Shown here: piece by piece, positions 1 to 64,000 of the stretch
Layout of the letters: every line of letters starts with the position of its first letter
Position numbering within the stretch: the first letter of the stretch is position 1
Source of the DNA: Sulfitobacter sp. DSM 110093
GTDB taxonomy: Bacteria; Pseudomonadota; Alphaproteobacteria; Rhodobacterales; Rhodobacteraceae
DNA: 64,000 bases
Direction of reading: 5' to 3'
Assembly (NCBI RefSeq): GCF_022788715.1
Contig: NZ_CP085167.1
Coordinates: forward strand, 1,671,001 to 1,735,000
Translations under genes and position numbers: made by a program
The notes under the pieces: generated by a model
Seen by the model: the letters and a program-made list of their open reading frames with translations, nothing else
Databases searched by the model: none
Told to the model about the DNA's origin: nothing

Positions 1-152
1 AGAGCGCGCAGGAAGGTCTGGTCGCTCAGCCAAGGGCGATCTTCGACCAATTCGCGGTGCATCACAGCGATTTGCGCCGCCGGGCCGCCGAAGGACATCA
101 GGCCAACGCGCCCGAACACGCGAAACATCTCGGGCCAATTGGGCGGGGTCAT
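1..152 (-). CDS. chrA: Chromate transporter (ChrA family), N-terminal fragment
   Basis: Only the first 50 codons are in the window; the gene continues beyond base 1. Translation from the ATG at 152 (reading down) contains FGRVGLMSFGGPAAQIAVM followed by HRELVEDRPWLSD, the amphipathic start and first conserved block of the CHR family of membrane chromate/anion transporters. Family knowledge: ChrA exports chromate and often consists of two homologous halves. Substrate specificity cannot be judged from this fragment. Confidence 0.8.
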   Translation of the reverse strand, partial: MTPPNWPEMFRVFGRVGLMSFGGPAAQIAVMHRELVEDRPWLSDQTFLRA

Positions 153-277
153 CGGCGCTTCCTGCTATCTGAGAGGCCTTAACGGCGTTTTCTCACAACG
201 GATAGGCACACCAATAAGCGCGGTCAAGTGTGGGCAGCATCGCCATGCAAGCTGCCATAAACAAACAGATATCGGGA

Positions 278-311
278 ATAAAAGTGCAGGTTTCTGTTGC
301 CAGGTACCTGC
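278..311 (-). terminator. Rho-independent terminator of ssrA
   Basis: On the minus strand GCAGGT (306-311) can pair with ACCTGC (286-291) across a 14-nt loop, followed by ACTTTTAT. It lies directly after the tmRNA coding piece and fits the end of that transcript. Confidence 0.55.
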
Positions 312-591
312 GAACCCCGCCTTAAGCTGCAAAGCCTAAGGACTTAGATTTCAGTCGCTGAAACCGCTTACGCGGCCATCGCAACTGGAGCACGATTGTC
401 ATTTGCAATTGTACAGTTTGTACCGATAACGGTGGTAACTCACCGAGACAAAGCAACCCCTTTAGACGTTCGTCGATCCTATTTCGGCCCCATGATCCCC
501 AAATGAAGGATGTTTGGTGGAGCCGCCGGGTACCGCCCCCGGGTCCGAACCGCTTATTACGAGCGCGTTTATGTCTATAGTCCCGAAGGAC
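312..591 (-). ncRNA. ssrA: Transfer-messenger RNA, circularly permuted two-piece form
   Basis: The minus strand reads, in order, an acceptor piece ending GGCGGCTCCACCA (CCA end at base 515), a 23-nt intervening segment (492-514), and a coding piece starting GGGGCCGAAATAGGATCGAC at 491. GGGGCC pairs with GGCTCC and gives a G-U third pair, the alanine identity element. The tag frame at 406-368 is GCA AAT GAC AAT CGT GCT CCA GTT GCG ATG GCC GCG TAA, encoding ANDNRAPVAMAA and a stop. Acceptor-before-coding order with a removed spacer is the known alphaproteobacterial arrangement. The RNA rescues stalled ribosomes together with SmpB and marks products for proteolysis. Outer ends are approximate, set by the promoter at 598-626 and the terminator at 278-311. 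Confidence 0.93.
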
Positions 592-597
592 ATGACT

Positions 598-626
598 AAA
601 ATAGGGCTGGGGGGGATGAATTGCAA
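598..626 (-). promoter_or_regulatory. Sigma-70 type promoter of ssrA
   Basis: On the minus strand TTGCAA (621-626) and TATTTT (598-603) are separated by exactly 17 nt. Transcription would begin near 590, just upstream of the tmRNA acceptor piece. Confidence 0.6.
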
Positions 627-700
627 GGGGTGCAGTTCTGGGAAATTTATGGGTGAACTTAAGCAGGCAAAGCATTGATAAGTCTATTTTTCGTCAGACA

Positions 701-1456
701 TCAACTTTCCAATCTAGCCTTCGCATCAAGCCGTGCAGCGCGGGCGGCGAGGACACTTTGCGCTAATTCTTGGGTCTCAACTTCAAGTGCGCTCAAACCT
801 GCCGTAACCGCTGCACCATCCTGCGCCTCTGCCGCATCAGCGATATTTTGGTGCAGCGCGACGATGCGGGCACGATCCCGGGCGGTGAAGGTGATCATAT
901 TCATCAACGGCTGCATGGCCTCGACCGCACCCGCAAGTTGATAGCTCAGCAAGGGGTTGCCCGCCCCATCGACCAACGCCCGATGAAAGGCGACATCCGA
1001 GGCGCAGAATGCTTCGTCGGTCAGCCCCGGCTGCGCCTGACGGTGGATTTCTGCGCGCATGGTGGCAAGGTGATCGGCTGTGCGCCGCTCCGCCGAAAGG
1101 GGCGCACAGGCCCGCTCAAGCGCATAGCGCGCTTCGCAGGCGGTCTCAAAACTCACGGCATTCATCGACAAAAGCAGCGTAGAGGTGGTGATCTGTTGGT
1201 CGTAAGCCTCTGGAAAGCTGAGCCGATTAACAAATGCACCGCCCGTGGCCCCGCGTTGGGTCCGGATTAACGATTGCGCTGCGAGACGCTTCAGTGCCTC
1301 CCGCACTGTTGGGCGAGAGACCTCAAATTGCTCGGCCAATTCGGCTTCTGACGGGAGACGTTGGTCTACGATCAACCGACCACCGACAATGGCATCACGG
1401 ATGGCAGAGGCGATCTGGGCTGACAGGTCGGCAGGGTTGCTTGGGTCGATTTTCAT
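701..1456 (-). CDS. GntR-family regulator (FadR/FCD type), divergent from the DMSP genes
   Basis: This 251-residue protein has an N-terminal winged helix at about 8-75 (core LPSEAELAEQFEVSRPTVRE) and a C-terminal all-helical FCD ligand domain at about 95-235, including DVAFHRALV and LHQNIADA, which carry typical FCD metal-site histidines. The open frame extends further upstream, but the ATG at 1456 gives the normal FadR-type length and leaves a shared intergenic promoter. The gene is divergent from the string that includes dmdA. A GntR gene next to dmdA-acuI is also known from Ruegeria pomeroyi. Two TGTCTnACA repeats in the shared promoter suggest control of itself and of the DUF2182-dmdA-acuI transcript. 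The ligand is unknown; DMSP or a catabolite such as acrylate is an inference. Confidence 0.85.
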   Translation of the reverse strand: MKIDPSNPADLSAQIASAIRDAIVGGRLIVDQRLPSEAELAEQFEVSRPTVREALKRLAAQSLIRTQRGATGGAFVNRLSFPEAYDQQITTSTLLLSMNAVSFETACEARYALERACAPLSAERRTADHLATMRAEIHRQAQPGLTDEAFCASDVAFHRALVDGAGNPLLSYQLAGAVEAMQPLMNMITFTARDRARIVALHQNIADAAEAQDGAAVTAGLSALEVETQELAQSVLAARAARLDAKARLES

Positions 1457-1457
1457 A

Positions 1458-1503
1458 TGTCTTACAATTAATGTTTGCGAGGACTTTATTTGTCTGACAT
1501 TAA
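1458..1503. promoter_or_regulatory. Paired TGTCTnACA operators in the divergent promoter
   Basis: TGTCTTACA (1458-1466) and TGTCTGACA (1491-1499) are dyad-like repeats whose centres are 33 bp apart, about three helical turns. Many FCD-type GntR regulators bind short TGT-ACA dyads. The first copy abuts the GntR start codon. The second overlaps a possible plus-strand -10 (CATTAA, 1498-1503) lying 17 nt after TTGCGA (1475-1480). The binding role is inferred. Confidence 0.5.
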
Positions 1504-1535
1504 ATCCACAAGAGCTTGCACGGGAGGGGCGCGAG

Positions 1536-2324
1536 ATGTCTGCGATGGTACGGTCCACGATGTGGCTGGGGTTTTTCGCCCTGATATTGGCCGCTTGGTG
1601 GATGATGTACGCCATGGCCATGCAGATGGACCTTGACCTACTAGGCCGCCCCGGTGCCATGGGCGAACGGATGCGGCAGATGGATCCGGGCATGGATATG
1701 TATATGCCCATGGCGCATTTCTTTCCGCTTTTTGTGATGTGGGGCGCTATGATGGCAGCCATGATGGTGCCAACCATGGTGCCCACGCTGCGCGCTTACG
1801 AAGACCTCATGACCTCGGCCAATGGAAGCCGCATGGGCTGGCTGGCCGTTCTGGGGGGCTATTTCGCGGTCTGGCTTGCGTTTGCCGCCGGGATCGCCGG
1901 GTTTCAATTGCTGCTGCTGCATGGCGGGGTGATCGACATGCTTGGTATCGCCAAATCGCGCTGGACCGCTGCTGTGCTGCTGCTTGCTGTGGGGCTGTTT
2001 CAATTTACCCGCGCGAAAGAGGTTTGTCACGGCGTCTGCCATTCCCCGATGATGTATTTCATGGGCAATTGGCGCAGGGGAACGATCGGCGGTTTCCGCA
2101 TGGGGCTGGGCCTTGGTACCTTTTGCGCAGGCTGCTGCTGGGGCTTTATGGTGCTGGGCTTTGCGGGCGGGGTGATGAACCTTGCGTGGATGGGGGTGGC
2201 AACGCTGTTCATGGTGCTCGAAAAATTGCCCCAAATTGGTAATTACGTAACCAAACCAATGGGTTTCGCCCTGATCCTCGGCGCTGGCGTCGTGGCGGGT
2301 TGGCCCATGTTAACAGGAGGATGA
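1536..2324 (+). CDS. DUF2182 predicted metal-binding integral membrane protein
   Basis: This protein has 262 residues with several hydrophobic helices, a methionine-rich N-terminal third, and the motifs WGAMMAAMMVPT (69-80), CHGVCHSP (164-171) and FCAGCCWG (about 197-203). These match the family annotated DUF2182, a predicted metal-binding membrane protein of unknown function. A longer in-frame opening starts further upstream, but it would run through the divergent promoter and the N terminus of the regulator gene; the ATG at 1536 follows a purine-rich GGGAGGGGCGCGAG. One base separates its stop from the next ATG, so it is probably co-translated with the DUF1326 gene. The cysteines, histidines and methionines suggest copper or another soft metal; this is inference. 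Confidence 0.8.
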   Translation: MSAMVRSTMWLGFFALILAAWWMMYAMAMQMDLDLLGRPGAMGERMRQMDPGMDMYMPMAHFFPLFVMWGAMMAAMMVPTMVPTLRAYEDLMTSANGSRMGWLAVLGGYFAVWLAFAAGIAGFQLLLLHGGVIDMLGIAKSRWTAAVLLLAVGLFQFTRAKEVCHGVCHSPMMYFMGNWRRGTIGGFRMGLGLGTFCAGCCWGFMVLGFAGGVMNLAWMGVATLFMVLEKLPQIGNYVTKPMGFALILGAGVVAGWPMLTGG

Positions 2325-2325
2325 T

Positions 2326-2958
2326 ATGCCAAACAGAGAAATGACGCCCGCCGATTGGGCGATCAAAGGAGAGCTTTTTCTAAACTGTTCCTGCGATGTC
2401 TTCTGCCCCTGCGTGGTCAGCCTTGGCGCACATCTGCCGACCGAAGGCCATTGCCACGCATGGATGGGCATTGTGATCGACGAAGGAAAATTCGAGGGTG
2501 AGGATCTGTCCGGGCTGAATGTCGGCCTTTTGGTCGATATTCCTGGCCGCATGGGCGAAGGCAACTGGAAAGTGGCTGCCTACGTCGACGATCGCGCGAG
2601 CGAGGCGGCGTATGACGGGTTGTTGAAAATCTTCAGCGGGGCAGCGGGCGGTACCACGGGGCTTTTCACAATGCTGGTGAGCGAGATCATCGGTGCCGAG
2701 CGTGCCCCGGTTGAGATTATCCGCGACGACAATCGCCGTGTCATTAACATTGGCCGCAAGATCAATGGTGAGATTGAACTCCTCGCAGGGGCAGAACCCG
2801 ATCAGCCGGTAACCATAACCAATTCAAAATACTGGATGGGGCCAAATATCGTGGCCGCGCGTGGGGTGAAATCCAAAGTGCGCGACTATGGCCGGATCTG
2901 GGATTTCGGCGGCAAATCTGCAGAGGTTTGTGCGATTGACTGGCAAGGCGCAAAGTGA
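2326..2958 (+). CDS. DUF1326 domain protein
   Basis: This 210-residue protein is probably soluble. The N-terminal motif LNCSCDVFCPCV has cysteines at 21, 23, 27 and 29 and is followed by GHCHAW (42-46), the signature of DUF1326 proteins. The clustered Cys/His residues look like a metal or thiol site. The biochemical role is unknown. DUF1326 and DUF2182 genes frequently occur side by side, so the two products probably act together. The ATG is preceded by AGGAGG with a suitable spacing. The stop overlaps the GTG start of the DinB-like gene, which indicates translational coupling. Confidence 0.82.
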   Translation: MPNREMTPADWAIKGELFLNCSCDVFCPCVVSLGAHLPTEGHCHAWMGIVIDEGKFEGEDLSGLNVGLLVDIPGRMGEGNWKVAAYVDDRASEAAYDGLLKIFSGAAGGTTGLFTMLVSEIIGAERAPVEIIRDDNRRVINIGRKINGEIELLAGAEPDQPVTITNSKYWMGPNIVAARGVKSKVRDYGRIWDFGGKSAEVCAIDWQGAK

Positions 2959-3455
2959 TCCGGCCCGGGTACGCCAAGGAAATGAGCCACTACAATGCTT
3001 GGCAAAACAAACAGTTGTCCAGTATTATTGAGGTGATGGATGAGGACGCGTTAACTGCTGATCGCGGAGCATTCTTCGGCTCGATCCTCGGCACCCTTAA
3101 CCATTTGCTTTGGTGTGATCAGCTTTGGCTGTCGCGTTTTGATACTGCTTTGCCCGGCCCCAGCGGGCCGGACACTCAACTTTGCCCGTCCGGCGCAGCT
3201 TGGTTTCAAGCGCGGAAAGTCTGCGACAAGGCCATTGTCGATTGGGCACAAGGGTTGGACCAAAGCAATTTGAACGCCGAACTATCGTGGTTTTCCGGTA
3301 TCTTGCAGTGCGAAGTTACTAAACCAGGGGCGCAATGTGTGATGCATTTTTTCAACCACCAAACCCATCACCGGGGTCAGGTACATGCCATGTTGACTGC
3401 CGCTGGCCAAGAGGCGCCGGTGACCGATCTGATTTTCATGCCGGAGGATGTTTAA
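2955..3455 (+). CDS. DinB-like four-helix metalloprotein
   Basis: This 166-residue protein has the DinB/YfiT-type pattern: an early helix with NHLLWCDQ (His50) and a late NHQTHHRGQVH block (His135, His138, His139), giving the usual three-histidine metal site. Family members include thiol-dependent transferases and isomerases as well as many proteins of unknown function. The GTG start sits in a GTGA overlap with the DUF1326 stop, and the TAA stop overlaps the dmdA ATG (TAATG). It is therefore translationally coupled on both sides and sits directly ahead of DMSP demethylase. A role in one-carbon or thiol handling is speculation. Confidence 0.8.
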   Translation: MIRPGYAKEMSHYNAWQNKQLSSIIEVMDEDALTADRGAFFGSILGTLNHLLWCDQLWLSRFDTALPGPSGPDTQLCPSGAAWFQARKVCDKAIVDWAQGLDQSNLNAELSWFSGILQCEVTKPGAQCVMHFFNHQTHHRGQVHAMLTAAGQEAPVTDLIFMPEDV

Positions 3456-4558
3456 TGGCTGAACTCTCTCCCTCGCGTCGTATCCGCCGCACGCCCTTCA
3501 CGCCGGGTGTCGAAGCCGCCGGTGCCAAGGCCTATACCGTCTACAACCGGATGCTGCTGCCGACGGTCTTTGACAGTATCGAAGCCGACTACCATCACTT
3601 GAAGAAAGCCGTGCAAGTCTGGGATGTCGCTTGTGAAAGACAGGTTGAACTGCGCGGTCCTGATGCGTCGCGGTTGATGCAAATGCTCACCCCGCGCGAT
3701 CTACGCGAGGTGATGCCGGGGCGTTGCGTTTATGTGCCGATCGTTGATGAGACGGGGGGCATGCTTAATGATCCGGTCGCCGTGAAATTGGCCGAAGACC
3801 GCTGGTGGATTTCTATCGCCGACAGCGATTTGTTGTTCTGGGCCAAAGGGATATGCAACGGTTATCGCCTAGATGTGCTGGTGGATGAGCCTGATGTTAA
3901 CCTGCTGGCGGTTCAAGGGCCAAAGGCCGAAGACCTCATGGCGCGGGTCTTTGGAGATGCAGTACGAGAGGTGAAGTTTTTTCGCTTTGGTGAGTTCTAT
4001 TTTCAGGAGCGGGCGATGAATATCGCGCGGTCGGGCTATTCGAAACAGGGCGGGTTTGAGATCTACACCGAAGGCGAAGATATTGCCATGCCGCTTTGGG
4101 AGGCACTGTTTGAGGCGGGCCGTGATCTGGACGTGCGGGCGGGCTGCCCAAACCTGATTGAACGGATTGAAAGCGGATTGTTGAGCTATGGCAACGACAT
4201 GACCGACGATAACACCCCGCATGAATGTGGCCTTGGCAAGCTATGCGATACACAGTCCGCGATGGGCTGTATCGGCAGGGATGCGCTCTTACGGGTGGCC
4301 AAAGAGGGGCCCGTGCAACAGATACGTCCCTTAGAGATCGCCGGTGATCCGGTGCCATTGTGCGATCGCGCTTGGCCGCTGATGGCGGGTGAAACGCGAG
4401 TGGGTCAGGTGACTTCAACCGTGTGGTCGCCCGATTTTGGGGTGAATGTGGCCGTTGGAATGGTGCGCATGACCCATTGGGATCCGGGCACGCAGTTGCA
4501 GGTGCGGAGCCCAGAAGGCGTGCGGGACGTGACCGTAAGAGAGAATTTCTGGGCCTAG
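3455..4558 (+). CDS. dmdA: Dimethylsulfoniopropionate demethylase DmdA
   Basis: This 367-residue protein has the aminomethyltransferase (GcvT) fold. It contains QVWDVACERQVE near residue 50, GGMLNDPVAVKL near 105, ARSGYSKQGGFEIY near 195 and the C-terminal GVNVAVGMV block. The length and the VWDVACERQVE, SPRRIRRTPF-like and ECGLGK stretches match marine DmdA rather than glycine-cleavage T protein. DmdA moves a methyl group from DMSP to tetrahydrofolate, yielding methylmercaptopropionate and methyl-THF in the cytoplasm. The next gene is acuI, the same dmdA-acuI pairing found in Ruegeria pomeroyi. The start overlaps the DinB stop. The main alternative is another GcvT-family methyltransferase, but the context argues strongly for DmdA. 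Confidence 0.92.
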   Translation: MAELSPSRRIRRTPFTPGVEAAGAKAYTVYNRMLLPTVFDSIEADYHHLKKAVQVWDVACERQVELRGPDASRLMQMLTPRDLREVMPGRCVYVPIVDETGGMLNDPVAVKLAEDRWWISIADSDLLFWAKGICNGYRLDVLVDEPDVNLLAVQGPKAEDLMARVFGDAVREVKFFRFGEFYFQERAMNIARSGYSKQGGFEIYTEGEDIAMPLWEALFEAGRDLDVRAGCPNLIERIESGLLSYGNDMTDDNTPHECGLGKLCDTQSAMGCIGRDALLRVAKEGPVQQIRPLEIAGDPVPLCDRAWPLMAGETRVGQVTSTVWSPDFGVNVAVGMVRMTHWDPGTQLQVRSPEGVRDVTVRENFWA

Positions 4559-4593
4559 GTCCGGTGAGCTGAAAACTGAGAAAGGGATGAATA

Positions 4594-5580
4594 ATGAGCT
4601 TTAACACATTGATCGTGAACAAAGACGACGAAGGCAAGACCCACGCCGAGGTAACACAGATCACCGAAGATCAGTTGCCCGCAGGAGAAGTGACGGTTGC
4701 GGTAGAATACTCCACCGTGAACTATAAAGACGGGCTTTGCGTCGGGCCGGGGGGCGGCTTGGTGCGGAACTATCCGCATGTGCCGGGGATCGATTTTGCC
4801 GGTACCGTAGAAAGCTCTGATGATGAGCGCTACAAGCCCGGTGACAAGGTCGTGCTGACCGGCTGGCGCGTAGGAGAGGCCCATTGGGGCGGTTATTCTC
4901 AAAAGGCGCGGGTCAAGGCCGATTGGCTGGTACCACTTCCCGACGGGCTGGATACACGCAAAGCAATGGCAGTGGGCACGGCGGGCTTTACCGCCATGCT
5001 GGCTGTGATGGCGCTCGAAGACCACGGAATTAAAATGGGGCCGGTGCTGGTAACAGGCGCGGCTGGCGGCGTGGGGTCGGTCGCTACGGCGATTCTCGCC
5101 AATCTTGGCTATGACGTCGCCGCAGTCACCGGACGGCCCGAGACCGAAGATTACCTCAAAAGCCTTGGGGCCACCAAGATCGTCGCCCGAGATGAGATCA
5201 ACGAGACGGTCAAACGCCCGCTGGAAGGCGAAACTTGGGGCGGCTGCGTTGATGCCGTGGGTGGTGCCATGCTGGCCCGTGTGCTGGGGCAGATGGAATA
5301 TGGCGCAAGCGTTGCAGCCGTAGGCCTTGCCGGTGGTGCGGCGTTGCCTGCCACGGTGATCCCATTCCTGCTGCGTGGCGTAAACCTTTTGGGTATCGAC
5401 AGTGTGATGCAGCCCTATGACAACCGCCTGCGTGCGTGGGAGCGGGTGGCCAAAGACCTGCCGATGGAGAAGCTTGACGCGATGATCCAGCCCGCGAGCC
5501 TCAGCGATCTGCCCAAACTTGGGGCGGACATCCTGAAAGGTCAGGTCAAAGGCCGTGTGGTCGTCGACGTAAACGCCTGA
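4594..5580 (+). CDS. acuI: Acryloyl-CoA reductase AcuI
   Basis: This 328-residue medium-chain dehydrogenase/reductase of the YhdH/AcuI type lacks the zinc ligands of alcohol dehydrogenases. The NADPH-binding Rossmann segment is VTGAAGGVGSVATAI at about 153-168, and NYKDGL and PGIDFAGTVE mark the N-terminal catalytic part. AcuI reduces acryloyl-CoA to propionyl-CoA, removing a toxic product of DMSP cleavage. It starts 35 bp after dmdA, with a GAGAAAGGGATGA Shine-Dalgarno region, and is very probably in the same transcript. A broader quinone-oxidoreductase activity cannot be excluded from sequence, but position makes AcuI the best name. Confidence 0.92.
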   Translation: MSFNTLIVNKDDEGKTHAEVTQITEDQLPAGEVTVAVEYSTVNYKDGLCVGPGGGLVRNYPHVPGIDFAGTVESSDDERYKPGDKVVLTGWRVGEAHWGGYSQKARVKADWLVPLPDGLDTRKAMAVGTAGFTAMLAVMALEDHGIKMGPVLVTGAAGGVGSVATAILANLGYDVAAVTGRPETEDYLKSLGATKIVARDEINETVKRPLEGETWGGCVDAVGGAMLARVLGQMEYGASVAAVGLAGGAALPATVIPFLLRGVNLLGIDSVMQPYDNRLRAWERVAKDLPMEKLDAMIQPASLSDLPKLGADILKGQVKGRVVVDVNA

Positions 5581-5646
5581 TATGCCTAGGCGCGGGGCGG
5601 TGTGGTTAATGAACTGCGCCGCCCCGGCTGCCAAAAGGAGAGCATG

Positions 5647-6072
5647 ATGGCCGACTATGAAGACGACAATATCTTTGCCAAGATCCTGCGCAAAGAAATC
5701 CCTAGCTTTAAGGTCTATGAAGACGACAAGACCTACTGTTTTATGGACATCATGCCGCGCGCCGAGGGTCATTGTTTGGTGATCCCCAAATCACCTTGCC
5801 GCAATATGCTAGACGCGGGCCCGGCGCAGTTGGCCGATTGTCTGGCAACTGTGCAAAAAGTCAGCCGTGCCTGTTTGCGAGCCTTTGGTGCTGATGGGAT
5901 AACGGTGCAGCAATTTAACGAAGCTGCGGGCGGGCAGGAGGTGTTCCACCTGCATTACCATATTCTGCCGCGCCATGAGGGTGACAAGCTGCGCCCACCG
6001 GGCGTCCAAGGTGACATGGATCGGATCCGCGAACAGGCCGATGCCATTGCAGCCGCGCTCGGGGCAGGTTAA
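5647..6072 (+). CDS. HIT-family nucleotide hydrolase/transferase
   Basis: This protein of about 141 residues has the histidine-triad motif FHLHYHILP near residue 98 and the N-terminal IFAKILRKEIPS typical of HinT/HIT proteins, which cleave nucleotide phosphoramidates or dinucleoside polyphosphates in the cytoplasm. Two ATGs are adjacent (5644 and 5647); AAGGAG at 5635-5640 is better spaced for the second. It lies 66 bp downstream of acuI on the same strand, so it may share the transcript. No specific link to DMSP metabolism is known. Confidence 0.9.
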   Translation: MADYEDDNIFAKILRKEIPSFKVYEDDKTYCFMDIMPRAEGHCLVIPKSPCRNMLDAGPAQLADCLATVQKVSRACLRAFGADGITVQQFNEAAGGQEVFHLHYHILPRHEGDKLRPPGVQGDMDRIREQADAIAAALGAG

Positions 6073-6249
6073 CCCCCTCAAACTTACGTCGCAGCAGGCC
6101 GCGGATAGGTCGTTTTAGCTAAGTTTCTAAGGGGACTTGGCCGCAAGAGCTTGCCCAATGGTCGCAAGCCTCTATCCTGTTGCGCACGGATGAAAAAAAC
6201 AGAGGCCATGGTTTCGCATGGTGATCTGTCATCAAAGAGGGAACAGATA

Positions 6250-7887
6250 ATGAGCGATACGAGTTCGCACGGCATCCCCGAGCCTGAGGGCAAGGCGGAT
6301 GTGATCGATACCGATTATGAGATCGGTCAAGACAATATTGAACGGCAGATCGGGCCGTTCGGATTGGACATCCACAACCCGGTTTTTCTAATTTCGGGGA
6401 TCGCTGTCGTGATCTTCGTCTTTTATACAATTGCTTTGCCAGAACAGGCCGCCGGCGTTTTTTCGGCGATGTTCAACTTCACCACCAAGAATTTTGATTG
6501 GTTCTTGATCGGTTCCGCCGATTTGGTCGTGATCTTTGCGCTTTTGTTGATTGTGACGCCCTTTGGCAATGTCCGCCTTGGCGGCAACGAAGCGGTGGCT
6601 GACTACACATATCTGGGCTGGTTCGCGATGCTCTTCGCCGCTGGCATGGGCATCGGGCTGATGTTCTACGGTGTATCCGAGCCGCTGACACATTTCTCGA
6701 CCTCTATGGGTGAGATCACGACAGAGAACGGCCTGCGCACCGACTGGGCGCCATTGGGGGCTGCAACGGGCGACGAAGCTGGATCGCTGCGCCTTGGCAT
6801 GGCGGCGACGATCTATCACTGGGGTTTGCACCCTTGGGCGATTTACGCCATCGTCGCATTGGCACTGGCGTTGTTTACTTACAACAAGGGTCTGCCGCTG
6901 ACGATCCGCTCTGCGTTCTATCCGGTTCTGGGCGAACGTGTTTGGGGCTGGCCCGGGCATATCATCGACACCATCGCGGTTTTTGCCACGCTTTTCGGTC
7001 TGGCAACGTCGCTGGGTTTGGGGGCAACCCAGGCCAATGCCGGTCTTAACGAACTCTTCGGCGTGCCGATGGGAACGACATCTGAGATCGTGCTGATTTC
7101 CTTGATCACTGCCGTGGCGTTGGTTTCGGTTCTGCGCGGCCTTGATGGCGGTGTGAAGGTACTGAGTGAGGTTAACATGGGGCTTGCCGCATTGCTGGCT
7201 CTGTTCACCTTGATCGTCGGGCCAACTGTTTTCTTGCTCACGTTCTTCTGGGACTCACTGGTGGCGTACATTGAGTATCTGCCCGCGCTGGCAAATCCCT
7301 TTGGTCGTGAAGACGTGAACTTCTCCCAAGGTTGGACGGCGTTCTATTGGGCGTGGTGGATCAGCTGGTCACCTTTCGTCGGCATGTTCATCGCCCGCGT
7401 CAGCCGGGGCCGTACCGTGCGCGAATTCATCGTTTGTGTGCTATTGATCCCATCTGTCGTCTGCGTGCTGTGGATGTCGATCTTTGGCGGCACCGCGATC
7501 CATCAGGTGTTGAACGACGGCTATACAGGCGCACAAGATGCCGGTTTGCCGCTGCAGCTGTTCAAAATGCTGGATCAACTGCCGCTGGCGTCGATCACCT
7601 CTTTCATCGGCATCGTGCTCGTCGTGGTGTTCTTTGTCACGTCGTCTGACTCCGGCTCGCTGGTGATCGATACGATCACTGCTGGCGGCAAGGTCGATGC
7701 GCCGGTGCCACAGCGGGTGTTTTGGTGCATCTTTGAAGGTGCCGTCGCGATCGCGCTGCTGATTGGCGGGGGCTTGGCGGCCCTGCAGTCCATGGTGATC
7801 TCCACCGGATTGCTGTTCACGCTGCTGTTGCTGTTCATGTGCTACTGCATCTTCCGCGGTCTGCAAGATGAGCGCAAAATTCGCTAA
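6250..7887 (+). CDS. BCCT-family betaine/choline/DMSP transporter
   Basis: This 545-residue membrane protein has about twelve hydrophobic helices. The BCCT hallmark GMGIGLMFYGVSEPL is at 132-146, and the aromatic substrate box FYWAWWISWSPF lies at about 365-376, with Trp367, Trp369, Trp370 and Trp373. These residues bind quaternary-ammonium or sulfonium substrates in the family. BCCT carriers import glycine betaine, choline, carnitine or DMSP, usually with sodium or protons. Its position after dmdA-acuI makes DMSP uptake an attractive inference, although substrate cannot be read from the motif. The ATG at 6250 follows AAAGAGGGAACAG; an earlier in-frame ATG at 6151 would add 33 uncharacteristic residues. 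A terminator follows. Confidence 0.9.
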   Translation: MSDTSSHGIPEPEGKADVIDTDYEIGQDNIERQIGPFGLDIHNPVFLISGIAVVIFVFYTIALPEQAAGVFSAMFNFTTKNFDWFLIGSADLVVIFALLLIVTPFGNVRLGGNEAVADYTYLGWFAMLFAAGMGIGLMFYGVSEPLTHFSTSMGEITTENGLRTDWAPLGAATGDEAGSLRLGMAATIYHWGLHPWAIYAIVALALALFTYNKGLPLTIRSAFYPVLGERVWGWPGHIIDTIAVFATLFGLATSLGLGATQANAGLNELFGVPMGTTSEIVLISLITAVALVSVLRGLDGGVKVLSEVNMGLAALLALFTLIVGPTVFLLTFFWDSLVAYIEYLPALANPFGREDVNFSQGWTAFYWAWWISWSPFVGMFIARVSRGRTVREFIVCVLLIPSVVCVLWMSIFGGTAIHQVLNDGYTGAQDAGLPLQLFKMLDQLPLASITSFIGIVLVVVFFVTSSDSGSLVIDTITAGGKVDAPVPQRVFWCIFEGAVAIALLIGGGLAALQSMVISTGLLFTLLLLFMCYCIFRGLQDERKIR

Positions 7888-7913
7888 CCATTAGCGACTT
7901 GAAGAAAAATTTG

Positions 7914-7943
7914 AACGGCGGCCTTTCGGGGTCGCCGTTTTCC
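7914..7943 (+). terminator. Terminator after the BCCT gene
   Basis: AACGGCG (7914-7920) pairs with CGCCGTT (7933-7939), followed by TTTCC. It closes the plus-strand DMSP region. Confidence 0.65.
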
Positions 7944-7987
7944 TTTGAGCGCTTGACCTTAGCCGCGCCTCGGGGGACCTTCGCGCC

Positions 7988-9211
7988 ATGCATATTGATT
8001 CCGAGTGGGTCCGCGCCCAATTTCCCGCCTTCGCCGAGCCAAGCCTTCAGGGCCAAGCATTCTTTGAGAACGCCGGAGGGTCATACACCTGTCGGCAGGT
8101 CATCGACCGTCTGCACCGTTTCTACACCCAACGGAAGGTTCAGCCCTACGGGGCCTATGCCGCCAGCCGCTTGGGCGGTGAAGAAATGGACGAAGCCCGC
8201 AGCCGCATGGCCGCGATCCTTGGGGCCGAGGCAGAGGAACTGAGCTTTGGTCCCTCGACCACACAAAACACCTATGTTTTGGCACAAGCGTTTGGCCAGA
8301 TGATGCAGCCGGGGGAGGCGATCATCGTGACCAATCAAGACCACGAAGCCAACACCGGCCCATGGCGGCGCTTGGCCGAACGGGGCATCGAAATCCGTGA
8401 GTGGCAGGTTGATCCAGAGACCGGGCACCTTGATCCGGCAGCGCTTGAAAAATTGCTTGATGAAAAGGTGCGACTGGTCTGCTTCCCGCATTGCTCCAAC
8501 GTGGTGGGAGAAATCAATCCGGTGACGGAGATCACAGCACTTGCCCATGCGGCAGGGGCATTCGTTTGCGTCGATGGCGTGTCTTATGCGCCGCACGGGT
8601 TTGCCAATGTCGGTGACCTAGGGCCAGATATCTATCTTTTCTCGGCCTATAAAACCTTTGGGCCACATCAAGGTGTGATGGTCATCCGCCGCGCACTGGC
8701 GGAATTGCTGCCGAACCAAGCGCATAGCTTTAACGGCGATGTTCTATACAAACGCTTCACCCCCGCAGGGCCAGATCATGCGCAGATCGCGGCAAGCGCG
8801 GGGATGGCGGATTATATCGATGCATTCCATGCACATCACATAGGCGGTGCGGCGGAGGCCACGGCGCGGGGTGTTGCCGTACATGACGCCATGCGCGCCC
8901 ATGAGACAGCGCTGTTGCAACCGCTGCTTGACGCGATGTCGGCGCGTAACTCGGTACGGGTAATCGGCCCCACAAACGCGGATGAACGCGCTCCGACGGT
9001 GGCGCTGGCACTTGACCGAAGCGGTGTCGAGTTGGCCCAAGCATTGGCAGAACGCGGGATCATGGCAGGGGGCGGCACGTTTTATGCGGGCCGCGCGCTT
9101 TCGGCGATGGGTGTGGATCAGGAACAAGGCGTTTTGCGTCTTAGCTTTACCCATTACACCACCAAGGCAGAGATGGATAAACTGCTGAATGCGCTGGATG
9201 ATCTGCTCTGA
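7988..9211 (+). CDS. Class V aminotransferase, cysteine-desulfurase-like
   Basis: This 407-residue PLP enzyme of fold type I has FFENAGGSYTC near the N terminus, VDGVSYAPHG (Asp196, His203) for cofactor contact, and SAYKTFGPHQG with the Schiff-base Lys222. This arrangement is the class V aminotransferase/cysteine-desulfurase-like family (SufS, kynureninase and relatives). The C-terminal part has FYAGRALSAMG and a HYTTKAEMD segment. No iron-sulfur assembly genes adjoin it, so a housekeeping SufS or IscS is unlikely and the true substrate is unknown. It stands alone between the BCCT terminator and the photolyase gene. Confidence 0.85.
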   Translation: MHIDSEWVRAQFPAFAEPSLQGQAFFENAGGSYTCRQVIDRLHRFYTQRKVQPYGAYAASRLGGEEMDEARSRMAAILGAEAEELSFGPSTTQNTYVLAQAFGQMMQPGEAIIVTNQDHEANTGPWRRLAERGIEIREWQVDPETGHLDPAALEKLLDEKVRLVCFPHCSNVVGEINPVTEITALAHAAGAFVCVDGVSYAPHGFANVGDLGPDIYLFSAYKTFGPHQGVMVIRRALAELLPNQAHSFNGDVLYKRFTPAGPDHAQIAASAGMADYIDAFHAHHIGGAAEATARGVAVHDAMRAHETALLQPLLDAMSARNSVRVIGPTNADERAPTVALALDRSGVELAQALAERGIMAGGGTFYAGRALSAMGVDQEQGVLRLSFTHYTTKAEMDKLLNALDDLL

Positions 9212-9272
9212 GCCTTGACCCCGGCGCGGGGGCGCTATGTTTCGAGGTCAACCGAGGAGCAAGACCCCAAAC

Positions 9273-10694
9273 GTGAGTGAAAACACCCCGATTATCATGT
9301 GGTTCCGCCGCGATCTGCGGTTGAGCGACCATTCAGCATTGGCGGCGGCCTGCGAGACGGGCCGCCCGGTGATCCCGCTTTTCATTCACGATGATCAGTC
9401 GGAAGCCTTGGGTGCCGCGCCCAAGTTCCGGCTGGGGTTGGCCTTGGGCTGTCTTAATGAGACGCTGAAGGAAAAGGGCAGCCGCCTGATCCTCCGTCGC
9501 GGGGATGCACTGGAGGTGCTGCGCAGCGTGATCAAAGACACCGGGGCAGGCGCAGTGTATTGGAGCCGCCTTTACGATCCAGATGCCATAGACCGCGACA
9601 GCCGCATCAAGGAGACATTGAAAGACGATGGCATCGACGCCCAAAGCTTTGCCGGGCATCTGATGTTTGAGCCTTGGACAGTCGAGACCAAGACCGGCGG
9701 TTTTTACAAGGTGTTCACCCCCTATTGGAAATCGGTGCGTGGCCGCGATGTGGCCGAGCCGCTGGCGACACCTGATAAGATCACGGCACCCAAGGCTTGG
9801 CCCGAAAGCGACGCGCTTGAAAGCTGGCAGATGGACACCGAAATGCAGCGCGGGCGCGATGTGGTGCGCCCCTATGTCCGTCTCGGCGAAGCCGCAGCAC
9901 AGGCGCGATTAGGGGCTTTCATCGCGCATATCGTCGAAGGCTATGACGACAGCCGTGACCGACCCGGCGAAGATGGCACCTCGGCTCTGTCGGAAAACCT
10001 TTCACTGGGCGAAATCAGCCCGGCTCAGTGTTGGCACGCGGGCCAACGTGCCATGCAAGAGGGCAAGCGCGGTGCCGAGACATTCCTGAAAGAACTGACA
10101 TGGCGCGAGTTTGCCTATCATCTGATGTACCACACGCCGCGCATTCTTGACCAAAACTGGCGCGAGGAATGGCAGGCTTTCCCGTGGAATGAGGATGAGC
10201 GCCGCGCCGAGGTGTTGGCGTGGAAACAGGGGCGCACCGGCGTGCCCTTTGTCGATGCCGCCATGCGCGAATTGCAGGTTACGGGCCGGATGCACAACCG
10301 GGGCCGCATGATCGTGGCCAGCTATCTGACCAAACACCTGATGTGTCACTGGCGGATCGGCCAGAAATGGTTCGAAGACCATCTGATCGATTGGGACCCG
10401 GCCAATAACGCGATGGGTTGGCAATGGGCCGCAGGATCTGGCCCCGATGCGACGCCGTTCTTCCGCATCTTCAACCCAGAAACCCAGCTTGATCGCTTTG
10501 ACAAAGGCCGCGATTATACCCGCCGCTGGATTGCCGAAGGACGCCCCAAGCCCAGCAAGGAGGCGCTGGCCTATTTCGACGCGATCCCGCGCCGTTGGGG
10601 CCGAAGCGCGGATGACGACTATCCCGACCCTATTGTCGATCTCTCAGAAGGGCGCGAACGGGCTCTGGACGCCTATCGCAATCGTGATTTTTAA
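9273..10694 (+). CDS. phrB: Deoxyribodipyrimidine photolyase
   Basis: This protein of about 473 residues has an N-terminal photolyase antenna domain (IIMWFRRDLRLSDHSAL) and a C-terminal FAD-binding domain with NNAMGWQWAAGSGPDATPFF, the signature of class I CPD photolyases. Such enzymes split UV-induced cyclobutane pyrimidine dimers with blue light, a sensible trait for surface-water bacteria. The start is uncertain. An in-frame ATG lies at 9237, but GTG at 9273 gives the usual N terminus a few residues before the RRDLR motif and has GAGGAG 13 nt upstream. A cryptochrome-like role is less likely, given the complete motif set. Confidence 0.92.
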   Translation: MSENTPIIMWFRRDLRLSDHSALAAACETGRPVIPLFIHDDQSEALGAAPKFRLGLALGCLNETLKEKGSRLILRRGDALEVLRSVIKDTGAGAVYWSRLYDPDAIDRDSRIKETLKDDGIDAQSFAGHLMFEPWTVETKTGGFYKVFTPYWKSVRGRDVAEPLATPDKITAPKAWPESDALESWQMDTEMQRGRDVVRPYVRLGEAAAQARLGAFIAHIVEGYDDSRDRPGEDGTSALSENLSLGEISPAQCWHAGQRAMQEGKRGAETFLKELTWREFAYHLMYHTPRILDQNWREEWQAFPWNEDERRAEVLAWKQGRTGVPFVDAAMRELQVTGRMHNRGRMIVASYLTKHLMCHWRIGQKWFEDHLIDWDPANNAMGWQWAAGSGPDATPFFRIFNPETQLDRFDKGRDYTRRWIAEGRPKPSKEALAYFDAIPRRWGRSADDDYPDPIVDLSEGRERALDAYRNRDF

Positions 10695-10756
10695 ATTTTT
10701 GCCAAACTGCAACCCGCGGTTACAGTGGGTGCCAATAACAAGAACGGAACCGAGGT

Positions 10757-11968
10757 ATGAAGCTGACAACCACCGAGGGGCAGAAGGAACTGCCGCGTTA
10801 CTTTCCGCAGGTCTTTGCCATGGCGCAAGGGATGCAGCATGGGCGCGTGGATTTCGTCTTGCCCGATGGGCGCGCGTTCCGGGCCGAAGGGGCCAAACCC
10901 GGCCCGGTGGCCGAATTGCACATCCATAATGATGATCTGTTCGCTAGGTTGATCCGCGAGGGCGACCTGGGCTTTTGTGACGCCTACCTTGATGAATGGT
11001 GGTCGACGCCGGACCTCCAAGCCTTTATGGATCTTGTGCATGCGGGGAATGAGACAGTCTATGACGGTTTCCCCGGCCAAGGACTGCTGCGCCAGTTCGA
11101 GAAGTTCCGTTTCTGGCTGCAACGCAACAACCGCAAACAGGCCAAGCGCAACATCAGCAAGCACTATGATCTAGGCAATGAGTTCTACGGTCTGTGGCTT
11201 GATGAAACGATGACCTATTCCTCAGCGATGTTCGAAGGCGACGCACAACAATCACTAGAGGCGGCGCAGACGGCTAAATACAAATCCATGGTCGACCAAA
11301 TGGGCGTGCAGCCCGGCGACCATGTGCTAGAGATCGGCTGCGGCTGGGGGGGGTTCGCGGAATATGCCGCTGCCGAGCGCGGGTTGAACGTGACCGCGCT
11401 TACCATCAGCCAAGAGCAGTTCAACTACGCCAAGGAACGCATTGCCAAAGCGGGGCTTTCGGATCTTGTGACCTTTAAATTGCAAGACTACCGCGATGAA
11501 ACTGGCAGCTACGATGGCATTGCTAGCATCGAGATGTTCGAGGCGGTAGGCGAGAAGTATTGGCCGACCTATTTTGACACGCTGCATCAACGGTTAAAGC
11601 CGGGCCGGGCGGCGACATTGCAGATCATCACCGTCGCGGATCGCCGCTGGGAAGTCTATAAACGCGGTGTGGATTTCATTCAAAAGTACATCTTCCCGGG
11701 CGGCATGCTGCCCAGCCCCACAGTGCTGCGCCAGCAGGTTGAACGCGCGGGGCTGGTGGTTGACCGCTCGATCGAGTTTGGCAAAAGCTATGATATTACC
11801 CTGCGCCGCTGGCATGAGACCTTTAACGAAAGATGGGGCGAAATCAATGCGCTTGGCTTTGATGAGCGCTTTCGCCGGATGTGGAATTTTTACCTCACTT
11901 CCTGCGCTGCGACATTTGACAGTGGAAATTGCGATGTAACGCAGATTACGGTACGGCGACCTGTGTGA
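10757..11968 (+). CDS. cfa: Cyclopropane-fatty-acyl-phospholipid synthase family methyltransferase
   Basis: This 403-residue protein has a SAM-binding motif I, VLEIGCGWGGF (190-200), and the family blocks NISKHYDLGNEFYGLWLD (about 132-149), MTYSSAMF and VDFIQKYIFPGG. Family members add a methylene or methyl group from SAM to unsaturated phospholipid acyl chains at the membrane. It starts 62 bp after the photolyase gene with GGAACCGAGGT upstream, so co-transcription is possible. Paralogues in this family also make other branched or methylated fatty acids, so the exact product is not certain. Confidence 0.88.
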   Translation: MKLTTTEGQKELPRYFPQVFAMAQGMQHGRVDFVLPDGRAFRAEGAKPGPVAELHIHNDDLFARLIREGDLGFCDAYLDEWWSTPDLQAFMDLVHAGNETVYDGFPGQGLLRQFEKFRFWLQRNNRKQAKRNISKHYDLGNEFYGLWLDETMTYSSAMFEGDAQQSLEAAQTAKYKSMVDQMGVQPGDHVLEIGCGWGGFAEYAAAERGLNVTALTISQEQFNYAKERIAKAGLSDLVTFKLQDYRDETGSYDGIASIEMFEAVGEKYWPTYFDTLHQRLKPGRAATLQIITVADRRWEVYKRGVDFIQKYIFPGGMLPSPTVLRQQVERAGLVVDRSIEFGKSYDITLRRWHETFNERWGEINALGFDERFRRMWNFYLTSCAATFDSGNCDVTQITVRRPV

Positions 11969-12004
11969 CCGCATTGGCGGTCGCCCCCCGCAAGGAGCCG
12001 AAAA

Positions 12005-12445
12005 ATGCCTACCGGTGCACGACTTATGGCCGCGATCTCACTCGCAGTGCTGGCCTTTGTGCTGTCGGGGATGGTCGTGCCCTTGATGCCGGAAAGCACC
12101 GATTTTGGGTACTTCCTGCCGCTGAACGTCGTGCTTGGTCTGCTGGTGGGCTGGCGCGTTATGGGCAGGCGTGCCGGGCGCGGTACGGCGGCGGCGATTA
12201 ACAACGGCTTGGCCGGGGTCTTCGTGCTCATGCTTTGGGCGGTATTCCTACAAGCGGCGAATGAGATGGTTCGGCTTGCCCTGCGCAACCGTTATGATGA
12301 TCCGTTTGAGGCTATTGTCGCCATCTTTCATATCGGGGCAGAGTTTGGCGTGATGATTGCCACTGTACCGATGGGCGTGGCGCTTGTAATCGGTGCGGTA
12401 ATCACGGGTCTTTTGACCGAATTTGCCCATAACCGGTGGTCCTAA
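12005..12445 (+). CDS. trgA: TrgA family membrane protein (tellurite resistance locus)
   Basis: This 146-residue protein has about four hydrophobic helices, with the conserved LPLNVVLGLLVGWRVMGRRA and a C-terminal IGAVITGLLTEF. It corresponds to TrgA. In Rhodobacter sphaeroides trgA, trgB and cysK were described together as a tellurite-resistance locus, and the same three genes follow each other here. Its molecular function is not established. The stop lies five bases before the trgB start. Confidence 0.85.
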   Translation: MPTGARLMAAISLAVLAFVLSGMVVPLMPESTDFGYFLPLNVVLGLLVGWRVMGRRAGRGTAAAINNGLAGVFVLMLWAVFLQAANEMVRLALRNRYDDPFEAIVAIFHIGAEFGVMIATVPMGVALVIGAVITGLLTEFAHNRWS

Positions 12446-12450
12446 CTATA

Positions 12451-13584
12451 ATGCGAAACTTGTTTATCTACGGAACCTTGCGGCATTTGCCGCTGCTAGA
12501 GCTTGTGCTGGGCCGCCCCTTTGGCGCGATTGACCTCAGCGCGGCGCGCTTGCCGGGCTACCGCGTCTCTGCCGCTGCAGAAGGCCCGTTTCCGACCATC
12601 GCAAAGGATGAGGGCACTGAAACCTCGGGCCTGCTGCTGCGCGGTCTAAGTGCCAATGATTTTGCCCGCCTCGACTTTTACGAAGGCGCTTTTGACTATG
12701 ATCTAGTACCGGTAACCTTGGCAGACGGGCAGGCGGCAGAGGGCTATCTGCCGCAACCGGGGCGTTGGACGTCAGAAGGGCCGTGGTCACTGGAGCAATG
12801 GGAGGCCGATTGGGCCGCGCTTTCGTGTCACGCTGCGCGCGAGGTGATGAGCTATATGGGGCAACGCCCCCGCGCAGAGGTTGACGCGATGTTTCCGATG
12901 ATCCGCCGTCGGGCTTATCAGCGAGTGCTGGCAAAGCAGGGCCAGCATGATGCGCGCACCCTAAGCGGCAAAGTCGACATTACTCATCATAGCCGCGTTT
13001 ACGCGAATTTCTTTGCCCTTGATGAAATCTCTCTGCGGCATGAAACCTTCAGGGGCGGTATGTCTGACCAGATTGACCGTGCGGTTTTCATCGGCGCGGA
13101 TGCGGCGCTGGTGCTGCCTTATGATCCGGTGCGCGACCGCGTGCTGCTGGTGGAACAAATTCGCATGGGGCCACTGGCACGGGGCGATGAAACCTGTTGG
13201 CAGCTAGAACCCATCGCAGGTCATATAGACCCCGGTGAAACGCCGGAGGCCGCCGCGCGCCGTGAGGCGCAGGAAGAGGCCGGGGTAACGCTAGGTAGGC
13301 TAGAGCCGGTTGGAAACGTCTATGCCTCTCCCGGCAATGCGACCGAGTTCTTTCACATTTTCGTGGGATTGGCGGATTTGCCGGATCAGATTACCGGCAC
13401 GGGAGGTTTGGCCTCTGAAGGTGAGGATATTCGCTCACATTTGATGTCCTTTGACGAATTGATAGCTTTGGCTGACGCGCAGACGCTTGCCAATGCGCCG
13501 TTGGTAGCAAGCGCCTATTGGCTGGCCCGTCACCGCGAACGCTTGAGGTCCGAGGGCGCGACAGCTAAACCGGACGGAACATGA
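12451..13584 (+). CDS. trgB: TrgB: gamma-glutamylcyclotransferase-like plus NUDIX hydrolase
   Basis: This 377-residue two-domain protein begins with an AIG2/GGCT-like fold (LFIYGTLRHLPLLELVLG, 4-21). The C-terminal half is a NUDIX domain with a complete box, GHIDPGETPEAA followed by ARREAQEEAGV (about residues 256-278), similar to ADP-ribose pyrophosphatases. It matches TrgB of the Rhodobacter tellurite locus. The ATG at 12451 follows trgA by five bases; a GTG at 12436 that overlaps trgA is an alternative. The combination suggests turnover of a glutathione-related or nucleotide-sugar compound, but the substrate is unknown. Confidence 0.86.
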   Translation: MRNLFIYGTLRHLPLLELVLGRPFGAIDLSAARLPGYRVSAAAEGPFPTIAKDEGTETSGLLLRGLSANDFARLDFYEGAFDYDLVPVTLADGQAAEGYLPQPGRWTSEGPWSLEQWEADWAALSCHAAREVMSYMGQRPRAEVDAMFPMIRRRAYQRVLAKQGQHDARTLSGKVDITHHSRVYANFFALDEISLRHETFRGGMSDQIDRAVFIGADAALVLPYDPVRDRVLLVEQIRMGPLARGDETCWQLEPIAGHIDPGETPEAAARREAQEEAGVTLGRLEPVGNVYASPGNATEFFHIFVGLADLPDQITGTGGLASEGEDIRSHLMSFDELIALADAQTLANAPLVASAYWLARHRERLRSEGATAKPDGT

Positions 13585-13597
13585 ACTGGGGGCAAAC

Positions 13598-14632
13598 ATG
13601 CAGGTTGCAAACGATCTGGCCGAGGCCATTGGAAACACACCGCTGATCCGGCTGCGCGGCGCGAGCGAAGCGACGGGCTGCGAAATCTTGGGCAAGGCGG
13701 AATTCATGAACCCCGGTCAGTCGGTCAAAGACCGCGCGGCGCTGTTCATCATTCGCGACGCCATCGCACGGGGGGAGCTGAAACCCGGCGGAACGATTGT
13801 CGAAGGCACGGCTGGCAATACAGGCATCGGGCTGGCGCTGGTTGGCGCGTCGATGGGGTTCAAAACCGTCATTGTTATTCCTGAGACACAATCTCAGGAA
13901 AAGAAAGACATGCTGCGTCTTGCCGGTGCCGAACTGGTGCAGGTACCCGCAGCACCGTACAAAAACCCCAATAACTTCGTACGCTATTCGGAACGTTTGG
14001 CGAAGGAACTGGCAAAAACCACGCCCGAAGGGGTGATCTGGGCGAACCAGTTCGACAATACTGCCAACCGTCAGGCCCATATCGAAACCACCGGCCCCGA
14101 AATCTGGGACCAAACCGGCGGTAAGGTTGACGGCTTCTGCTGTGCAGTCGGTTCCGGCGGCACGCTTGTTGGCGTCGCCATGGCGCTTCAGCCCAAGGGC
14201 GTGAAGATCGCGCTGGCCGATCCCGATGGTGCGGCGCTGCATAACTTTTATACCGAGGGCGAGTTGAAATCCGAAGGCAGCTCGATCGCCGAAGGCATCG
14301 GGCAGGGGCGGATCACCGCCAACCTTGAAGGCTTCACACCGGACTACAGCTATAACATCTCTGACGAAGAAGCCCTGCCGGTGGTCTTTGACCTGCTGGA
14401 GAACGAAGGGCTCTGTCTTGGCGCATCTTCGGGCGTGAACGTGGCAGGCGCCATGCGCATGGCGAAAGAGATGGGGCCGGGGCATACGATCGTTACCGTC
14501 CTTTGCGATTTCGGCACGCGCTATCAGTCCAAGCTCTTTAATCCAGAGTTCCTGCGCGAGAAGGGGCTGCCGACGCCCGGCTGGCTTGATGCCGCGCCAC
14601 AATCCATTCCAGGTGTTTTCGAGGATACATGA
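13598..14632 (+). CDS. cysK: Cysteine synthase A
   Basis: This 344-residue PLP enzyme of fold type II has the cofactor lysine in NPGQSVKDRAA (Lys44), the substrate loop EGTAGNTGIGLA (about 69-80), and the phosphate-binding GSGGTLVGV. It condenses O-acetylserine with sulfide to give cysteine. It lies 13 bp after trgB, matching the known trgAB-cysK order. Its last four bases overlap the next start (ATGA), so it appears coupled to the mechanosensitive channel gene. It is slightly longer than typical CysK, with an extended C-terminal tail. Confidence 0.92.
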   Translation: MQVANDLAEAIGNTPLIRLRGASEATGCEILGKAEFMNPGQSVKDRAALFIIRDAIARGELKPGGTIVEGTAGNTGIGLALVGASMGFKTVIVIPETQSQEKKDMLRLAGAELVQVPAAPYKNPNNFVRYSERLAKELAKTTPEGVIWANQFDNTANRQAHIETTGPEIWDQTGGKVDGFCCAVGSGGTLVGVAMALQPKGVKIALADPDGAALHNFYTEGELKSEGSSIAEGIGQGRITANLEGFTPDYSYNISDEEALPVVFDLLENEGLCLGASSGVNVAGAMRMAKEMGPGHTIVTVLCDFGTRYQSKLFNPEFLREKGLPTPGWLDAAPQSIPGVFEDT

Positions 14633-17001
14633 CCCAAATGCTCCGCTTCGCCCTTGGCCTTACCGCGTTGCTGGTCTGGCTGACCGGCGCTGCTGTCGCA
14701 CAAGAACCGGCCCTGCCGGACTTCAACGAATGGGAAACCGTTGCGTCAACCGCTGAAGAAGCGATTGACGCGACGGATACCACCGAAACTATGCTAGAGG
14801 TGCAGCGCGCCCGGCTGGTTGAGTACCGCACGGAATTTGACGCTGCGCGCAACCTGAACGCGGCGCGGATCAGCGCCCTGCGTGAGCAGTTGGCGGCACT
14901 TGGCACGGCCCCCGAGAGCGAAGTCGCCGAGCCGGAATCCCCCGAGGTTGCGGCCAACCGTGAAGAGCTCAACCGTCAGCTTAACACCCTACTGACGCCG
15001 GTGCAGCGCGCCGAATCGGCTTATCTGCGGGCCGACGCGCTGATTGGCCAGATCGACGTGGCGCTGCGCGAGCGCCAGACCGAGCAGTTGATGGAGGTCG
15101 TCTCAACCCCGTTAAATCCAGTGCATTGGCAAACGGCAATCAATGATCTGATCGTCGCAGCGGGCGAGATCGCGAGCGAAGCCCCCGATAAGGCGGAAAC
15201 CGCACGCCGTAGCATTCGATCATCGCTGCCCGCCGTGCTGGCTCTTACCGTTCTGGGTTTGGTGTTGATCCTTCGTGGGCATCATTGGTCAACAGCGATT
15301 GTCGGACGTTTACAGCGCTTTGGTGCGCGCGGCTTTGGCATTTGGCGCTTTGTCGTTTCGCTTCTGCGGATTATTCTGCCGACGGTGGGTATGGTCTTGC
15401 TGGTCATGGGCGTATTGGCGACCGGTTGGCTTGGGCCGCGTGGGTCGGCCCTGCTGCAACTGCTCCCCGCGATTGGCGGTGCGATGTTGGGCGTACGCTG
15501 GGTGGCCGAACGTGTGTTTTCCCGCGACGAAGATGAGGCGCTGATCCTGCTGCCGCGGCCCGAGCGTAAGGCCGTTCGCTTTTACGTAAGCATCATAACC
15601 GTCACCGTGCTTTTCGGTGCCCTCATCGATGCTATCTTTGATGGGGTCCAACCGGCAGAAACAACCGAAGCCGTGCTGCGTCTGCCTGTCTTGCTGATCA
15701 GTGCCTTTGCGCTGTTCCGTATCGGCCGGATTCTGCATGGTCACAGCGACCCAACCCCTGACGAAACGCCAGCCTCTGAGGAACCCCGCGTTTCCACGCT
15801 AAGCCGTGTGGTGCGCGGATTGGGCTTGGGGGCGATGATCGTGGCCATCGTGTCGCCGCTGTTGCTAATCAGCGGCTACTACAACGCTGCCGTGTCGCTG
15901 TTGCCGCCCTATGTCACCACGCTGGTTCTGCTGGGGTTAGTCATGACCCTGCAACGGTTCTTGGCGGATGTTTACGGCGCGATGACCGGGCAGGGAGTGC
16001 AGGCACGCGATGCGCTGATGCCGGTGTTCTTTGGCCTGATTCTGCTGCTACTGTCCTTGCCCGTCATGGCGCTGGCATGGGGTGCGCGGGTCACCGACCT
16101 GACCGAACTTTGGGCGCTGTTTAGCCGGGGCTTTGCCTTTGGCGAAACGCGCGTCCGTCCGACGGATTTCCTGTCTTTCGCAGTGATCTTTGTCATCGGT
16201 TATGGCGCGACCCGTCTCATTCAAGGTGCACTGCGCAGCAACGTGCTGCCCAAAACCCGGATGGATATCGGCGGGCAGAATGCTATCGTCTCGGGCATCG
16301 GCTATGTCGGTATCTTCCTTGCTGCGCTGCTGGCGATCACTGGCGCAGGGATCGACCTTTCGGCGCTCGCCTATGTCGCCGGTGCGTTGTCGGTTGGTAT
16401 TGGTTTTGGTCTGCAAAACGTTGTGTCGAACTTTGTTTCGGGCATCATTCTATTGATCGAACGCCCCATCTCTGAAGGGGATTGGATCGAGGTGGGGGGC
16501 CAGATGGGCTATGTGCGCGACATCTCTGTGCGCTCAACGAGGATCGAAACCTTTGACCGCACTGATGTGATCGTGCCCAACGCGGACCTGATCAGCGGCA
16601 CGGTCACCAACTACACGCGGGGCAACACCGTGGGGCGCCTGATCGTCCCTGTGGGCGTCGCCTATGGCACCGACACCAAGCGTATCGAAGGCATCCTAGA
16701 AGAGATCGCCAAATCCCAGCCCATCGTGCTGACCAATCCCCCGCCTGCGGTGCTTTTCCTGAACTTCGGTGCCGATGCTTTGGAGTTCGAGGTGCGTTGT
16801 TACCTGCGTGACGTCAATTGGATGATGAAAGTCAAGAATGACATCAATCACGCCATCGCCGCCCGTTTCAAAGAAGAGGGAATCGAAATTCCCTTTGCGC
16901 AACGTGATCTTTGGCTGCGCAACCCCGAGGCATTCAAACCCGAAGTTGCCGATAACCCTCAAGCGGATGAGAGCAACGATAAACCGGAGCCTCTGACATG
17001 A
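14629..17001 (+). CDS. Large MscS-family mechanosensitive channel (DUF3772-type)
   Basis: This 790-residue protein starts with a signal peptide (AVAQEPALP marks the likely cleavage), then a predicted periplasmic helical region at about 25-190 rich in Ala, Glu and Arg, about ten membrane segments, and a C-terminal MscS domain. The pore helix region is AYVAGALSVGIGFGLQNVVS, and the beta domain includes ERPISEGDWIEVGG and RSTRIETFDRTDVIVPN. This layout fits the MscK/YbiO-like class of osmotic-shock release channels in the inner membrane. It overlaps cysK by ATGA at its start and alaX by ATGA at its end, so it is embedded in one translation unit. Confidence 0.88.
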   Translation: MTQMLRFALGLTALLVWLTGAAVAQEPALPDFNEWETVASTAEEAIDATDTTETMLEVQRARLVEYRTEFDAARNLNAARISALREQLAALGTAPESEVAEPESPEVAANREELNRQLNTLLTPVQRAESAYLRADALIGQIDVALRERQTEQLMEVVSTPLNPVHWQTAINDLIVAAGEIASEAPDKAETARRSIRSSLPAVLALTVLGLVLILRGHHWSTAIVGRLQRFGARGFGIWRFVVSLLRIILPTVGMVLLVMGVLATGWLGPRGSALLQLLPAIGGAMLGVRWVAERVFSRDEDEALILLPRPERKAVRFYVSIITVTVLFGALIDAIFDGVQPAETTEAVLRLPVLLISAFALFRIGRILHGHSDPTPDETPASEEPRVSTLSRVVRGLGLGAMIVAIVSPLLLISGYYNAAVSLLPPYVTTLVLLGLVMTLQRFLADVYGAMTGQGVQARDALMPVFFGLILLLLSLPVMALAWGARVTDLTELWALFSRGFAFGETRVRPTDFLSFAVIFVIGYGATRLIQGALRSNVLPKTRMDIGGQNAIVSGIGYVGIFLAALLAITGAGIDLSALAYVAGALSVGIGFGLQNVVSNFVSGIILLIERPISEGDWIEVGGQMGYVRDISVRSTRIETFDRTDVIVPNADLISGTVTNYTRGNTVGRLIVPVGVAYGTDTKRIEGILEEIAKSQPIVLTNPPPAVLFLNFGADALEFEVRCYLRDVNWMMKVKNDINHAIAARFKEEGIEIPFAQRDLWLRNPEAFKPEVADNPQADESNDKPEPLT

Positions 17002-17720
17002 CCGGTGAACTGTTCCGCGAGGATGCCTATCTGCGCGATGCGCCAGCCCGTGTGGCGGCCCATACACCGGAAGGCGGAGTCATCTTGGATAAATCCCTCT
17101 TCTATCCTACAGGGGGCGGTCAGGCTGGCGACAGCGGCTGGCTGACATGGGACAAGCAACTGCTTTCAATCGCGACCACCGTGCGCGATCGCGACAGCGG
17201 CGGCATCGCGTTGGTCCCCGCGGAACCCCGCGCGCTGCCCCCGGTGGGGGCCTATGTCACGCAAGAACTCGACTGGGACCGCAGGCACAAACACATGCGC
17301 GTCCATACAGCGCTGCATCTGCTGTCCGTTGTGATCCCGCATGCCGTGACAGGTGGGCAGATTTCGGCCAGTCATGGGCGATTAGATTTTAACATGCCCG
17401 ACGCACCGCAAGACCGTGATGAGTTGGAAGGGGCGTTGAACCACTTCGTTTCGCTTGATGCACGGGTCAGCGAAGACTGGATTACCGAAGATGAACTTGA
17501 TGCATCACCGGAACTGGTCAAAACAATGTCCGTCGCGCCGCCACGCGGGCGCGGGGATATTCGGCTAATCCGTATAGGTGAGCCGGCAGAGCCCATTGAT
17601 TTGCAGCCCTGTGGCGGCACCCATGTCGCGCGGACTGGCGAAATCGGCGCGCTTCGCCTTGGAAAGATTGAGAAAAAGGGCCGTTTGAACCGCCGCGTCT
17701 ACCTCCATCTTGGTGGCTGA
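16998..17720 (+). CDS. AlaX-type alanyl-tRNA editing protein
   Basis: This 240-residue stand-alone editing domain related to AlaRS and ThrRS has FYPTGGGQAGDSG (35-47), the zinc-site HTALH (His103, His107) and CGGTHVARTGEIG (Cys204, His208). AlaX proteins hydrolyse Ser-tRNA(Ala) or Gly-tRNA(Ala) in trans. The length suggests AlaX of the larger subtype. It begins within the ATGA overlap with the channel gene and is the last gene of the trgA-led string; tRNA-Ser follows 72 bp downstream. Confidence 0.9.
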   Translation: MTGELFREDAYLRDAPARVAAHTPEGGVILDKSLFYPTGGGQAGDSGWLTWDKQLLSIATTVRDRDSGGIALVPAEPRALPPVGAYVTQELDWDRRHKHMRVHTALHLLSVVIPHAVTGGQISASHGRLDFNMPDAPQDRDELEGALNHFVSLDARVSEDWITEDELDASPELVKTMSVAPPRGRGDIRLIRIGEPAEPIDLQPCGGTHVARTGEIGALRLGKIEKKGRLNRRVYLHLGG

Positions 17721-17792
17721 TTAAATTTATCGGCTTCGGGGGGATTTCGCTCTTGCAACTCACTGTCCCCCCAAGCTAAACCGCGCATCAAC

Positions 17793-17882
17793 GGAGCGGT
17801 GGCCGAGTGGTCGAAGGCGCACGCCTGGAAAGTGTGTAGGCGGGAGACCGTCTCCAGGGTTCGAATCCCTGTCGCTCCGCCA
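17793..17882 (+). tRNA. tRNA-Ser (anticodon GGA)
   Basis: The gene starts GGAGCGGTGGCCGAGTGG and ends CGCTCCG with an encoded CCA. The anticodon loop CTGGAAA gives GGA, the variable arm is long as in class II tRNAs, and GGTTCGAATCC forms the T arm. The acceptor arms GGAGCGG and CGCTCC pair. It reads UCC/UCU serine codons. Confidence 0.97.
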
Positions 17883-17938
17883 TTTACCTTTTTAAGGTGA
17901 GACACGACGCTGCCCAGTTCGGCAAGCCGTCTAGATCA

Positions 17939-17975
17939 AGAAAAAGCCCGGCACCTTTCGGTCCGGGCTTTTCCT
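17939..17975. terminator. Bidirectional terminator between tRNA-Ser and a convergent small gene
   Basis: AAAAGCCCGG (17942-17951) pairs with CCGGGCTTTT (17963-17972), with A and T runs on both flanks, so it can end transcription from either strand. Confidence 0.75.
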
Positions 17976-17991
17976 GTTTTACGCCAAACTA

Positions 17992-18282
17992 TCAGCGCGA
18001 GTCGTTGCCGGGGCCGTAGCCGCCATAGGCAAAGCCTTCGCCCAAGCTGCTTTGCGGACCACTGGTCGAGAATGTGGCGACCGGGTGGTTGTGGTCACCA
18101 AAGGTGTCGAGCCGCAGGTCAGCAGCGCGGTTATTGGGGCGGGTGTCGCTTGCGCCTTCGGCATAGATGACATCCGCTGTCACAGAGGTATCCAGCCGCA
18201 GATCTTCGTAGCGCGTTGACTGGCCAGCAAAGCTTGCTGTTGCTATCAAAGTGGCGGCGGCTGTTGCGATAAAGAGTTTCAT
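17992..18282 (-). CDS. Small secreted protein with a DLRLDT repeat
   Basis: This 96-residue product has a clear signal peptide (MKLFIATAAATLIATASFAG) and a mature part of about 76 residues. Two related segments, YEDLRLDTSV and AADLRLDTFG, share DLRLDT with about 30 residues between them. I do not recognise a family. The in-frame opening extends upstream, but the ATG at 18282 sits at the signal peptide and has AAAGGACCC just before it. Export to the periplasm or beyond is the only supported prediction. Confidence 0.65.
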   Translation of the reverse strand: MKLFIATAAATLIATASFAGQSTRYEDLRLDTSVTADVIYAEGASDTRPNNRAADLRLDTFGDHNHPVATFSTSGPQSSLGEGFAYGGYGPGNDSR

Positions 18283-18475
18283 TTTGGGTCCTTTCAAGGT
18301 TGTGGAAAGGGCATCGGCTTTCGCGCTCTGGGAGGAAGCGGGGAGGTCGGGAGGCCCGTTCGATACAATGATATTAAAGCGTTGCGATGGCCGGTTACAA
18401 AGCAACTCAGATCACCGGTCTGTGTCGCAGCGAGACTGGGCGCGATTGGATCGTAACACTGCGGTCGGATATGGT

Positions 18476-18501
18476 AATAATTTGATATTGCTCAAATTAT
18501 T
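18476..18501. repeat. Perfect 10-bp inverted repeat in a gene-free stretch
   Basis: AATAATTTGA (18476-18485) and TCAAATTATT (18492-18501) are exact reverse complements across TATTGC. The repeat lies about 195 bp upstream of the small secreted-protein gene in an otherwise GC-rich stretch (18283-18715) where no gene is evident. It could be an operator for a regulator; no T-run supports a terminator. Confidence 0.5.
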
Positions 18502-18655
18502 CAAGACCCGCGCCCCAAAAGAACCCCTCAAAATCCCGTCGAATTGACGCGCCAACCTTTGTTACAACGCTGTCTCAGTATGGTGATCAATCTGGCCGCA
18601 CGAACTGCTCCTCTGCGCGTGTAAATTGTTACAAACTGAACCTATGATTTAGGCA

Positions 18656-18694
18656 CAAAAAAAGCCCGAGATGGATAATCTCCATCCCGGGCTT
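18656..18694 (-). terminator. Terminator of the L,D-transpeptidase gene
   Basis: On the minus strand AAGCCCGGGATGGAG pairs with CTCCATC-like bases and TCGGGCTT, followed by TTTTTTT. It lies 22 bp past the stop codon at 18716. Confidence 0.75.
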
Positions 18695-18715
18695 CGGTTT
18701 TTACCTGATGCTCCG

Positions 18716-19312
18716 TCAGGTCAGTGGTTCGTAAAGCACCACGCGGGTATTCATCGGCACGCGGTCATAAAGCTCCGCCATTTGATCGTTTACCAAACGC
18801 GCACAGCCGTTCGAAACACGCTTGCCCAAGGTGCTGGGATCGTTGGTGCCGTGGATGCGTAGAAACGTATCCCCACGTCCTTCCGTGAAGAGGTACAGCC
18901 CGCGCGAGCCAAGCGGGTTGTCCACGCCGCCTTCCATACCATCGGAATATTTAGCGTATTTGTCGGGTTCACGGTCAATCATATCTGGGGTGGGAGTCCA
19001 GCTTGGCCATTCCTTTTTGGCGCCCACGTAGAACTCACCGGATTCGTACAGACCCGGACGTCCAACGCCCACGGCATAACGCCACGCCATATTGTCAGGG
19101 AGCGTCCAGTAGAGTGCGAAACTGTCGGGATCGACGTGAATTTCATAGGGCGGCGCGCCTGCGGCAATCGGCACCATGCGCGGCATCATGTCTGGCGGCA
19201 CATCATAGGTCGGCAGTTCTTGGGGCGGCTGCGCAAGCGCCGGTGTCGCAAGGGCTGCGCCAAGCGCTGCGCCGCTGGCGGCCACGCTGGTAATGAAATG
19301 TCGTCTTCTCAT
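18716..19312 (-). CDS. L,D-transpeptidase (YkuD domain), Tat-exported
   Basis: This 198-residue protein begins MRRRHFITS followed by a hydrophobic stretch and ALAQPP, a twin-arginine-like signal. The catalytic YkuD motif is complete: HGTNDPSTLG (His154) and then VSNGCARL (Cys170). Such enzymes form 3-3 cross-links in peptidoglycan or attach proteins to it in the periplasm. The length is that of single-domain ErfK/YbiS/YcfS/YnhG relatives. A terminator follows. Confidence 0.9.
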   Translation of the reverse strand: MRRRHFITSVAASGAALGAALATPALAQPPQELPTYDVPPDMMPRMVPIAAGAPPYEIHVDPDSFALYWTLPDNMAWRYAVGVGRPGLYESGEFYVGAKKEWPSWTPTPDMIDREPDKYAKYSDGMEGGVDNPLGSRGLYLFTEGRGDTFLRIHGTNDPSTLGKRVSNGCARLVNDQMAELYDRVPMNTRVVLYEPLT

Positions 19313-19431
19313 TGTGTCGTTCCCCTATTCTTCAATCTCGTGTTGAGAAACAAACCCCCTTCGGACGGCGTCGTTCCAAGAAGAGCGAAGGATCACGAAC
19401 TGTTGTAACTTTTCTGCCGCCAATCAGCGCG

Positions 19432-21069
19432 TCATTTCATTAACCGTTGAACGAAGCCCTCGGCCCAACGATCAGCGGATTGGCCAAAGCAATCATGAAG
19501 CGAATCCACTGCCGTTACACTGCCAAGTGCCAAGCGCCCGAGCAAGCACAGGCCGGGCACGGGGCTTCCGTTCCGGTCGCACACAGTGCCGTCAGACCCA
19601 ACCGCCGCAGCCAGATCGTCGGAAATCGGAGCGACCAAGCCCTTCGAAATGAGATCGGGCAGGGGGGGCACGTTGATGTTGTGCAAATTAGGCGTGGGCA
19701 GCACCGCGTCTATGATCACAGAGACCTCACTGTGCTCGCCCTCCGCTTTCAGGGTCCAGCCCTGCGCTGTTTCGGCAATCTCTGGGTTCGCGGAAAAAGA
19801 CAGGTCCACCCGGCCCGCGTCGATCAGGGCCAAGAGTTCACGGGCCGAAGATAGGGGCGGGCCGTAGGAATACCGCTTTAGCCCCTCGTCGAAAGCAATC
19901 AGAACGTTGGCCGTCTCGGGTGCTATTTGCCGTGGGTTGAAGCCGGAGCGCCATGCGTCCTGCCACTTACGCCAGACTTGGCCTAGCGCATAACCGATGG
20001 TTGGCGCGGTTTGACCAGAGGCCAGTTCAATCCCGTGGCGGAGAGCCTCCATCGGGTTTTGACGGTCCTGAGAGCCGGGGGCAGACCATTCGGCCGCGAG
20101 CCATTTCAAAACCTCAGCTTTGGTCACATCTTGGGCCATAAGAATGCGTGTCACCACGGGCGCCAAGGCGGCGGAGATGAGAGAGGATGCTGTCTGCGGG
20201 GTAGCCCTGACCGCTGCGGAGACAGCTTGCGCAAAATCTTTGGTCTCGCTCCGCAGTGGCTCAAAAAGCGCGTCTAGTGTTTCATCTCGTGGTTTGGGAA
20301 AGGGGGGCTGGCCGTTTAACGAGAAGGGCAGAATGCAGTCAGGCTCCCGGGCCGATGCATGATACCCCACCGTGTCGAAGTGACCGCCCTGCGCAACGGT
20401 GAGGCTGCGTAAAACGTCAAAGGTCGATAGCCCCAGCCCGCGAATGGCCACCCGTTTGCCCGACCACTCTGTTGCGCGCTTATGCAGTTCTGCCGCAGGA
20501 TAGGCCTGCGCGAGCTCGCCCTCCGTCTGTGCGGCATGACGTTGCCACTTCGCCCATTGGTCATCCGGCTCTACCGAAGGTTGGCCAAGGGTAAGAAGCA
20601 CTTCATCGTATAGCGCAGGCGCGCAGTTCTCTAAATGAATGCGCCAGTTGCGTTCCTCTTGCGTCAGCCGCTTAACATGGGCGCGGACCAACGTGAGCTT
20701 TGCATCGGTTTTTGTGAAACCTTGCCTGAAAAGATCAACACGCCGCGCTTCCAGATAGCGGCCCATATCGGCCCGGGACGGAAATTCGTCGGGGTTTATC
20801 GGGGGCACTTGCCAGTCAGCAAAACTGCCAACAAGCGATCCCTGCGGCGGTCGAATGGCGATGTCGCGGTAGGGTAGGTTGAGCAGGCAATACTCTGGCT
20901 CGGACGGCGCGAAATTTGGTCCTGCGCCGGGGAAGGGACTGGGCTCATAAATATCGATCTGGATGCGGTGAGTGGTTCCCTCTAGCCGCTGAGAGAGGGC
21001 CTCCAACGCACCAAGTCCGCGTGGGCCGAAGCCTATTATGGCAATCCTTCCAGTCGCATCTGCACGCAT
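19432..21069 (-). CDS. FAD/NAD(P)-binding protein (NAD_binding_9-like)
   Basis: This protein of about 545 residues starts with a Rossmann dinucleotide-binding motif, IAIIGFGPRGLGALE, then YEPSPFPGAGPNFAPSEPEYCLLN, RVAIRGLGLSTFDVL and a C-terminal CLLGRLALGSVTAVD. These features fit the FAD-NAD(P)-binding family often annotated as a hydroxyacylglutathione hydrolase-like or lysine monooxygenase-like oxidoreductase; the reaction is unknown. The open frame begins at 21150, but the ATG at 21069 is next to the nucleotide-binding motif and is preferred. It is separated from the upstream DUF882 gene by a terminator, so it likely has its own promoter. Confidence 0.75.
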   Translation of the reverse strand: MRADATGRIAIIGFGPRGLGALEALSQRLEGTTHRIQIDIYEPSPFPGAGPNFAPSEPEYCLLNLPYRDIAIRPPQGSLVGSFADWQVPPINPDEFPSRADMGRYLEARRVDLFRQGFTKTDAKLTLVRAHVKRLTQEERNWRIHLENCAPALYDEVLLTLGQPSVEPDDQWAKWQRHAAQTEGELAQAYPAAELHKRATEWSGKRVAIRGLGLSTFDVLRSLTVAQGGHFDTVGYHASAREPDCILPFSLNGQPPFPKPRDETLDALFEPLRSETKDFAQAVSAAVRATPQTASSLISAALAPVVTRILMAQDVTKAEVLKWLAAEWSAPGSQDRQNPMEALRHGIELASGQTAPTIGYALGQVWRKWQDAWRSGFNPRQIAPETANVLIAFDEGLKRYSYGPPLSSARELLALIDAGRVDLSFSANPEIAETAQGWTLKAEGEHSEVSVIIDAVLPTPNLHNINVPPLPDLISKGLVAPISDDLAAAVGSDGTVCDRNGSPVPGLCLLGRLALGSVTAVDSLHDCFGQSADRWAEGFVQRLMK

Positions 21070-21139
21070 ATCTGTTTCCACTCTATTCCCGCGCGACCGT
21101 AAACGCAGGCCAGTGGCGGGGAAAGACCACAGGAACAAC

Positions 21140-21161
21140 AAAAAAGGCACCCGAAGGCGCC
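21140..21161 (-). terminator. Terminator of the DUF882 gene
   Basis: On the minus strand GGCGCC-TTCG-GGTGCC forms a UUCG-capped stem followed by TTTTTT. It lies 36 bp after the DUF882 stop. Confidence 0.75.
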
Positions 21162-21197
21162 CTAATTAAATCAGTCGTCTGGCAACCGGTGCTGCGA

Positions 21198-21767
21198 TCA
21201 GCCGCCCCAGCTCCGGACCGCGCCACAATCCATATGGGTAAAGTTGGAACCGGAATAGCGCCCAACACCGCCACCGCTGCAAGCAATCGCGGCACGGGCA
21301 ACCTGATGCACGGAACGCGATGCAAGACGCAGATCAGCGGCCTGACCTTTGAGGTGCAGCGAATTCTTGGCCACACCGCTAGAGCGGGAGCGCAGCATAG
21401 CGTTCGTCTTGGGGCTGCGGTAGCCGGACAAAAGCATATAAGGCTCGTTCACATCCAACAGGTTATGCGACGCGGCCATGATGTCCACGGTGCGCAGGTC
21501 CATGTTGATGACGTCATCTGTCCGCCAGTCGCGCATGAAATGGTTGATCTCGGCAAAAGCGTCTTTGATATAGTGACCTTCGATCCAATAGATCATATCC
21601 AGTCGCTCACCCGTGCGGCCGGAGTACATACGGATGCGGCGGATATCGCCAGCGCCACGCAAAAAACCTGCCGCGTTGGAGAAGGTGGGGGCTGCTGCAA
21701 CAGTGGTTGCTGCGAATGCACCCAAAAGGGCGCGTCGGGTCATCCCCGAGGAGCTTTTGCCTGTCAT
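21198..21767 (-). CDS. DUF882 (YcbK-like) periplasmic peptidase-like protein
   Basis: This 189-residue protein has a Tat-type signal (MTRRALLGAFAATT). The M15-like metallopeptidase pattern SLHLKGQAADLRL and the late FTHMDCG give the His/Asp/His set expected for a zinc site. DUF882/YcbK proteins resemble D,D-carboxypeptidases acting on peptidoglycan peptides. It is divergent from a large L,D-transpeptidase gene, and another L,D-transpeptidase lies about 2 kb away, which supports a cell-wall role. The start could be MTGKSSSGM at 21767 or the internal Met nine residues later. Confidence 0.85.
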   Translation of the reverse strand: MTGKSSSGMTRRALLGAFAATTVAAAPTFSNAAGFLRGAGDIRRIRMYSGRTGERLDMIYWIEGHYIKDAFAEINHFMRDWRTDDVINMDLRTVDIMAASHNLLDVNEPYMLLSGYRSPKTNAMLRSRSSGVAKNSLHLKGQAADLRLASRSVHQVARAAIACSGGGVGRYSGSNFTHMDCGAVRSWGG

Positions 21768-22098
21768 GTGTCTCTGTCCCGTTGTCTGCCTAAGTTACCC
21801 AAGATGTTACATGGGCCATTCATCTCATCCCCAGATGCAACATTGTTATTGCATAGGGGGAAAATCTGACCAAGGCCTGAATCGGAAAGGTTCCCGAGCG
21901 CATCAAATTTAGGCAATTTTTTGCGCAAAGTGATTAAAACCTCCAACGTTTACAGGGAAAAGCGATGCGCGATACGCACATTCGGGAACCTGATTTTCGG
22001 ATGAACGGAAATTTGAATGGACTTGCGCACGTTAATATTGGCAAACCAAACAGAGATTAAAGTCGCTTGGCGGCAGCGGTATATTAACGGGGAACAAC
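21768..22098. other. Divergent intergenic region between two cell-wall genes
   Basis: This 331-bp stretch is AT-richer than its neighbours and lies between the DUF882 gene (-) and the large L,D-transpeptidase gene (+). It must hold both promoters. TATATT at 22080-22085 is a possible -10 for the plus-strand gene but lacks a good -35. No open frame or RNA gene is supported. Confidence 0.5.
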
Positions 22099-23715
22099 AT
22101 GGCATTCAGCGCGACTTTTTCACGGCATCTGCCCAATCTATTTGGGGGGTTGGCCCTAATGATCGCGGCGCTGGTTATGGCGGCGCCCGTGGGGGCACAG
22201 GTCACTGCATTTAGACAAGCGGTCGCCGAAGCCGCAGCCCAAGACGATGACATCGCAGCCTTTTACCGTGAGAATGATTATACCGCGATTTGGACAGGCG
22301 CCGATGACACGCATCGCGCCCGCCGTTCTGAATTGCTTCGCGCGATCTCTGTCGCCGATGGCCACGGGCTGCCCGTCACCCGCTATAACCCCGACGCCAT
22401 CTTGGAAATGCTGCGCGATGCACAATCCCCGCGCGACCGTGGTTTCGCCGAGGTAGAGATGAGCCGCGTGTTCCTGCGCTATGCGCGTGACGTGCAAACC
22501 GGCGTATTGATCCCCAAGCGCATAATCAGCCAGATCGTGCGCGAAATCCCCTATCGTGACCGCAAGACCTATCTGCAAGATCTTCCGAAAGCTTCTCCTG
22601 CCGCTTTCTTTCGCGCACTGCCCCCCCGCAGCCTTGAGTATAACGCGTTGCTCAAAGAAAAAATTGTGATGGAAAAACTGTTGTCGCAGGGTGGTTGGGG
22701 GCCAGCCGTGCCCGCAGGAAAGCTTGAGCCGGGCGATACAGGCAACGATGTCATTGCACTGCGCAATCGTTTGATCGCGATGGGCTACCTGAAACGTTCC
22801 AATGCCGTGGGCTATGACGCCACCCTCACCGATGCCGTCCGCCAATTCCAAGAAGCGCATGGGCTGAACACCGATGGTGTGGCCGGTGCTGCGACGATGA
22901 AGCAGATCAACATCGGCGTAGAACAACGGCTCCAGTCGGTCATGGTCGCGTTGGAACGGGAGCGTTGGTTCAACACGGATCGGGGCAAACGTCACGTCCT
23001 TGTCAACATCCCTGACTTTTCGGCAAAGATCATCGACGATGGGAAAACCACGTTCCAGACCCGCTCTGTCGTTGGTGCCGCGCGCGAAGACCGCCCGACG
23101 CCCGAATTCTCAGACGTGATGGAGCATATGGTCGTGAACCCAAGCTGGTATGTACCGCGTTCGATCGTCACCGGTGAATATCTGCCACAGCTCAAGCGCA
23201 ACCCCTACGCAGTCGGCCATATCGAAATCACAGACAGCCGGGGCCGCAAGGTGAACCGGGGCGCGGTCAACTTTAACAGATACACCGCGCGGACTTTCCC
23301 CTTTGCCATGCGTCAGCCGCCCAGCAACACCAATGCTTTGGGACTGGTGAAGTTCATGTTCCCGAACAAATACAACATCTACCTGCATGACACCCCCGCC
23401 AAGAGCCTGTTTGACCGCGACGTTCGCGCCTTCAGCCATGGCTGTGTCCGTTTGGCCGAACCGTTTGAATTTGCCTATGCGTTGATGGCTCCGCAGTCTG
23501 TGGATCCCGAAGGCGAGTTCCAAGCCATTCTGCGCAGTGGCCGCGAGACCCGCATCGTGCTGGAGCAGCAGGTTCCCGTGCATCTGATCTACCGCACCGC
23601 CGTGACCAACGCCCGTGGCCACACCGAATACCGCGATGACGTTTATGGCCGAGATGCGCTGATCTGGAAGGCACTTGCCAAGGCGGGGGTAGCCTTGCGC
23701 GGCGTTCAGGGGTAA
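22099..23715 (+). CDS. Murein L,D-transpeptidase, YcbB/LdtD-like
   Basis: This 538-residue protein has an N-terminal hydrophobic signal (LALMIAALVMAAPVGAQV), a helical scaffold domain, a peptidoglycan-binding domain near 215-275 (LEPGDTGNDVIALRNRLIAMG) and a YkuD catalytic domain with FSHGCVRLAEP (Cys449). This is the YcbB/LdtD layout, which forms 3-3 cross-links in the periplasm. The ATG at 22099 follows GGGGAACAAC. An earlier in-frame extension is not seen. Confidence 0.9.
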   Translation: MAFSATFSRHLPNLFGGLALMIAALVMAAPVGAQVTAFRQAVAEAAAQDDDIAAFYRENDYTAIWTGADDTHRARRSELLRAISVADGHGLPVTRYNPDAILEMLRDAQSPRDRGFAEVEMSRVFLRYARDVQTGVLIPKRIISQIVREIPYRDRKTYLQDLPKASPAAFFRALPPRSLEYNALLKEKIVMEKLLSQGGWGPAVPAGKLEPGDTGNDVIALRNRLIAMGYLKRSNAVGYDATLTDAVRQFQEAHGLNTDGVAGAATMKQINIGVEQRLQSVMVALERERWFNTDRGKRHVLVNIPDFSAKIIDDGKTTFQTRSVVGAAREDRPTPEFSDVMEHMVVNPSWYVPRSIVTGEYLPQLKRNPYAVGHIEITDSRGRKVNRGAVNFNRYTARTFPFAMRQPPSNTNALGLVKFMFPNKYNIYLHDTPAKSLFDRDVRAFSHGCVRLAEPFEFAYALMAPQSVDPEGEFQAILRSGRETRIVLEQQVPVHLIYRTAVTNARGHTEYRDDVYGRDALIWKALAKAGVALRGVQG

Positions 23716-23748
23716 CTCTCGGGCGCGCAATAAGTAAGGGCCGCCCAG

Positions 23749-24840
23749 ATGACCTATAGTGTTCAGCAAATCGCCAAAGCCGTCGGCGCCACCGCCGAGG
23801 GCGACATCGAACTAAAGGTCAGCGGCGTGGCCGAACCGGCCAGCGCCAAACAGGGTGAGATGGCGCTGGCGATGGACCCGCGCTATGCCAGCAGCCTTTC
23901 TGAGGGTGCCGCCGAGGTGGCAATGCTTTGGGAGGGCGCGGATTGGCGGGCTCTGGGTCTCAAGGCGGCAATCTTGCCGAACCGCCCGCGCTATGCGCTT
24001 TCCGGTGTGACGCGCATGCTCGACAAGGGGCAGGGCTTTGCCCCCGGTATTCATCCTTCGGCGGTGATCGACCCCGATGCGGTGCTCGGCGATGATGTCT
24101 CTATCGGGCCTTTGGCAGTCATCTCGGCTGGGGCGCGGATCGGCGCGGGCAGCGTGATCGGGCCGCTTTGTTTCGTGGGTGTGGATGCGACATTGGGCGA
24201 GGGCTCTTTCCTCCGCGAACACGTCAGCATCGGCGCGCGGGTCACCATTGGGCCGCGCTTCATCGCGCAGTCGGGTGTGCGCTTGGGCGGGGATGGGTTT
24301 TCTTTTGTCACGGCAGAGTTGTCCACCGTCGAAAAAGCCCGGCAAACGCTGGGCGATCAAGGCGATGCCGCGCCGCAGCCTTGGACACGCATCCATTCAC
24401 TCGGCGCTGTGACCATCGGCGCGGATGTTGAGATGGGCATGGGCTCCACCATCGACAACGGCACCATCCGTGACACGCAGGTGGGCGACGGTACGAAAAT
24501 CGACAACCTCGTGCACATTGGCCACAACGCGGTGATCGGCAAAAACTGTTTGCTCTGCGGGCAGGCCGGCGTCGGCGGTTCGACCCGCGTTGGCGACAAT
24601 GTCGTGCTCGGCGGGCAGGTTGGTCTGGCCGATAATATCACCATCGGTGACCGGGTGATCGCGGGCGGCGGGACGATTGTGTTGTCCAACGTGCCCGAGG
24701 GCCGAACCATGTTGGGATACCCCGCCACGCAGATGAGCAAGCAAACCGAAATCTACAAAGCACTGCGTCGCTTGCCCAAGCTGCTGCGTGATGTCGCGGC
24801 TTTGCAAAAGGTGGTTTCCAAAACCGACAAGGCTGACTAA
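23749..24840 (+). CDS. lpxD: UDP-3-O-(3-hydroxyacyl)glucosamine N-acyltransferase
   Basis: This 363-residue protein has an N-terminal LpxD uridine-binding domain and a long left-handed beta-helix of hexapeptide repeats (IGPLAVISAGARIGAGSVIG and many more). The block NLVHIGHNAVIGKNCLLCGQ carries the likely catalytic histidine. LpxD adds the N-linked 3-hydroxyacyl chain from acyl-ACP during lipid A synthesis in the cytoplasm. It is followed by an acyl carrier protein and a ketoacyl synthase rather than by the common fabZ-lpxA. Confidence 0.93.
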   Translation: MTYSVQQIAKAVGATAEGDIELKVSGVAEPASAKQGEMALAMDPRYASSLSEGAAEVAMLWEGADWRALGLKAAILPNRPRYALSGVTRMLDKGQGFAPGIHPSAVIDPDAVLGDDVSIGPLAVISAGARIGAGSVIGPLCFVGVDATLGEGSFLREHVSIGARVTIGPRFIAQSGVRLGGDGFSFVTAELSTVEKARQTLGDQGDAAPQPWTRIHSLGAVTIGADVEMGMGSTIDNGTIRDTQVGDGTKIDNLVHIGHNAVIGKNCLLCGQAGVGGSTRVGDNVVLGGQVGLADNITIGDRVIAGGGTIVLSNVPEGRTMLGYPATQMSKQTEIYKALRRLPKLLRDVAALQKVVSKTDKAD

Positions 24841-24872
24841 ACCTGCCCCGGACATTGTTGAGGGACGCAGCC

Positions 24873-25130
24873 ATGAGCACTCAGGATCAGGTCATTACCA
24901 TCCTCGCCGAACAGGCCATGATTGAGCCGGAGGATGTCACGCTCGACAGCACGCTGGAAGATCTGGGCATCGATAGCATGGGGGTCGTCGAATGCATCTT
25001 CGCCATAGAAGAAACATTCGACATCAACGTGCCTTTCAATGCCAACAGCCCAAGCGAAAGCGATTTCGACATCTCGGCAGTGCGAAGTATCGTTGCCGGG
25101 GTGGAACGGCTGAAGGCCGAACAGAGCTAA
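24873..25130 (+). CDS. Acyl carrier protein
   Basis: This 85-residue acidic helical protein has the phosphopantetheine site LGIDSMGVVE (Ser35). The sequence differs from a housekeeping AcpP, with a longer loop FNANSPSESDFD. It sits 32 bp after lpxD and 4 bp before a ketoacyl synthase, so all three probably form an operon. It may be a dedicated carrier for a special acyl chain such as a lipid A fatty acid; that is inference. The start at 24873 is favoured over 24855 because MSTQDQV begins helix 1. Confidence 0.88.
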   Translation: MSTQDQVITILAEQAMIEPEDVTLDSTLEDLGIDSMGVVECIFAIEETFDINVPFNANSPSESDFDISAVRSIVAGVERLKAEQS

Positions 25131-25134
25131 GCAC

Positions 25135-26343
25135 ATGAAAAGAGTTGTCATCACCGGTGCTGGCACGATCAACGCTCTGGGCTTGTCGGTGCCAGAGACG
25201 CTCGCCGCGATGCGCGAAGGTAAATGCGGCATTGGCCCGCTTGAGTTCCGCGATGTGGAGCGGCTGGCCATCCGCATTGGCGGGCAGGTGCGCGGGTTCG
25301 AGGCCGAAGGCCGCTACAACCGCCAGCAGATCGCGCTTTACGATCGGTTCACGCAATTTACCCTCACCGCCGCCCGCGAAGCGATTGAGCAGTCGGGGCT
25401 GACCTTTACCGATGAGTTGGCCGCCCGTGCCGGGGTGGTGCTGGGCACGGCGGGCGGTGGCGTGTCCACGTGGGACGACAACTACCGCGCGGTCTATGAA
25501 GAGGGCAAAAACCGAGTGCATCCCTTTGTGGTGCCCAAGCTGATGAACAATGCCGCCGCCAGTCATGTCAGCATGGAATGGAACCTGCGCGGCCCGTCCT
25601 TCACCGTCTCGACCGCCTGCGCGTCGTCCAATCACGCCATGGCGCAGGCTTTTGCCATGGTGCGCTCCGGCATGAGCCCGGTGATGGTGACGGGCGGATC
25701 GGAATCGATGCTCTGCTTTGGTGGGGTGAAGGCGTGGGAAGGGCTGCGCGTGATGAGCCGCGACGCCTGCCGCCCGTTTTCGGCCAATCGCAACGGGATG
25801 GTGCAGGGCGAGGGCGCAGGGGTCTTTGTCTTTGAAGACTATGACCACGCGCGGGCACGGGGGGCCGAAATTCTTTGCGAGGTTGCAGGTTTCGCCATGA
25901 CGTCGGATGCCAGCGACATCGTCATGCCATCCAAAGCCGGGGCCGCGCGGGCGATGCAGGGGGCGCTGGCCGATGCGGGGATCAACCGCGAAGAGGTCGG
26001 CTATATCAACGCCCATGGCACCGGGACTGCCGCGAACGATAAGACCGAATGTGCGGCGGTCGCGGATGTGTTTGGCACTCACGCGGATCAGTTAATGATC
26101 TCATCCACCAAATCGATGCACGGCCATGTGATCGGCGGCACCGGCGCGGTTGAGCTTTTGGCCTGTATAATGGCACTGCGGGACGGGGTGATCGCCCCCA
26201 CCATCGGCTATGAAGAACCCGACCCGGAGTGTGCCCTAGACGTGGTGCCGAATGAGGCGCGGGAGGCGCAGGTCGATGTGGCGCTCAGCAATGCCTTCGC
26301 CTTTGGCGGGATGAATGCCGTTTTGGCGCTGCGCCGCACCTGA
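25135..26343 (+). CDS. Beta-ketoacyl-ACP synthase (FabF-like)
   Basis: This 402-residue thiolase-fold condensing enzyme has the active-site cysteine in VSTACASSNHAMAQAF (Cys162) and histidines in NAHGTGTAANDKTE and KSMHGHVIGGTGA. It extends acyl-ACP by two carbons from malonyl-ACP. It has no N-terminal membrane region. It starts four bases after the ACP stop, which strongly suggests a carrier-synthase pair working together, probably on a specialised fatty acid; lpxD upstream points to lipid A. It could also be a second FabF or FabB used in general synthesis. Confidence 0.88.
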   Translation: MKRVVITGAGTINALGLSVPETLAAMREGKCGIGPLEFRDVERLAIRIGGQVRGFEAEGRYNRQQIALYDRFTQFTLTAAREAIEQSGLTFTDELAARAGVVLGTAGGGVSTWDDNYRAVYEEGKNRVHPFVVPKLMNNAAASHVSMEWNLRGPSFTVSTACASSNHAMAQAFAMVRSGMSPVMVTGGSESMLCFGGVKAWEGLRVMSRDACRPFSANRNGMVQGEGAGVFVFEDYDHARARGAEILCEVAGFAMTSDASDIVMPSKAGAARAMQGALADAGINREEVGYINAHGTGTAANDKTECAAVADVFGTHADQLMISSTKSMHGHVIGGTGAVELLACIMALRDGVIAPTIGYEEPDPECALDVVPNEAREAQVDVALSNAFAFGGMNAVLALRRT

Positions 26344-26362
26344 TCCATACTAGCGCCGGACG

Positions 26363-26392
26363 AAAAATGCCGCCCCCATCAGGGAGCGGCAT
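26363..26392 (-). terminator. Terminator of the ialB-like gene
   Basis: ATGCCGC (26367-26373) pairs with GCGGCAT (26386-26392). On the minus strand it is followed by TTTTT. It lies between the convergent ketoacyl-synthase and IalB genes. Confidence 0.7.
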
Positions 26393-26417
26393 CAAAATTC
26401 GTGAATTTAGGCAGGTC

Positions 26418-27083
26418 TTACTGCTCGATCACCGACACTTCGTCGTAGCCAGCGGTGAAACCGTTGAGCGAGAGTGTCAGCTTGACCTCTTGATCGGGGG
26501 CCAACGCTGGCACGATGGTCAAGACCGCTTCTTTGCCGCGCTTGAAGGCGCCGATATCGGCATCTGTCAGACCCATGCGCACATAGCAGCCCACCGGATT
26601 GCAGAAAGCATAGGGATAGCGGCGGGCTTTGCCACCGTCGACCGACAGGGTCAGCTGCGCGGGCAGGGCGGTTTCAAGCGGGACAACAACCGTGGCACCG
26701 GCTTTGGCTTGACCACCATCAGGCAGACGGAAAAGCGACACTTCGGCAACTGGCGCGCCTTCACCATCAGCAAGCAGTTGGTACATCTGACAAGGGTCGA
26801 CCTCTTCTTCGGTCTTGATGCAGCGCATCTCCCAGGAGCCAATCTCTTTCTTGGTGTAGGGCTTGCCCAGTTCGGGGTCTTTGTCCGCGTCTTCACCAAG
26901 GCTCAGCTGCTCTTCGATCTGAGAGGCATTGCCGCTGGTGCCGGCCTGCGGTGCCTGTTCTTCGCTCGGTGCGCTGTTTTCTTCCGCGGCCGTGTCAGGC
27001 GTTGCGGTCTGGGCGAAAGCGGTCATTGGGGCCGTCAGTGCAAGCGCTGCACATAGCGGCAGGGCGGTCATAAACTTGCTCAT
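26418..27083 (-). CDS. Invasion-associated locus B (IalB) family protein
   Basis: This 221-residue secreted protein has a signal peptide ending near AFAQT, an acidic low-complexity stretch (about 26-65) and the IalB-like core with paired cysteines: GSWEMRC..., DPCQMYQLL, YAFCNPVGCYVRM. The name comes from Bartonella IalB, but members are widespread in free-living alphaproteobacteria and the function there is unknown. It is a single-gene unit with its own terminator. Confidence 0.85.
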   Translation of the reverse strand: MSKFMTALPLCAALALTAPMTAFAQTATPDTAAEENSAPSEEQAPQAGTSGNASQIEEQLSLGEDADKDPELGKPYTKKEIGSWEMRCIKTEEEVDPCQMYQLLADGEGAPVAEVSLFRLPDGGQAKAGATVVVPLETALPAQLTLSVDGGKARRYPYAFCNPVGCYVRMGLTDADIGAFKRGKEAVLTIVPALAPDQEVKLTLSLNGFTAGYDEVSVIEQ

Positions 27084-27239
27084 GTCATATCCACATTAGT
27101 TGCGTTACCGCCCCTTACCATGCCGCCCCGCGATTGTCAGTGGTCATAGCCGCATTTCAATCATCGTTCGGGCAAATTCATGCCGACCTAATGCTATGCG
27201 AATTTTCCGCAATGTCAGAGACTTATCCGCTGGAAACGC

Positions 27240-27302
27240 AAAAGGGGACGCAGCGCGCCCCCTTCCGTGTACTTTCTCCCCGTCGGACTGGGCCGACTTA
27301 TT
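27240..27302 (-). ncRNA. Candidate small RNA (distal of two)
   Basis: This sits in the 467-bp gene-free stretch 27084-27550. On the minus strand a promoter-like pair (27309-27337) is followed by a hairpin GTCGG/CCGAC (27282-27297), a purine-rich single strand, and a terminator-like stem AAGGGGGCG/CGTCCCCTT ending CTTTTG (27240-27264). The predicted transcript is about 63 nt. There is no start codon with a useful frame. It might instead be a leader or a stray terminator. Confidence 0.4.
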
Positions 27303-27308
27303 AATGCC

Positions 27309-27337
27309 ACGTTAGGCAAGCGCGTGATGCCGGTCAA
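27309..27337 (-). promoter_or_regulatory. Promoter-like pair for the distal candidate small RNA
   Basis: On the minus strand TTGACC (27332-27337) and TAACGT (27309-27314) are separated by 17 nt. The -35 matches the sigma-70 consensus well; the -10 is weaker. Confidence 0.4.
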
Positions 27338-27386
27338 CAGTAAAAATGCGACAATCTGTCATGGAAGAAGCAACAGCCTATGGTAG

Positions 27387-27465
27387 AAAAAGGGCCGCAC
27401 CCGAAGGCGCGGCCAGTCTAACAGGGAGGAAGTATACCCGCCCGATAGAAGGACATGTGGGCGGG
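27387..27465 (-). ncRNA. Candidate small RNA (proximal of two)
   Basis: On the minus strand CCCGCCC/GGGCGGG form a hairpin (27437-27465). It is followed by an unpaired TACTTCCTCCCTG segment that resembles an anti-Shine-Dalgarno, then a strong terminator GGCCGC/GCGGCC with TTTTT (27387-27414). No minus-strand gene lies upstream for this terminator to serve, which argues for an independent short transcript. A confident promoter was not found; the 5 prime end is a minimum estimate. Confidence 0.42.
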
Positions 27466-27550
27466 ATGCCTTCACTATGGCGCGCAAAGGTTAAGTTTGT
27501 ATGCTCTAGTGGAACGGACGAATGGCTAAAATTGACAGAAAGGCCCCAGC

Positions 27551-29086
27551 GTGAGCAGTGACATCTTTATCGGCGGCGGCGGTCCCGACTATGCGACCAA
27601 GCAATTTCTTGACCTCGGCTATGCCAACCGCCACGGACTGATCGCCGGGGCCACCGGGACGGGCAAGACGGTAACGCTACAGATCCTTGCCGAAGGGTTC
27701 GCGAATGCAGGTGTGCCGGTGTTCTTGTCGGATGTGAAAGGCGACCTCTCCGGCCTTGCCATGGCAGGTAGTGACGCTGCGAAACTGCATGTGCCCTTTA
27801 CCGAACGCGCCGCCACGATCGGCTTTGACGATTATATCTACCAATCGTTTCCGGTGACCTTTTGGGATCTCTTCGGAGAGCAGGGCCATCCAGTCCGCAC
27901 CACCGTTTCCGAGATGGGGCCGCTGCTGATCGCCCAGCTTCTCAGCCTCAGCGAGGCGCAGGAGGGTATCTTGAACATCGCCTTCCGCGTCGCAGATGAA
28001 GAGGGCATGCCGCTTTTGGACCTTAAAGACCTGCAAGCGCTGCTGGTTTGGGTTGGGGAGAATGCGAAAGACTTGGCGCTGCGCTATGGCAATGTCTCGA
28101 CCGCTTCGGTCGGGACGATCCAGCGCCGCTTGCTGGTCTTGGAAAATCAAGGCGGCGCACAGTTGTTCGGCGAACCGGCATTGGCGCTGTCTGATTTGAT
28201 GCGCTGCGATGCGGATGGGCGCGGACGGATCAACATCCTTGCCGCAGACAAGCTTATGGCTTCGCCGAAGCTCTACGCGACGTTCCTGCTTTGGCTGATG
28301 TCCGAACTTTTTGAAGAACTGCCCGAGGTGGGCGATCCCGACAAACCCAAGCTGGTATTCTTCTTTGACGAGGCCCATCTGCTGTTTGATGACGCGCCCA
28401 AGGCATTGGTGGATAAGGTGGAACAGGTGGCGCGGCTGATCCGCTCCAAGGGGGTTGGCGTCTACTTCGTGACCCAGAACCCCGCAGACGTGCCTGATGA
28501 TATTCTGGGCCAGCTTGGCAACCGTATCCAACACGCGCTGCGCGCCTTTACCGCGCGGGACCGCAAGGAGCTTCGTCAAGCCGCCGAGACCTACCGCGAG
28601 AACCCGCGTTTCGACACCGAAGAGGCGATCCGCGAGGTTGGCGTGGGCGAAGCGGTAACCTCGATGCTGCAACGCAAAGGCGTGCCCGGTGTGGTCGAAC
28701 AAACGTTGATCCGCCCGCCGTCATCGCAACTTGGCCCTATTTCCGTGGCTCAGCGTGCGGCGGTCATGGCGGGCTCTGATCTTGCCGGGAAATACGAAAC
28801 TTTGAAAGACCGCGAGTCAGCCTATGAGATGCTTAAAGCCCGTGCCGAGGCTGCGGCGAAGGAAGCGGAAAAGGTTGAGGCCGCCGCAGAGGCCGAGGAC
28901 GAGGCTGCGCGAGAATTCCAAAAGGCTAGGCGCTATGGCGGCGCGCGTAGCAGCAGCAGATCGGCTCGAAAATCATCGGATGGTTTCGGGGATGCCATCG
29001 CCAGCGCAGTAATCAAGGAGTTAAAGGGCACCACAGGCCGCCGGATTGTGCGCGGCATTTTGGGCGGGCTGTTCAAAGGTCGCTAA
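27551..29086 (+). CDS. HerA-like/DUF853 ATPase
   Basis: This 511-residue protein has an early Walker A GATGTGKT (33-40), Walker B region [17 protein letters not shown] (about 275-291), and [21 protein letters not shown], the pattern of YjgR/DUF853 helicase HerA-like ATPases. A charged Ala/Glu/Lys-rich helix (about 420-460) likely forms a coiled coil before a basic tail. The role is not established; relatives are FtsK/HerA-type DNA or protein translocases. The GTG start has GAAAGGCCCCAGC upstream. It is transcribed alone and ends at a bidirectional terminator. Confidence 0.85.
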
Positions 29087-29103
29087 GTTAAGGGAGACAA
29101 AAT

Positions 29104-29139
29104 AAAAGGGGCGCGGTATTGCGACCGCGCCCCTTTTTT
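29104..29139. terminator. Bidirectional terminator between the DUF853 gene and livM
   Basis: AAAGGGGCGCGGT (29105-29117) pairs with ACCGCGCCCCTTT (29124-29136) and has a T-run on both strands. Confidence 0.85.
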
Positions 29140-29161
29140 ATGGCTTGATAAACCGCTGTCC

Positions 29162-30466
29162 TTACCGCTCGGGGATCAACCCACGCGGGCTGAAACGCAG
29201 CACCAACAGCAGCACGATTCCCATCGTCAGTAGACGCATATGAGCAGCACTCTCAATCAAATGCGCCTTGAGGGCAGAACCTTCGGACATGCCAGCCGTG
29301 ATGAGGTTCATCAGCCACAGGCCCATCGGTTCAACCTGCACCCAAAGGAACCAGATCAGGAAACCGCCCAAGATCGCGCCAAAGTTATTGCCTGATCCAC
29401 CGACGATCACCATCACCCAGATCAGGAAAGTAAAGCGCAGCGGCTGGTAGGTGCCGGGCGTGAGCTGGCTGTCCATCGTTGTCATCATCGCACCCGCAAT
29501 ACCGCAGATGGCAGAGCCAAGGATGAAGACCTGTAAATGCCTCGCGGTGACATCTTTGCCCATCGCTTCGGCAGCGACTTCGTTGTCACGGATCGCGCGG
29601 AGCATGCGGCCCCACGGCGAATGGAGCGCACGTTGGCTCATCCACAGGAGGATGATCAAAACCACGGCAAAAAGTGCGATATAGAGCAGTTTCACCCAAA
29701 GCGTCGACGCCTCTACCGGGTCAAACCCGAAACCGGCAGCGCGCTCGACGAATGAGGCGTTGTTTTGGAGGTCGATTTCATATGGCACAGGGCGCGGCAG
29801 GCCGATGACGTTCTTGACGCCCCGGCTCATCCAATCTTCGTTTTTCAGTACCGCGATGATGATCTCGGCAATGCCCAACGTGGCAATCGCCAGATAGTCC
29901 GAGCGCAGGCCCAGAGCTGTTTTGCCGATGAGCCATGCGGCGCCAGCGGCAAAGAGGCCACCCACAGGCCACGAAATCAGGACCGGCAGTCCCAAACCAC
30001 CAAGGTAGCCGCTCTGCGCCGGGTTGATTGCCTCGACTGCTTCGACCGCAGGGTCAAGCAGTGCCCGGAAAACGAAAAAGCCGACAACCAGCACCGCGAT
30101 AACCGCGAGGGTACGGGCGATGCCCGGTGCCATACGCTTCATCAGCATGACCGCAGCAACGACCGTGCCCGCTCCTAACAAAAGCGCACCGATTATAGCA
30201 AAGCCGCCCGTGGTCCATGCGCCCTCGGTCGGGGGCATTGAAACCAGCACCGCCGCCAGACCGCCAAGCGCCACAAAGCCCATGATGCCGACGTTAAAGA
30301 GCCCAGCAAAACCCCATTGCAGGTTCACCCCAAGCGCCATGATTGACGAGATCAGACCCATAGCGACGATCAACAGCGCCGAGTTCCAGCTTTGTGCAAA
30401 GCCCGTGTAGATGATCATCAAAGCGATGATCGCGAAAAGGATTGTGTTTTTCACAGTCTGGGTCAT
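29162..30466 (-). CDS. livM: Branched-chain amino-acid type ABC transporter permease
   Basis: This 434-residue inner-membrane protein has about ten helices and the LivM signatures GLFNVGIMGFVALGG, SDYLAIATLGIAEII and the coupling loop GRMLRAIRDNEVAAEAMG. It is longer than E. coli LivM because of an extra hydrophobic and charged segment around residues 105-150. Its start overlaps the livH stop by ATGA, and it is the last gene of the minus-strand liv operon. Substrate (branched-chain amino acids, urea or amides) cannot be told from the permease alone. Confidence 0.9.
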   Translation of the reverse strand: MTQTVKNTILFAIIALMIIYTGFAQSWNSALLIVAMGLISSIMALGVNLQWGFAGLFNVGIMGFVALGGLAAVLVSMPPTEGAWTTGGFAIIGALLLGAGTVVAAVMLMKRMAPGIARTLAVIAVLVVGFFVFRALLDPAVEAVEAINPAQSGYLGGLGLPVLISWPVGGLFAAGAAWLIGKTALGLRSDYLAIATLGIAEIIIAVLKNEDWMSRGVKNVIGLPRPVPYEIDLQNNASFVERAAGFGFDPVEASTLWVKLLYIALFAVVLIILLWMSQRALHSPWGRMLRAIRDNEVAAEAMGKDVTARHLQVFILGSAICGIAGAMMTTMDSQLTPGTYQPLRFTFLIWVMVIVGGSGNNFGAILGGFLIWFLWVQVEPMGLWLMNLITAGMSEGSALKAHLIESAAHMRLLTMGIVLLLVLRFSPRGLIPER

Positions 30467-31473
30467 ACCGATTTCCCCTTGAACAGGCCGGTGGGCTTGA
30501 TCAGCAGAACGATCAGAAGAATGACGAAGCTGACCGCAAATTTGTAATCCGTGCTCATAAGCTGGACCAAGCCGTCAGGCTCCAGCCCCTCGGGCATGAC
30601 GTAGCCCAGCACCTTTTTCCACGCATAGGTGATCGTCACCTCAGAGAACGCGATGACAAAACCGCCCGCAATCGCCCCAACCGGGCTGCCAAGGCCGCCC
30701 ACAATCGCCGCAGCAAAGATCGGCAGCAAAAGCTGGAAGTACGTGAATGGTTTGAAAGACTTATCCAGCCCATAGAGCGTGCCTGCGATGGTCGCGAGCG
30801 CGGCGACGATCATCCAAGTGATCATCACCACACGCTCAGGATTGATACCCGACAGCAGCGCCAGATCTTCGTTGTCCGAATAGGCGCGCATGGATTTGCC
30901 CGCGCGGGTCTTGTTGAGGAACCAAAACAGCACCGCGACAACGATGATCGCGGTGACGATGGTGATGCCTTGGGTGGTTTTGAAGGCCAGACCTTCTTTC
31001 AAACCCGTCAGCGCCTTAAAGTCCCGCGCCGACATGATGAACCGCTCCCCATCAAGGAAGTTCTGATCGTCTGCGCCAATAATGAACCGCGTGATGCCGT
31101 TATAGATAAACGTCACCCCGAGGGAGACGATCACCAAAATCACCGGCTTGGCCTTTTGCTCGCGGTAGAATTTATAGACGACCCTATCGGTCCCCAACAG
31201 CAGCAGAATGGCAAAGCCGATGCCGAAGGGCAGGGCGAGCAGTGCGGTGGGCAAGAAGCCAAGGCTCAGCCCCATGGACTGGAACAGCCATGTGATGAGG
31301 ATGGTCGCCATCGTCCCCATGGCCATCGTGTCGCCATGTGCGAAGTTTGAGAAACGCAGGATGCCGTAGACCAAAGTCACGCCAAGCGCGCCGAGTGCGA
31401 GCTGCGATCCATAAGCGATGCCCGGAATGAGGACATAGTTCGAGAGTGCAATAATTGCGTTGAGCAGATCCAT
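30463..31473 (-). CDS. livH: Branched-chain amino-acid type ABC transporter permease
   Basis: This 336-residue inner-membrane protein has about eight helices, with GSQLALGALGVTLVYGILRFSN near the N terminus, the GKSMRAYSDNEDLALLSG coupling helix, and AAAIVGGLGSPVGAIAGGF. These are LivH features. It lies two bases after livF and overlaps livM, so it is translated as part of the liv operon. It pairs with LivM to form the channel. Confidence 0.92.
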   Translation of the reverse strand: MDLLNAIIALSNYVLIPGIAYGSQLALGALGVTLVYGILRFSNFAHGDTMAMGTMATILITWLFQSMGLSLGFLPTALLALPFGIGFAILLLLGTDRVVYKFYREQKAKPVILVIVSLGVTFIYNGITRFIIGADDQNFLDGERFIMSARDFKALTGLKEGLAFKTTQGITIVTAIIVVAVLFWFLNKTRAGKSMRAYSDNEDLALLSGINPERVVMITWMIVAALATIAGTLYGLDKSFKPFTYFQLLLPIFAAAIVGGLGSPVGAIAGGFVIAFSEVTITYAWKKVLGYVMPEGLEPDGLVQLMSTDYKFAVSFVILLIVLLIKPTGLFKGKSV

Positions 31474-31475
31474 GT

Positions 31476-32297
31476 TCAGCCCCCCAGAAACGATTTGCGG
31501 ACTTCAGGATCGGCCAAAAGCTCTTTGCCGGTGCCGGTAAAGGCGTTCGCCCCCTGCACAAGCACATAGCCTTTGTCCGCGATCTCAAGCGCTTGACGGG
31601 CGTTTTGTTCGACCATCAGGATCGGGATGCCGGTGCGGGCCACCTCGATAATCCGGTCAAAGAGTTCGTCCATCACGATGGGCGAGACGCCCGCTGTCGG
31701 CTCATCCAGCATCAAAACTTTTGGCTGTGTCATCAGCGCCCGACCTACGGCGACCTGTTGGCGCTGACCGCCGGAAAGTTCGCCCGCAGCCTGATTGCGC
31801 TTTTCCTTGAGGATCGGGAAAAGGTCATAGACCTGCGCCATCGTATCGCGAAAATCATCGCGGCGGATGAAGGCGCCCATCTCTAGGTTTTCTTCGACCG
31901 TCATCGAGGTGAAGATGTTGCTGGTCTGCGGTACAAAGCCCATGCCCTTGGCCACCCGGTCTTGCGGGCTGAGGCCGGTGATATCCTCACCATCCAGCCG
32001 CACATGGCCCTTGCGCATGTCGAGCATGCCAAAGACCGCTTTCATGCCGGTGGATTTGCCAGCACCATTGGGCCCGACGATTACGGCAATCTCGCCGCGG
32101 TCCACCGCGATGGTGCAGTCGTGCAGGATGTCGGGGCCAGCGCCATAGCCAGCCGTCATACCGTCGCCGATCAGGAAGGGACCGCCGGGGGCGGGGTGTG
32201 TTTTGCCGCTGGCCTTTGGCATGATGCTGCCTTGGTCTTTTGCGTTGCCGACCGACCAATCTTTGTTGCCGCGGTCGCCGTAGGGATCATTGCTCAT
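31476..32297 (-). CDS. livF: ABC transporter ATP-binding protein LivF
   Basis: This 273-residue protein has Walker A GPNGAGKST, signature LSGGQRQQVAVGRAL and Walker B VLMLDEPTAGVSP, with the short LivF-type C terminus. An N-terminal extension of about 45 residues before the ABC core (MSNDPYGDRGNKDWSVG...) is unusual; an internal Met (MPKASGK) could also serve as start. Its ATG overlaps the livG stop (ATGA). It powers transport on the cytoplasmic face together with LivG. Confidence 0.9.
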   Translation of the reverse strand: MSNDPYGDRGNKDWSVGNAKDQGSIMPKASGKTHPAPGGPFLIGDGMTAGYGAGPDILHDCTIAVDRGEIAVIVGPNGAGKSTGMKAVFGMLDMRKGHVRLDGEDITGLSPQDRVAKGMGFVPQTSNIFTSMTVEENLEMGAFIRRDDFRDTMAQVYDLFPILKEKRNQAAGELSGGQRQQVAVGRALMTQPKVLMLDEPTAGVSPIVMDELFDRIIEVARTGIPILMVEQNARQALEIADKGYVLVQGANAFTGTGKELLADPEVRKSFLGG

Positions 32298-33076
32298 GCG
32301 CCTACCTTGTCCTTGTTTTTCAGGCCGGTGCCGAGATAGGCCTCGATCACCTGCTCGTTCGCCTTGATCTCATCAAGCGTGCCTTCGGCCAGCACGTGAC
32401 CCTCGGCCATGCAGATCACCGGATCGCAAAGGCGGCCAATGAAATCCATGTCATGCTCAATGACGACGAAGGTGTAATTGCGTTCTTTATTCAGGCGGAT
32501 GATGGCGTCGCCGATGGTGTTAAGCAGCGTCCGGTTCACGCCCGCGCCGACCTCATCCAGAAAGACGATCTTGGCGTCGACCATCATGGTGCGGCCCAGT
32601 TCCAGCAGCTTTTTCTGACCGCCCGAGATCTGACCGGCCTTTTGTTCGGCCAGATGTTCGATCGTCAGGAATTCCAAGACCTCATCAGCCTTGGCGCGCA
32701 GCGCACGTTCCTCATTGGCGATGCGTTTGGTGCCGAACCATGTGTTCCACAGCGTCTCACCCGATTGATCGCCCGGCACCATCATCAGGTTCTCGCGGCA
32801 CGACATCGACGAAAATTCATGCGCGATCTGGAAGGTGCGCAGCAGGCCCTTATGGAAAAGCTCATGCGGCGGCAGGCCGGTGATGTCTTCACCGTCCATC
32901 GTGACCCGGCCCGAAGTGGGCTGAAGCACGCCAGCAATGACGTTAAACAGCGTGGTCTTGCCCGCGCCATTTGGGCCGATCAAACCAGTGATCGATCCTT
33001 TCTCGATAGACAGGCTGGCCCCGTCCACGGCGTGAAACCCGCCGAAATGTTTGTGTAAGTCGTCTACGACGATCAT
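32294..33076 (-). CDS. livG: ABC transporter ATP-binding protein LivG
   Basis: This 260-residue protein has Walker A GPNGAGKTT, signature ISGGQKKLLELGRTMM, Walker B IVFLDEVGAGVN and the LivG-typical C-terminal VIEAYLGTG. The open frame runs upstream to 33280, but that part is not LivG-like; the ATG at 33076 gives the standard N terminus MIVVDDLHKHFGG. In the Walker B region the usual DEP proline is Val (DEVGAG), an accepted variation in this family. It follows a small open frame and livK. Confidence 0.9.
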   Translation of the reverse strand: MIVVDDLHKHFGGFHAVDGASLSIEKGSITGLIGPNGAGKTTLFNVIAGVLQPTSGRVTMDGEDITGLPPHELFHKGLLRTFQIAHEFSSMSCRENLMMVPGDQSGETLWNTWFGTKRIANEERALRAKADEVLEFLTIEHLAEQKAGQISGGQKKLLELGRTMMVDAKIVFLDEVGAGVNRTLLNTIGDAIIRLNKERNYTFVVIEHDMDFIGRLCDPVICMAEGHVLAEGTLDEIKANEQVIEAYLGTGLKNKDKVGA

Positions 33077-33167
33077 ATGTCCATCCCCGTGTCCGCCACC
33101 TTTGTGGCTGGTTTTTATTGGTCGTAACGCGGCTGGCCGCCCCAAAAAGACGGGCCACCTTACTTGT

Positions 33168-33329
33168 TTACAGTCTGCTGCGATTCTTGAAAGGGACCGG
33201 TGCGGCCATTTCACGAAGAAAAAGGCCCTGTGCCTTAATAAAGGCAGCTTGTGCGCCGCTGCCGAATTTAGCCTCGGCATCTCCCATGCGCGAAGCCCTG
33301 ACCGGCACGGCCATTAAATGCTTATTCAT
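33168..33329 (-). CDS. Small ORF (53 aa) between livK and livG
   Basis: The 400-bp gap between livK and livG contains a frame of 53 codons beginning MNKHLMAVPVRASRMG and ending KNRSRL. It has a strong GGGAGGACAGG just before its ATG and a basic composition. I do not recognise a family. The good ribosome-binding site and placement 91 bp before livG suggest it may be translated, as a small protein or leader that tunes livGFHM. Conservation would decide. Confidence 0.4.
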   Translation of the reverse strand: MNKHLMAVPVRASRMGDAEAKFGSGAQAAFIKAQGLFLREMAAPVPFKNRSRL

Positions 33330-33419
33330 CCTGTCCTCCCAGTCGGAACATGTTTCCCACGTTCTCGCTATAGGATTTGTAGAGGCTGCCTTCGCGGAAG
33401 AAAAGGCGATTTACTATGC

Positions 33420-33448
33420 AAAAGGCCCGATCGCGATGCGACCGGGCC
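33420..33448 (-). terminator. Hairpin after livK, likely partial terminator
   Basis: On the minus strand GGCCCGGTCGC pairs with GCGATCGGGCC, followed by only TTTTG. It lies 28 bp after livK and could give more binding protein than transporter by partial termination. Confidence 0.6.
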
Positions 33449-33476
33449 CCTTTGGACATTTCAAACAAGAGGTAAA

Positions 33477-34661
33477 TCAGCGGTAGCCAATTGTAACCAT
33501 CTTGCCGTCTTTCATTTCGATCTCGCGGTAGCTGCCCGCGCTTTCGCCCGGTCCGATCAGCTCAACAGCAGAGGCACCGACATAGTCGACATCGCCACCG
33601 TCTTTGATGATCTGCAAAGCTTTGCCAAGCTCACCCGGCAGAATTTTCTCACCTGGTGCGTTGGCGACTTCCATCACCTTTTCTTTGTAGGCAGCAGGAT
33701 CGTTGGAGCCCGCGGCCTGCATCGCCAGCAGCATCAAAGCCGCAGCGTCATAGGATTCAGGAGAGAACGCGTTGGTCGGCTCGAAACCGGCCTCTTCGCC
33801 CATCTTCTTGTAGTTGTCCGGGCCTTCGCCAGCGGCACTTGGGTTCTGGCCAAAGGAGCCATCCGCGCTTTCGGCGAATTTCTCTTCCAGCGTGTCGGAA
33901 ACCATGCCGTCGGGGAACATGAATGTGTCGAACGCGCCTGCGTCAAGCGCACCGTTCACGATGCCCGCGCCGCCTTGGTCGACGTAGCCCGCAACGATCA
34001 GCACTTCACCACCGGCAGAGGCCAGCGCGCCAACTTCGGCGGAATAATCCGCTTTGCCGTCTTCATGCGAAGTGTTGATCGTGACCGTACCGCCAGATTC
34101 TTTGAAAGCGGATTCAAAGCTGTCGGCCAAACCTTTACCATAGTCGTTGTTGGTATAGGTTACTGCGACTTCGGTGATGCCACGGTCGTTCAGGATGTCG
34201 GCCATGACTTGACCCTGACGGGCGTCAGATGGCGAGGTGCGGAAGAACAGGCCGTTGTCTTCGACAGTCGACAGGGCCGGAGATGTCGCGGAAGGCGAGA
34301 TCATCACGATGCCGTTCGGAATGGCAACGTTTTGCAGCGAAGCGGTAGTCTCGCCCGAGCACATGCCGCCCACGATACCGCTTACGCGGTCAGAGGTGAT
34401 CAGACGCTCTGCGGATGCCACAGCAAGGCCCGCGTCGATGCAGCCGGTGTCGCCACGCTCGGACGACACGGTCGCGCCATCGAGGAACATGCCGCTCTCG
34501 TTGACTTCGGAAATCGCCAGTTCAGCCCCGGCAGCCATGTCATTGGCCAGTGATTCCAGCGGGCCGGTGAAGCCCAGCAGAATGCCGATTTTTGTGTCTT
34601 CTGCCTGCGCGCCTGTGGCGAGCAAAGCAACAGCCGTTGTGGCCATCAATATTTTTTTCAT
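33477..34661 (-). CDS. livK: ABC transporter substrate-binding protein (LivK-like)
   Basis: This 394-residue periplasmic protein has a signal peptide (MKKILMATTAVALLATGAQA) and the type I periplasmic-binding fold of LivJ/LivK: TKIGILLGFTGPLES, SDRVSGIVGGMCSG, RTSPSDARQGQVMA, YGKGLADSF. It is the first gene of the minus-strand liv operon. The ligand could be branched-chain amino acids, but amide- or aromatic-specific members share this fold. A 183-bp gap to the divergent dehydrogenase gene presumably holds its promoter. Confidence 0.9.
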   Translation of the reverse strand: MKKILMATTAVALLATGAQAEDTKIGILLGFTGPLESLANDMAAGAELAISEVNESGMFLDGATVSSERGDTGCIDAGLAVASAERLITSDRVSGIVGGMCSGETTASLQNVAIPNGIVMISPSATSPALSTVEDNGLFFRTSPSDARQGQVMADILNDRGITEVAVTYTNNDYGKGLADSFESAFKESGGTVTINTSHEDGKADYSAEVGALASAGGEVLIVAGYVDQGGAGIVNGALDAGAFDTFMFPDGMVSDTLEEKFAESADGSFGQNPSAAGEGPDNYKKMGEEAGFEPTNAFSPESYDAAALMLLAMQAAGSNDPAAYKEKVMEVANAPGEKILPGELGKALQIIKDGGDVDYVGASAVELIGPGESAGSYREIEMKDGKMVTIGYR

Positions 34662-34844
34662 TTGGTACTCTCCCTTAGTTGAACTCTCGTTCTGATCGAA
34701 CGTTAGGTTGTGGTTTCAAAAAAGAAAAGGTGATTTATCAAGTGTTTTTGACGGGCAGGTTTCCCATGGGCGAAAGCGAGCGGTGGAAATGATCGGCGCG
34801 CTGGCTACATCTTGTTCAAGCCTTCATTCCTAAAGGAGCTTGGC

Positions 34845-35942
34845 ATGACTTCCGCAACACACCTCGCCACCATTACGCTTGTTGGTCTCAGCAGCCTGTG
34901 CGCTGCAACCGTCGCAAGCGCCCAAAAAACCTATACCATCACCCCCATGGCCGAAGGGCTTGAAGGCCCTTGGGGCGTGGCACCCCTGCCGCGGGGTGGG
35001 CTGTTGGTCACTGAAAAAGCCGGGCGTTTGATCCATCAAAAGGATGGCAAGCGAAACGAGGTTTCAGGCATGCCAAAGGTGGCTGTGGTCGGGCAGGGTG
35101 GTCTGCTCGACATTACCTTGGCCCGAGATTTCGAACAAAGCCGCATGTTGTTTCTAACTTATGTCAAAGCGCAAGATGGCGGCGGTGCTGGCACGGCCCT
35201 AGCCTCTGCACGGCTGTCGGATGATGCCAGCCGTCTCGAAGACCTGATGGAGCTTTTCGCGATGAAACCCGGCAGCAACGGCGGGCAGCATTTCGGCTCG
35301 CGCGTGGTTGAGGCACCGGATGGCACGCTGCTGGTGACCATCGGCGAACGTGGCAATCGCCCCGCAGCCCAAGACCGCAGCACCCATAACGGCAGCATCA
35401 TCCGCGTGAACCGCGACGGTTCTGTGCCCGACGACAACCCCTTTGTGGATACGCCCGATGTGCTGCCCGAGATCTGGTCTTATGGCCACCGCAACCCACA
35501 GGGTGCGGGGCTGGACCTTGAGGGGCGCCTTTGGGTGTCAGAACATGGCGCAAAGGGCGGCGATGAGGTGAACCGCATCGCCAAAGGGGCTAACTATGGC
35601 TGGCCGGTGATCTCGTATGGGGAGCATTACTCAGGCGAGAAGATCGGCGAGGGCAGCGAAAAAGAAGGAATGGAGCAGCCTGAATTCTATTGGGACCCCT
35701 CCATCGCGCCTGCGGGCCTGATGGTCTATTCCGGGGCGCAGTTCCCCGATTGGGAAGGTGACATTTTCGTAGGCGCGCTCAAGTTCGACTATATCGCGCG
35801 GCTAAGCGGCGATCCCCTCGAAGAGGTAGAACAGATCAAAACGAGCGAGACCGCCCGCGTGCGCGATGTTGTCGAAGGGCCAGATGGCGGGATCTGGTTC
35901 ATCTCTGAGATCAACGGAACGGTCTATCGGATCACGCCCTAA
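34845..35942 (+). CDS. PQQ-dependent sugar dehydrogenase, periplasmic
   Basis: This 365-residue protein has a signal peptide (LCAATVASAQ) and the six-bladed propeller of the glucose/sorbosone dehydrogenase family: PWGVAPLPRGGLLVTEKAG, QGGLLDITLA, GQHFGSRVV, IWSYGHRNPQG, WVSEHGAKGGDEVNRI. Relatives such as YliI oxidise aldose sugars with PQQ in the periplasm. The ATG at 34845 follows AAAGGAG at 34832-34838. It is convergent with the GlxA-type regulator gene four bases beyond its stop. PQQ biosynthesis genes are not in the window. Confidence 0.9.
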   Translation: MTSATHLATITLVGLSSLCAATVASAQKTYTITPMAEGLEGPWGVAPLPRGGLLVTEKAGRLIHQKDGKRNEVSGMPKVAVVGQGGLLDITLARDFEQSRMLFLTYVKAQDGGGAGTALASARLSDDASRLEDLMELFAMKPGSNGGQHFGSRVVEAPDGTLLVTIGERGNRPAAQDRSTHNGSIIRVNRDGSVPDDNPFVDTPDVLPEIWSYGHRNPQGAGLDLEGRLWVSEHGAKGGDEVNRIAKGANYGWPVISYGEHYSGEKIGEGSEKEGMEQPEFYWDPSIAPAGLMVYSGAQFPDWEGDIFVGALKFDYIARLSGDPLEEVEQIKTSETARVRDVVEGPDGGIWFISEINGTVYRITP

Positions 35943-35946
35943 CATT

Positions 35947-36951
35947 TTAGACAGGCACCCGCGACGATTGGCTGCCCCGTTCGCGATAGGGCGTGGTCTG
36001 ATAATGTGCGCGGTAGCATTTCGAGAAATGCGACGGCGACGCAAACCCACAGGCCAGCGCCACATTGATCACGCTCATATCCGTCTGCATCAAAAGATTG
36101 CGCGCCTTTTGTAGCCGCAGTTCCATGTAATATCGTTTCGGACTGCGGTTAAGATAGCGCCGGAACAACCGCTCTAGCTGGCGGGTCGACATGCCCACGT
36201 CACGCGCAAGGCTCGACGGGCTGATCGGCTCTTCGATGTTGCGCTCCATCTGCTGGATGACTTGGCTGAGTTTGGGATGGCGCACACCGATCCGGGTGGG
36301 CACCGACAGGCGCTGCGTGTCTTGGTCGGTGCGGATCGAGGAATAGATCAGCTGGTCCGCCACGGCATTGGCGGTCTCTTCGCCGTGATCATCGGCGATA
36401 AGCTTGAGCATCAGGTCCAGCGAAGAGGTGCCGCCCGCTGTGGTCAGCCGGTTGCCGTCCACCACAAAAACCGATTTCGTCAGGATAACCTCTTCGAATT
36501 CCTCGCCAAAGCTGTCTTGATTCTCCCAATGGATCGTCGCGCGTTTGCCATCCAGCAGCCCGGCCTTGGCCAGCGTGTGCGCCGCCGTACATAGCCCGCC
36601 AACAACCAGCCCTTTGCGGGCCTCGCGGCGCAACCAAGCCAACAGTTTCTTGGTGGTGGCCGCCTGCACGTCGAGGCCACCACAAATCACAATCGTGTCG
36701 TCGCGGCCTAATTCCTCTAACCCGCCATCGAGCGCAAAGACCGCACCAGAAGAACTCACGCATGTTTCACCCGTCTCGCCCACAACCTGCCATTCATAGG
36801 CCTTTTGGTCGAGCATACGGTTCGCAATGCGCAGACATTCCACAGCCGAGGCGAAGCTCAGCAACGTAAAATTCTCCAAAAGCACAAAGACGAAACGCCG
36901 CGGCTTGTCGGTCTGGAGGGGTATGCGGGTGGCCGGGCGCGATTGGGACAT
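35947..36951 (-). CDS. GlxA-type AraC-family transcriptional regulator
   Basis: This 334-residue protein has an N-terminal DJ-1/PfpI-like domain (RFVFVLLENFTLLSFASAVE, GGLCTAAHTLAKAGLLDGK) without assured catalytic function and a C-terminal AraC DNA-binding domain (about 230-325: ARDVGMSTRQLERLFRRYL, ALACGFASPSHFSKCYRAHY). This fusion is used by regulators of choline, betaine, carnitine and arginine catabolism such as GbdR, CdhR and ArgR. A betaine link would fit the nearby BCCT and DMSP genes, but that is only an inference. Confidence 0.88.
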   Translation of the reverse strand: MSQSRPATRIPLQTDKPRRFVFVLLENFTLLSFASAVECLRIANRMLDQKAYEWQVVGETGETCVSSSGAVFALDGGLEELGRDDTIVICGGLDVQAATTKKLLAWLRREARKGLVVGGLCTAAHTLAKAGLLDGKRATIHWENQDSFGEEFEEVILTKSVFVVDGNRLTTAGGTSSLDLMLKLIADDHGEETANAVADQLIYSSIRTDQDTQRLSVPTRIGVRHPKLSQVIQQMERNIEEPISPSSLARDVGMSTRQLERLFRRYLNRSPKRYYMELRLQKARNLLMQTDMSVINVALACGFASPSHFSKCYRAHYQTTPYRERGSQSSRVPV

Positions 36952-37142
36952 CTCGGCGTCTTTCTACTCAGGTCGTCTCGGGCGGTATGTGCCATGGCCG
37001 CCAGAACTTGCCGAAAACATTGCCCATGGCCCTGTCGCAACGTCAATAGGGCGCATTTCGGTTCTGGTCACTTTACCCGCGCCTTTGTATAGAGAAAGAT
37101 CACGAAGCGCCGACACTCGGCGCTGTGGAGCGGAGTAGAAAG

Positions 37143-38513
37143 ATGACAGACTGGAGCACCTCGAGCTGGCGCAGCAAACCGCGCGTCCAGATGCCCGATT
37201 ACCCTGACCAAGCCGCATTGCAAGCGTTTGAGGCACAGCTGGCACGCTATCCGGTCCTCGTTTTTGCGGGCGAAGCACGCCGGTTGAAGAAGCATCTGGC
37301 CGCCGCTGGCCGTGGCGAAGCCTTCCTTTTGCAGGGCGGCGATTGCGCCGAGAGCTTCGAGCAGTTCAGCTCGGACGCCATTCGCGACACATTCAAAGTG
37401 ATGTTGCAGATGGCCATCGTGTTGACCCACGGTGCCAAAGTGCCGGTGATCAAACTGGGTCGTATGGCGGGGCAATTCGCCAAACCGCGCTCGGCTCCGA
37501 CCGAAGTGGTCGATGGTGTGGAACTGCCCAGCTACCGCGGTGATATCATCAACGATCTGGCCTTTAGCGAAGCGGCCCGCATTCCGGACCCGCAAAAGAT
37601 GCTGCGCGCCTACACACAGGCCGCCGCCACGCTGAACCTGTTGCGTGCCTTCTCAACCGGGGGCTATGCGGATGTGCATCAAGTCCACGGCTGGACGCTG
37701 GGCTTCACCGACGACGAAAAGGCCGAGAAATACCGCGAGATTGCCAACCGCATCTCTGACACGCTGGATTTCATGGCCGCCGCTGGCGTGACCGCCGAAA
37801 CCGCGCATACGCTGCAGTCGGTAGAATTCTACACCAGCCACGAAGCACTGCTGCTGGAGTATGAAGAGGCGCTTTGCCGTCGGGACAGCCAAACTGGAAA
37901 ATGGCTTGCAGGTTCGGGTCACATGATCTGGATCGGTGACCGCACGCGGCAGCCGGACGGCGCGCATGTGGAATTCGCCAGCGGTGTGCAAAACCCCATC
38001 GGCCTTAAATGCGGCCCCTCGATGACCAGCGATGACCTCAAACAGTTGATGGCCAAACTGAATCCCGACAACGAAGAGGGCCGTTTGACGCTGATCTCGC
38101 GCTTTGGTGCGGGGCAGGTGGGCGATCACCTGCCGCGTCTGATCAAAACTGTGCAGGAAGAGGGCGCGAATGTGGTTTGGACTTGTGACGCGATGCACGG
38201 AAACACGATCAAATCGTCCACGGGCTACAAGACCCGGCCGTTTGATTCCGTGCTGCGCGAAGTGCATGAGTTCTTTGCCGTACATAACGCCGAAGGCTCT
38301 GTCCCCGGTGGTGTGCATTTCGAGATGACAGGCCAAGACGTGACCGAATGCACCGGTGGCGTCCGGGCCGTCAGCGACGAAGACCTGTCGGACCGTTACC
38401 ACACCGCCTGCGATCCGCGCCTAAATGCCAGCCAATCGCTGGAACTGGCATTCTTGGTGGCCGAAGAACTGTCGAACCGCCGCTCGGCGCAGGCAACGCG
38501 GGCTGTTGGTTAA
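37143..38513 (+). CDS. aroG: Class II (plant-type) DAHP synthase
   Basis: This 456-residue protein carries class II DAHP synthase blocks: [70 protein letters not shown] and [17 protein letters not shown]. It condenses phosphoenolpyruvate and erythrose-4-phosphate, the first step of the shikimate pathway; aroQ lies later in the window. A Met at 37125 is in frame, but [14 protein letters not shown] at 37143 is the standard class II start. The gene symbol follows common usage for this class. A strong terminator follows. Confidence 0.93.
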
Positions 38514-38547
38514 ACAGCAGCGTCTTCGACCTAAGGGTTTAACTACG

Positions 38548-38580
38548 AACGCCGCCCGTACCTTGCGGGCGGCGTTTTCG
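38548..38580 (+). terminator. Terminator after DAHP synthase
   Basis: AACGCCGCCCG pairs with CGGGCGGCGTT (38548-38575), followed by TTCGTTTTT. Confidence 0.85.
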
Positions 38581-38606
38581 TTTTTGGGAGGGCAGCTTAG
38601 AATTAC

Positions 38607-39305
38607 CTAATCCTGCTCTGATTTCACTAAACGCAGATAGGGTGGCGATTGCTGTGCAATAGGACCGGTGAAACTGCGGTTTTCTTCTGCAAAGCCGAAA
38701 TTCTTACTTAAACCCGCTTGTTGCTGTTGGCGGGTATGGGTCAGCGCCCTTGTCGTCCCGCCCAAGACGCTGTGCCGCGTCTCTTGAGCCAAATCAAACC
38801 GGCGTGGCGTTTGGCCGATATCACCTTGCATCATCAAACACCCAAGCACGCGGCTTACATCACCCAGATCGCTTTCCAAAGGCAGCAGCAACATCCGACC
38901 GGCTAAGGCAGGGCGGCCGTGGGCGGCAGGGGCGATTAGATGCAGACTTGTCTGACCGGGCATTTGAAAGACTTCCTCTAGCACTTCGGCCACGCGCGGG
39001 CGCGATTGCGTGGCAAAGAGGGCGGTGATCGGCATGCCGCGCACCTCCATCCCCATAATGTCACGCAGATGCCCGCCAGCAATGCGCAACCGCGCCACGC
39101 CAACCGCAACGCGTTCGAGGATAAAGGCATACTCCAACGCGGTTTCGATCCCGCGCGGGTCAATATCAGACCGTCGCGGCATCAATCTGCTGCCACGCAA
39201 GGATTCCCAATAGGCTTCGACCTGCGCCAGCGGGCCATAGCCAACATGCGTCCGATGATCTGACATGGCGACAACATTCTGCGCGGTGTGGTCTGTATGG
39301 CCCAT
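38607..39305 (-). CDS. PAS-domain protein (PAS_5-like)
   Basis: This protein of about 232 residues has a single PAS-like region (YWESLRGSRLMPRRSDIDPRG... ALEYAFILERV... RIAGGHLRDIMGMEVRGMP), the PAS_5 pattern common in alphaproteobacteria. It lacks a kinase or output domain. Family members have been linked to cell-cycle or motility signalling in some species, but the role here is unknown. The start is uncertain: Met at 39332, 39305 (MGHTDHTAQ) or 39266 (MSDHRTHV) are all possible. Confidence 0.7.
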   Translation of the reverse strand: MGHTDHTAQNVVAMSDHRTHVGYGPLAQVEAYWESLRGSRLMPRRSDIDPRGIETALEYAFILERVAVGVARLRIAGGHLRDIMGMEVRGMPITALFATQSRPRVAEVLEEVFQMPGQTSLHLIAPAAHGRPALAGRMLLLPLESDLGDVSRVLGCLMMQGDIGQTPRRFDLAQETRHSVLGGTTRALTHTRQQQQAGLSKNFGFAEENRSFTGPIAQQSPPYLRLVKSEQD

Positions 39306-39557
39306 AAAACTCAACCTAGAGGACTTGGCCAATACAGCTGCCGTCTTTTGAAACGACAGCGCATCATGTGGCCGGAAACATTACCAAATCATTAATACCT
39401 CAGGCAGAAAAGAAGCGCGTCAGCCTTTCGCTGGAATGGTTAACGACGCAGAAGGCAGATCGGGCGCAGTTAGGGCATCGTGCCGGGCCGGGGGCTTGCC
39501 CCTTGCGGGGGTTTCGCCGTAAGGCAGGATATGACCGCCTTAGCAAGGAACGCCCCG

Positions 39558-40448
39558 ATGATCAGGTCCATGACAGGTTTCGCCTCTGCCTCCGGCGCAT
39601 TGGACGGCTGGACTTGGTCCTGGGAAATACGCGCGGTCAATGGCAAAGGGCTGGATCTGCGCCTGCGTGTGCCCGATTGGGTCGCAGGGTTGGAAGTCGC
39701 GTTGCGCAAGCAACTGACAGCCGAAGCGGCGCGGGGTAATATCACCTGTAACCTGCGCGTTTCTTCATCCGAGAACGACGGCACGCTTCAGGTTAACAGC
39801 GCCCAAGTCGATACTTTGCTTGCCGCCCTGCATGAGATCGAAGCCCGTGCGATGGATACAGGTGTGTCGCTCGCACCCTCCCGGGCAAGCGATATTCTGA
39901 CCATGCGCGGCGTGCTGGAACAGGCCGATCACCTGCAAGATATTGATGCGCTGCGCGAAGCCTTGTTGGCAGAATTCCCTGCGGTCTTGGAAAACTTTAA
40001 CGCCATGCGCCGCCAAGAAGGTGCTGCCTTGGCAGACGTGATGCAGGACCAGTTGAACGAAGTTGAGACCCTTGCCGCCAAAGCCGCAGCATTGGCCGAT
40101 GCGCGAAAAGAAGACGCCGCCGCCAACCTGCGGCGCAACCTCGCGCGGGTGCTAGACAATAGCGAAGGCGCGGATGCCGACCGGGTGGCCCAAGAGCTGG
40201 CGCTGATTGCCGTCAAAGCCGATGTCACCGAAGAGATCGACCGTCTTGCCGCCCATGTCGCTGCCGCCCGCGCGCTGATCGGGCAGGGCGGCCCAGTGGG
40301 GCGCAAGCTGGATTTCCTGATGCAGGAATTCAACCGCGAGGCGAATACGCTCTGCGCAAAGGCACAGAGCACTGAATTGACGACTGTCGGTCTCGCCCTG
40401 AAGGCGGTGATCGACCAAATGCGCGAACAAGTGCAAAATGTGGAGTAA
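39558..40448 (+). CDS. yicC: YicC-family endoribonuclease-like protein
   Basis: This 296-residue protein has the N-terminal RSMTGFASA and WEIRAVNGKGLDLRLRVP blocks and the C-terminal DFLMQEFNREANTLCAKAQ (DUF1732) that define YicC. Escherichia coli YicC has been described as a ribonuclease acting on small RNA. It ends three bases before gmk, the same pairing seen in many bacteria. Start at 39558 (MIRSMTGF) fits family alignment; the frame is open upstream. Confidence 0.9.
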   Translation: MIRSMTGFASASGALDGWTWSWEIRAVNGKGLDLRLRVPDWVAGLEVALRKQLTAEAARGNITCNLRVSSSENDGTLQVNSAQVDTLLAALHEIEARAMDTGVSLAPSRASDILTMRGVLEQADHLQDIDALREALLAEFPAVLENFNAMRRQEGAALADVMQDQLNEVETLAAKAAALADARKEDAAANLRRNLARVLDNSEGADADRVAQELALIAVKADVTEEIDRLAAHVAAARALIGQGGPVGRKLDFLMQEFNREANTLCAKAQSTELTTVGLALKAVIDQMREQVQNVE

Positions 40449-40451
40449 GAC

Positions 40452-41099
40452 GTGACAAAGCCAAGCCGACGCGGCCTTCTGATCATCCTCAGTTCCCCCT
40501 CTGGGGCGGGCAAATCGACCATGGCCCGCGCCCTGCGCGCATGGGATCCGACGATCAACTTCTCGGTTTCTGCCACCACCCGCGCGCCCCGTCCGGGCGA
40601 GGAAGACGGTAAAGATTACCGCTTCATCGGTGAGGAGGATTTTCGTGAAGCGGTGGCCGAAGGCGAGATGCTGGAGCACGCCCATGTCTTCGGCAATTTC
40701 TATGGCTCGCCCAAGGCGCCCGTGCAGGCGGCGATCGATCAGGGGCAAGATATCCTCTTTGACATCGACTGGCAGGGCGCGCAGCAGATCCGCAACTCGG
40801 ATCTGAACACCCATACACTGTCGATTTTCCTTCTGCCGCCCTCGATCACCGAATTGAAGCGCCGTTTAGAAAGCCGTGGGCAGGACGATGCCGAGACCAT
40901 TGCCAAACGCATGGGAAAAAGCTGGGACGAGATCAGCCACTGGGATGGCTATGATTTCGTGCTGGTGAATGATGATCTTGATCAAACCGAAGCACGGCTG
41001 AAATCGATCATCACCGCCGCACGGCTGCGGCTGAGCCAACAGCCCGCGATCAAGGACCATGTCCGCCGTCTGCAATCTGAATTTGAGGAGTTGAAATGA
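40452..41099 (+). CDS. gmk: Guanylate kinase
   Basis: This 215-residue P-loop kinase has [10 protein letters not shown] (14-23), [19 protein letters not shown] and [11 protein letters not shown]. It phosphorylates GMP to GDP in the cytoplasm. The GTG start lies three bases after the yicC stop. Its stop overlaps the carbonic anhydrase ATG (ATGA), so yicC-gmk-gammaCA form one translation unit. Confidence 0.95.
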
Positions 41100-41617
41100 C
41101 CCTTTACGCCCTTGCCGACGCCCGCCCCGATGTCTCTCCTGATGCGTGGGTCGCCCCCGACGCGAATGTCATCGGCAAGGTAATACTCAGGTCTGGGGCA
41201 TCCGTCTGGTTTGGCAGCACGCTGCGCGGCGACAACGAGATGATCACCGTGGGACGTGGGAGCAACGTGCAGGAAAACTGCGTCTTTCATACCGACATGG
41301 GGTATCCGCTGACCGTTGGCGAGGATTGCACCATCGGCCACAAGGTCATGCTGCACGGCTGCACCATCGGCGACAACTCCCTGATCGGCATGGGGGCCAC
41401 GGTGCTCAATGGGGCCAAGATCGGCAAAAACTGCCTGATCGGGGCAGGGGCGCTGATTACCGAAAACAAGGTTATCCCCGACGGATCACTGGTGATGGGT
41501 GTTCCCGGTAAGGTGGTGCGTGAGCTTGACGCGCAGGCGATCCAAGCGCTCACCGCGAGTGCGAAACACTACGCTGAAAATGCCTTGCGGTTCCGCCGCG
41601 ATCTTGAACCGCTCTGA
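41096..41617 (+). CDS. Gamma-class carbonic anhydrase-like protein
   Basis: This 173-residue left-handed beta-helix hexapeptide protein has [12 protein letters not shown] (His65) and [13 protein letters not shown] (His82, His87), the three zinc ligands of gamma carbonic anhydrases. Many such proteins (YrdA, PaaY, CaiE relatives) have low or unproven carbonic anhydrase activity. It overlaps gmk and ends one base before phoR. Confidence 0.9.
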
Positions 41618-41618
41618 C

Positions 41619-42671
41619 ATGGCGACCACTGCCGTTACCTTGACCGATGTCGTGGCGGCCTTGCCGCTGCCTAGCGTCGCAATCAATGCCGAGGAGCGGA
41701 TCACCGTTCTGAATGTCCCTGCCGAAGACTTGCTGGGCAAAGGGCTTGTTGGCCGCCATTTCGTGACCGCGCTGCGTCAACCTGGGCTGGTTGAAGCGGT
41801 GGAGCGGTGCCTTGCCGGCGATGGTCCGTGCCAAGCACGGTTCACCAGCATTGGGGGCGAACATGGCACCACCTATGACGTCAGCCTGCGGCCCTTGGGG
41901 GACCACGGGATTGTTTTGCTCAGTTTCAATGATGTGACGGAGATGGCGCAGGCAGGTCAGATGCGCCGCGATTTCGTGGCCAACGTAAGCCATGAGCTGC
42001 GCACCCCGCTGACCGCGCTCATCGGCTTTATCGAAACTCTACAAGGCCCTGCGCGCGATGACACGGCGGCGCGCGAACGGTTTCTGGGAATCATGGCGCA
42101 GGAAGCGGAGCGGATGAACCGACTGGTGGGAGAGTTGCTGTCTCTCAGCCGGGTTGAGGCTGAGGAACGCGTACGCCCCGAAGCGCCGCTGGATGTGCAC
42201 GACGTGCTGCGTGGCACCCTGCGCAACCTCGCGCCGCTTGCTGTCGATAGCAATGTGAAGTTGGTGCCCGCGCTCGGCGATGAACCAGCGCAGGTCTTGG
42301 GTGATGCTGACCAGTTGATGCAGGTCTTTACCAATCTGATTGAAAACGCGATCAAATATGGGGGGCGCGATAGTTCTGTCGATATCTCGACCGAGATCGC
42401 CTCTTATGACCCCGCCATGCGGGGCCCGGCGGTACATATCAGCGTCAGGGACCACGGCCCCGGTATTGACGCCATTCACCTGCCGCGCCTGACCGAACGG
42501 TTCTACCGCGTCGATAGCCACCGCAGCCGTGCACTTGGCGGCACAGGGCTGGGTCTGGCCATCGTAAAGCATATCATGAATCGCCACCGCGGGCGGCTCA
42601 AGGTGACCAGCACCCCCGGCCAAGGGGCCGAATTCCGCGTGATTTTGCCGATAAAGATGGATTCTGCCTGA
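41619..42671 (+). CDS. phoR: Phosphate-regulon sensor histidine kinase PhoR
   Basis: This 350-residue protein has a PAS-like domain (about 10-105), HisKA with DFVANVSHELRTPLTALIGF (phospho-acceptor His125), and HATPase_c boxes ENAIKYGG (N box), RDHGPGIDA (G1) and GGTGLGLAIVKH (G2). It autophosphorylates and controls PhoB. The order phoR-pstSCAB-phoU-phoB is typical of Rhodobacteraceae. No membrane helix is visible in its N terminus, and the preceding stop is one base away, so it is probably cytoplasmic and senses phosphate through Pst/PhoU. Confidence 0.93.
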   Translation: MATTAVTLTDVVAALPLPSVAINAEERITVLNVPAEDLLGKGLVGRHFVTALRQPGLVEAVERCLAGDGPCQARFTSIGGEHGTTYDVSLRPLGDHGIVLLSFNDVTEMAQAGQMRRDFVANVSHELRTPLTALIGFIETLQGPARDDTAARERFLGIMAQEAERMNRLVGELLSLSRVEAEERVRPEAPLDVHDVLRGTLRNLAPLAVDSNVKLVPALGDEPAQVLGDADQLMQVFTNLIENAIKYGGRDSSVDISTEIASYDPAMRGPAVHISVRDHGPGIDAIHLPRLTERFYRVDSHRSRALGGTGLGLAIVKHIMNRHRGRLKVTSTPGQGAEFRVILPIKMDSA

Positions 42672-42701
42672 TTTTCTCAGAAATTTGGTGATTCAGGCCG
42701 A

Positions 42702-42730
42702 CTGTCATGAAACTGTAACGTTGCTGTCAC
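42702..42730 (+). promoter_or_regulatory. Pho box with three direct repeats
   Basis: Three 7-bp units, CTGTCAT (42702-42708), CTGTAAC (42713-42719) and CTGTCAC (42724-42730), each separated by 4 bp, give the classic 11-bp PhoB repeat. They lie 80 bp before the pstS start, so PhoB should activate pstS and the genes after it under phosphate limitation. Confidence 0.9.
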
Positions 42731-42809
42731 AAAAGCACAGCATCGCCTTCATAAACGGGGCGCAGATCACCATGGGGTGGTCACCAATTCGCATCTGACA
42801 GGAGATATC

Positions 42810-43850
42810 ATGTCACTCGCAAAACTCACCACTTCCGCCTTGGCGATTGCCGCCGTATCCGCAACTGCCGCTGCCGCGCGTGACCAAGTGCAGGTTGCCG
42901 GTTCTTCAACCGTGCTGCCCTATGCCTCCATCGTCGCCGAAGCCTTTGGCGAAAACTTTGACTTCCCGACACCGGTCGTGGAATCAGGCGGCTCTTCGGC
43001 TGGCCTCAAGCGTTTCTGCGAAGGCGTGGGCGAGAACACCATCGATATCGCGAATTCCAGCCGCCAAATCAAAGAAGCCGAAGTTGCTGCCTGTGCCGAA
43101 AACGGCGTGACCGACATCATCGAAGTGCGTGTGGGCTATGACGGCATCGTCTTCGCCTCAGACATCAACGGCGAAACTTTTGAGTTCACGCCGATCGATT
43201 GGTACAAAGCCCTGAGCGCCAAAGTCGTTGTTGACGGCGAAGTGACCGAGAACCCCTACACCACATGGGATCAGGTTAACCCCGACTTCCCCGCCCAGCC
43301 GATCCAAGCCTTCGTTCCCGGCACCAAGCACGGTACGCGCGAAGTTTTCGAAGACAAAGTTATCCTCGCTGGCTGCGAAGAAACCGGCGACTATGAGGCC
43401 TTCCTCAAGGCAGCTGGCGACGACAAGAAAGCAGCCGAGAAAGAGTGCATCAGCCTGCGCACCGACGGCAAGTCGGTCGACATCGACGGTGACTACACCG
43501 AGACGCTGGCGCGTATCGAAAGCAACCAAGATGGCATCGGCGTCTTCGGTCTGGCCTTTTACGAGAACAACACAGACAAGCTTCAGGTTGCCACCATGGG
43601 CGACGTCGAGCCGACCACCGAAAGCATTGCATCCGGTGACTACCCCGTGTCGCGCCCACTGTTCTTCTACGTCAAGAAAGCCCACATCGGCGTGATCCCC
43701 GGTCTGAAAGAATACGCTGAGTTCTTCGTCGCGGACGAAGTTGCTGGCCCCGACGGCCCGCTGGCTGAATACGGCCTGGTGTCCGACCCCGAGCTGGCCG
43801 AGACTCAAGCCGTAGTGTCCAATGAGACCGTGATGGGCGGCGGTTCCTGA
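42810..43850 (+). CDS. pstS: Phosphate ABC transporter substrate-binding protein
   Basis: This 346-residue periplasmic protein has an N-terminal signal (AVSATAAAARD) and phosphate-binding segments VAGSSTVLPYA, ESGGSSAGLKRFCEG, DIANSSR and PGTKHGTREVF. It is of the PstS class that captures inorganic phosphate for PstCAB. A Pho box precedes it, and a terminator-like hairpin follows before pstC, which would favour extra PstS. The ATG at 42810 (MSLAKLTTSALA) starts the signal peptide. Confidence 0.95.
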   Translation: MSLAKLTTSALAIAAVSATAAAARDQVQVAGSSTVLPYASIVAEAFGENFDFPTPVVESGGSSAGLKRFCEGVGENTIDIANSSRQIKEAEVAACAENGVTDIIEVRVGYDGIVFASDINGETFEFTPIDWYKALSAKVVVDGEVTENPYTTWDQVNPDFPAQPIQAFVPGTKHGTREVFEDKVILAGCEETGDYEAFLKAAGDDKKAAEKECISLRTDGKSVDIDGDYTETLARIESNQDGIGVFGLAFYENNTDKLQVATMGDVEPTTESIASGDYPVSRPLFFYVKKAHIGVIPGLKEYAEFFVADEVAGPDGPLAEYGLVSDPELAETQAVVSNETVMGGGS

Positions 43851-43867
43851 ACCCAAATCTGACGACA

Positions 43868-43897
43868 CCGGGGGCGGGCTGCTGCCCCCGGTTTTTT
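43868..43897 (+). terminator. Intra-operon terminator-like hairpin after pstS
   Basis: CCGGGGGC (43868-43875) pairs with GCCCCCGG (43884-43891), then TTTTTT. It lies 17 bp after pstS and 25 bp before pstC, so partial termination would raise PstS over the rest of the transporter. Confidence 0.75.
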
Positions 43898-43921
43898 GCC
43901 TTTTGATCCACCGGGGGACAT

Positions 43922-45418
43922 GTGGGACAAATTCTAACAACAGGCGCGGTACTGCCGCTGGTGGTGCTGATCGCAGCGCTAGCCTTGGGTGGCTATTTCC
44001 TTGCCCGCAGGCGCGCATTGGCATCGGGCAAAGGTGACAGCCGCAATCTGCATTCGCTGCCCAGCTACTACGGTTACAACGCGCTGATGGGCGTGGCCGT
44101 GCCTGCGCTTTTGGTTCTGGGCATATGGCTGCTGGTGCAGCCGATGCTGGTGCAGTCTTCGGTGGTCGACATGATCCCCGCCAGCGTGGTGCCAGAAGGG
44201 TCTTCTGTTAACCTGATCATGAGCGATGTGCGCCGTCTGGCCGATGGGCTGGATGCGGCGGTTTCTACCGGGGTGATCAGCGCGGATGACGCTACGGACC
44301 TATCCGCTGCGGACGACCTACGCGCTTGGCTGGCTGAACGCGGCGTCGCCCTCGGCGCAGACGTGAGCGCCGAAGTGCTTGAGGCCGCACAGGCTTACCG
44401 TGAGATGACAGCGACGGGCAATTTCTGGCGCAATATCCTTGTGGCGCTGATCGCGCTGGTTGCGCTTGTGTTGGTGCTTCGCGAAACCAACAAAGACTTC
44501 CGCGCCCGCAACCGGGTCGAAGGCGGCATCAAGGCACTGCTGATCCTCGCCGCGTCGCTGGCGATCCTCACCACCGTGGGCATCGTGCTGTCGATGCTGT
44601 TCGAAACGATCAACTTCTTTAATCTGCACCCATGGACCGACTTCTTCTTCGGCTCCTCTTGGGCGCCGAACTTTCGCGGTGACAGTGACCTGTCGATCCT
44701 GCCGCTGCTTTGGGGGACGCTCTATATCTCTTTCATCGCGCTGCTGGTGGCTGTGCCCATCGGGCTTTTCGCGGCGATCTACCTGAGTGAATATGCTGGC
44801 CCCAAAGTGCGCGCCACGGCCAAGCCGCTGCTGGAGATCCTCGCGGGTATCCCCACCATCGTTTACGGTCTCTTCGCGCTGCTGACGGTTGGGCCGTTCC
44901 TTGTGCAGGTCTTTGGCCGGGGGGATGCGGGGCTGCTGGGCGTTGACTGGATGTCTGGCGCGACCTCGGTCCTGACCGCTGGTTTGGTCATGGGCATCAT
45001 GTTGATCCCCTTTGTTTCGTCCCTGTCGGACGACATCATCAACGCGGTGCCCCAGTCGCTGCGCGACGGCTCCTTTGGCTTGGGCGCCACGCAGTCCGAG
45101 ACGATCCGTCAGGTCGTGATCCCCGCCGCTTTGCCGGGCATCGTCGGGGCCGTTTTGCTGGCCGCCAGCCGCGCCATCGGTGAGACGATGATCGTCGTGC
45201 TGGGGGCAGGGGCGATCGCCCGCATCTCGGGCAATCCGCTGGAGGCCATGACCACCATCACCACCCGCATCGTCAGCCAACTCACCGGAGACAGTGATTT
45301 CGCCAGCCCCGAGACGCTGGTGGCCTTCGCCTTGGGCCTGACCCTCTTCGTCCTGACCTTGGGCCTTAACGTGCTGGCCCTCTACATTGTGCGCAAATAC
45401 CGGGAGCAGTACGAATGA
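43922..45418 (+). CDS. pstC: Phosphate ABC transporter permease PstC
   Basis: This 498-residue protein has two N-terminal helices and a periplasmic region absent from E. coli PstC, then the permease core with AIYLSEYAGPKVRATAKPLLE, AGIPTIVYGLFALLTVGP and AASRAIGETMIVVLGAGA. The long N terminus is usual in alphaproteobacterial PstC. The start is GTG at 43922; an ATG three bases earlier is out of frame. It overlaps pstA by ATGA. Confidence 0.93.
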   Translation: MGQILTTGAVLPLVVLIAALALGGYFLARRRALASGKGDSRNLHSLPSYYGYNALMGVAVPALLVLGIWLLVQPMLVQSSVVDMIPASVVPEGSSVNLIMSDVRRLADGLDAAVSTGVISADDATDLSAADDLRAWLAERGVALGADVSAEVLEAAQAYREMTATGNFWRNILVALIALVALVLVLRETNKDFRARNRVEGGIKALLILAASLAILTTVGIVLSMLFETINFFNLHPWTDFFFGSSWAPNFRGDSDLSILPLLWGTLYISFIALLVAVPIGLFAAIYLSEYAGPKVRATAKPLLEILAGIPTIVYGLFALLTVGPFLVQVFGRGDAGLLGVDWMSGATSVLTAGLVMGIMLIPFVSSLSDDIINAVPQSLRDGSFGLGATQSETIRQVVIPAALPGIVGAVLLAASRAIGETMIVVLGAGAIARISGNPLEAMTTITTRIVSQLTGDSDFASPETLVAFALGLTLFVLTLGLNVLALYIVRKYREQYE

Positions 45419-46770
45419 GCGATATCCCCAACCCCGCAGCCCCCTTTGCAGACCCGCGCGGCGCGTCCTTGCTGGTGCAAGACGGGCATACCAAACGCCG
45501 CAACGCAGCCGAGGGCCGTTTCAAGCTCTATGGTATCATCGCCATCACCATCGGCTTGCTGATGTTGCTGACGCTGCTCTTTACCATTATCTCGCGCGGC
45601 ACAGGCGCGTTCCAGCAAACATATGTGACGCTCTCGGTGCCACTTCTTGAGGACAAGCTCGACAAGAACGGGAACCGTGATCTGGACGACATCAAGAAGG
45701 TCTCGACCTTTGGCTATTCGCCCCTTTTGAAAGCAGCCTTTGAAAACAAAGTCGAAGCGGCAGGGATCGAGACCGAGCTAAAGTCTAAAGACATGGCCGG
45801 CCTCCTGTCAAAAGACGCCGCCGCACAGCTTCGCGATCATGTTCTGGCGAACCCTGAACTGATCGGAGGCGATGCTGAGTTTGAGTTTTTGACCAACAGC
45901 CGCGTCGATGGCTACCTCAAAGGCCGCGTCACCCGTGAAAGCATAGCGAATGACAAGAACATCAACGCAGAACAGCTTGATCTTGTGGATGTTTTGGTAG
46001 CTGACGGCAGCCTTAAAAAACGCTTTAACCTCGACTTCATCACCGGGGCCGACGCTTCTGACGCGCGGCCAGAAGCGGCGGGCATGGGCGTGGCGATGAT
46101 CGGTTCCTTCGCAATGATGCTGGTGGTGCTTGTGCTGGCGCTGCCCATCGGTGTCGCTGCCTCTATCTACCTCGAAGAATTTGCCCCCAAGAACTGGATC
46201 ACCGACATCATTGAGGTGAACATCAGCAACCTCGCGGCGGTGCCGTCGATCGTCTTTGGTATCCTCGGCCTTGCGGTCTTTATCAACTATATGCACCTGC
46301 CGAACTCCGCCCCCTTGGTCGGTGGTCTGGTGCTGACGCTGATGACGCTCCCGACGATCATCATCTCGACCCGCGCCTCGCTGAAATCGGTGCCGCCTTC
46401 GATCCGGGATGCAGCACTTGGGGTAGGGGCCTCGAAGATGCAATCGGTCTTCCACCATGTGCTGCCCCTCGCCGCGCCCGGCATTCTGACTGGCACCATC
46501 ATCGGTCTGGCCCAAGCGCTTGGCGAAACCGCGCCTTTGCTGCTGATTGGCATGGTTGGCTTCATCGCCTCCAATCCACCGGAAAGCATCGCCGAAGGAC
46601 TGATGTCGCCGAACTCAGCCATGCCGGCCCAAATTTACGAATGGGCCAAACGCGCCGACCCAGCCTTCTATGAACGTGCCTGGGGCGGTATCATCATCTT
46701 GCTGGTGTTCCTGATCTCAATGAACGCCATCGCCGTACTGCTCCGCCGCCGCTTTGAGCGACGCTGGTAA
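45415..46770 (+). CDS. pstA: Phosphate ABC transporter permease PstA
   Basis: This 451-residue protein has an N-terminal DUF3333-type region (a hydrophobic helix at about 43-63, then a charged periplasmic domain) and the PstA permease core EEFAPKNWITDIIEVNISNLAAVP, VPPSIRDAALGVGASKMQ, LAQALGETAPLLLIG. With PstC it forms the inner-membrane phosphate channel. It overlaps pstC by four bases and ends 15 bp before pstB. Confidence 0.93.
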   Translation: MSDIPNPAAPFADPRGASLLVQDGHTKRRNAAEGRFKLYGIIAITIGLLMLLTLLFTIISRGTGAFQQTYVTLSVPLLEDKLDKNGNRDLDDIKKVSTFGYSPLLKAAFENKVEAAGIETELKSKDMAGLLSKDAAAQLRDHVLANPELIGGDAEFEFLTNSRVDGYLKGRVTRESIANDKNINAEQLDLVDVLVADGSLKKRFNLDFITGADASDARPEAAGMGVAMIGSFAMMLVVLVLALPIGVAASIYLEEFAPKNWITDIIEVNISNLAAVPSIVFGILGLAVFINYMHLPNSAPLVGGLVLTLMTLPTIIISTRASLKSVPPSIRDAALGVGASKMQSVFHHVLPLAAPGILTGTIIGLAQALGETAPLLLIGMVGFIASNPPESIAEGLMSPNSAMPAQIYEWAKRADPAFYERAWGGIIILLVFLISMNAIAVLLRRRFERRW

Positions 46771-46785
46771 ACAAGGGACGGGACC

Positions 46786-47583
46786 ATGAAAGACAACAGA
46801 TATTCGGAGAGTGACGTGACAATCCAACCCGTCAAGATCGCGGCCCGCAACGTGCAGGTCTACTACGGTGACAGCCACGCCATTCGTGACGTGGACATCG
46901 ATATCGCCGACAAAACCGTGACGGCCTTTATCGGCCCATCAGGCTGCGGCAAGTCGACTTTTCTTCGCTGTATCAATAGAATGAACGACACTATTGATGC
47001 GGCCCGTGTGACCGGAGATATCCGTATCGACGGCGAAGACATCTATGACAAACGTGTCGATCCGGTGCAGCTCCGCGCCAAGGTCGGCATGGTGTTTCAA
47101 AAGCCAAACCCATTCCCCAAGTCGATCTATGACAACGTGGCTTACGGCCCGCGCATTCACGGGCTGGCCCGCAACAAGGCCGATCTTGACGACATCGTTG
47201 AACAGGCGCTGCGCCGTGGGGCGATCTGGAACGAGGTGAAGGACCGTCTGCACGCGCCGGGCACTGGCCTGTCAGGTGGACAACAGCAGCGTCTGTGCAT
47301 TGCCCGCGCCGTGGCGACGGAGCCGGAAGTGCTGTTGATGGACGAACCTTGTTCAGCCCTTGATCCGATCGCCACCGCACAAGTCGAGGAATTGATTGAC
47401 GAATTGCGCCAAAACTACTCCGTCGTGATCGTCACACACTCCATGCAACAAGCCGCACGGGTGAGCCAGAAGACTGCCTTCTTCCACCTCGGCAACCTTG
47501 TGGAATTTGGCGACACCGACGACATCTTCACGCGCCCCCAAGACCCGCGCACCGAAAGCTACATCACCGGCCGTATTGGATAA
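46786..47583 (+). CDS. pstB: Phosphate ABC transporter ATP-binding protein
   Basis: This 265-residue protein has Walker [10 protein letters not shown] (50-58), signature [14 protein letters not shown] and Walker [13 protein letters not shown], with [20 protein letters not shown] diagnostic of PstB. It powers PstCA and participates in phosphate signalling through PhoU and PhoR. An alternative start is GTG-encoded VTIQPVK near residue 11. It ends four bases before phoU. Confidence 0.95.
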
Positions 47584-47587
47584 TATC

Positions 47588-48295
47588 ATGTCAGATCAAC
47601 ACATTGCATCAGCATTCGACCGCGATCTGGAAGCCGTTCAGGCACAGATCCTCAAAATGGGCGGCTTGGTCGAAGACGCCATCCGCCGCGGCGCACAATC
47701 GCTTGAAACCCGTGACGAAGAGCTCGCTAATGAGGTGCGGGCAGGGGACAAGGCCATCGACGGTCTGGAGGAACAGATCAACGAAAGCGCCGCCCGCGTC
47801 ATCGCTTTGCGTGCGCCCACGGCGATTGACCTGCGTCTGACGCTAAGCGTCATCAAGATTAGCGCCAACCTCGAACGTATTGGCGACTATGCGAAAAACA
47901 TGGCCAAGCGCACAAGCGTTCTGAATCAAATGGAGCCCGTGAGCGACAGCACCGGCGCAATCCGCCGCATGGCCGGCGCAGTTGAGGCGATGCTGAAAGA
48001 CGCGCTTGATGCCTATATCCAGCGCGACGCTGAACTCGCACGCGATGTGATCACCCGCGACGAAGATGTCGACCAGATGTATAACGCGCTGTTTCGCGAA
48101 TTCCTGACCTTCATGATGGAAGACCCACGCAGCATCACGGCCTGTATGCACCTGCATTTCATCGCCAAGAACGTCGAGCGTATGGGCGATCATGTGACTG
48201 CCATCGCCGAACAAGTCGTCTATCTGGTGACCGGTGAAACGCCCGAGGAAGATCGCCCCAAAGCCGACCGCACCTCGATCACCACGAAGGACTGA
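47588..48295 (+). CDS. phoU: Phosphate signalling protein PhoU
   Basis: This 235-residue all-helical protein has two PhoU three-helix repeats, with KISANLERIGDYAKNMAKR and IAKNVERMGDHVTAIAEQV marking the metal-binding motifs. It links the Pst transporter to PhoR and represses the regulon when phosphate is plentiful. The open frame begins earlier, but MSDQHIASAFDRDL at 47588 follows pstB directly and gives the normal length. Confidence 0.94.
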   Translation: MSDQHIASAFDRDLEAVQAQILKMGGLVEDAIRRGAQSLETRDEELANEVRAGDKAIDGLEEQINESAARVIALRAPTAIDLRLTLSVIKISANLERIGDYAKNMAKRTSVLNQMEPVSDSTGAIRRMAGAVEAMLKDALDAYIQRDAELARDVITRDEDVDQMYNALFREFLTFMMEDPRSITACMHLHFIAKNVERMGDHVTAIAEQVVYLVTGETPEEDRPKADRTSITTKD

Positions 48296-48299
48296 GAAG

Positions 48300-48989
48300 A
48301 TGGACGTAACACGGCCACAGGTTTTGCTGGTAGAAGACGAACCAGCGCAACGGGAGGTGCTGGCCTATAACCTCGAAGCCGAAGGCTTTGAGGTGCGCCG
48401 AGCCGAAGATGGCGAAGAAGCGATGCTGCTGGTGTCAGAGGCCGCACCTGATCTGGTGATCCTTGATTGGATGATGCCCTTGATGAGCGGCATCGAGGTG
48501 TGTCGTCAGCTTAAATCACGTGAGAGCACGCGGCATATCCCGGTCATCATGCTCTCGGCGCGATCCGAAGAAGTGGACACCGTTCGAGGTCTTGAAACCG
48601 GTGCGGACGACTATGTGATCAAGCCATACAATCTGCGTGAACTCATGGCGCGTGTACGGACCCAACTGCGCCGAACCCGTCCGGCGGCTGCAGGCGCACT
48701 TCTCAGCTTTGATGACATACAGCTCGATCCAGAGCGTCACCGCGTGAGCCGTGCAGGCAGCGAGTTAAAGTTGGGACCGACTGAGTACCGATTGCTGACA
48801 ACGTTGCTGGAAAAACCCGGTCGTGTGTTCAGCCGTGATCAGTTGCTCGATCATGTTTGGGGCCGTGATATCTATGTTGATACACGCACGGTCGATGTTC
48901 ATATCGCACGCCTGCGCAAGGCGTTAACCCGCGAAGGCGGTGGCGATCCGATCAGAACCGTACGTGGCGCGGGTTACGCCTTAGGTTAA
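48300..48989 (+). CDS. phoB: Phosphate regulon response regulator PhoB
   Basis: This 229-residue protein has a receiver domain with the acidic pocket VEDE, phospho-acceptor Asp56 in VILDWMMP and the Lys of DYVIKPYN, then an OmpR-type winged helix (LKLGPTEYRLLTTLLEKPGRVFS, DTRTVDVHIARLRKAL). It binds Pho boxes such as that at 42702. It starts four bases after phoU and is the last pho gene; an IS30-family element begins about 70 bp downstream. Confidence 0.95.
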   Translation: MDVTRPQVLLVEDEPAQREVLAYNLEAEGFEVRRAEDGEEAMLLVSEAAPDLVILDWMMPLMSGIEVCRQLKSRESTRHIPVIMLSARSEEVDTVRGLETGADDYVIKPYNLRELMARVRTQLRRTRPAAAGALLSFDDIQLDPERHRVSRAGSELKLGPTEYRLLTTLLEKPGRVFSRDQLLDHVWGRDIYVDTRTVDVHIARLRKALTREGGGDPIRTVRGAGYALG

Positions 48990-49121
48990 GCGAATTCGCG
49001 TACTTACAGATACTATTTATTTACATAATACTGATTATAAGTATCAGTCTGCATTTTGGGGTGGATTCACAAATGAAGTGCGAATTCTGTATCAATACAG
49101 GACCTTGCATGGAGTTGATCA

Positions 49122-49658
49122 ATGGGACGCTGCTACCCTCACCTAAACCTCGAAGAACGCCGCAAGCTGGCCAAATGGCTTGATGCGAAGATACCAATCA
49201 AAGAGATCGCCGACAATCTGCGTCGCGCGCCCTCAACAATCTACCGCGAGATCAGGCGGAACTTCTATCATGACGAAGAACTGCCACAGCTGAACGGCTA
49301 CCACGCTGTGAACGCGCAGGACAGATACGAACAACGCCGCGCGGTGCATCGTAAGTTGATCCGATATCCTGACATCATGGCGGCAGTCCGCGACGGACTT
49401 GATGCGGGTTGGTCGCCTGAACAGATCGCGGGACGCATGCGGCAAGAGTGCCATCCCATGCGCGTCAGCCATGAGACGATCTATCGTTATGCTTACTCCA
49501 AAGACGGCCGTGCTGAGAAGTTCTATCGCCATTTACCAGAGCATCGCCGACGCCGCAGGCCACGCGGAACCCGCAGGCATCATGGGCGCAGATTTCTTGA
49601 TGAAATTGCCATAGCCCATCGCCCCGAAGCGATAGCCGAACGTAGCCAATTCGGGCAT
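49122..49658 (+). pseudogene. IS30 transposase, N-terminal half (interrupted)
   Basis: These 179 codons start MGRCYPHLNLEERRKLAKWL and include the HTH-like IPIKEIADNLRRAPSTIYREI and WSPEQIAGRMR, typical of IS30 transposases. The reading frame stops two bases into the inserted IS, right after ERSQFGH. The missing catalytic part resumes at 51025 with WECDL. This half could still be made as a DNA-binding fragment that might compete with intact IS30 enzymes. Confidence 0.9.
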
Positions 49659-49744
49659 TGATGGTGTGGATGCCCCACCCCTGAAGCGGCATCAAAGTGT
49701 GCCATAATGGTGATGTTGAAAGCACCAAATTGGAGGAAGCATCC

Positions 49745-50770
49745 ATGAATGAAGTTACAATGATCGGCGTCGACTTGGCAAAGTCCGTTTTCCAGGCACA
49801 CGGCGCGACGGCTACTGGTGAGCCAATGTTCCGCAAGAAACTAACTCGGGGTCAGTTCCTGAAGTTCTTGGGCGAACAGCCCTCTTGCGTGGTCGCAATG
49901 GAGGCATGTGCGTCATCGCACTACTGGGGTCGCGAGATCATGAAGTTGGGCCATGACGTCCGCTTGATCCCACCTATCTATGTGAAGCCATTCGTTAAGC
50001 GCCAGAAGAATGACGCAAACGACGCCGAGGCCATTGCGGAAGCGGCAGTCAGGCCCACAATGCGATTTGTTCCTGTCAAATCGGCTGAACAACAATCCCG
50101 TTCGATGGTCTTCAAGACACGGGATTTGTTTGTTCGGCAACGTAACTCCATCATCAATGCGCTGCGTGGTCATTTGATGGAATACGGGATCATCGCCCCT
50201 CCCGGTCGGAACTTTGTAAAGAAGTTAGCTGAACAGATTGATAGCCCGGATTGTGACCTGCCTTCAATTGTTATTGAACTCAGCCATATACACTTGGATC
50301 AGCTAAGTATCATTACTGACAAAATAGTTGCGATAGAGCGGCGCCTGAAAGAAGAATCGAAATCCGACCCAGAAACGATCCGATTGCAAACTGCGCCGGG
50401 GGTCGGACCTGTGAGTGCAATGGCGATCAAGGCATTCTCCCCGCCGCTAGAAGGCTTCAAACGCGGTCGGGATTTTGCGGCATGGCTGGGTCTGGTCCCG
50501 GTTCAGAAATCAACAGGTGGGCGGCAAGTGTTGGGGCGAACATCAAAGATGGGGCAACGCGACATCCGACGACTGCTGATCATCGGCGCCATGACCCGGA
50601 TCAGATGGGCGATCAAAAATGGACCACCTAAAGGGTCGTGGCTTGAGCAAATGTTAGAACGCAAACCACGTATGTTGGTCGCAATCGCGTTGGCTAACAA
50701 AACAGCCCGAACCATTTGGGCAATGATGACGAAGCATGAAGATTATCGAGATCCGATCGCGACGGCGTAA
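49745..50770 (+). CDS. IS110-family (IS1111-type) transposase
   Basis: This 341-residue protein has the RuvC-like DEDD domain (IGVDLAKSVFQAHG, VAMEACASSHYWGREI, KNDANDAEAIAEAA) and a C-terminal transposase_20 domain with TAPGVGPVSAMAI, FAAWLGLVPVQKSTGG and the serine-containing KMGQRDIRRLLIIGAM. IS110-family enzymes excise and insert through a circular form and are guided by an RNA made from the non-coding end of the element. The gene appears intact. The start at 49745 (MNEVTMIGVDLAK) follows GGAGG. Confidence 0.93.
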   Translation: MNEVTMIGVDLAKSVFQAHGATATGEPMFRKKLTRGQFLKFLGEQPSCVVAMEACASSHYWGREIMKLGHDVRLIPPIYVKPFVKRQKNDANDAEAIAEAAVRPTMRFVPVKSAEQQSRSMVFKTRDLFVRQRNSIINALRGHLMEYGIIAPPGRNFVKKLAEQIDSPDCDLPSIVIELSHIHLDQLSIITDKIVAIERRLKEESKSDPETIRLQTAPGVGPVSAMAIKAFSPPLEGFKRGRDFAAWLGLVPVQKSTGGRQVLGRTSKMGQRDIRRLLIIGAMTRIRWAIKNGPPKGSWLEQMLERKPRMLVAIALANKTARTIWAMMTKHEDYRDPIATA

Positions 50771-51024
50771 GCCTGCAACGCTCGGTATGATGTGAGAAGG
50801 ACATTGAGACAGTAAGGACAAATGATCGACCAGATCGAGGTTAGGAAAACCAGGCACTCCCAGAGAGCTCCGCGCTCGTGTCATTGATATGGACCCAACC
50901 TTCGCATCGCCATACCGGCCCGCGGCATGTGAAACGTCGCAAATTGAGGCCTGACACATGACCGTACCCGATCACATGTTTAAACCGTCAAATTATCTCT
51001 TGCATCAAAGCGGGCATCCACACA
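50771..51024 (+). ncRNA. Candidate bridge/seekRNA in the IS1111-type right end
   Basis: IS1111-type elements encode their guide RNA downstream of the transposase. Here that 254-bp non-coding end holds GCACTCCCA (50854-50862), the exact reverse complement of TGGGAGTGC (51025-51033), the nine target bases directly abutting the insertion point. This is what a right-target guide should look like. A left-target guide was not recognised with confidence. RNA ends are not defined; the interval is the whole right end. Confidence 0.6.
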
Positions 51025-51495
51025 TGGGAGTGCGATCTGGTGATGTTCCGCAAGGAGTTTGGGAAAGCGAATGTGACTTCGTTGGTCGAACGCGTGAGCC
51101 GGTTCGCTGTCGTTTTAAAGAACCCAGATCGTCAGTCAAAGCCGGTGATGGAAGGCCTGATTGATAGCTTATCTCCCCTGCCCGCTGAAGCCCGTCGCAG
51201 CATCACATTTGATCGCGGCACAGAGTTCACTGCCTGGCGGCATTTGAAAGCTGGGCTTGGTGTCGACGCTTGGTTCTGCGACCCCCAATCGCCTTGGCAG
51301 AAGGGTACGGTCGAAAACACCAACAACCGTCTACGCCGCTACCTTCCGCGAAAGGCTGATCCCACGGTGTTCACAGATCGATATTTAAGGTCGATCTGCG
51401 ACCGTCTCAACAGCACGCCGCGCAAGTGTCTGGGGTATCAAACGCCCGCTGAAGTCTTCCGATTGAACCTGATGGAAAGGGTGACGTCACCCTGA
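51025..51495 (+). pseudogene. IS30 transposase, C-terminal catalytic half (interrupted)
   Basis: From the TGG at 51025 the frame reads WECDLVMFRKEFGKANVTSL and continues through TFDRGTEF and KGTVENTNNRLRRYLPRK to the stop: the D, D and E of the IS30 DDE core. It is 156 residues and lacks its own natural start. Joined to 49122-49658 it would give a 335-residue IS30 transposase with no other lesion visible. Confidence 0.9.
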
Positions 51496-51655
51496 TAAAC
51501 TGATCAAACAGAAATTGCGCTTCAACGTGAGTTCACATTGCCACGGCCCCGTTGTTGCGATCTTCTCGCCACAGTAGCACCTCAATGGCACCTGACGCTG
51601 GACAGCGCCAGTTTCGCTCCGTTAACACTGTCTAGATGGTATTTAGCGAGTGAAT

Positions 51656-52093
51656 ATGGCCTCTGTACTTATTTTGAACGGCCCAAACCTGAACCTTTTA
51701 GGCACAAGGCAGCCTGAGGTGTACGGGAAAACGACATTGGCAGATGTCGAAGCCCTTTGTGCAGCTGAAGCTGCGCGGCTTGGTTTGAAAATGCAATTTG
51801 CGCAATCCAATCATGAAGGTGCGATGATCGATCTGATCCATCAGGCGCGCGGTAAGCATGATGGCATTGTCCTAAACGCTGGCGCGTATACCCATACGTC
51901 AATTGCCCTGATGGACGCCATCGCCTCGGTCGACCTGCCGGTGGTAGAAGTGCATCTAAGCAATATTCACGCTCGAGAAAGCTATCGCCATACGTCTTAC
52001 ATCGCGGCTGTTGCCTTGGGGCAAATCTGCGGTTTTGGCGCGCATGGCTATGTTCTGGCGCTGCAAGCTCTTCAACAACGCGTCGTAAGCTGA
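51656..52093 (+). CDS. aroQ: Type II 3-dehydroquinate dehydratase
   Basis: This 145-residue protein has ILNGPNLNLLGTRQPEVYG with lid arginine Arg18 and catalytic Tyr23, FAQSNHEGAMIDLIHQA, LNAGAYTHTSIALMDA, and VEVHLSNIHARESYRHTS. It dehydrates 3-dehydroquinate in the shikimate pathway as a dodecamer. ATG at 51656 gives the standard MASVLILNG; a GTG two codons earlier is possible. It overlaps the next regulator gene by one base (TGATG), an unusual partner. Confidence 0.93.
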   Translation: MASVLILNGPNLNLLGTRQPEVYGKTTLADVEALCAAEAARLGLKMQFAQSNHEGAMIDLIHQARGKHDGIVLNAGAYTHTSIALMDAIASVDLPVVEVHLSNIHARESYRHTSYIAAVALGQICGFGAHGYVLALQALQQRVVS

Positions 52094-52845
52094 TGAATTT
52101 GCGCGACTATCTTCACCAGGTCGCGCATAGCCCGACAATCGAAGAACTCTGGGATGCCCATACACGACAGATGGCTGACTATGGGTTTGATCGGCTGATC
52201 TACGGCTTTACGCGCTACCGAACCCCGACGTCGCTGGGCGATCCGGCGGATTTCGTGATCCTCAGTAATCAGAGCTCAAAGTATCTTAACGGGTACCTGC
52301 ATAGCGGGCTCTATCTGCATGCGCCAATGGTGCGGTGGGCGCTTAACAACGAAGGTGCCTGTAGCTGGGATTCACTGACAGCTGCAGAGCACGATGGCAG
52401 GACGGACGCGGAAAACCGCGTGATCGAATTTAACCGCAGTATGGATGTAATCGCGGGCTATACGATCAGTTTTCGCTCTATTTCGGCACGTTCTAAGGGG
52501 GCCATTGCCCTCACGGCCAAGAGCGGGATGACCAAACGGGATGTTGACGCGATCTGGACAGAACATGGTGCGGATATTCAGCTGATGAACGAGATCGCGC
52601 ATCTAAAAATCTTGTCCCTGCCCTATAGCAGCCCAAACCGAAGCCTCACACGACGGCAGTTGGAGGTGCTTGAATGGGTTGGCGACGGCAAGACAACGCA
52701 GGACATCGCCCTTCTGATGGGGCTCACCGCAGCCACAGTGGAGAAGCACCTTCGCCTCGCGCGGGAAGCACTTTCGGTGGAAACCACAGCGCAGGCGGTT
52801 TTGAAGGCCGCATTCGCGAACCAGATGTTTGTCATGGACCCGTAA
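52093..52845 (+). CDS. LuxR-family regulator with degenerate autoinducer-type domain
   Basis: This 250-residue protein has an N-terminal autoinducer-binding-like domain (YGFDRLIYGFTRY, GYLHSGLYLHAPMVRWAL) and a C-terminal GerE helix-turn-helix (SLTRRQLEVLEWVGDGKTTQDIALLMGLTAATVEKHLRLA). The conserved Asp-Pro pair of AHL receptors appears as His-Ala-Pro, so AHL binding is doubtful. No luxI-like gene is in the window. Its start overlaps the aroQ stop, so it depends on aroQ expression. It may respond to another ligand or act constitutively. Confidence 0.88.
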   Translation: MNLRDYLHQVAHSPTIEELWDAHTRQMADYGFDRLIYGFTRYRTPTSLGDPADFVILSNQSSKYLNGYLHSGLYLHAPMVRWALNNEGACSWDSLTAAEHDGRTDAENRVIEFNRSMDVIAGYTISFRSISARSKGAIALTAKSGMTKRDVDAIWTEHGADIQLMNEIAHLKILSLPYSSPNRSLTRRQLEVLEWVGDGKTTQDIALLMGLTAATVEKHLRLAREALSVETTAQAVLKAAFANQMFVMDP

Positions 52846-53103
52846 TATATTAGGGTATGGAATACCTTACTGGAACCCAGAGTGGTAGATCGCCATGGTC
52901 CGCCAGTATCGCGGGTGTTCGCACCTGAGGTATGACGGGCCGTTAATCCTTGTAATACCAAGGCTCTTTTCGGGCCGCCGGTCTCAGTCAGGTATATTTC
53001 ACCTGGCTGGCCGGGTTCTTTACCGTTTCCTCGTGAATGCTCCCTGCCCCGCGCCGCGACATCGCGTGCCAGTTCGGCTGGTGGTGTTTCTAGGTCGCAA
53101 AAC
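52846..53103. other. Gene-free stretch between luxR-type gene and tsf terminator
   Basis: This 258-bp region separates the convergent luxR-type and tsf genes. It has short dyads (GGTATGGAATACC near 52854; CAGGT/ACCTG near 52992-53009) but no T-run, coding frame or tRNA that I can support. Confidence 0.45.
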
Positions 53104-53139
53104 AAAAAAGGCGGCGCATCGAAATGCGCCGCCTTTTTA
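53104..53139 (-). terminator. Terminator of the rpsB-tsf operon
   Basis: AAAAAGGCGGCGCAT pairs with ATGCGCCGCCTTTTT around CGAA, with a T-run on the minus strand. It lies about 20 bp after the tsf stop. Confidence 0.88.
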
Positions 53140-53157
53140 TCATTATAACAAAAGGGC

Positions 53158-54033
53158 TTAGCCTTTTGCTGCCTTGGCCACTTCGGCGGCGAAGTCTTCT
53201 TTGACGACTTCGATGCCTTCGCCAACTTCCAGACGCACGAAACCGGTGATGGTTGCGCCAACTTCTTCGGCGGCCTTGCCTACCGAGAGGTCAGGGTTCA
53301 CGACGAAGGATTGGTTCAGCAATGTCACTTCGGACATGTACTTCTGCATCCGGCCCACGATCATCTTTTCGATCACGGCTTCGGGCTTGCCGCTTTCACG
53401 GGCGATGTCGATCTGAACTTGCTTTTCTTTCTCGACAACGGCCGGGTCAAGGTCAGCTTCGGACAGCGACGCCGGGTTCACAGCGGCGATGTGCATCGCG
53501 ACCTGCTTGCCGAACTCTTCGTTGCCACCGTTCATGGCGACCAGAACGCCGATCTTGCCCATGCCGGGCGCAGCTGCGTTGTGCACGTAGGAGACAACGG
53601 TCTCGCCATCGATGCTTTGCATACGGCGCAGGGACATGTTCTCGCCGATTTTGGCGATCGCGTCGGTCAGCGTGGTTTCAACGGACTTGCCATTGATCTC
53701 AGCCGCTTTCAGCGCGTCAACATCGTCAACTTTTAGCGCTGCATCGGCGATGTTGCTGACCATGGATTGGAACTCGGCGTTTTTGCCGACGAAATCGGTT
53801 TCGGAGTTCACTTCAACCGCGACACCGTGACCGCCTTCAACTTTAACGGCCACAAGACCTTCGGCTGCTGTACGGCCGGATTTTTTGGCCGCTTTGGCCA
53901 GACCTTTGGTGCGCAGCCAGTCAACGGCGGCTTCCATGTCGCCATTGCTTTCAGTCAGCGCCTTCTTGGCGTCCATCATGCCTGCGCCGGTGCTGTCGCG
54001 CAGTTCCTTGACCATGGATGCTGTGATTGCCAT
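53158..54033 (-). CDS. tsf: Elongation factor Ts
   Basis: This 291-residue protein has the N-terminal UBA-like region and [27 protein letters not shown], the EF-Ts signature, then two core repeats ([23 protein letters not shown]). It exchanges GDP on EF-Tu. It follows rpsB with a 98-bp gap, the standard order. Confidence 0.97.
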
Positions 54034-54091
54034 CTCTTGGTTCTCCTTTGGAAATCGGGGGCAGGCCCAAGGCCCGCATCTGGTGGAAATC

Positions 54092-54111
54092 GGGGCAGGT
54101 TACCCTGCCCC
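54092..54111 (-). terminator. Hairpin between rpsB and tsf
   Basis: GGGGCAGG (54092-54099) pairs with CCTGCCCC (54104-54111) over a 4-nt loop. The minus-strand sequence after it (GATTTCC) lacks a strong T-run, so it is more likely a processing or partial-termination element than a full terminator. Confidence 0.45.
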
Positions 54112-54131
54112 GTGTTTCAGGTCCGTGACGC

Positions 54132-55010
54132 TTAGCCTTCGGCTTTTGCGACGGTCTCTTTCTTGGATTCGATGTCCAGCGGCGCGTCTTTGCCCATGGC
54201 ATCGTCATGCAGAGTTTCTTCCGAAGCGTTGCCGATTTCGACGCCGGTGCTTTCGCCTGCGGTCACGGCTTCTTCTTCGGGGGCTTCTTCCATGGCGCCA
54301 AGGTCAACGCCTGCCGCACCCAGCTGAGCGGACATGCCGTCAAGTGCCGCACGCGCTGCCAGATCGCAGTAGAGCGAGATGGCGCGGGCCGCGTCGTCGT
54401 TGCCGGGAATGATGTAGTCGATGCCGTCGGGCGAGCAGTTGGTGTCAACCACGGCCACAACTGGGATGCCCAGTTTGTTGGCTTCGGCAATCGCCAATGC
54501 TTCTTTTTTCACGTCGATGACGAACAGCAGGTCAGGACGACCGCCCATTTCACGGATGCCGCCCAAGGATGCTTCCAGTTTGAACTGGTCACGTTCCATG
54601 CCAAGACGCTCTTTCTTGGTCAGACCTTCAAAGCCGCGCTCGGACTGCTCATCGATGTTTTTCAGACGGTTGATCGACTGAGAAACGGTCTGCCAGTTGG
54701 TCAGCGTGCCGCCGAGCCAACGGTGGTTCATGTAATACTGTGCGCATTTCTCTGCGGCTTCGGCGATCGGCTGAGCAGCCTGACGCTTGGTGCCGACGAA
54801 GAGAACGCTGCCGCCTTTGGCGACGGTGTCACGGATAACTTTCAGCGCATCGTCCAGCATAGGAACGGTTTGTGTAAGGTCCATGATGTGGATGCCGTTG
54901 CGTGCGCCGTAGATGTACGGGCCCATGCGGGGGTTCCAGCGCTGTGTCTGGTGACCAAAGTGTACGCCTGCTTCAAGCAGTTGGCGCATGGAGAACTCAG
55001 GAAGAGCCAT
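54132..55010 (-). CDS. rpsB: 30S ribosomal protein S2
   Basis: This 292-residue protein starts [25 protein letters not shown] and contains [20 protein letters not shown] and [25 protein letters not shown], classic S2. A C-terminal acidic tail of about 45 residues ([13 protein letters not shown]...) is longer than in E. coli but common in this group. The frame is open upstream through olsA, yet MALPEFS at 55010 with GGAAAGG before it is the natural start. It forms an operon with tsf. Confidence 0.95.
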
Positions 55011-55187
55011 GTCTTTATACCTTTCCGGTTTAGCCTCATCGGGGGTATGACAGCGACATGCTGCCAACCGGCGGACGTTTTGGGATTTCTCCCCAAAAGG
55101 CCCAACCCCGACTGCGGGTTCAAGTGGGGCGCGTATATGCCAGCATGCGTCGCAGCGCAAGGGGCTTATTGCGGGCCCGACCGGGGG

Positions 55188-56003
55188 GTCTGCGTGCCCT
55201 GCCCGCACGATCGCTTCGCAGCGCTGCGCGAGCGTCTTGCGTCCGGTGAAATCCGCCACGGGCAGCGGCGAATGATACACCACTTCGACCGCACCCTGAT
55301 GCCGCGCGGCCAGCGTCGTCAGCAAATGCACCCCGAAGGACATATCCCCCCACCATCCATAGAACCGCGCATCTTCGCCCTGTGGCGCGTGGTAGACAAC
55401 GCTTACCGGCTGGACCGCAATCTCGTTACGCAGTTCGGGATCGAAGAAGGCTTCAAAGAGCGTTGTTTTGAAAGGCAGCACTTGCAGGCCGTCGGTACTG
55501 GTGCCTTCGGGGAAGAACAACAGCTTATGCCCTGCCAACAAGCGCGTCCGGAAAACCTCTGTCTGGCTGCGCGCCTCGGCCCGGTCCCGACGGATGAAGA
55601 CTGTCCCGGTCGCCCGCGCCAACCAGCCGATGCCGGGCCAGCCTGCGACCTCGGATTTGGAAACGAAATAGATCCGCTTGGCCGCGTTCAGTGCAAAGAT
55701 ATCCAGCCAAGACGTATGGTTGGCCACCACCGCACCGCGCCGCTCCATCGGCGTGCCTTGCCTGATAAACCGCATACCCAATATCCAGAACGCCGCGCGG
55801 CACACGGTCTGGGTTATATAAGGCGTGATGGGCCGGTGCAGCCCAAAGATTGGCCGCTCGATCAGTCGAAACGCCAGTAGAATAACCAAACCGCCAAAGA
55901 CCAGTAGCGCCAAGGTTGTCCCGCGCAGCGCCACACGCAGCATCCCTGTGAGGGTCAGGCGCAGCTTTGGCGGCGGCTGATCACTGTCCCACGTTGTGGT
56001 CAT
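55188..56003 (-). CDS. olsA: OlsA-like lyso-ornithine-lipid O-acyltransferase, no own stop codon
   Basis: This acyltransferase domain of about 272 residues has an N-terminal membrane helix ([15 protein letters not shown]), the catalytic NHTSWLD (His96, Asp101), [12 protein letters not shown] and FPEGTSTDG (164-172) of the PlsC/LPLAT family. Its start overlaps the OlsB-like gene by ATGA, so the OlsA assignment rests on that pairing: OlsA adds the second acyl chain of ornithine lipid. The frame does not stop where the domain ends but continues in frame into rpsB (54132). A CCCCCC tract lies at 55183-55188; one C fewer would create a TAA within about 20 bases. The end given is the domain end, not a stop. 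Confidence 0.75.
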
Positions 56004-56758
56004 ACAGCGCCGCCGTTATAAATCCGAGACTGACGCGCATTCATCTGTTTCGTATCAAGGATCAGGCAGACATCCGTGGTGTTAAATGCGCGGTCGATAT
56101 AAGCGCCCTGCCCCACACAACCGCCAAGCCGTAGGTAGGCCTTTATCAGGCTCGGCACCGCGAGCATGGCTTTCCGACGGTCCAGGTCGCCCTCTGAGAT
56201 CAAATCCATTGGCGCAAATTCTCGGGCGCAGACGCGCAACTCCGAAGGTGCGAGATGCCGGTGATGCAAGAGGGAGAGAGGCTCTGCCAAAGCTGCCGTA
56301 TCCGTGCCATGAAAGCTCGCAACACCGAACAGAACCTCAATCTCATGCTCTGCCACATAGCGTGCCAAGGCCCCCCAGAGGTGATGCATCGCAGCACCGC
56401 CGCGGTAAGCCGGATCAAGACAGGACCGCCCCAATTCCAACAGCCTACGCCCCGAATGCACCAGCGGTGTCAGGTCGTATTCGGCCTCTGAGTAGAAGCC
56501 CCCTGCCCGCGCGGCCATATCGCCGCGCATCACGCGGTAGACGCCAGCCAGCTTGCCGTTGCGCAGATCCGTCAACAGAAGGTGATCAAAGAAGGGATCA
56601 AACCGGTCCCGCTCAAGCCGTGCCGCGTGGTCGACCATTGCGCCACCGCCGCCCAGCTCTTGCACAAAGACCTCATAGCGCAGCCGTTGTGCGGCCTGCA
56701 CATCGGCGTCCGTTCGCGCCAGTCTGACCTGAAAATCTGCTGCAACGCCCCGCGGCAT
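56000..56758 (-). CDS. olsB: OlsB-like L-ornithine N-acyltransferase
   Basis: This protein of about 252 residues of the OlsB/GNAT-like family has [62 protein letters not shown] and a late [29 protein letters not shown]. It transfers a 3-hydroxyacyl chain from ACP to ornithine, the first step of ornithine lipid, a phosphorus-free membrane lipid of Roseobacters. The ATG at 56758 is preferred over a TTG at 56803. It overlaps the OlsA-like gene by ATGA. No convincing Pho box is seen upstream. Confidence 0.88.
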
Positions 56759-56905
56759 CGGCCAATCCTGTGCCTTAAAACAAGTTCTCCGCCTGATAGG
56801 CAATCAGCTCCCAAGGCGCAACACTTGCCAGATCACCCCCAAGCCGATACTCTATTTTAAGTTGTGAAAGAGAATATTTTTCCACTCTTAAGGATTTGGA
56901 AAGGG

Positions 56906-57091
56906 TCATCCTTCATCAAAGACCGGCATTAATCCTAAGCGAAAGCTGTCTATGACCACCTTACCTTGGTCGCGAAAGTTGACCGTTACCTTGCCGCCGA
57001 TGTTGCTTTGCACTTGGCCTGTACCCCAGTCGGGGTGCTGTGGATGCATGACCAACATGCCCGGGCTAAGAAGCGCATTCAGATCATCCAT
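56906..57091 (-). CDS. DUF3553 small protein
   Basis: This 61-residue protein has MVMHPQHPDWGTGQVQSNIGG and KVTVNFRDQGKVVIDS, a KOW/SH3-like short beta domain known as DUF3553. Related domains occur at the C terminus of some helicases. It starts at MDDLNALL (57091); a Met five codons upstream is possible. It is divergent from the ChpT-like gene with only 29 bp between starts. Function unknown. Confidence 0.8.
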   Translation of the reverse strand: MDDLNALLSPGMLVMHPQHPDWGTGQVQSNIGGKVTVNFRDQGKVVIDSFRLGLMPVFDEG

Positions 57092-57120
57092 GATGTTTCC
57101 AATCATTCAGGGGGGCCATG

Positions 57121-57723
57121 ATGGGCCACGTTAACCTCGACCTGCCTGCGCTTATCGGCAGCCGTATTTGCCACGACTTGATATCGCCAATCGGCGCCAT
57201 CAACAACGGGCTTGAATTGTTGAACATGGCGGGCACCGGCGCATCCTCCGGGCCAGAACTTGAGTTGATTGGCCAAAGCGTAGAAAGCGCCTCTGCGCGG
57301 ATACGATTTTTCCGCATCGCTTTTGGCGCCGCCGGTGATCAGACCATGGGTCAGGGCGAGGTGACATCGATCCTACGCGACCTCTATGCCGCCACACGTA
57401 TCGAGGTTGATTGGCAAATCACAGCATCTCAGTCACGCAACGATGTGCGAATGGCATTCCTTGCACTGCTGTGTATTGAGACGGCTTTACACCATGGCGG
57501 GCGCATCACCGTCACCCATCCGGAGGGCGAATGGCGGCTGCAGGCTGAGGCTGACAAGATCGCAATCGAGGACGATCTTTGGTCACTTCTATCGCAAGCA
57601 GATCAAGACAAGCAGCTTCAGCCCGCGCAGGTACAATTTGCGTTATTGCCGATCCTCGCGCAGGCGCAGGGAAAAGAGGTGCGCCTACACAGCGCGAATA
57701 CCGTTTTGACCCTGTCCTTTTAG
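57121..57723 (+). CDS. chpT: ChpT-like histidine phosphotransferase
   Basis: This 200-residue protein has the dimerisation/phospho-acceptor helix SRICHDLISPIGAINNGLELL (His18) followed by a degenerate HATPase-like domain, the layout of Caulobacter ChpT. ChpT passes phosphate from CckA to CtrA and CpdR. CtrA-type relays control motility and gene-transfer agents in Rhodobacteraceae. Two ATGs are adjacent; AGGGGGG suits the second (57121). It is convergent with proA three bases away. Confidence 0.85.
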   Translation: MGHVNLDLPALIGSRICHDLISPIGAINNGLELLNMAGTGASSGPELELIGQSVESASARIRFFRIAFGAAGDQTMGQGEVTSILRDLYAATRIEVDWQITASQSRNDVRMAFLALLCIETALHHGGRITVTHPEGEWRLQAEADKIAIEDDLWSLLSQADQDKQLQPAQVQFALLPILAQAQGKEVRLHSANTVLTLSF

Positions 57724-57726
57724 GTT

Positions 57727-58992
57727 TCAGCTGCGGACCGTACCGTCACCACGCACGAGATACTTAAAGCTGGTCAACTGCGCCGCGCCGACCGGGCCGC
57801 GGGCGTGTAGCTTACCTGTGGCGATGCCAATCTCTGCACCCATGCCGAACTCTCCGCCATCCGCGAACTGGGTAGAGGCATTGTGCATCAAGATCGCGGA
57901 ATCCAACCCATTAAAGAACTCCGCAGCGGTTTTAGCATTCTCAGTCAAAATGCAATCGGTATGTCCTGACCCATATTGGCGAATATGATCCATGGCAGCC
58001 TGTGCGTCTGGCACCGTCCGCGCGGCGACGATCATATCAAGGTATTCTTGGCCCCAGTCCGCATCGGTCGCCGGAACGGTGCCAGCAATACCCTGCAGCC
58101 CAGCATCTGCGCGCACTTCGACACCTGCGTCGATCAGGGCGCGGATCACACCATTGCCAATAGATTTTGCAATATCGTGATGGATCAGCAGGCATTCCGC
58201 CGCGCCACAGATCCCAGTGCGCCGCGTCTTGGCGTTCAACACAACCTTAAGCGCTTTTTCCGGATCGGCCTCAGCGTCGATGTAGATGTGCACAATCCCC
58301 TCAAGATGCGCAAAGACCGGCACCCGCGCTTCGCGCTGCACTAACCCGACCAGCCCCTTGCCGCCACGGGGCACGATCACATCAATGGTTTCGGTCATGG
58401 TGAGCATCTCACGCACAGCGTCACGGTCGCGCGTCGGCACCAGTTGCACCGCATCTTCCGGCATCCCTGCATCCCGCAGCCCCTGCTGCAAACAGCGATG
58501 GATGGCACGGGAGGAATGAAAACTCTCGGACCCGCCGCGCAAGATCACCGCGTTCCCGGCCTTGAGGCAAAGTGCGCCCGCATCCGCCGTCACATTCGGA
58601 CGCGATTCATAGATAACACCGATCACCCCCAAGGGCGTGCGGACGCGCTGAATGTTCAACCCAGTGGGCTGGTCCCATTCTGCGATCACCTCGCCCACCG
58701 GGTCAGTTTGCTCTGCGACTGAACGCAGTCCATCAACCATGCTGCGGATGCGGCCTTCGTCCAGCATCAAACGGTCCATCATCGCGTCGGTCAGACCCTT
58801 CTCGCGTCCAAAGTCGAGATCTTTTGCGTTGGCAGCGATAATTTCAGCGCGCTCTTTCCAAACGGCTTCGGCGGCACCGATCAATGCTGCGTGCTTGCGC
58901 TCCGCACTGGCGGTCGCCAGTTGCGCCGCAGCCGCCCGGGCACGTGCGCCGATATCGGCCATCAATTCAGGAATATTAACTATCTCATTCAT
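57727..58992 (-). CDS. proA: Gamma-glutamyl phosphate reductase
   Basis: This 421-residue aldehyde-dehydrogenase-fold protein has [43 protein letters not shown] and the catalytic cysteine in [13 protein letters not shown] near residue 260. It makes glutamate-5-semialdehyde for proline synthesis with NADPH. It lies 33 bp after proB in the minus-strand obgE-proB-proA string. Confidence 0.95.
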
Positions 58993-59025
58993 GGCCTTAT
59001 GCCCCTGTCTTGATCTTAATCGCGC

Positions 59026-61184
<2,159 letters not shown>

Positions 61185-61727
61185 CTACAGCTTACGACTA
61201 TAGGTCCATGTGGGTACGGCAGCATCGCGGGCCAAGCAATAGGTTTCCGCATCGCCAAGATAGACAAACCCCGCATTGGTCAGCACTTTGGCCGAGGCTG
61301 GGTTATCGTGGAAGACAGAGGCAAAAAGCGCGTCATTGCCCAAAGGGTTCGCATTCACCAGCGCCTGCACCGCGTCAGAGGCAAGATGCGTGTTCCAGAA
61401 CGCAGGCGCCACCCAGTAGCCGACCTCGGACTGGTTGCGATCAAGGCGTGTCAGGGAGATTACGCCCATGACTTCGGAACTGCCAGCCCGGGTCCCATCC
61501 ATGACCCAAACATCTTCTTCGCGGTCATCGGCCATGGCGCGTGTCACATAGGCCTCTACGCTTCCGGGCGGCAATGGGTGCGGGATGGACGACGTCGCAT
61601 TGGCGACACGCGGATCGCTGGCGTACATTTCGATCATCCCCATATCCGAGCGGCGCACAGGGCGCAGATCAAACCGGTCGGTTTCAATCACGGGTTGGTT
61701 AACTATAGGTTCCATCTGCATCGTCAT
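61185..61727 (-). CDS. GNAT-family N-acetyltransferase
   Basis: This protein of about 180 residues has TDRFDLRPVRRSDMGMIEMY, GVISLTRLDRNQSEVGYWV and NPASAKVLTNAGFVYLGD, the RimJ/RimL-type acetyltransferase pattern. The substrate (protein N terminus or small molecule) is unknown. The frame is open upstream to 61823, but MTMQMEPIV at 61727 follows AGGAGGAAC directly. It sits between rpmA and obgE and may share their transcript. Confidence 0.88.
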   Translation of the reverse strand: MTMQMEPIVNQPVIETDRFDLRPVRRSDMGMIEMYASDPRVANATSSIPHPLPPGSVEAYVTRAMADDREEDVWVMDGTRAGSSEVMGVISLTRLDRNQSEVGYWVAPAFWNTHLASDAVQALVNANPLGNDALFASVFHDNPASAKVLTNAGFVYLGDAETYCLARDAAVPTWTYSRKL

Positions 61728-61943
61728 GTTCCTCCTCCGAACAGACTGAGTAGCGGGCGGGTGCGCACTCCTGCCCTGATCACGCGAAGCTGGCGCGTAA
61801 ATGCGACGCGACTTTCGGCACAAACCTCCCTGCCGAACGTAACGATCTCATATAATCCAAGCAGCAATCGCCCCTGAGGGTCGAAATTGCTGGCGGGCCG
61901 AAACGGCCGCTTAGGTGATATTAAATACATGGGAATATTCCCT

Positions 61944-61980
61944 GAAAAAGAAAAGGGACCGGCGGTATCGCCGATCCCTG
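61944..61980 (-). terminator. Terminator after rpmA
   Basis: On the minus strand AGGGATCGGCG pairs with CGCCGGTCCCT (one mismatch), then TTTTCTTTTTC. It lies about 30 bp past the rpmA stop and separates rplU-rpmA from the GNAT-obgE genes. Confidence 0.75.
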
Positions 61981-62008
61981 AATTTTTTCAAACCCTGTGG
62001 GGTACGGC

Positions 62009-62278
62009 TTATTCAGCGGCCTCCGCGCGTGGCAGAACCGAAATAAACGTGCGGTTTTTCAAACCTTTGTGGAAGGTCACAGCACCGTCTACAACAGCAA
62101 AGATCGTGTGATCTTTACCCATGCCAACGCCTTCGGCGGGCCAAAATTTGGTGCCGCGCTGACGCACGATGATGTTGCCAGGGATAACGGCTTCGCCGCC
62201 ATATTTCTTAACGCCAAGGCGACGACCAGCTGAGTCGCGCCCGTTACGGGATGAACCGCCTGCTTTTTTATGTGCCAT
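62009..62278 (-). CDS. rpmA: 50S ribosomal protein L27
   Basis: This 89-residue protein begins [20 protein letters not shown] and contains [20 protein letters not shown], the L27 signature. Its flexible N terminus reaches the peptidyl-transferase centre. It lies 12 bp after rplU. Confidence 0.97.
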
Positions 62279-62290
62279 CTCGGTCTCTCC

Positions 62291-62977
62291 TTAGCCTTTG
62301 GTCTTTTCTTTGGCCTGATCGACCCAGCCTTCACGCTGGATACGGCCTTTGAAAGACAGTTTCTCGTCAACTTCAGCGATATCCGCTTCGGTCCATGCTG
62401 CGATCTGAGCGAAGGAGGTGATACCCGCTTCGTGCAGCTTCTTCTCAAGTGCTGGGCCTACGCCGCTCAACGCCTTCAGATCGTCCGCGCCAGCTTCCGA
62501 CATCTTGTCGGCTTTCTCGGCTTTTGGAGCGGCCTTAGTGGCTTTCGCCTTCTTGGCTTTCTTGATCTGTGTTGCGTCGTCGGTCTTTCCGGTGATCGCG
62601 GCCACAGCCGAGGCGCTCACGGAACCGGTGCCAACAGCGGCAGACACGCCCGACTTATCCGCGCCCGAAGACAGGATGTCGGTGATCTTGATCAAGGTCA
62701 GTTTCTGACGGTGACCCTTGGTACGCTTGGAAGAGTGCTTCCGGCGGCGCTTGACGAAGTTGATTACCTTTTCGCCTTTGATCTGGTCAACGACTTCGGC
62801 CTGAACACCTGCATCTTTAACCATGGGCGCGCCGAGCACGGGGCTGTCGCCGCCGAGCATCAGAACTTCGTTGAACTGGACCGTTTCGCCAGCATTGGCC
62901 GCAATACGTTCAACCCGCAGCATATCGCCGGATTGGACTTTGTATTGCTTGCCGCCTGTCTTGATGACCGCAAACAT
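62291..62977 (-). CDS. rplU: 50S ribosomal protein L21 with helix-hairpin-helix extension
   Basis: The first 103 residues are a complete L21 ([34 protein letters not shown]). A Lys/Ala-rich linker of about 60 residues follows, then a helix-hairpin-helix domain, [20 protein letters not shown] and [19 protein letters not shown]. The total of 228 residues is more than twice a normal L21. Such tails occur in Rhodobacteraceae; the domain also appears on other proteins of this group. A nucleic-acid-binding role for the tail is likely but unproved. Confidence 0.95.
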
Positions 62978-63183
62978 GCGTCTTCCTTTTCTGTCATCCG
63001 CGTTCTGTGGCCCCCACTTGGGAGTTTGTGGATGGCTTTCCGGCCAATCCGCCTCGAACAGCGCGCCCGTGGGGCGTCATTAAAAATCAATCCCTAGGAC
63101 GGATTAACCGCCGGGATGCGGGCTTATCTTCGGAATGGCTGGGTAAGTCAAGTAGGTTTTCGACCGCTGAAATAGCATAGATG

Positions 63184-63993
63184 TCAGAGGTTCTCAGCCA
63201 CCATGTTCAATGCCACAGCGCGACCCAAAGCGTAAGAGATATCCTCATATGCGCGGCCAAAACCGTCGAAAAGCGCACGATTGAGGGTGCGCCCTGAATC
63301 GGTTTCGGCAAATGCGGCGTAGCGTGCGATCTCGGCGTCGCTCAAGGGGTGATAGGCCAGCAGCATGTAGGCATGTGCCCAAACTGAGGTGTCTTCGGTC
63401 ACCGCATCAAGATCACCGCCAATTTCAGCGAGCAGGTCTTCGTCGCTGTCTTCGAGCGCGCCGCCATCGCGCATGCCGCGTAGAAACTGAAAATTGCTAT
63501 TAAGCGCCGTGCTTACATTGCGGTCGACCATATCGGCAGATGTAATCAAGCGGCGGATCAAAGCAAGCCGTGGGTCATTATCCCCAGCCAGTACCCCATA
63601 GTTTGCCCGCGCGATCTGCTCTACTTCACGCTCAGTGATGGCGGCGCGGGCGGCATTTTCCAGCGCGATGACCCGTCCACCCAGTTCTGTAGTGTAAAAT
63701 TCGATTGCGTCCTCTACCGCGGAAGGGCTCATCGTTTCTTCGAGCGCACGGCGCACGGCCTCTGCCATCCGCTCCGGGTCATGGATGCTCTCGACCTGCA
63801 ACTCCCAACCCGGACCGCCCTGCCCGCCTAGCATGTCTTGGTTCAACGTTTCCGCATGAGCCTGCCCCTCATCGCTGAGGATCGCCGCCGCTTCGCGCAA
63901 CTCCAACAGATCGACGAGAACGGACATTCGCGCGTCGGCCCAAGCGGGCAGAGCCACAAGCCACAGAAGCGGGGCAAAAATCCATGCGCGCAT
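63184..63993 (-). CDS. DUF2059 secreted protein
   Basis: This 269-residue protein has a signal peptide (MRAWIFAPLLWLVALPAWADA) and an all-helical mature part with two similar halves; the C-terminal YHPLSDAEIARYAAFAETDSGR is the DUF2059-type block. Function unknown; the protein is expected in the periplasm. It is transcribed alone, with 206 bp between its end and the rplU start. Confidence 0.8.
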   Translation of the reverse strand: MRAWIFAPLLWLVALPAWADARMSVLVDLLELREAAAILSDEGQAHAETLNQDMLGGQGGPGWELQVESIHDPERMAEAVRRALEETMSPSAVEDAIEFYTTELGGRVIALENAARAAITEREVEQIARANYGVLAGDNDPRLALIRRLITSADMVDRNVSTALNSNFQFLRGMRDGGALEDSDEDLLAEIGGDLDAVTEDTSVWAHAYMLLAYHPLSDAEIARYAAFAETDSGRTLNRALFDGFGRAYEDISYALGRAVALNMVAENL

Positions 63994-64000
63994 CAGATAT

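Follow-up and report, generated by a model that had tools for sequence, protein, structure and literature searches.

A nested IS1111-type element of Sulfitobacter carries a predicted seekRNA with guides matching a conserved tryptophan motif of IS30-family transposase genes

Introduction

IS4321 and IS5075, which reportedly target the terminal repeats of the Tn21 family, are the nearest precedent of the nested insertion sequence described here, which is located in a window of 64,000 nucleotides (the whole stretch of DNA that was analysed) of Sulfitobacter sp. DSM 110093: As in these two, an IS1111-type element appears to be specialised on other mobile elements. Whereas IS4321 and IS5075 use a terminal repeat, the target in the clade of the window element would be coding sequence at a conserved transposase motif, with guide variants that track the codon variants. 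IS621, in turn, targets REP elements. Homing endonuclease genes and inteins sit in conserved active-site codons; they are protein-guided and are spliced out or in-frame. Like them, the window element would take advantage of a conserved protein motif, a broad target that is hard to lose and in which changes at synonymous positions are tolerated; in contrast to them, it would be RNA-guided and it destroys the host gene. A literature search on this parallel returned nothing direct.

For the IS1111 family, the available text of PMC11187229 describes the seekRNA elements ISEc11, ISKpn4, ISPst6 and ISPa11, with a short linear target, attC sites and REP sequences as targets, and gives a C-terminal-domain motif (GL-P----S(t)G), sub-terminal inverted repeats of 11-13 bp and short asymmetric extensions of 7 and 3 bp (or, in some cases, of 6 and 3 bp) as characteristic. 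The window element resembles these four, as far as they are described there, in its downstream non-coding region and sub-terminal inverted repeats, in the position of the top-strand match 5' of the bottom-strand match with both matches overlapping in the target, and in the apparent natural reprogramming between relatives; it differs from them in its target, a coding motif of transposase genes (the term IS30 is absent from the main text of PMC11187229). A pair of guides for the targets on the left and on the right of a 2-nt core is shared with the IS621/IS110 bridge RNA (available text of PMC11208160). However, the RNA of the IS110 group lies mostly in the left end (same text) and its guide order is reversed relative to IS1111 (available text of PMC11187229), whereas the window element has a downstream RNA in IS1111 order. 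Searches of the open-licence PMC literature brought up no report of an IS110/IS1111 element that targets IS30 or another transposase coding motif. The mechanism is already known; what would be new, as deduced from sequence, are the target class and guides that follow the codons.

Results

Anatomy of the nested element

Judged by its transposase and its ends (Table 1), the nested element is an IS1111-family insertion sequence, in agreement with the original prediction, which had been made from the letters of the window without database searches. The transposase matched the NCBIfam model NF033542 ('IS110 family RNA-guided transposase', 4.3e-87), and ISCro4 (9t56) and IS621 (8wt6) were its PDB relatives by sequence (E up to 0.001). 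It combines the RuvC-like DEDD N-terminal with the PF02371 C-terminal domain in 341 aa (usual length in IS1111, 330-350), and GLVPVQKSTG in the translation fits the family signature. The perfect 11-bp sub-terminal inverted repeat leaves extensions of 6 and 2 bp (or of 7 and 3 bp, taking the repeat as 10 bp long); a long non-coding region (254 bp) follows 3' of the transposase gene, and the transposase genes of insert and host are co-directional in 20/20 IS30 sites, both as in IS1111. The arrangement of IS110/IS621-type elements, with a guide RNA in the left end, was not found: the upstream end measures only 86 bp and the guides are located downstream. Rfam (4227 covariance models) gave no match in 49100-51600 at E up to 1. 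The right half of the interrupted IS30 host scored marginally under the Pfam rve cut-off; the junction lies between the His and Trp codons of the GHWECD motif, i.e. immediately before Trp as had been proposed.

Table 1. Features of the nested element, its predicted RNA and its host (positions in the window)
Feature	Position	Strand	Remarks
Interrupted IS30-family element that hosts the nested IS	49061..51537	+	left half: NCBIfam IS30; right half: Pfam rve, slightly below cut-off
IS1111-type element, 1366 bp with one copy of the shared TG	49659..51024	+	ends from empty-site comparison (L177)
Left target ...GGG CAT TG, Gly-His of IS30	49651..49660	+	
Left sub-terminal inverted repeat TGTGGATGCCC	49665..49675	+	perfect inverted match to 51012-51022; position kept in relatives
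DEDD transposase gene, 341 aa + stop	49745..50770	+	PF01548 + PF02371
Downstream non-coding region with predicted seekRNA, 254 bp	50771..51024	+	
Predicted seekRNA core	50837..50902	+	stem 50837-50845/50894-50902; inner stem 50850-50852/50890-50892; apical hairpin 50865-50868/50874-50877
Predicted right target guide GCACTCCCA; complement of 51025-51033 (top strand), in the internal loop on its 5' side	50854..50862	+	covaries with right flank
Predicted left target guide GTGTCATTG, sense of left-flank top strand; 3' side of internal loop	about 50878..50886	+	matches CAYTG left flanks and upstream variants
Right sub-terminal inverted repeat GGGCATCCACA	51012..51022	+	perfect inverted match to 49665-49675; position kept in relatives
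Right target TGG GAG TGC, Trp-Glu-Cys of IS30 GH-WECD	51025..51033	+	

Empty site and copies in the own genome

Two Sulfitobacter indolifex plasmids carry an intact IS30 with 99.2% identity to the window IS30 over the right/second half, the empty site of which (compared in L177) reads TTCGGGCATTGGGAGTGC. In this single empty-site comparison, the 2-bp core TG, present at both junctions, is all they have in common, so that the element ends where the original prediction had placed its ends, with one TG counted inside; as in IS1111 elements, a true target duplication is absent from this one site.

The own genome contains four identical copies of the element, all of them with TGGGAGTGC at the right edge. 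Three reside inside the same IS30, and all three copies of this IS30 detected in the genome are interrupted. The fourth (L002) is inserted in a gene with a PMT domain in its right part, in a different reading frame; its junctions read TGGGAGTGC at the right and CACTG at the left edge despite the unrelated gene. Six CAYTGGGARKGY sites in the genome are still empty: none of them reads CAYTGGGAGTGC / TGGGAGTGC, and two lie in intact IS30 genes of the WEGDLI kind.

The chances are about even that the three IS30 copies spread as a composite of IS30 and nested IS and would then represent one insertion, uninformative on targeting. Two of them (L001 and L004) are identical over 49058-51537, and the outer ends of L001 show a possible GGGG duplication (those of the window IS30 copy, 49058-51541, show no target duplication). 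As the composite may well hold for the own genome, the three copies were counted as one site; it does not account, however, for the insertions in other IS30 subfamilies in other genera.

Nine-base match and predicted seekRNA

The nine-base match between the right non-coding end and the insertion edge, i.e. GCACTCCCA as the complement of TGGGAGTGC, was found exactly at the coordinates given by the original prediction and is, as claimed there, unlikely by chance: the expected number is 0.0009 in 246 positions, and 8/5000 composition shuffles of the non-coding region contained a match. Its weight rests on the relatives, given the covariation described below and the same edge bases in L002. A second 9-nt complementarity between RNA and flank within the first 40 nt of the right flank (51033-51041 to 50829-50837) lies inside the RNA scaffold; it was rejected as a guide and taken as chance, since L002 has the identical RNA and another flank at this position.

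In the consensus fold of 25 sequences (21 of the clade and 4 from outside; 24 distinct), a long stem is followed by a stem of three pairs, an internal loop and a hairpin at the apex; this hairpin was obtained by folding the 21 clade sequences and is absent from the 25-sequence fold. Paired cells amounted to 95.0%, and changes on both sides were present in 10/16 pairs. Kinship inflates the shuffle counts as well as the permutation and wobble counts given below; with this reservation, four of five measures were reached by 0/500 shuffles and the fifth by 1/500, and none of the 500 matched either the 95% paired cells or the 10/16 two-sided changes. Sliding of the partner strand cut the pairing to 17-52%. 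Because related sequences can beat shuffles without any structure, more weight was given to the slides and to the both-sided changes.

In the consensus fold, the two guides occupy opposite sides of the internal loop, the right guide (top-strand match) being located 5' of the left guide (bottom-strand match), which is the IS1111 order. That the right non-coding end holds a target guide, as proposed, was borne out, in that the nine bases are unpaired in this fold and covary with the flanks; the left guide, for which a position had been lacking, could be placed on the opposite side of the same loop, with a U opposite both CAT and CAC. That the guide lies in a loop and not in a stem stood in the alignment fold, but not throughout the single-sequence folds, which were mixed: several members pair part of a guide, and part of the guide is also paired in the minimum-energy fold of the 254-nt region (z -2.0).

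Insertion sites, kinship and sister groups

Insertion sites were taken from the best 80 of 278 contig matches, from 8 of 581 ranked plasmid records and from searches of genomes, in each of which few candidates were scored; two further plasmid regions added no site. Merging of duplicates left 29 sites, with L001 and L003 counted together with L004: L006-L008, L117, L130-L136 and L139-L146 were merged with named equivalents, L009 with L036, L121 with L120, and L005, L034, L115, L119, L151-L153, L181 and L182 as other own-genome duplicates, while the clade fragments L014 and L118 were taken in.

Twenty of the 29 sampled sites clearly lie in IS30-family transposase genes, the flank frame running to the junction, and define a target motif with [GD][HN] before and WE[C/G/A]D after the insertion point. 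Readable left flanks (17/20) end with His (16) or Asn (L123); readable right flanks (16/20) start with Trp-Glu in 16/16 cases and have a blastp match in 15 (none for L037 with only 17 residues). The identity of the right flanks to the window IS30 ranges from 35 to 100%, and several IS30 subfamilies are therefore hit. The host of L160, a weak 21st case, is probably a degenerate IS30 (NCBIfam IS30 0.0017, below cut-off; frame shifted).

Other transposase genes are hit inside IS66 TnpB (L042; PF05717 matched by both halves), at the C-terminal end of Tn3 TnpA (L047; PF01526 on the right side only, left peptide without match), at the end of an IS5-type transposase (L040) and, antisense, in an ISL3 transposase (L044; left-side match), so that transposase genes are the host at 24/29 sampled sites (25/29 with L160). 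Sites outside known transposase genes comprise the PMT gene of L002, an antisense insertion in a periplasmic-binding-protein gene (L129) and two sites at which no gene was identified (L120 and L036). The expectation that all insertions would be in IS30 is thus contradicted by the same element in the PMT-type gene and by relatives in IS66, Tn3, IS5 and ISL3 genes and elsewhere. An RNA tuned to IS30, as originally suggested, agrees with most guides and with the 20/29 sites clearly in IS30, but not with the guides of L042 and L047; the clade is not restricted to IS30. As to single loci, L014 is an 87-bp left-end remnant (98% identical) within an IS30 gene, cut off by a sequence that we take to resemble an IS6-type end, and a Leisingera copy (L125:3866-3940) contains two GGTATCCACACA ends 74 bp apart, an apparent right-end duplication.

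In the tree (23 rows), the TGG-guide clade is monophyletic (support 100/100), with at least 5 changes of the guide class (TG or GG). Within the clade, the insertions in IS66 and Tn3 group together (90/77) and share a branch with L044 (ISL3) and L046 (IS30) (100/96); this can be read as a switch of hosts from ancestors of the IS30 type. Among the named hosts are Sulfitobacter, Pseudosulfitobacter, Leisingera, Alloyangia, Paracoccus, Marivita, Roseovarius and some Rhizobiales. In a class-wide draw of 385 genomes (at most 2 candidates scored per genome), E 1e-60 was reached by the own genome only, so that the clade seems rare, the sample being small; viral contigs yielded two loci with 57-61% identity.

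An IS30 target common to the sister groups was considered and rejected, as the sister flanks differ. Right flanks of the sister IS1111 elements L051 and L053 (also L054, L058 and L064) read TGG[A/T]GCCTCCG..; two of this L053-type group, L053 and L051, adjoin IS3-family transposase matches (left of the insert), and the group may target IS3-type ends. In a further sister group (L050, L055, L065, L068, L069, L071 and L082), right flanks read TGACCCGG and left flanks are like CTGAGAGCTG; the right flank of L050 repeats a TTTCCA..GAGAATTGACCC motif and is possibly a multi-repeat IS end.

Covariation of guides and flanks

The right-flank comparison covered 25/29 sites (L014, L046, L116 and L118 were left out, their right end not being found by pattern). 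Counting Watson-Crick and G.U pairs, 207/225 positions paired in these 25 insertions compared to a permuted mean of 189.5 (sd 3.4, p 5e-5; kinship ignored), so that the nine bases do covary with the adjacent flank, the behaviour to be expected of a guide according to the original prediction. Unique guide-flank pairs gave 171/189 (n=21, p 5e-5; kinship ignored), and positions 6-9 of the unique IS30-host pairs 45/52 (n=13, p 0.008; kinship ignored). A tree-based comparison of guide class with flank class contained three usable independent pairs, two of which agree and none of which oppose (p 0.5).

Differing guides meet differing flanks: GCCCTCCCA at TGGGAGGGC in L037, GCCTTCCCA at TGGGAAGGC in L123 and GCATTCCCA at TGGGAATGC in L045; in the IS66 TnpB host, the guide of L042 reads TGGGACGGC at TGGGATGGC, and in the Tn3 TnpA host, that of L047 (GGTGTTCCA) reads TGGAACACC at TGGAATACC. 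Poor fits were L129 (guide TGGGAGTGC at TGGAGTGGC), L036 and L044 (6/9 each) and L035 (7/9). Pairing of the left guide was weaker than that of the right guide; under the left guide, 5/16 cells at the third position of the Gly codon are mismatched.

Guides, codons and wobble

At the 16/20 IS30 insertions with readable guide and flank, seven right guides spell Trp-Glu-Cys (TGG GAG/GAA TGC/TGT) and nine Trp-Glu-Gly (TGG GAG/GAA GGC/GGT). Among the hosts with Cys or Gly at this codon, 6/6 Cys-reading guides are found at Cys and 5/6 Gly-reading guides at Gly (Fisher 0.008; L160 left out), whereas four IS30 hosts with an Ala codon (L035, L043, L124 and L127) fit neither, their guides reading Cys or Gly.

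In the 20 in-frame transposase hosts (L160 included), non-Watson-Crick cells at codon third positions comprised 22 wobble pairs and 7 mismatches, compared to 1 and 10 elsewhere. Restricted to the His/Tyr, Glu and Cys/Gly codons, the third-position counts were 20 wobble pairs and 2 mismatches (one A.C); the Gly codon left of His, with 2 wobble pairs and 5 mismatches, speaks against the wobble idea at this position. As most synonymous changes are transitions, and as the guides share kinship, the pattern hints that the guides tolerate synonymous codon differences but does not prove it. For IS621, an rG:dT pair has been reported at a tolerated mismatch position (available text of PMC11208160).

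Guide-compatible empty sites

Unoccupied CAYTGGGARKGY matches in 13 genomes of the genus Sulfitobacter served as control and were scored for IS30 only: 27/85 compatible empty sites lie in IS30 genes, or 11/66 after merging of near-identical contexts. The share of IS30 among the insertions exceeds that of the control both for 20/29 (Fisher p 5e-4 against 85 sites, 1.2e-6 against 66 merged sites) and for 21/29 (p 1.5e-4 and 2.5e-7, respectively). A single genome, G002, supplies 17 of the 27 IS30 control sites; these are uninterrupted guide-compatible WEG-type sites among 20 pattern matches (L189, L201, L235-L243 and L247-L252), and a DNA search of this genome for a close copy of the element found none.

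These figures bear on the view that a short DNA motif (about CAYTGGGA) alone guides the element and that the abundance of IS30 is a survival bias, insertions in host genes having been lost. It would agree with the same nine bases at the PMT-type gene site of the own element, with the sites outside transposase genes (L036, L120 and L129) and with the 27/85 compatible empty sites in IS30, a share that reflects the many IS30 copies of some genomes. We nevertheless regard it as rather unlikely: the guides follow the Cys or Gly codon of the flank (the four Ala sites excepted), changed guides are found in the IS66 and Tn3 genes, and IS30 is more frequent among insertions than among compatible sites. 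Survival bias, with hits in host genes being purged, may make up part of this excess; both the targeting and the purging of harmful insertions may have a share in it. That the nine-base match is a coincidence and protein-DNA contacts choose the target, to which the poorly matching sites could be referred, is most improbable in view of the covariation of the guide with the flank, the covarying RNA fold and the seekRNA function published for the family (available text of PMC11187229).

Discussion

The reading preferred here, to which we assign a probability of about 0.88, is that an IS1111 seekRNA with two guides spelling a conserved Trp motif of transposase genes, above all of IS30, directs insertion. 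Anatomy, covarying RNA fold, guide-flank covariation, site census and empty site were all established by sequence; that the RNA is made, is bound by the transposase and directs insertion would follow by analogy with the IS1111 relatives. According to this proposal, the downstream seekRNA would carry a pair of short guides, one on either side of a single internal loop, of which the 5' one pairs with the top strand right of the TG core and the 3' one with the bottom strand left of TG. The guides would spell the codons of the conserved Trp motif, chiefly Gly-His/Trp-Glu-(Cys/Gly)-Asp of IS30, and insertion would occur in one orientation, three codons before an Asp (presumably the first catalytic Asp of IS30), thereby splitting the host gene. 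Many guide bases opposite third positions are U or G and could wobble-pair with either synonymous base, so that one guide could serve silently differing IS30 genes; we infer that this tolerance is actually used and that transposase genes are a favoured niche. Point changes in the guide would switch the targets of the clade between WEC and WEG and those of two relatives to IS66 TnpB and Tn3 TnpA.

Whether the clade consists of hyperparasites of transposase genes is a more evenly balanced matter: its codon-degenerate guides might follow the protein motif instead of a single DNA sequence, and a few guide substitutions might suffice for a switch of host, from the Cys to the Gly type of IS30, to IS66 TnpB or to Tn3 TnpA. 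If true, it would show how RNA-guided transposons pick evolutionarily safe and abundant targets, namely codons of a conserved motif in the transposases of competitors, for which a change of these codons would be costly. Close relatives, in which a series of natural guide changes comes with matching targets, would make the specificity rules, the wobble tolerance and the host switching of IS1111 seekRNAs directly testable, and a natural check on the expansion of IS30 in marine alphaproteobacteria is suggested as well.
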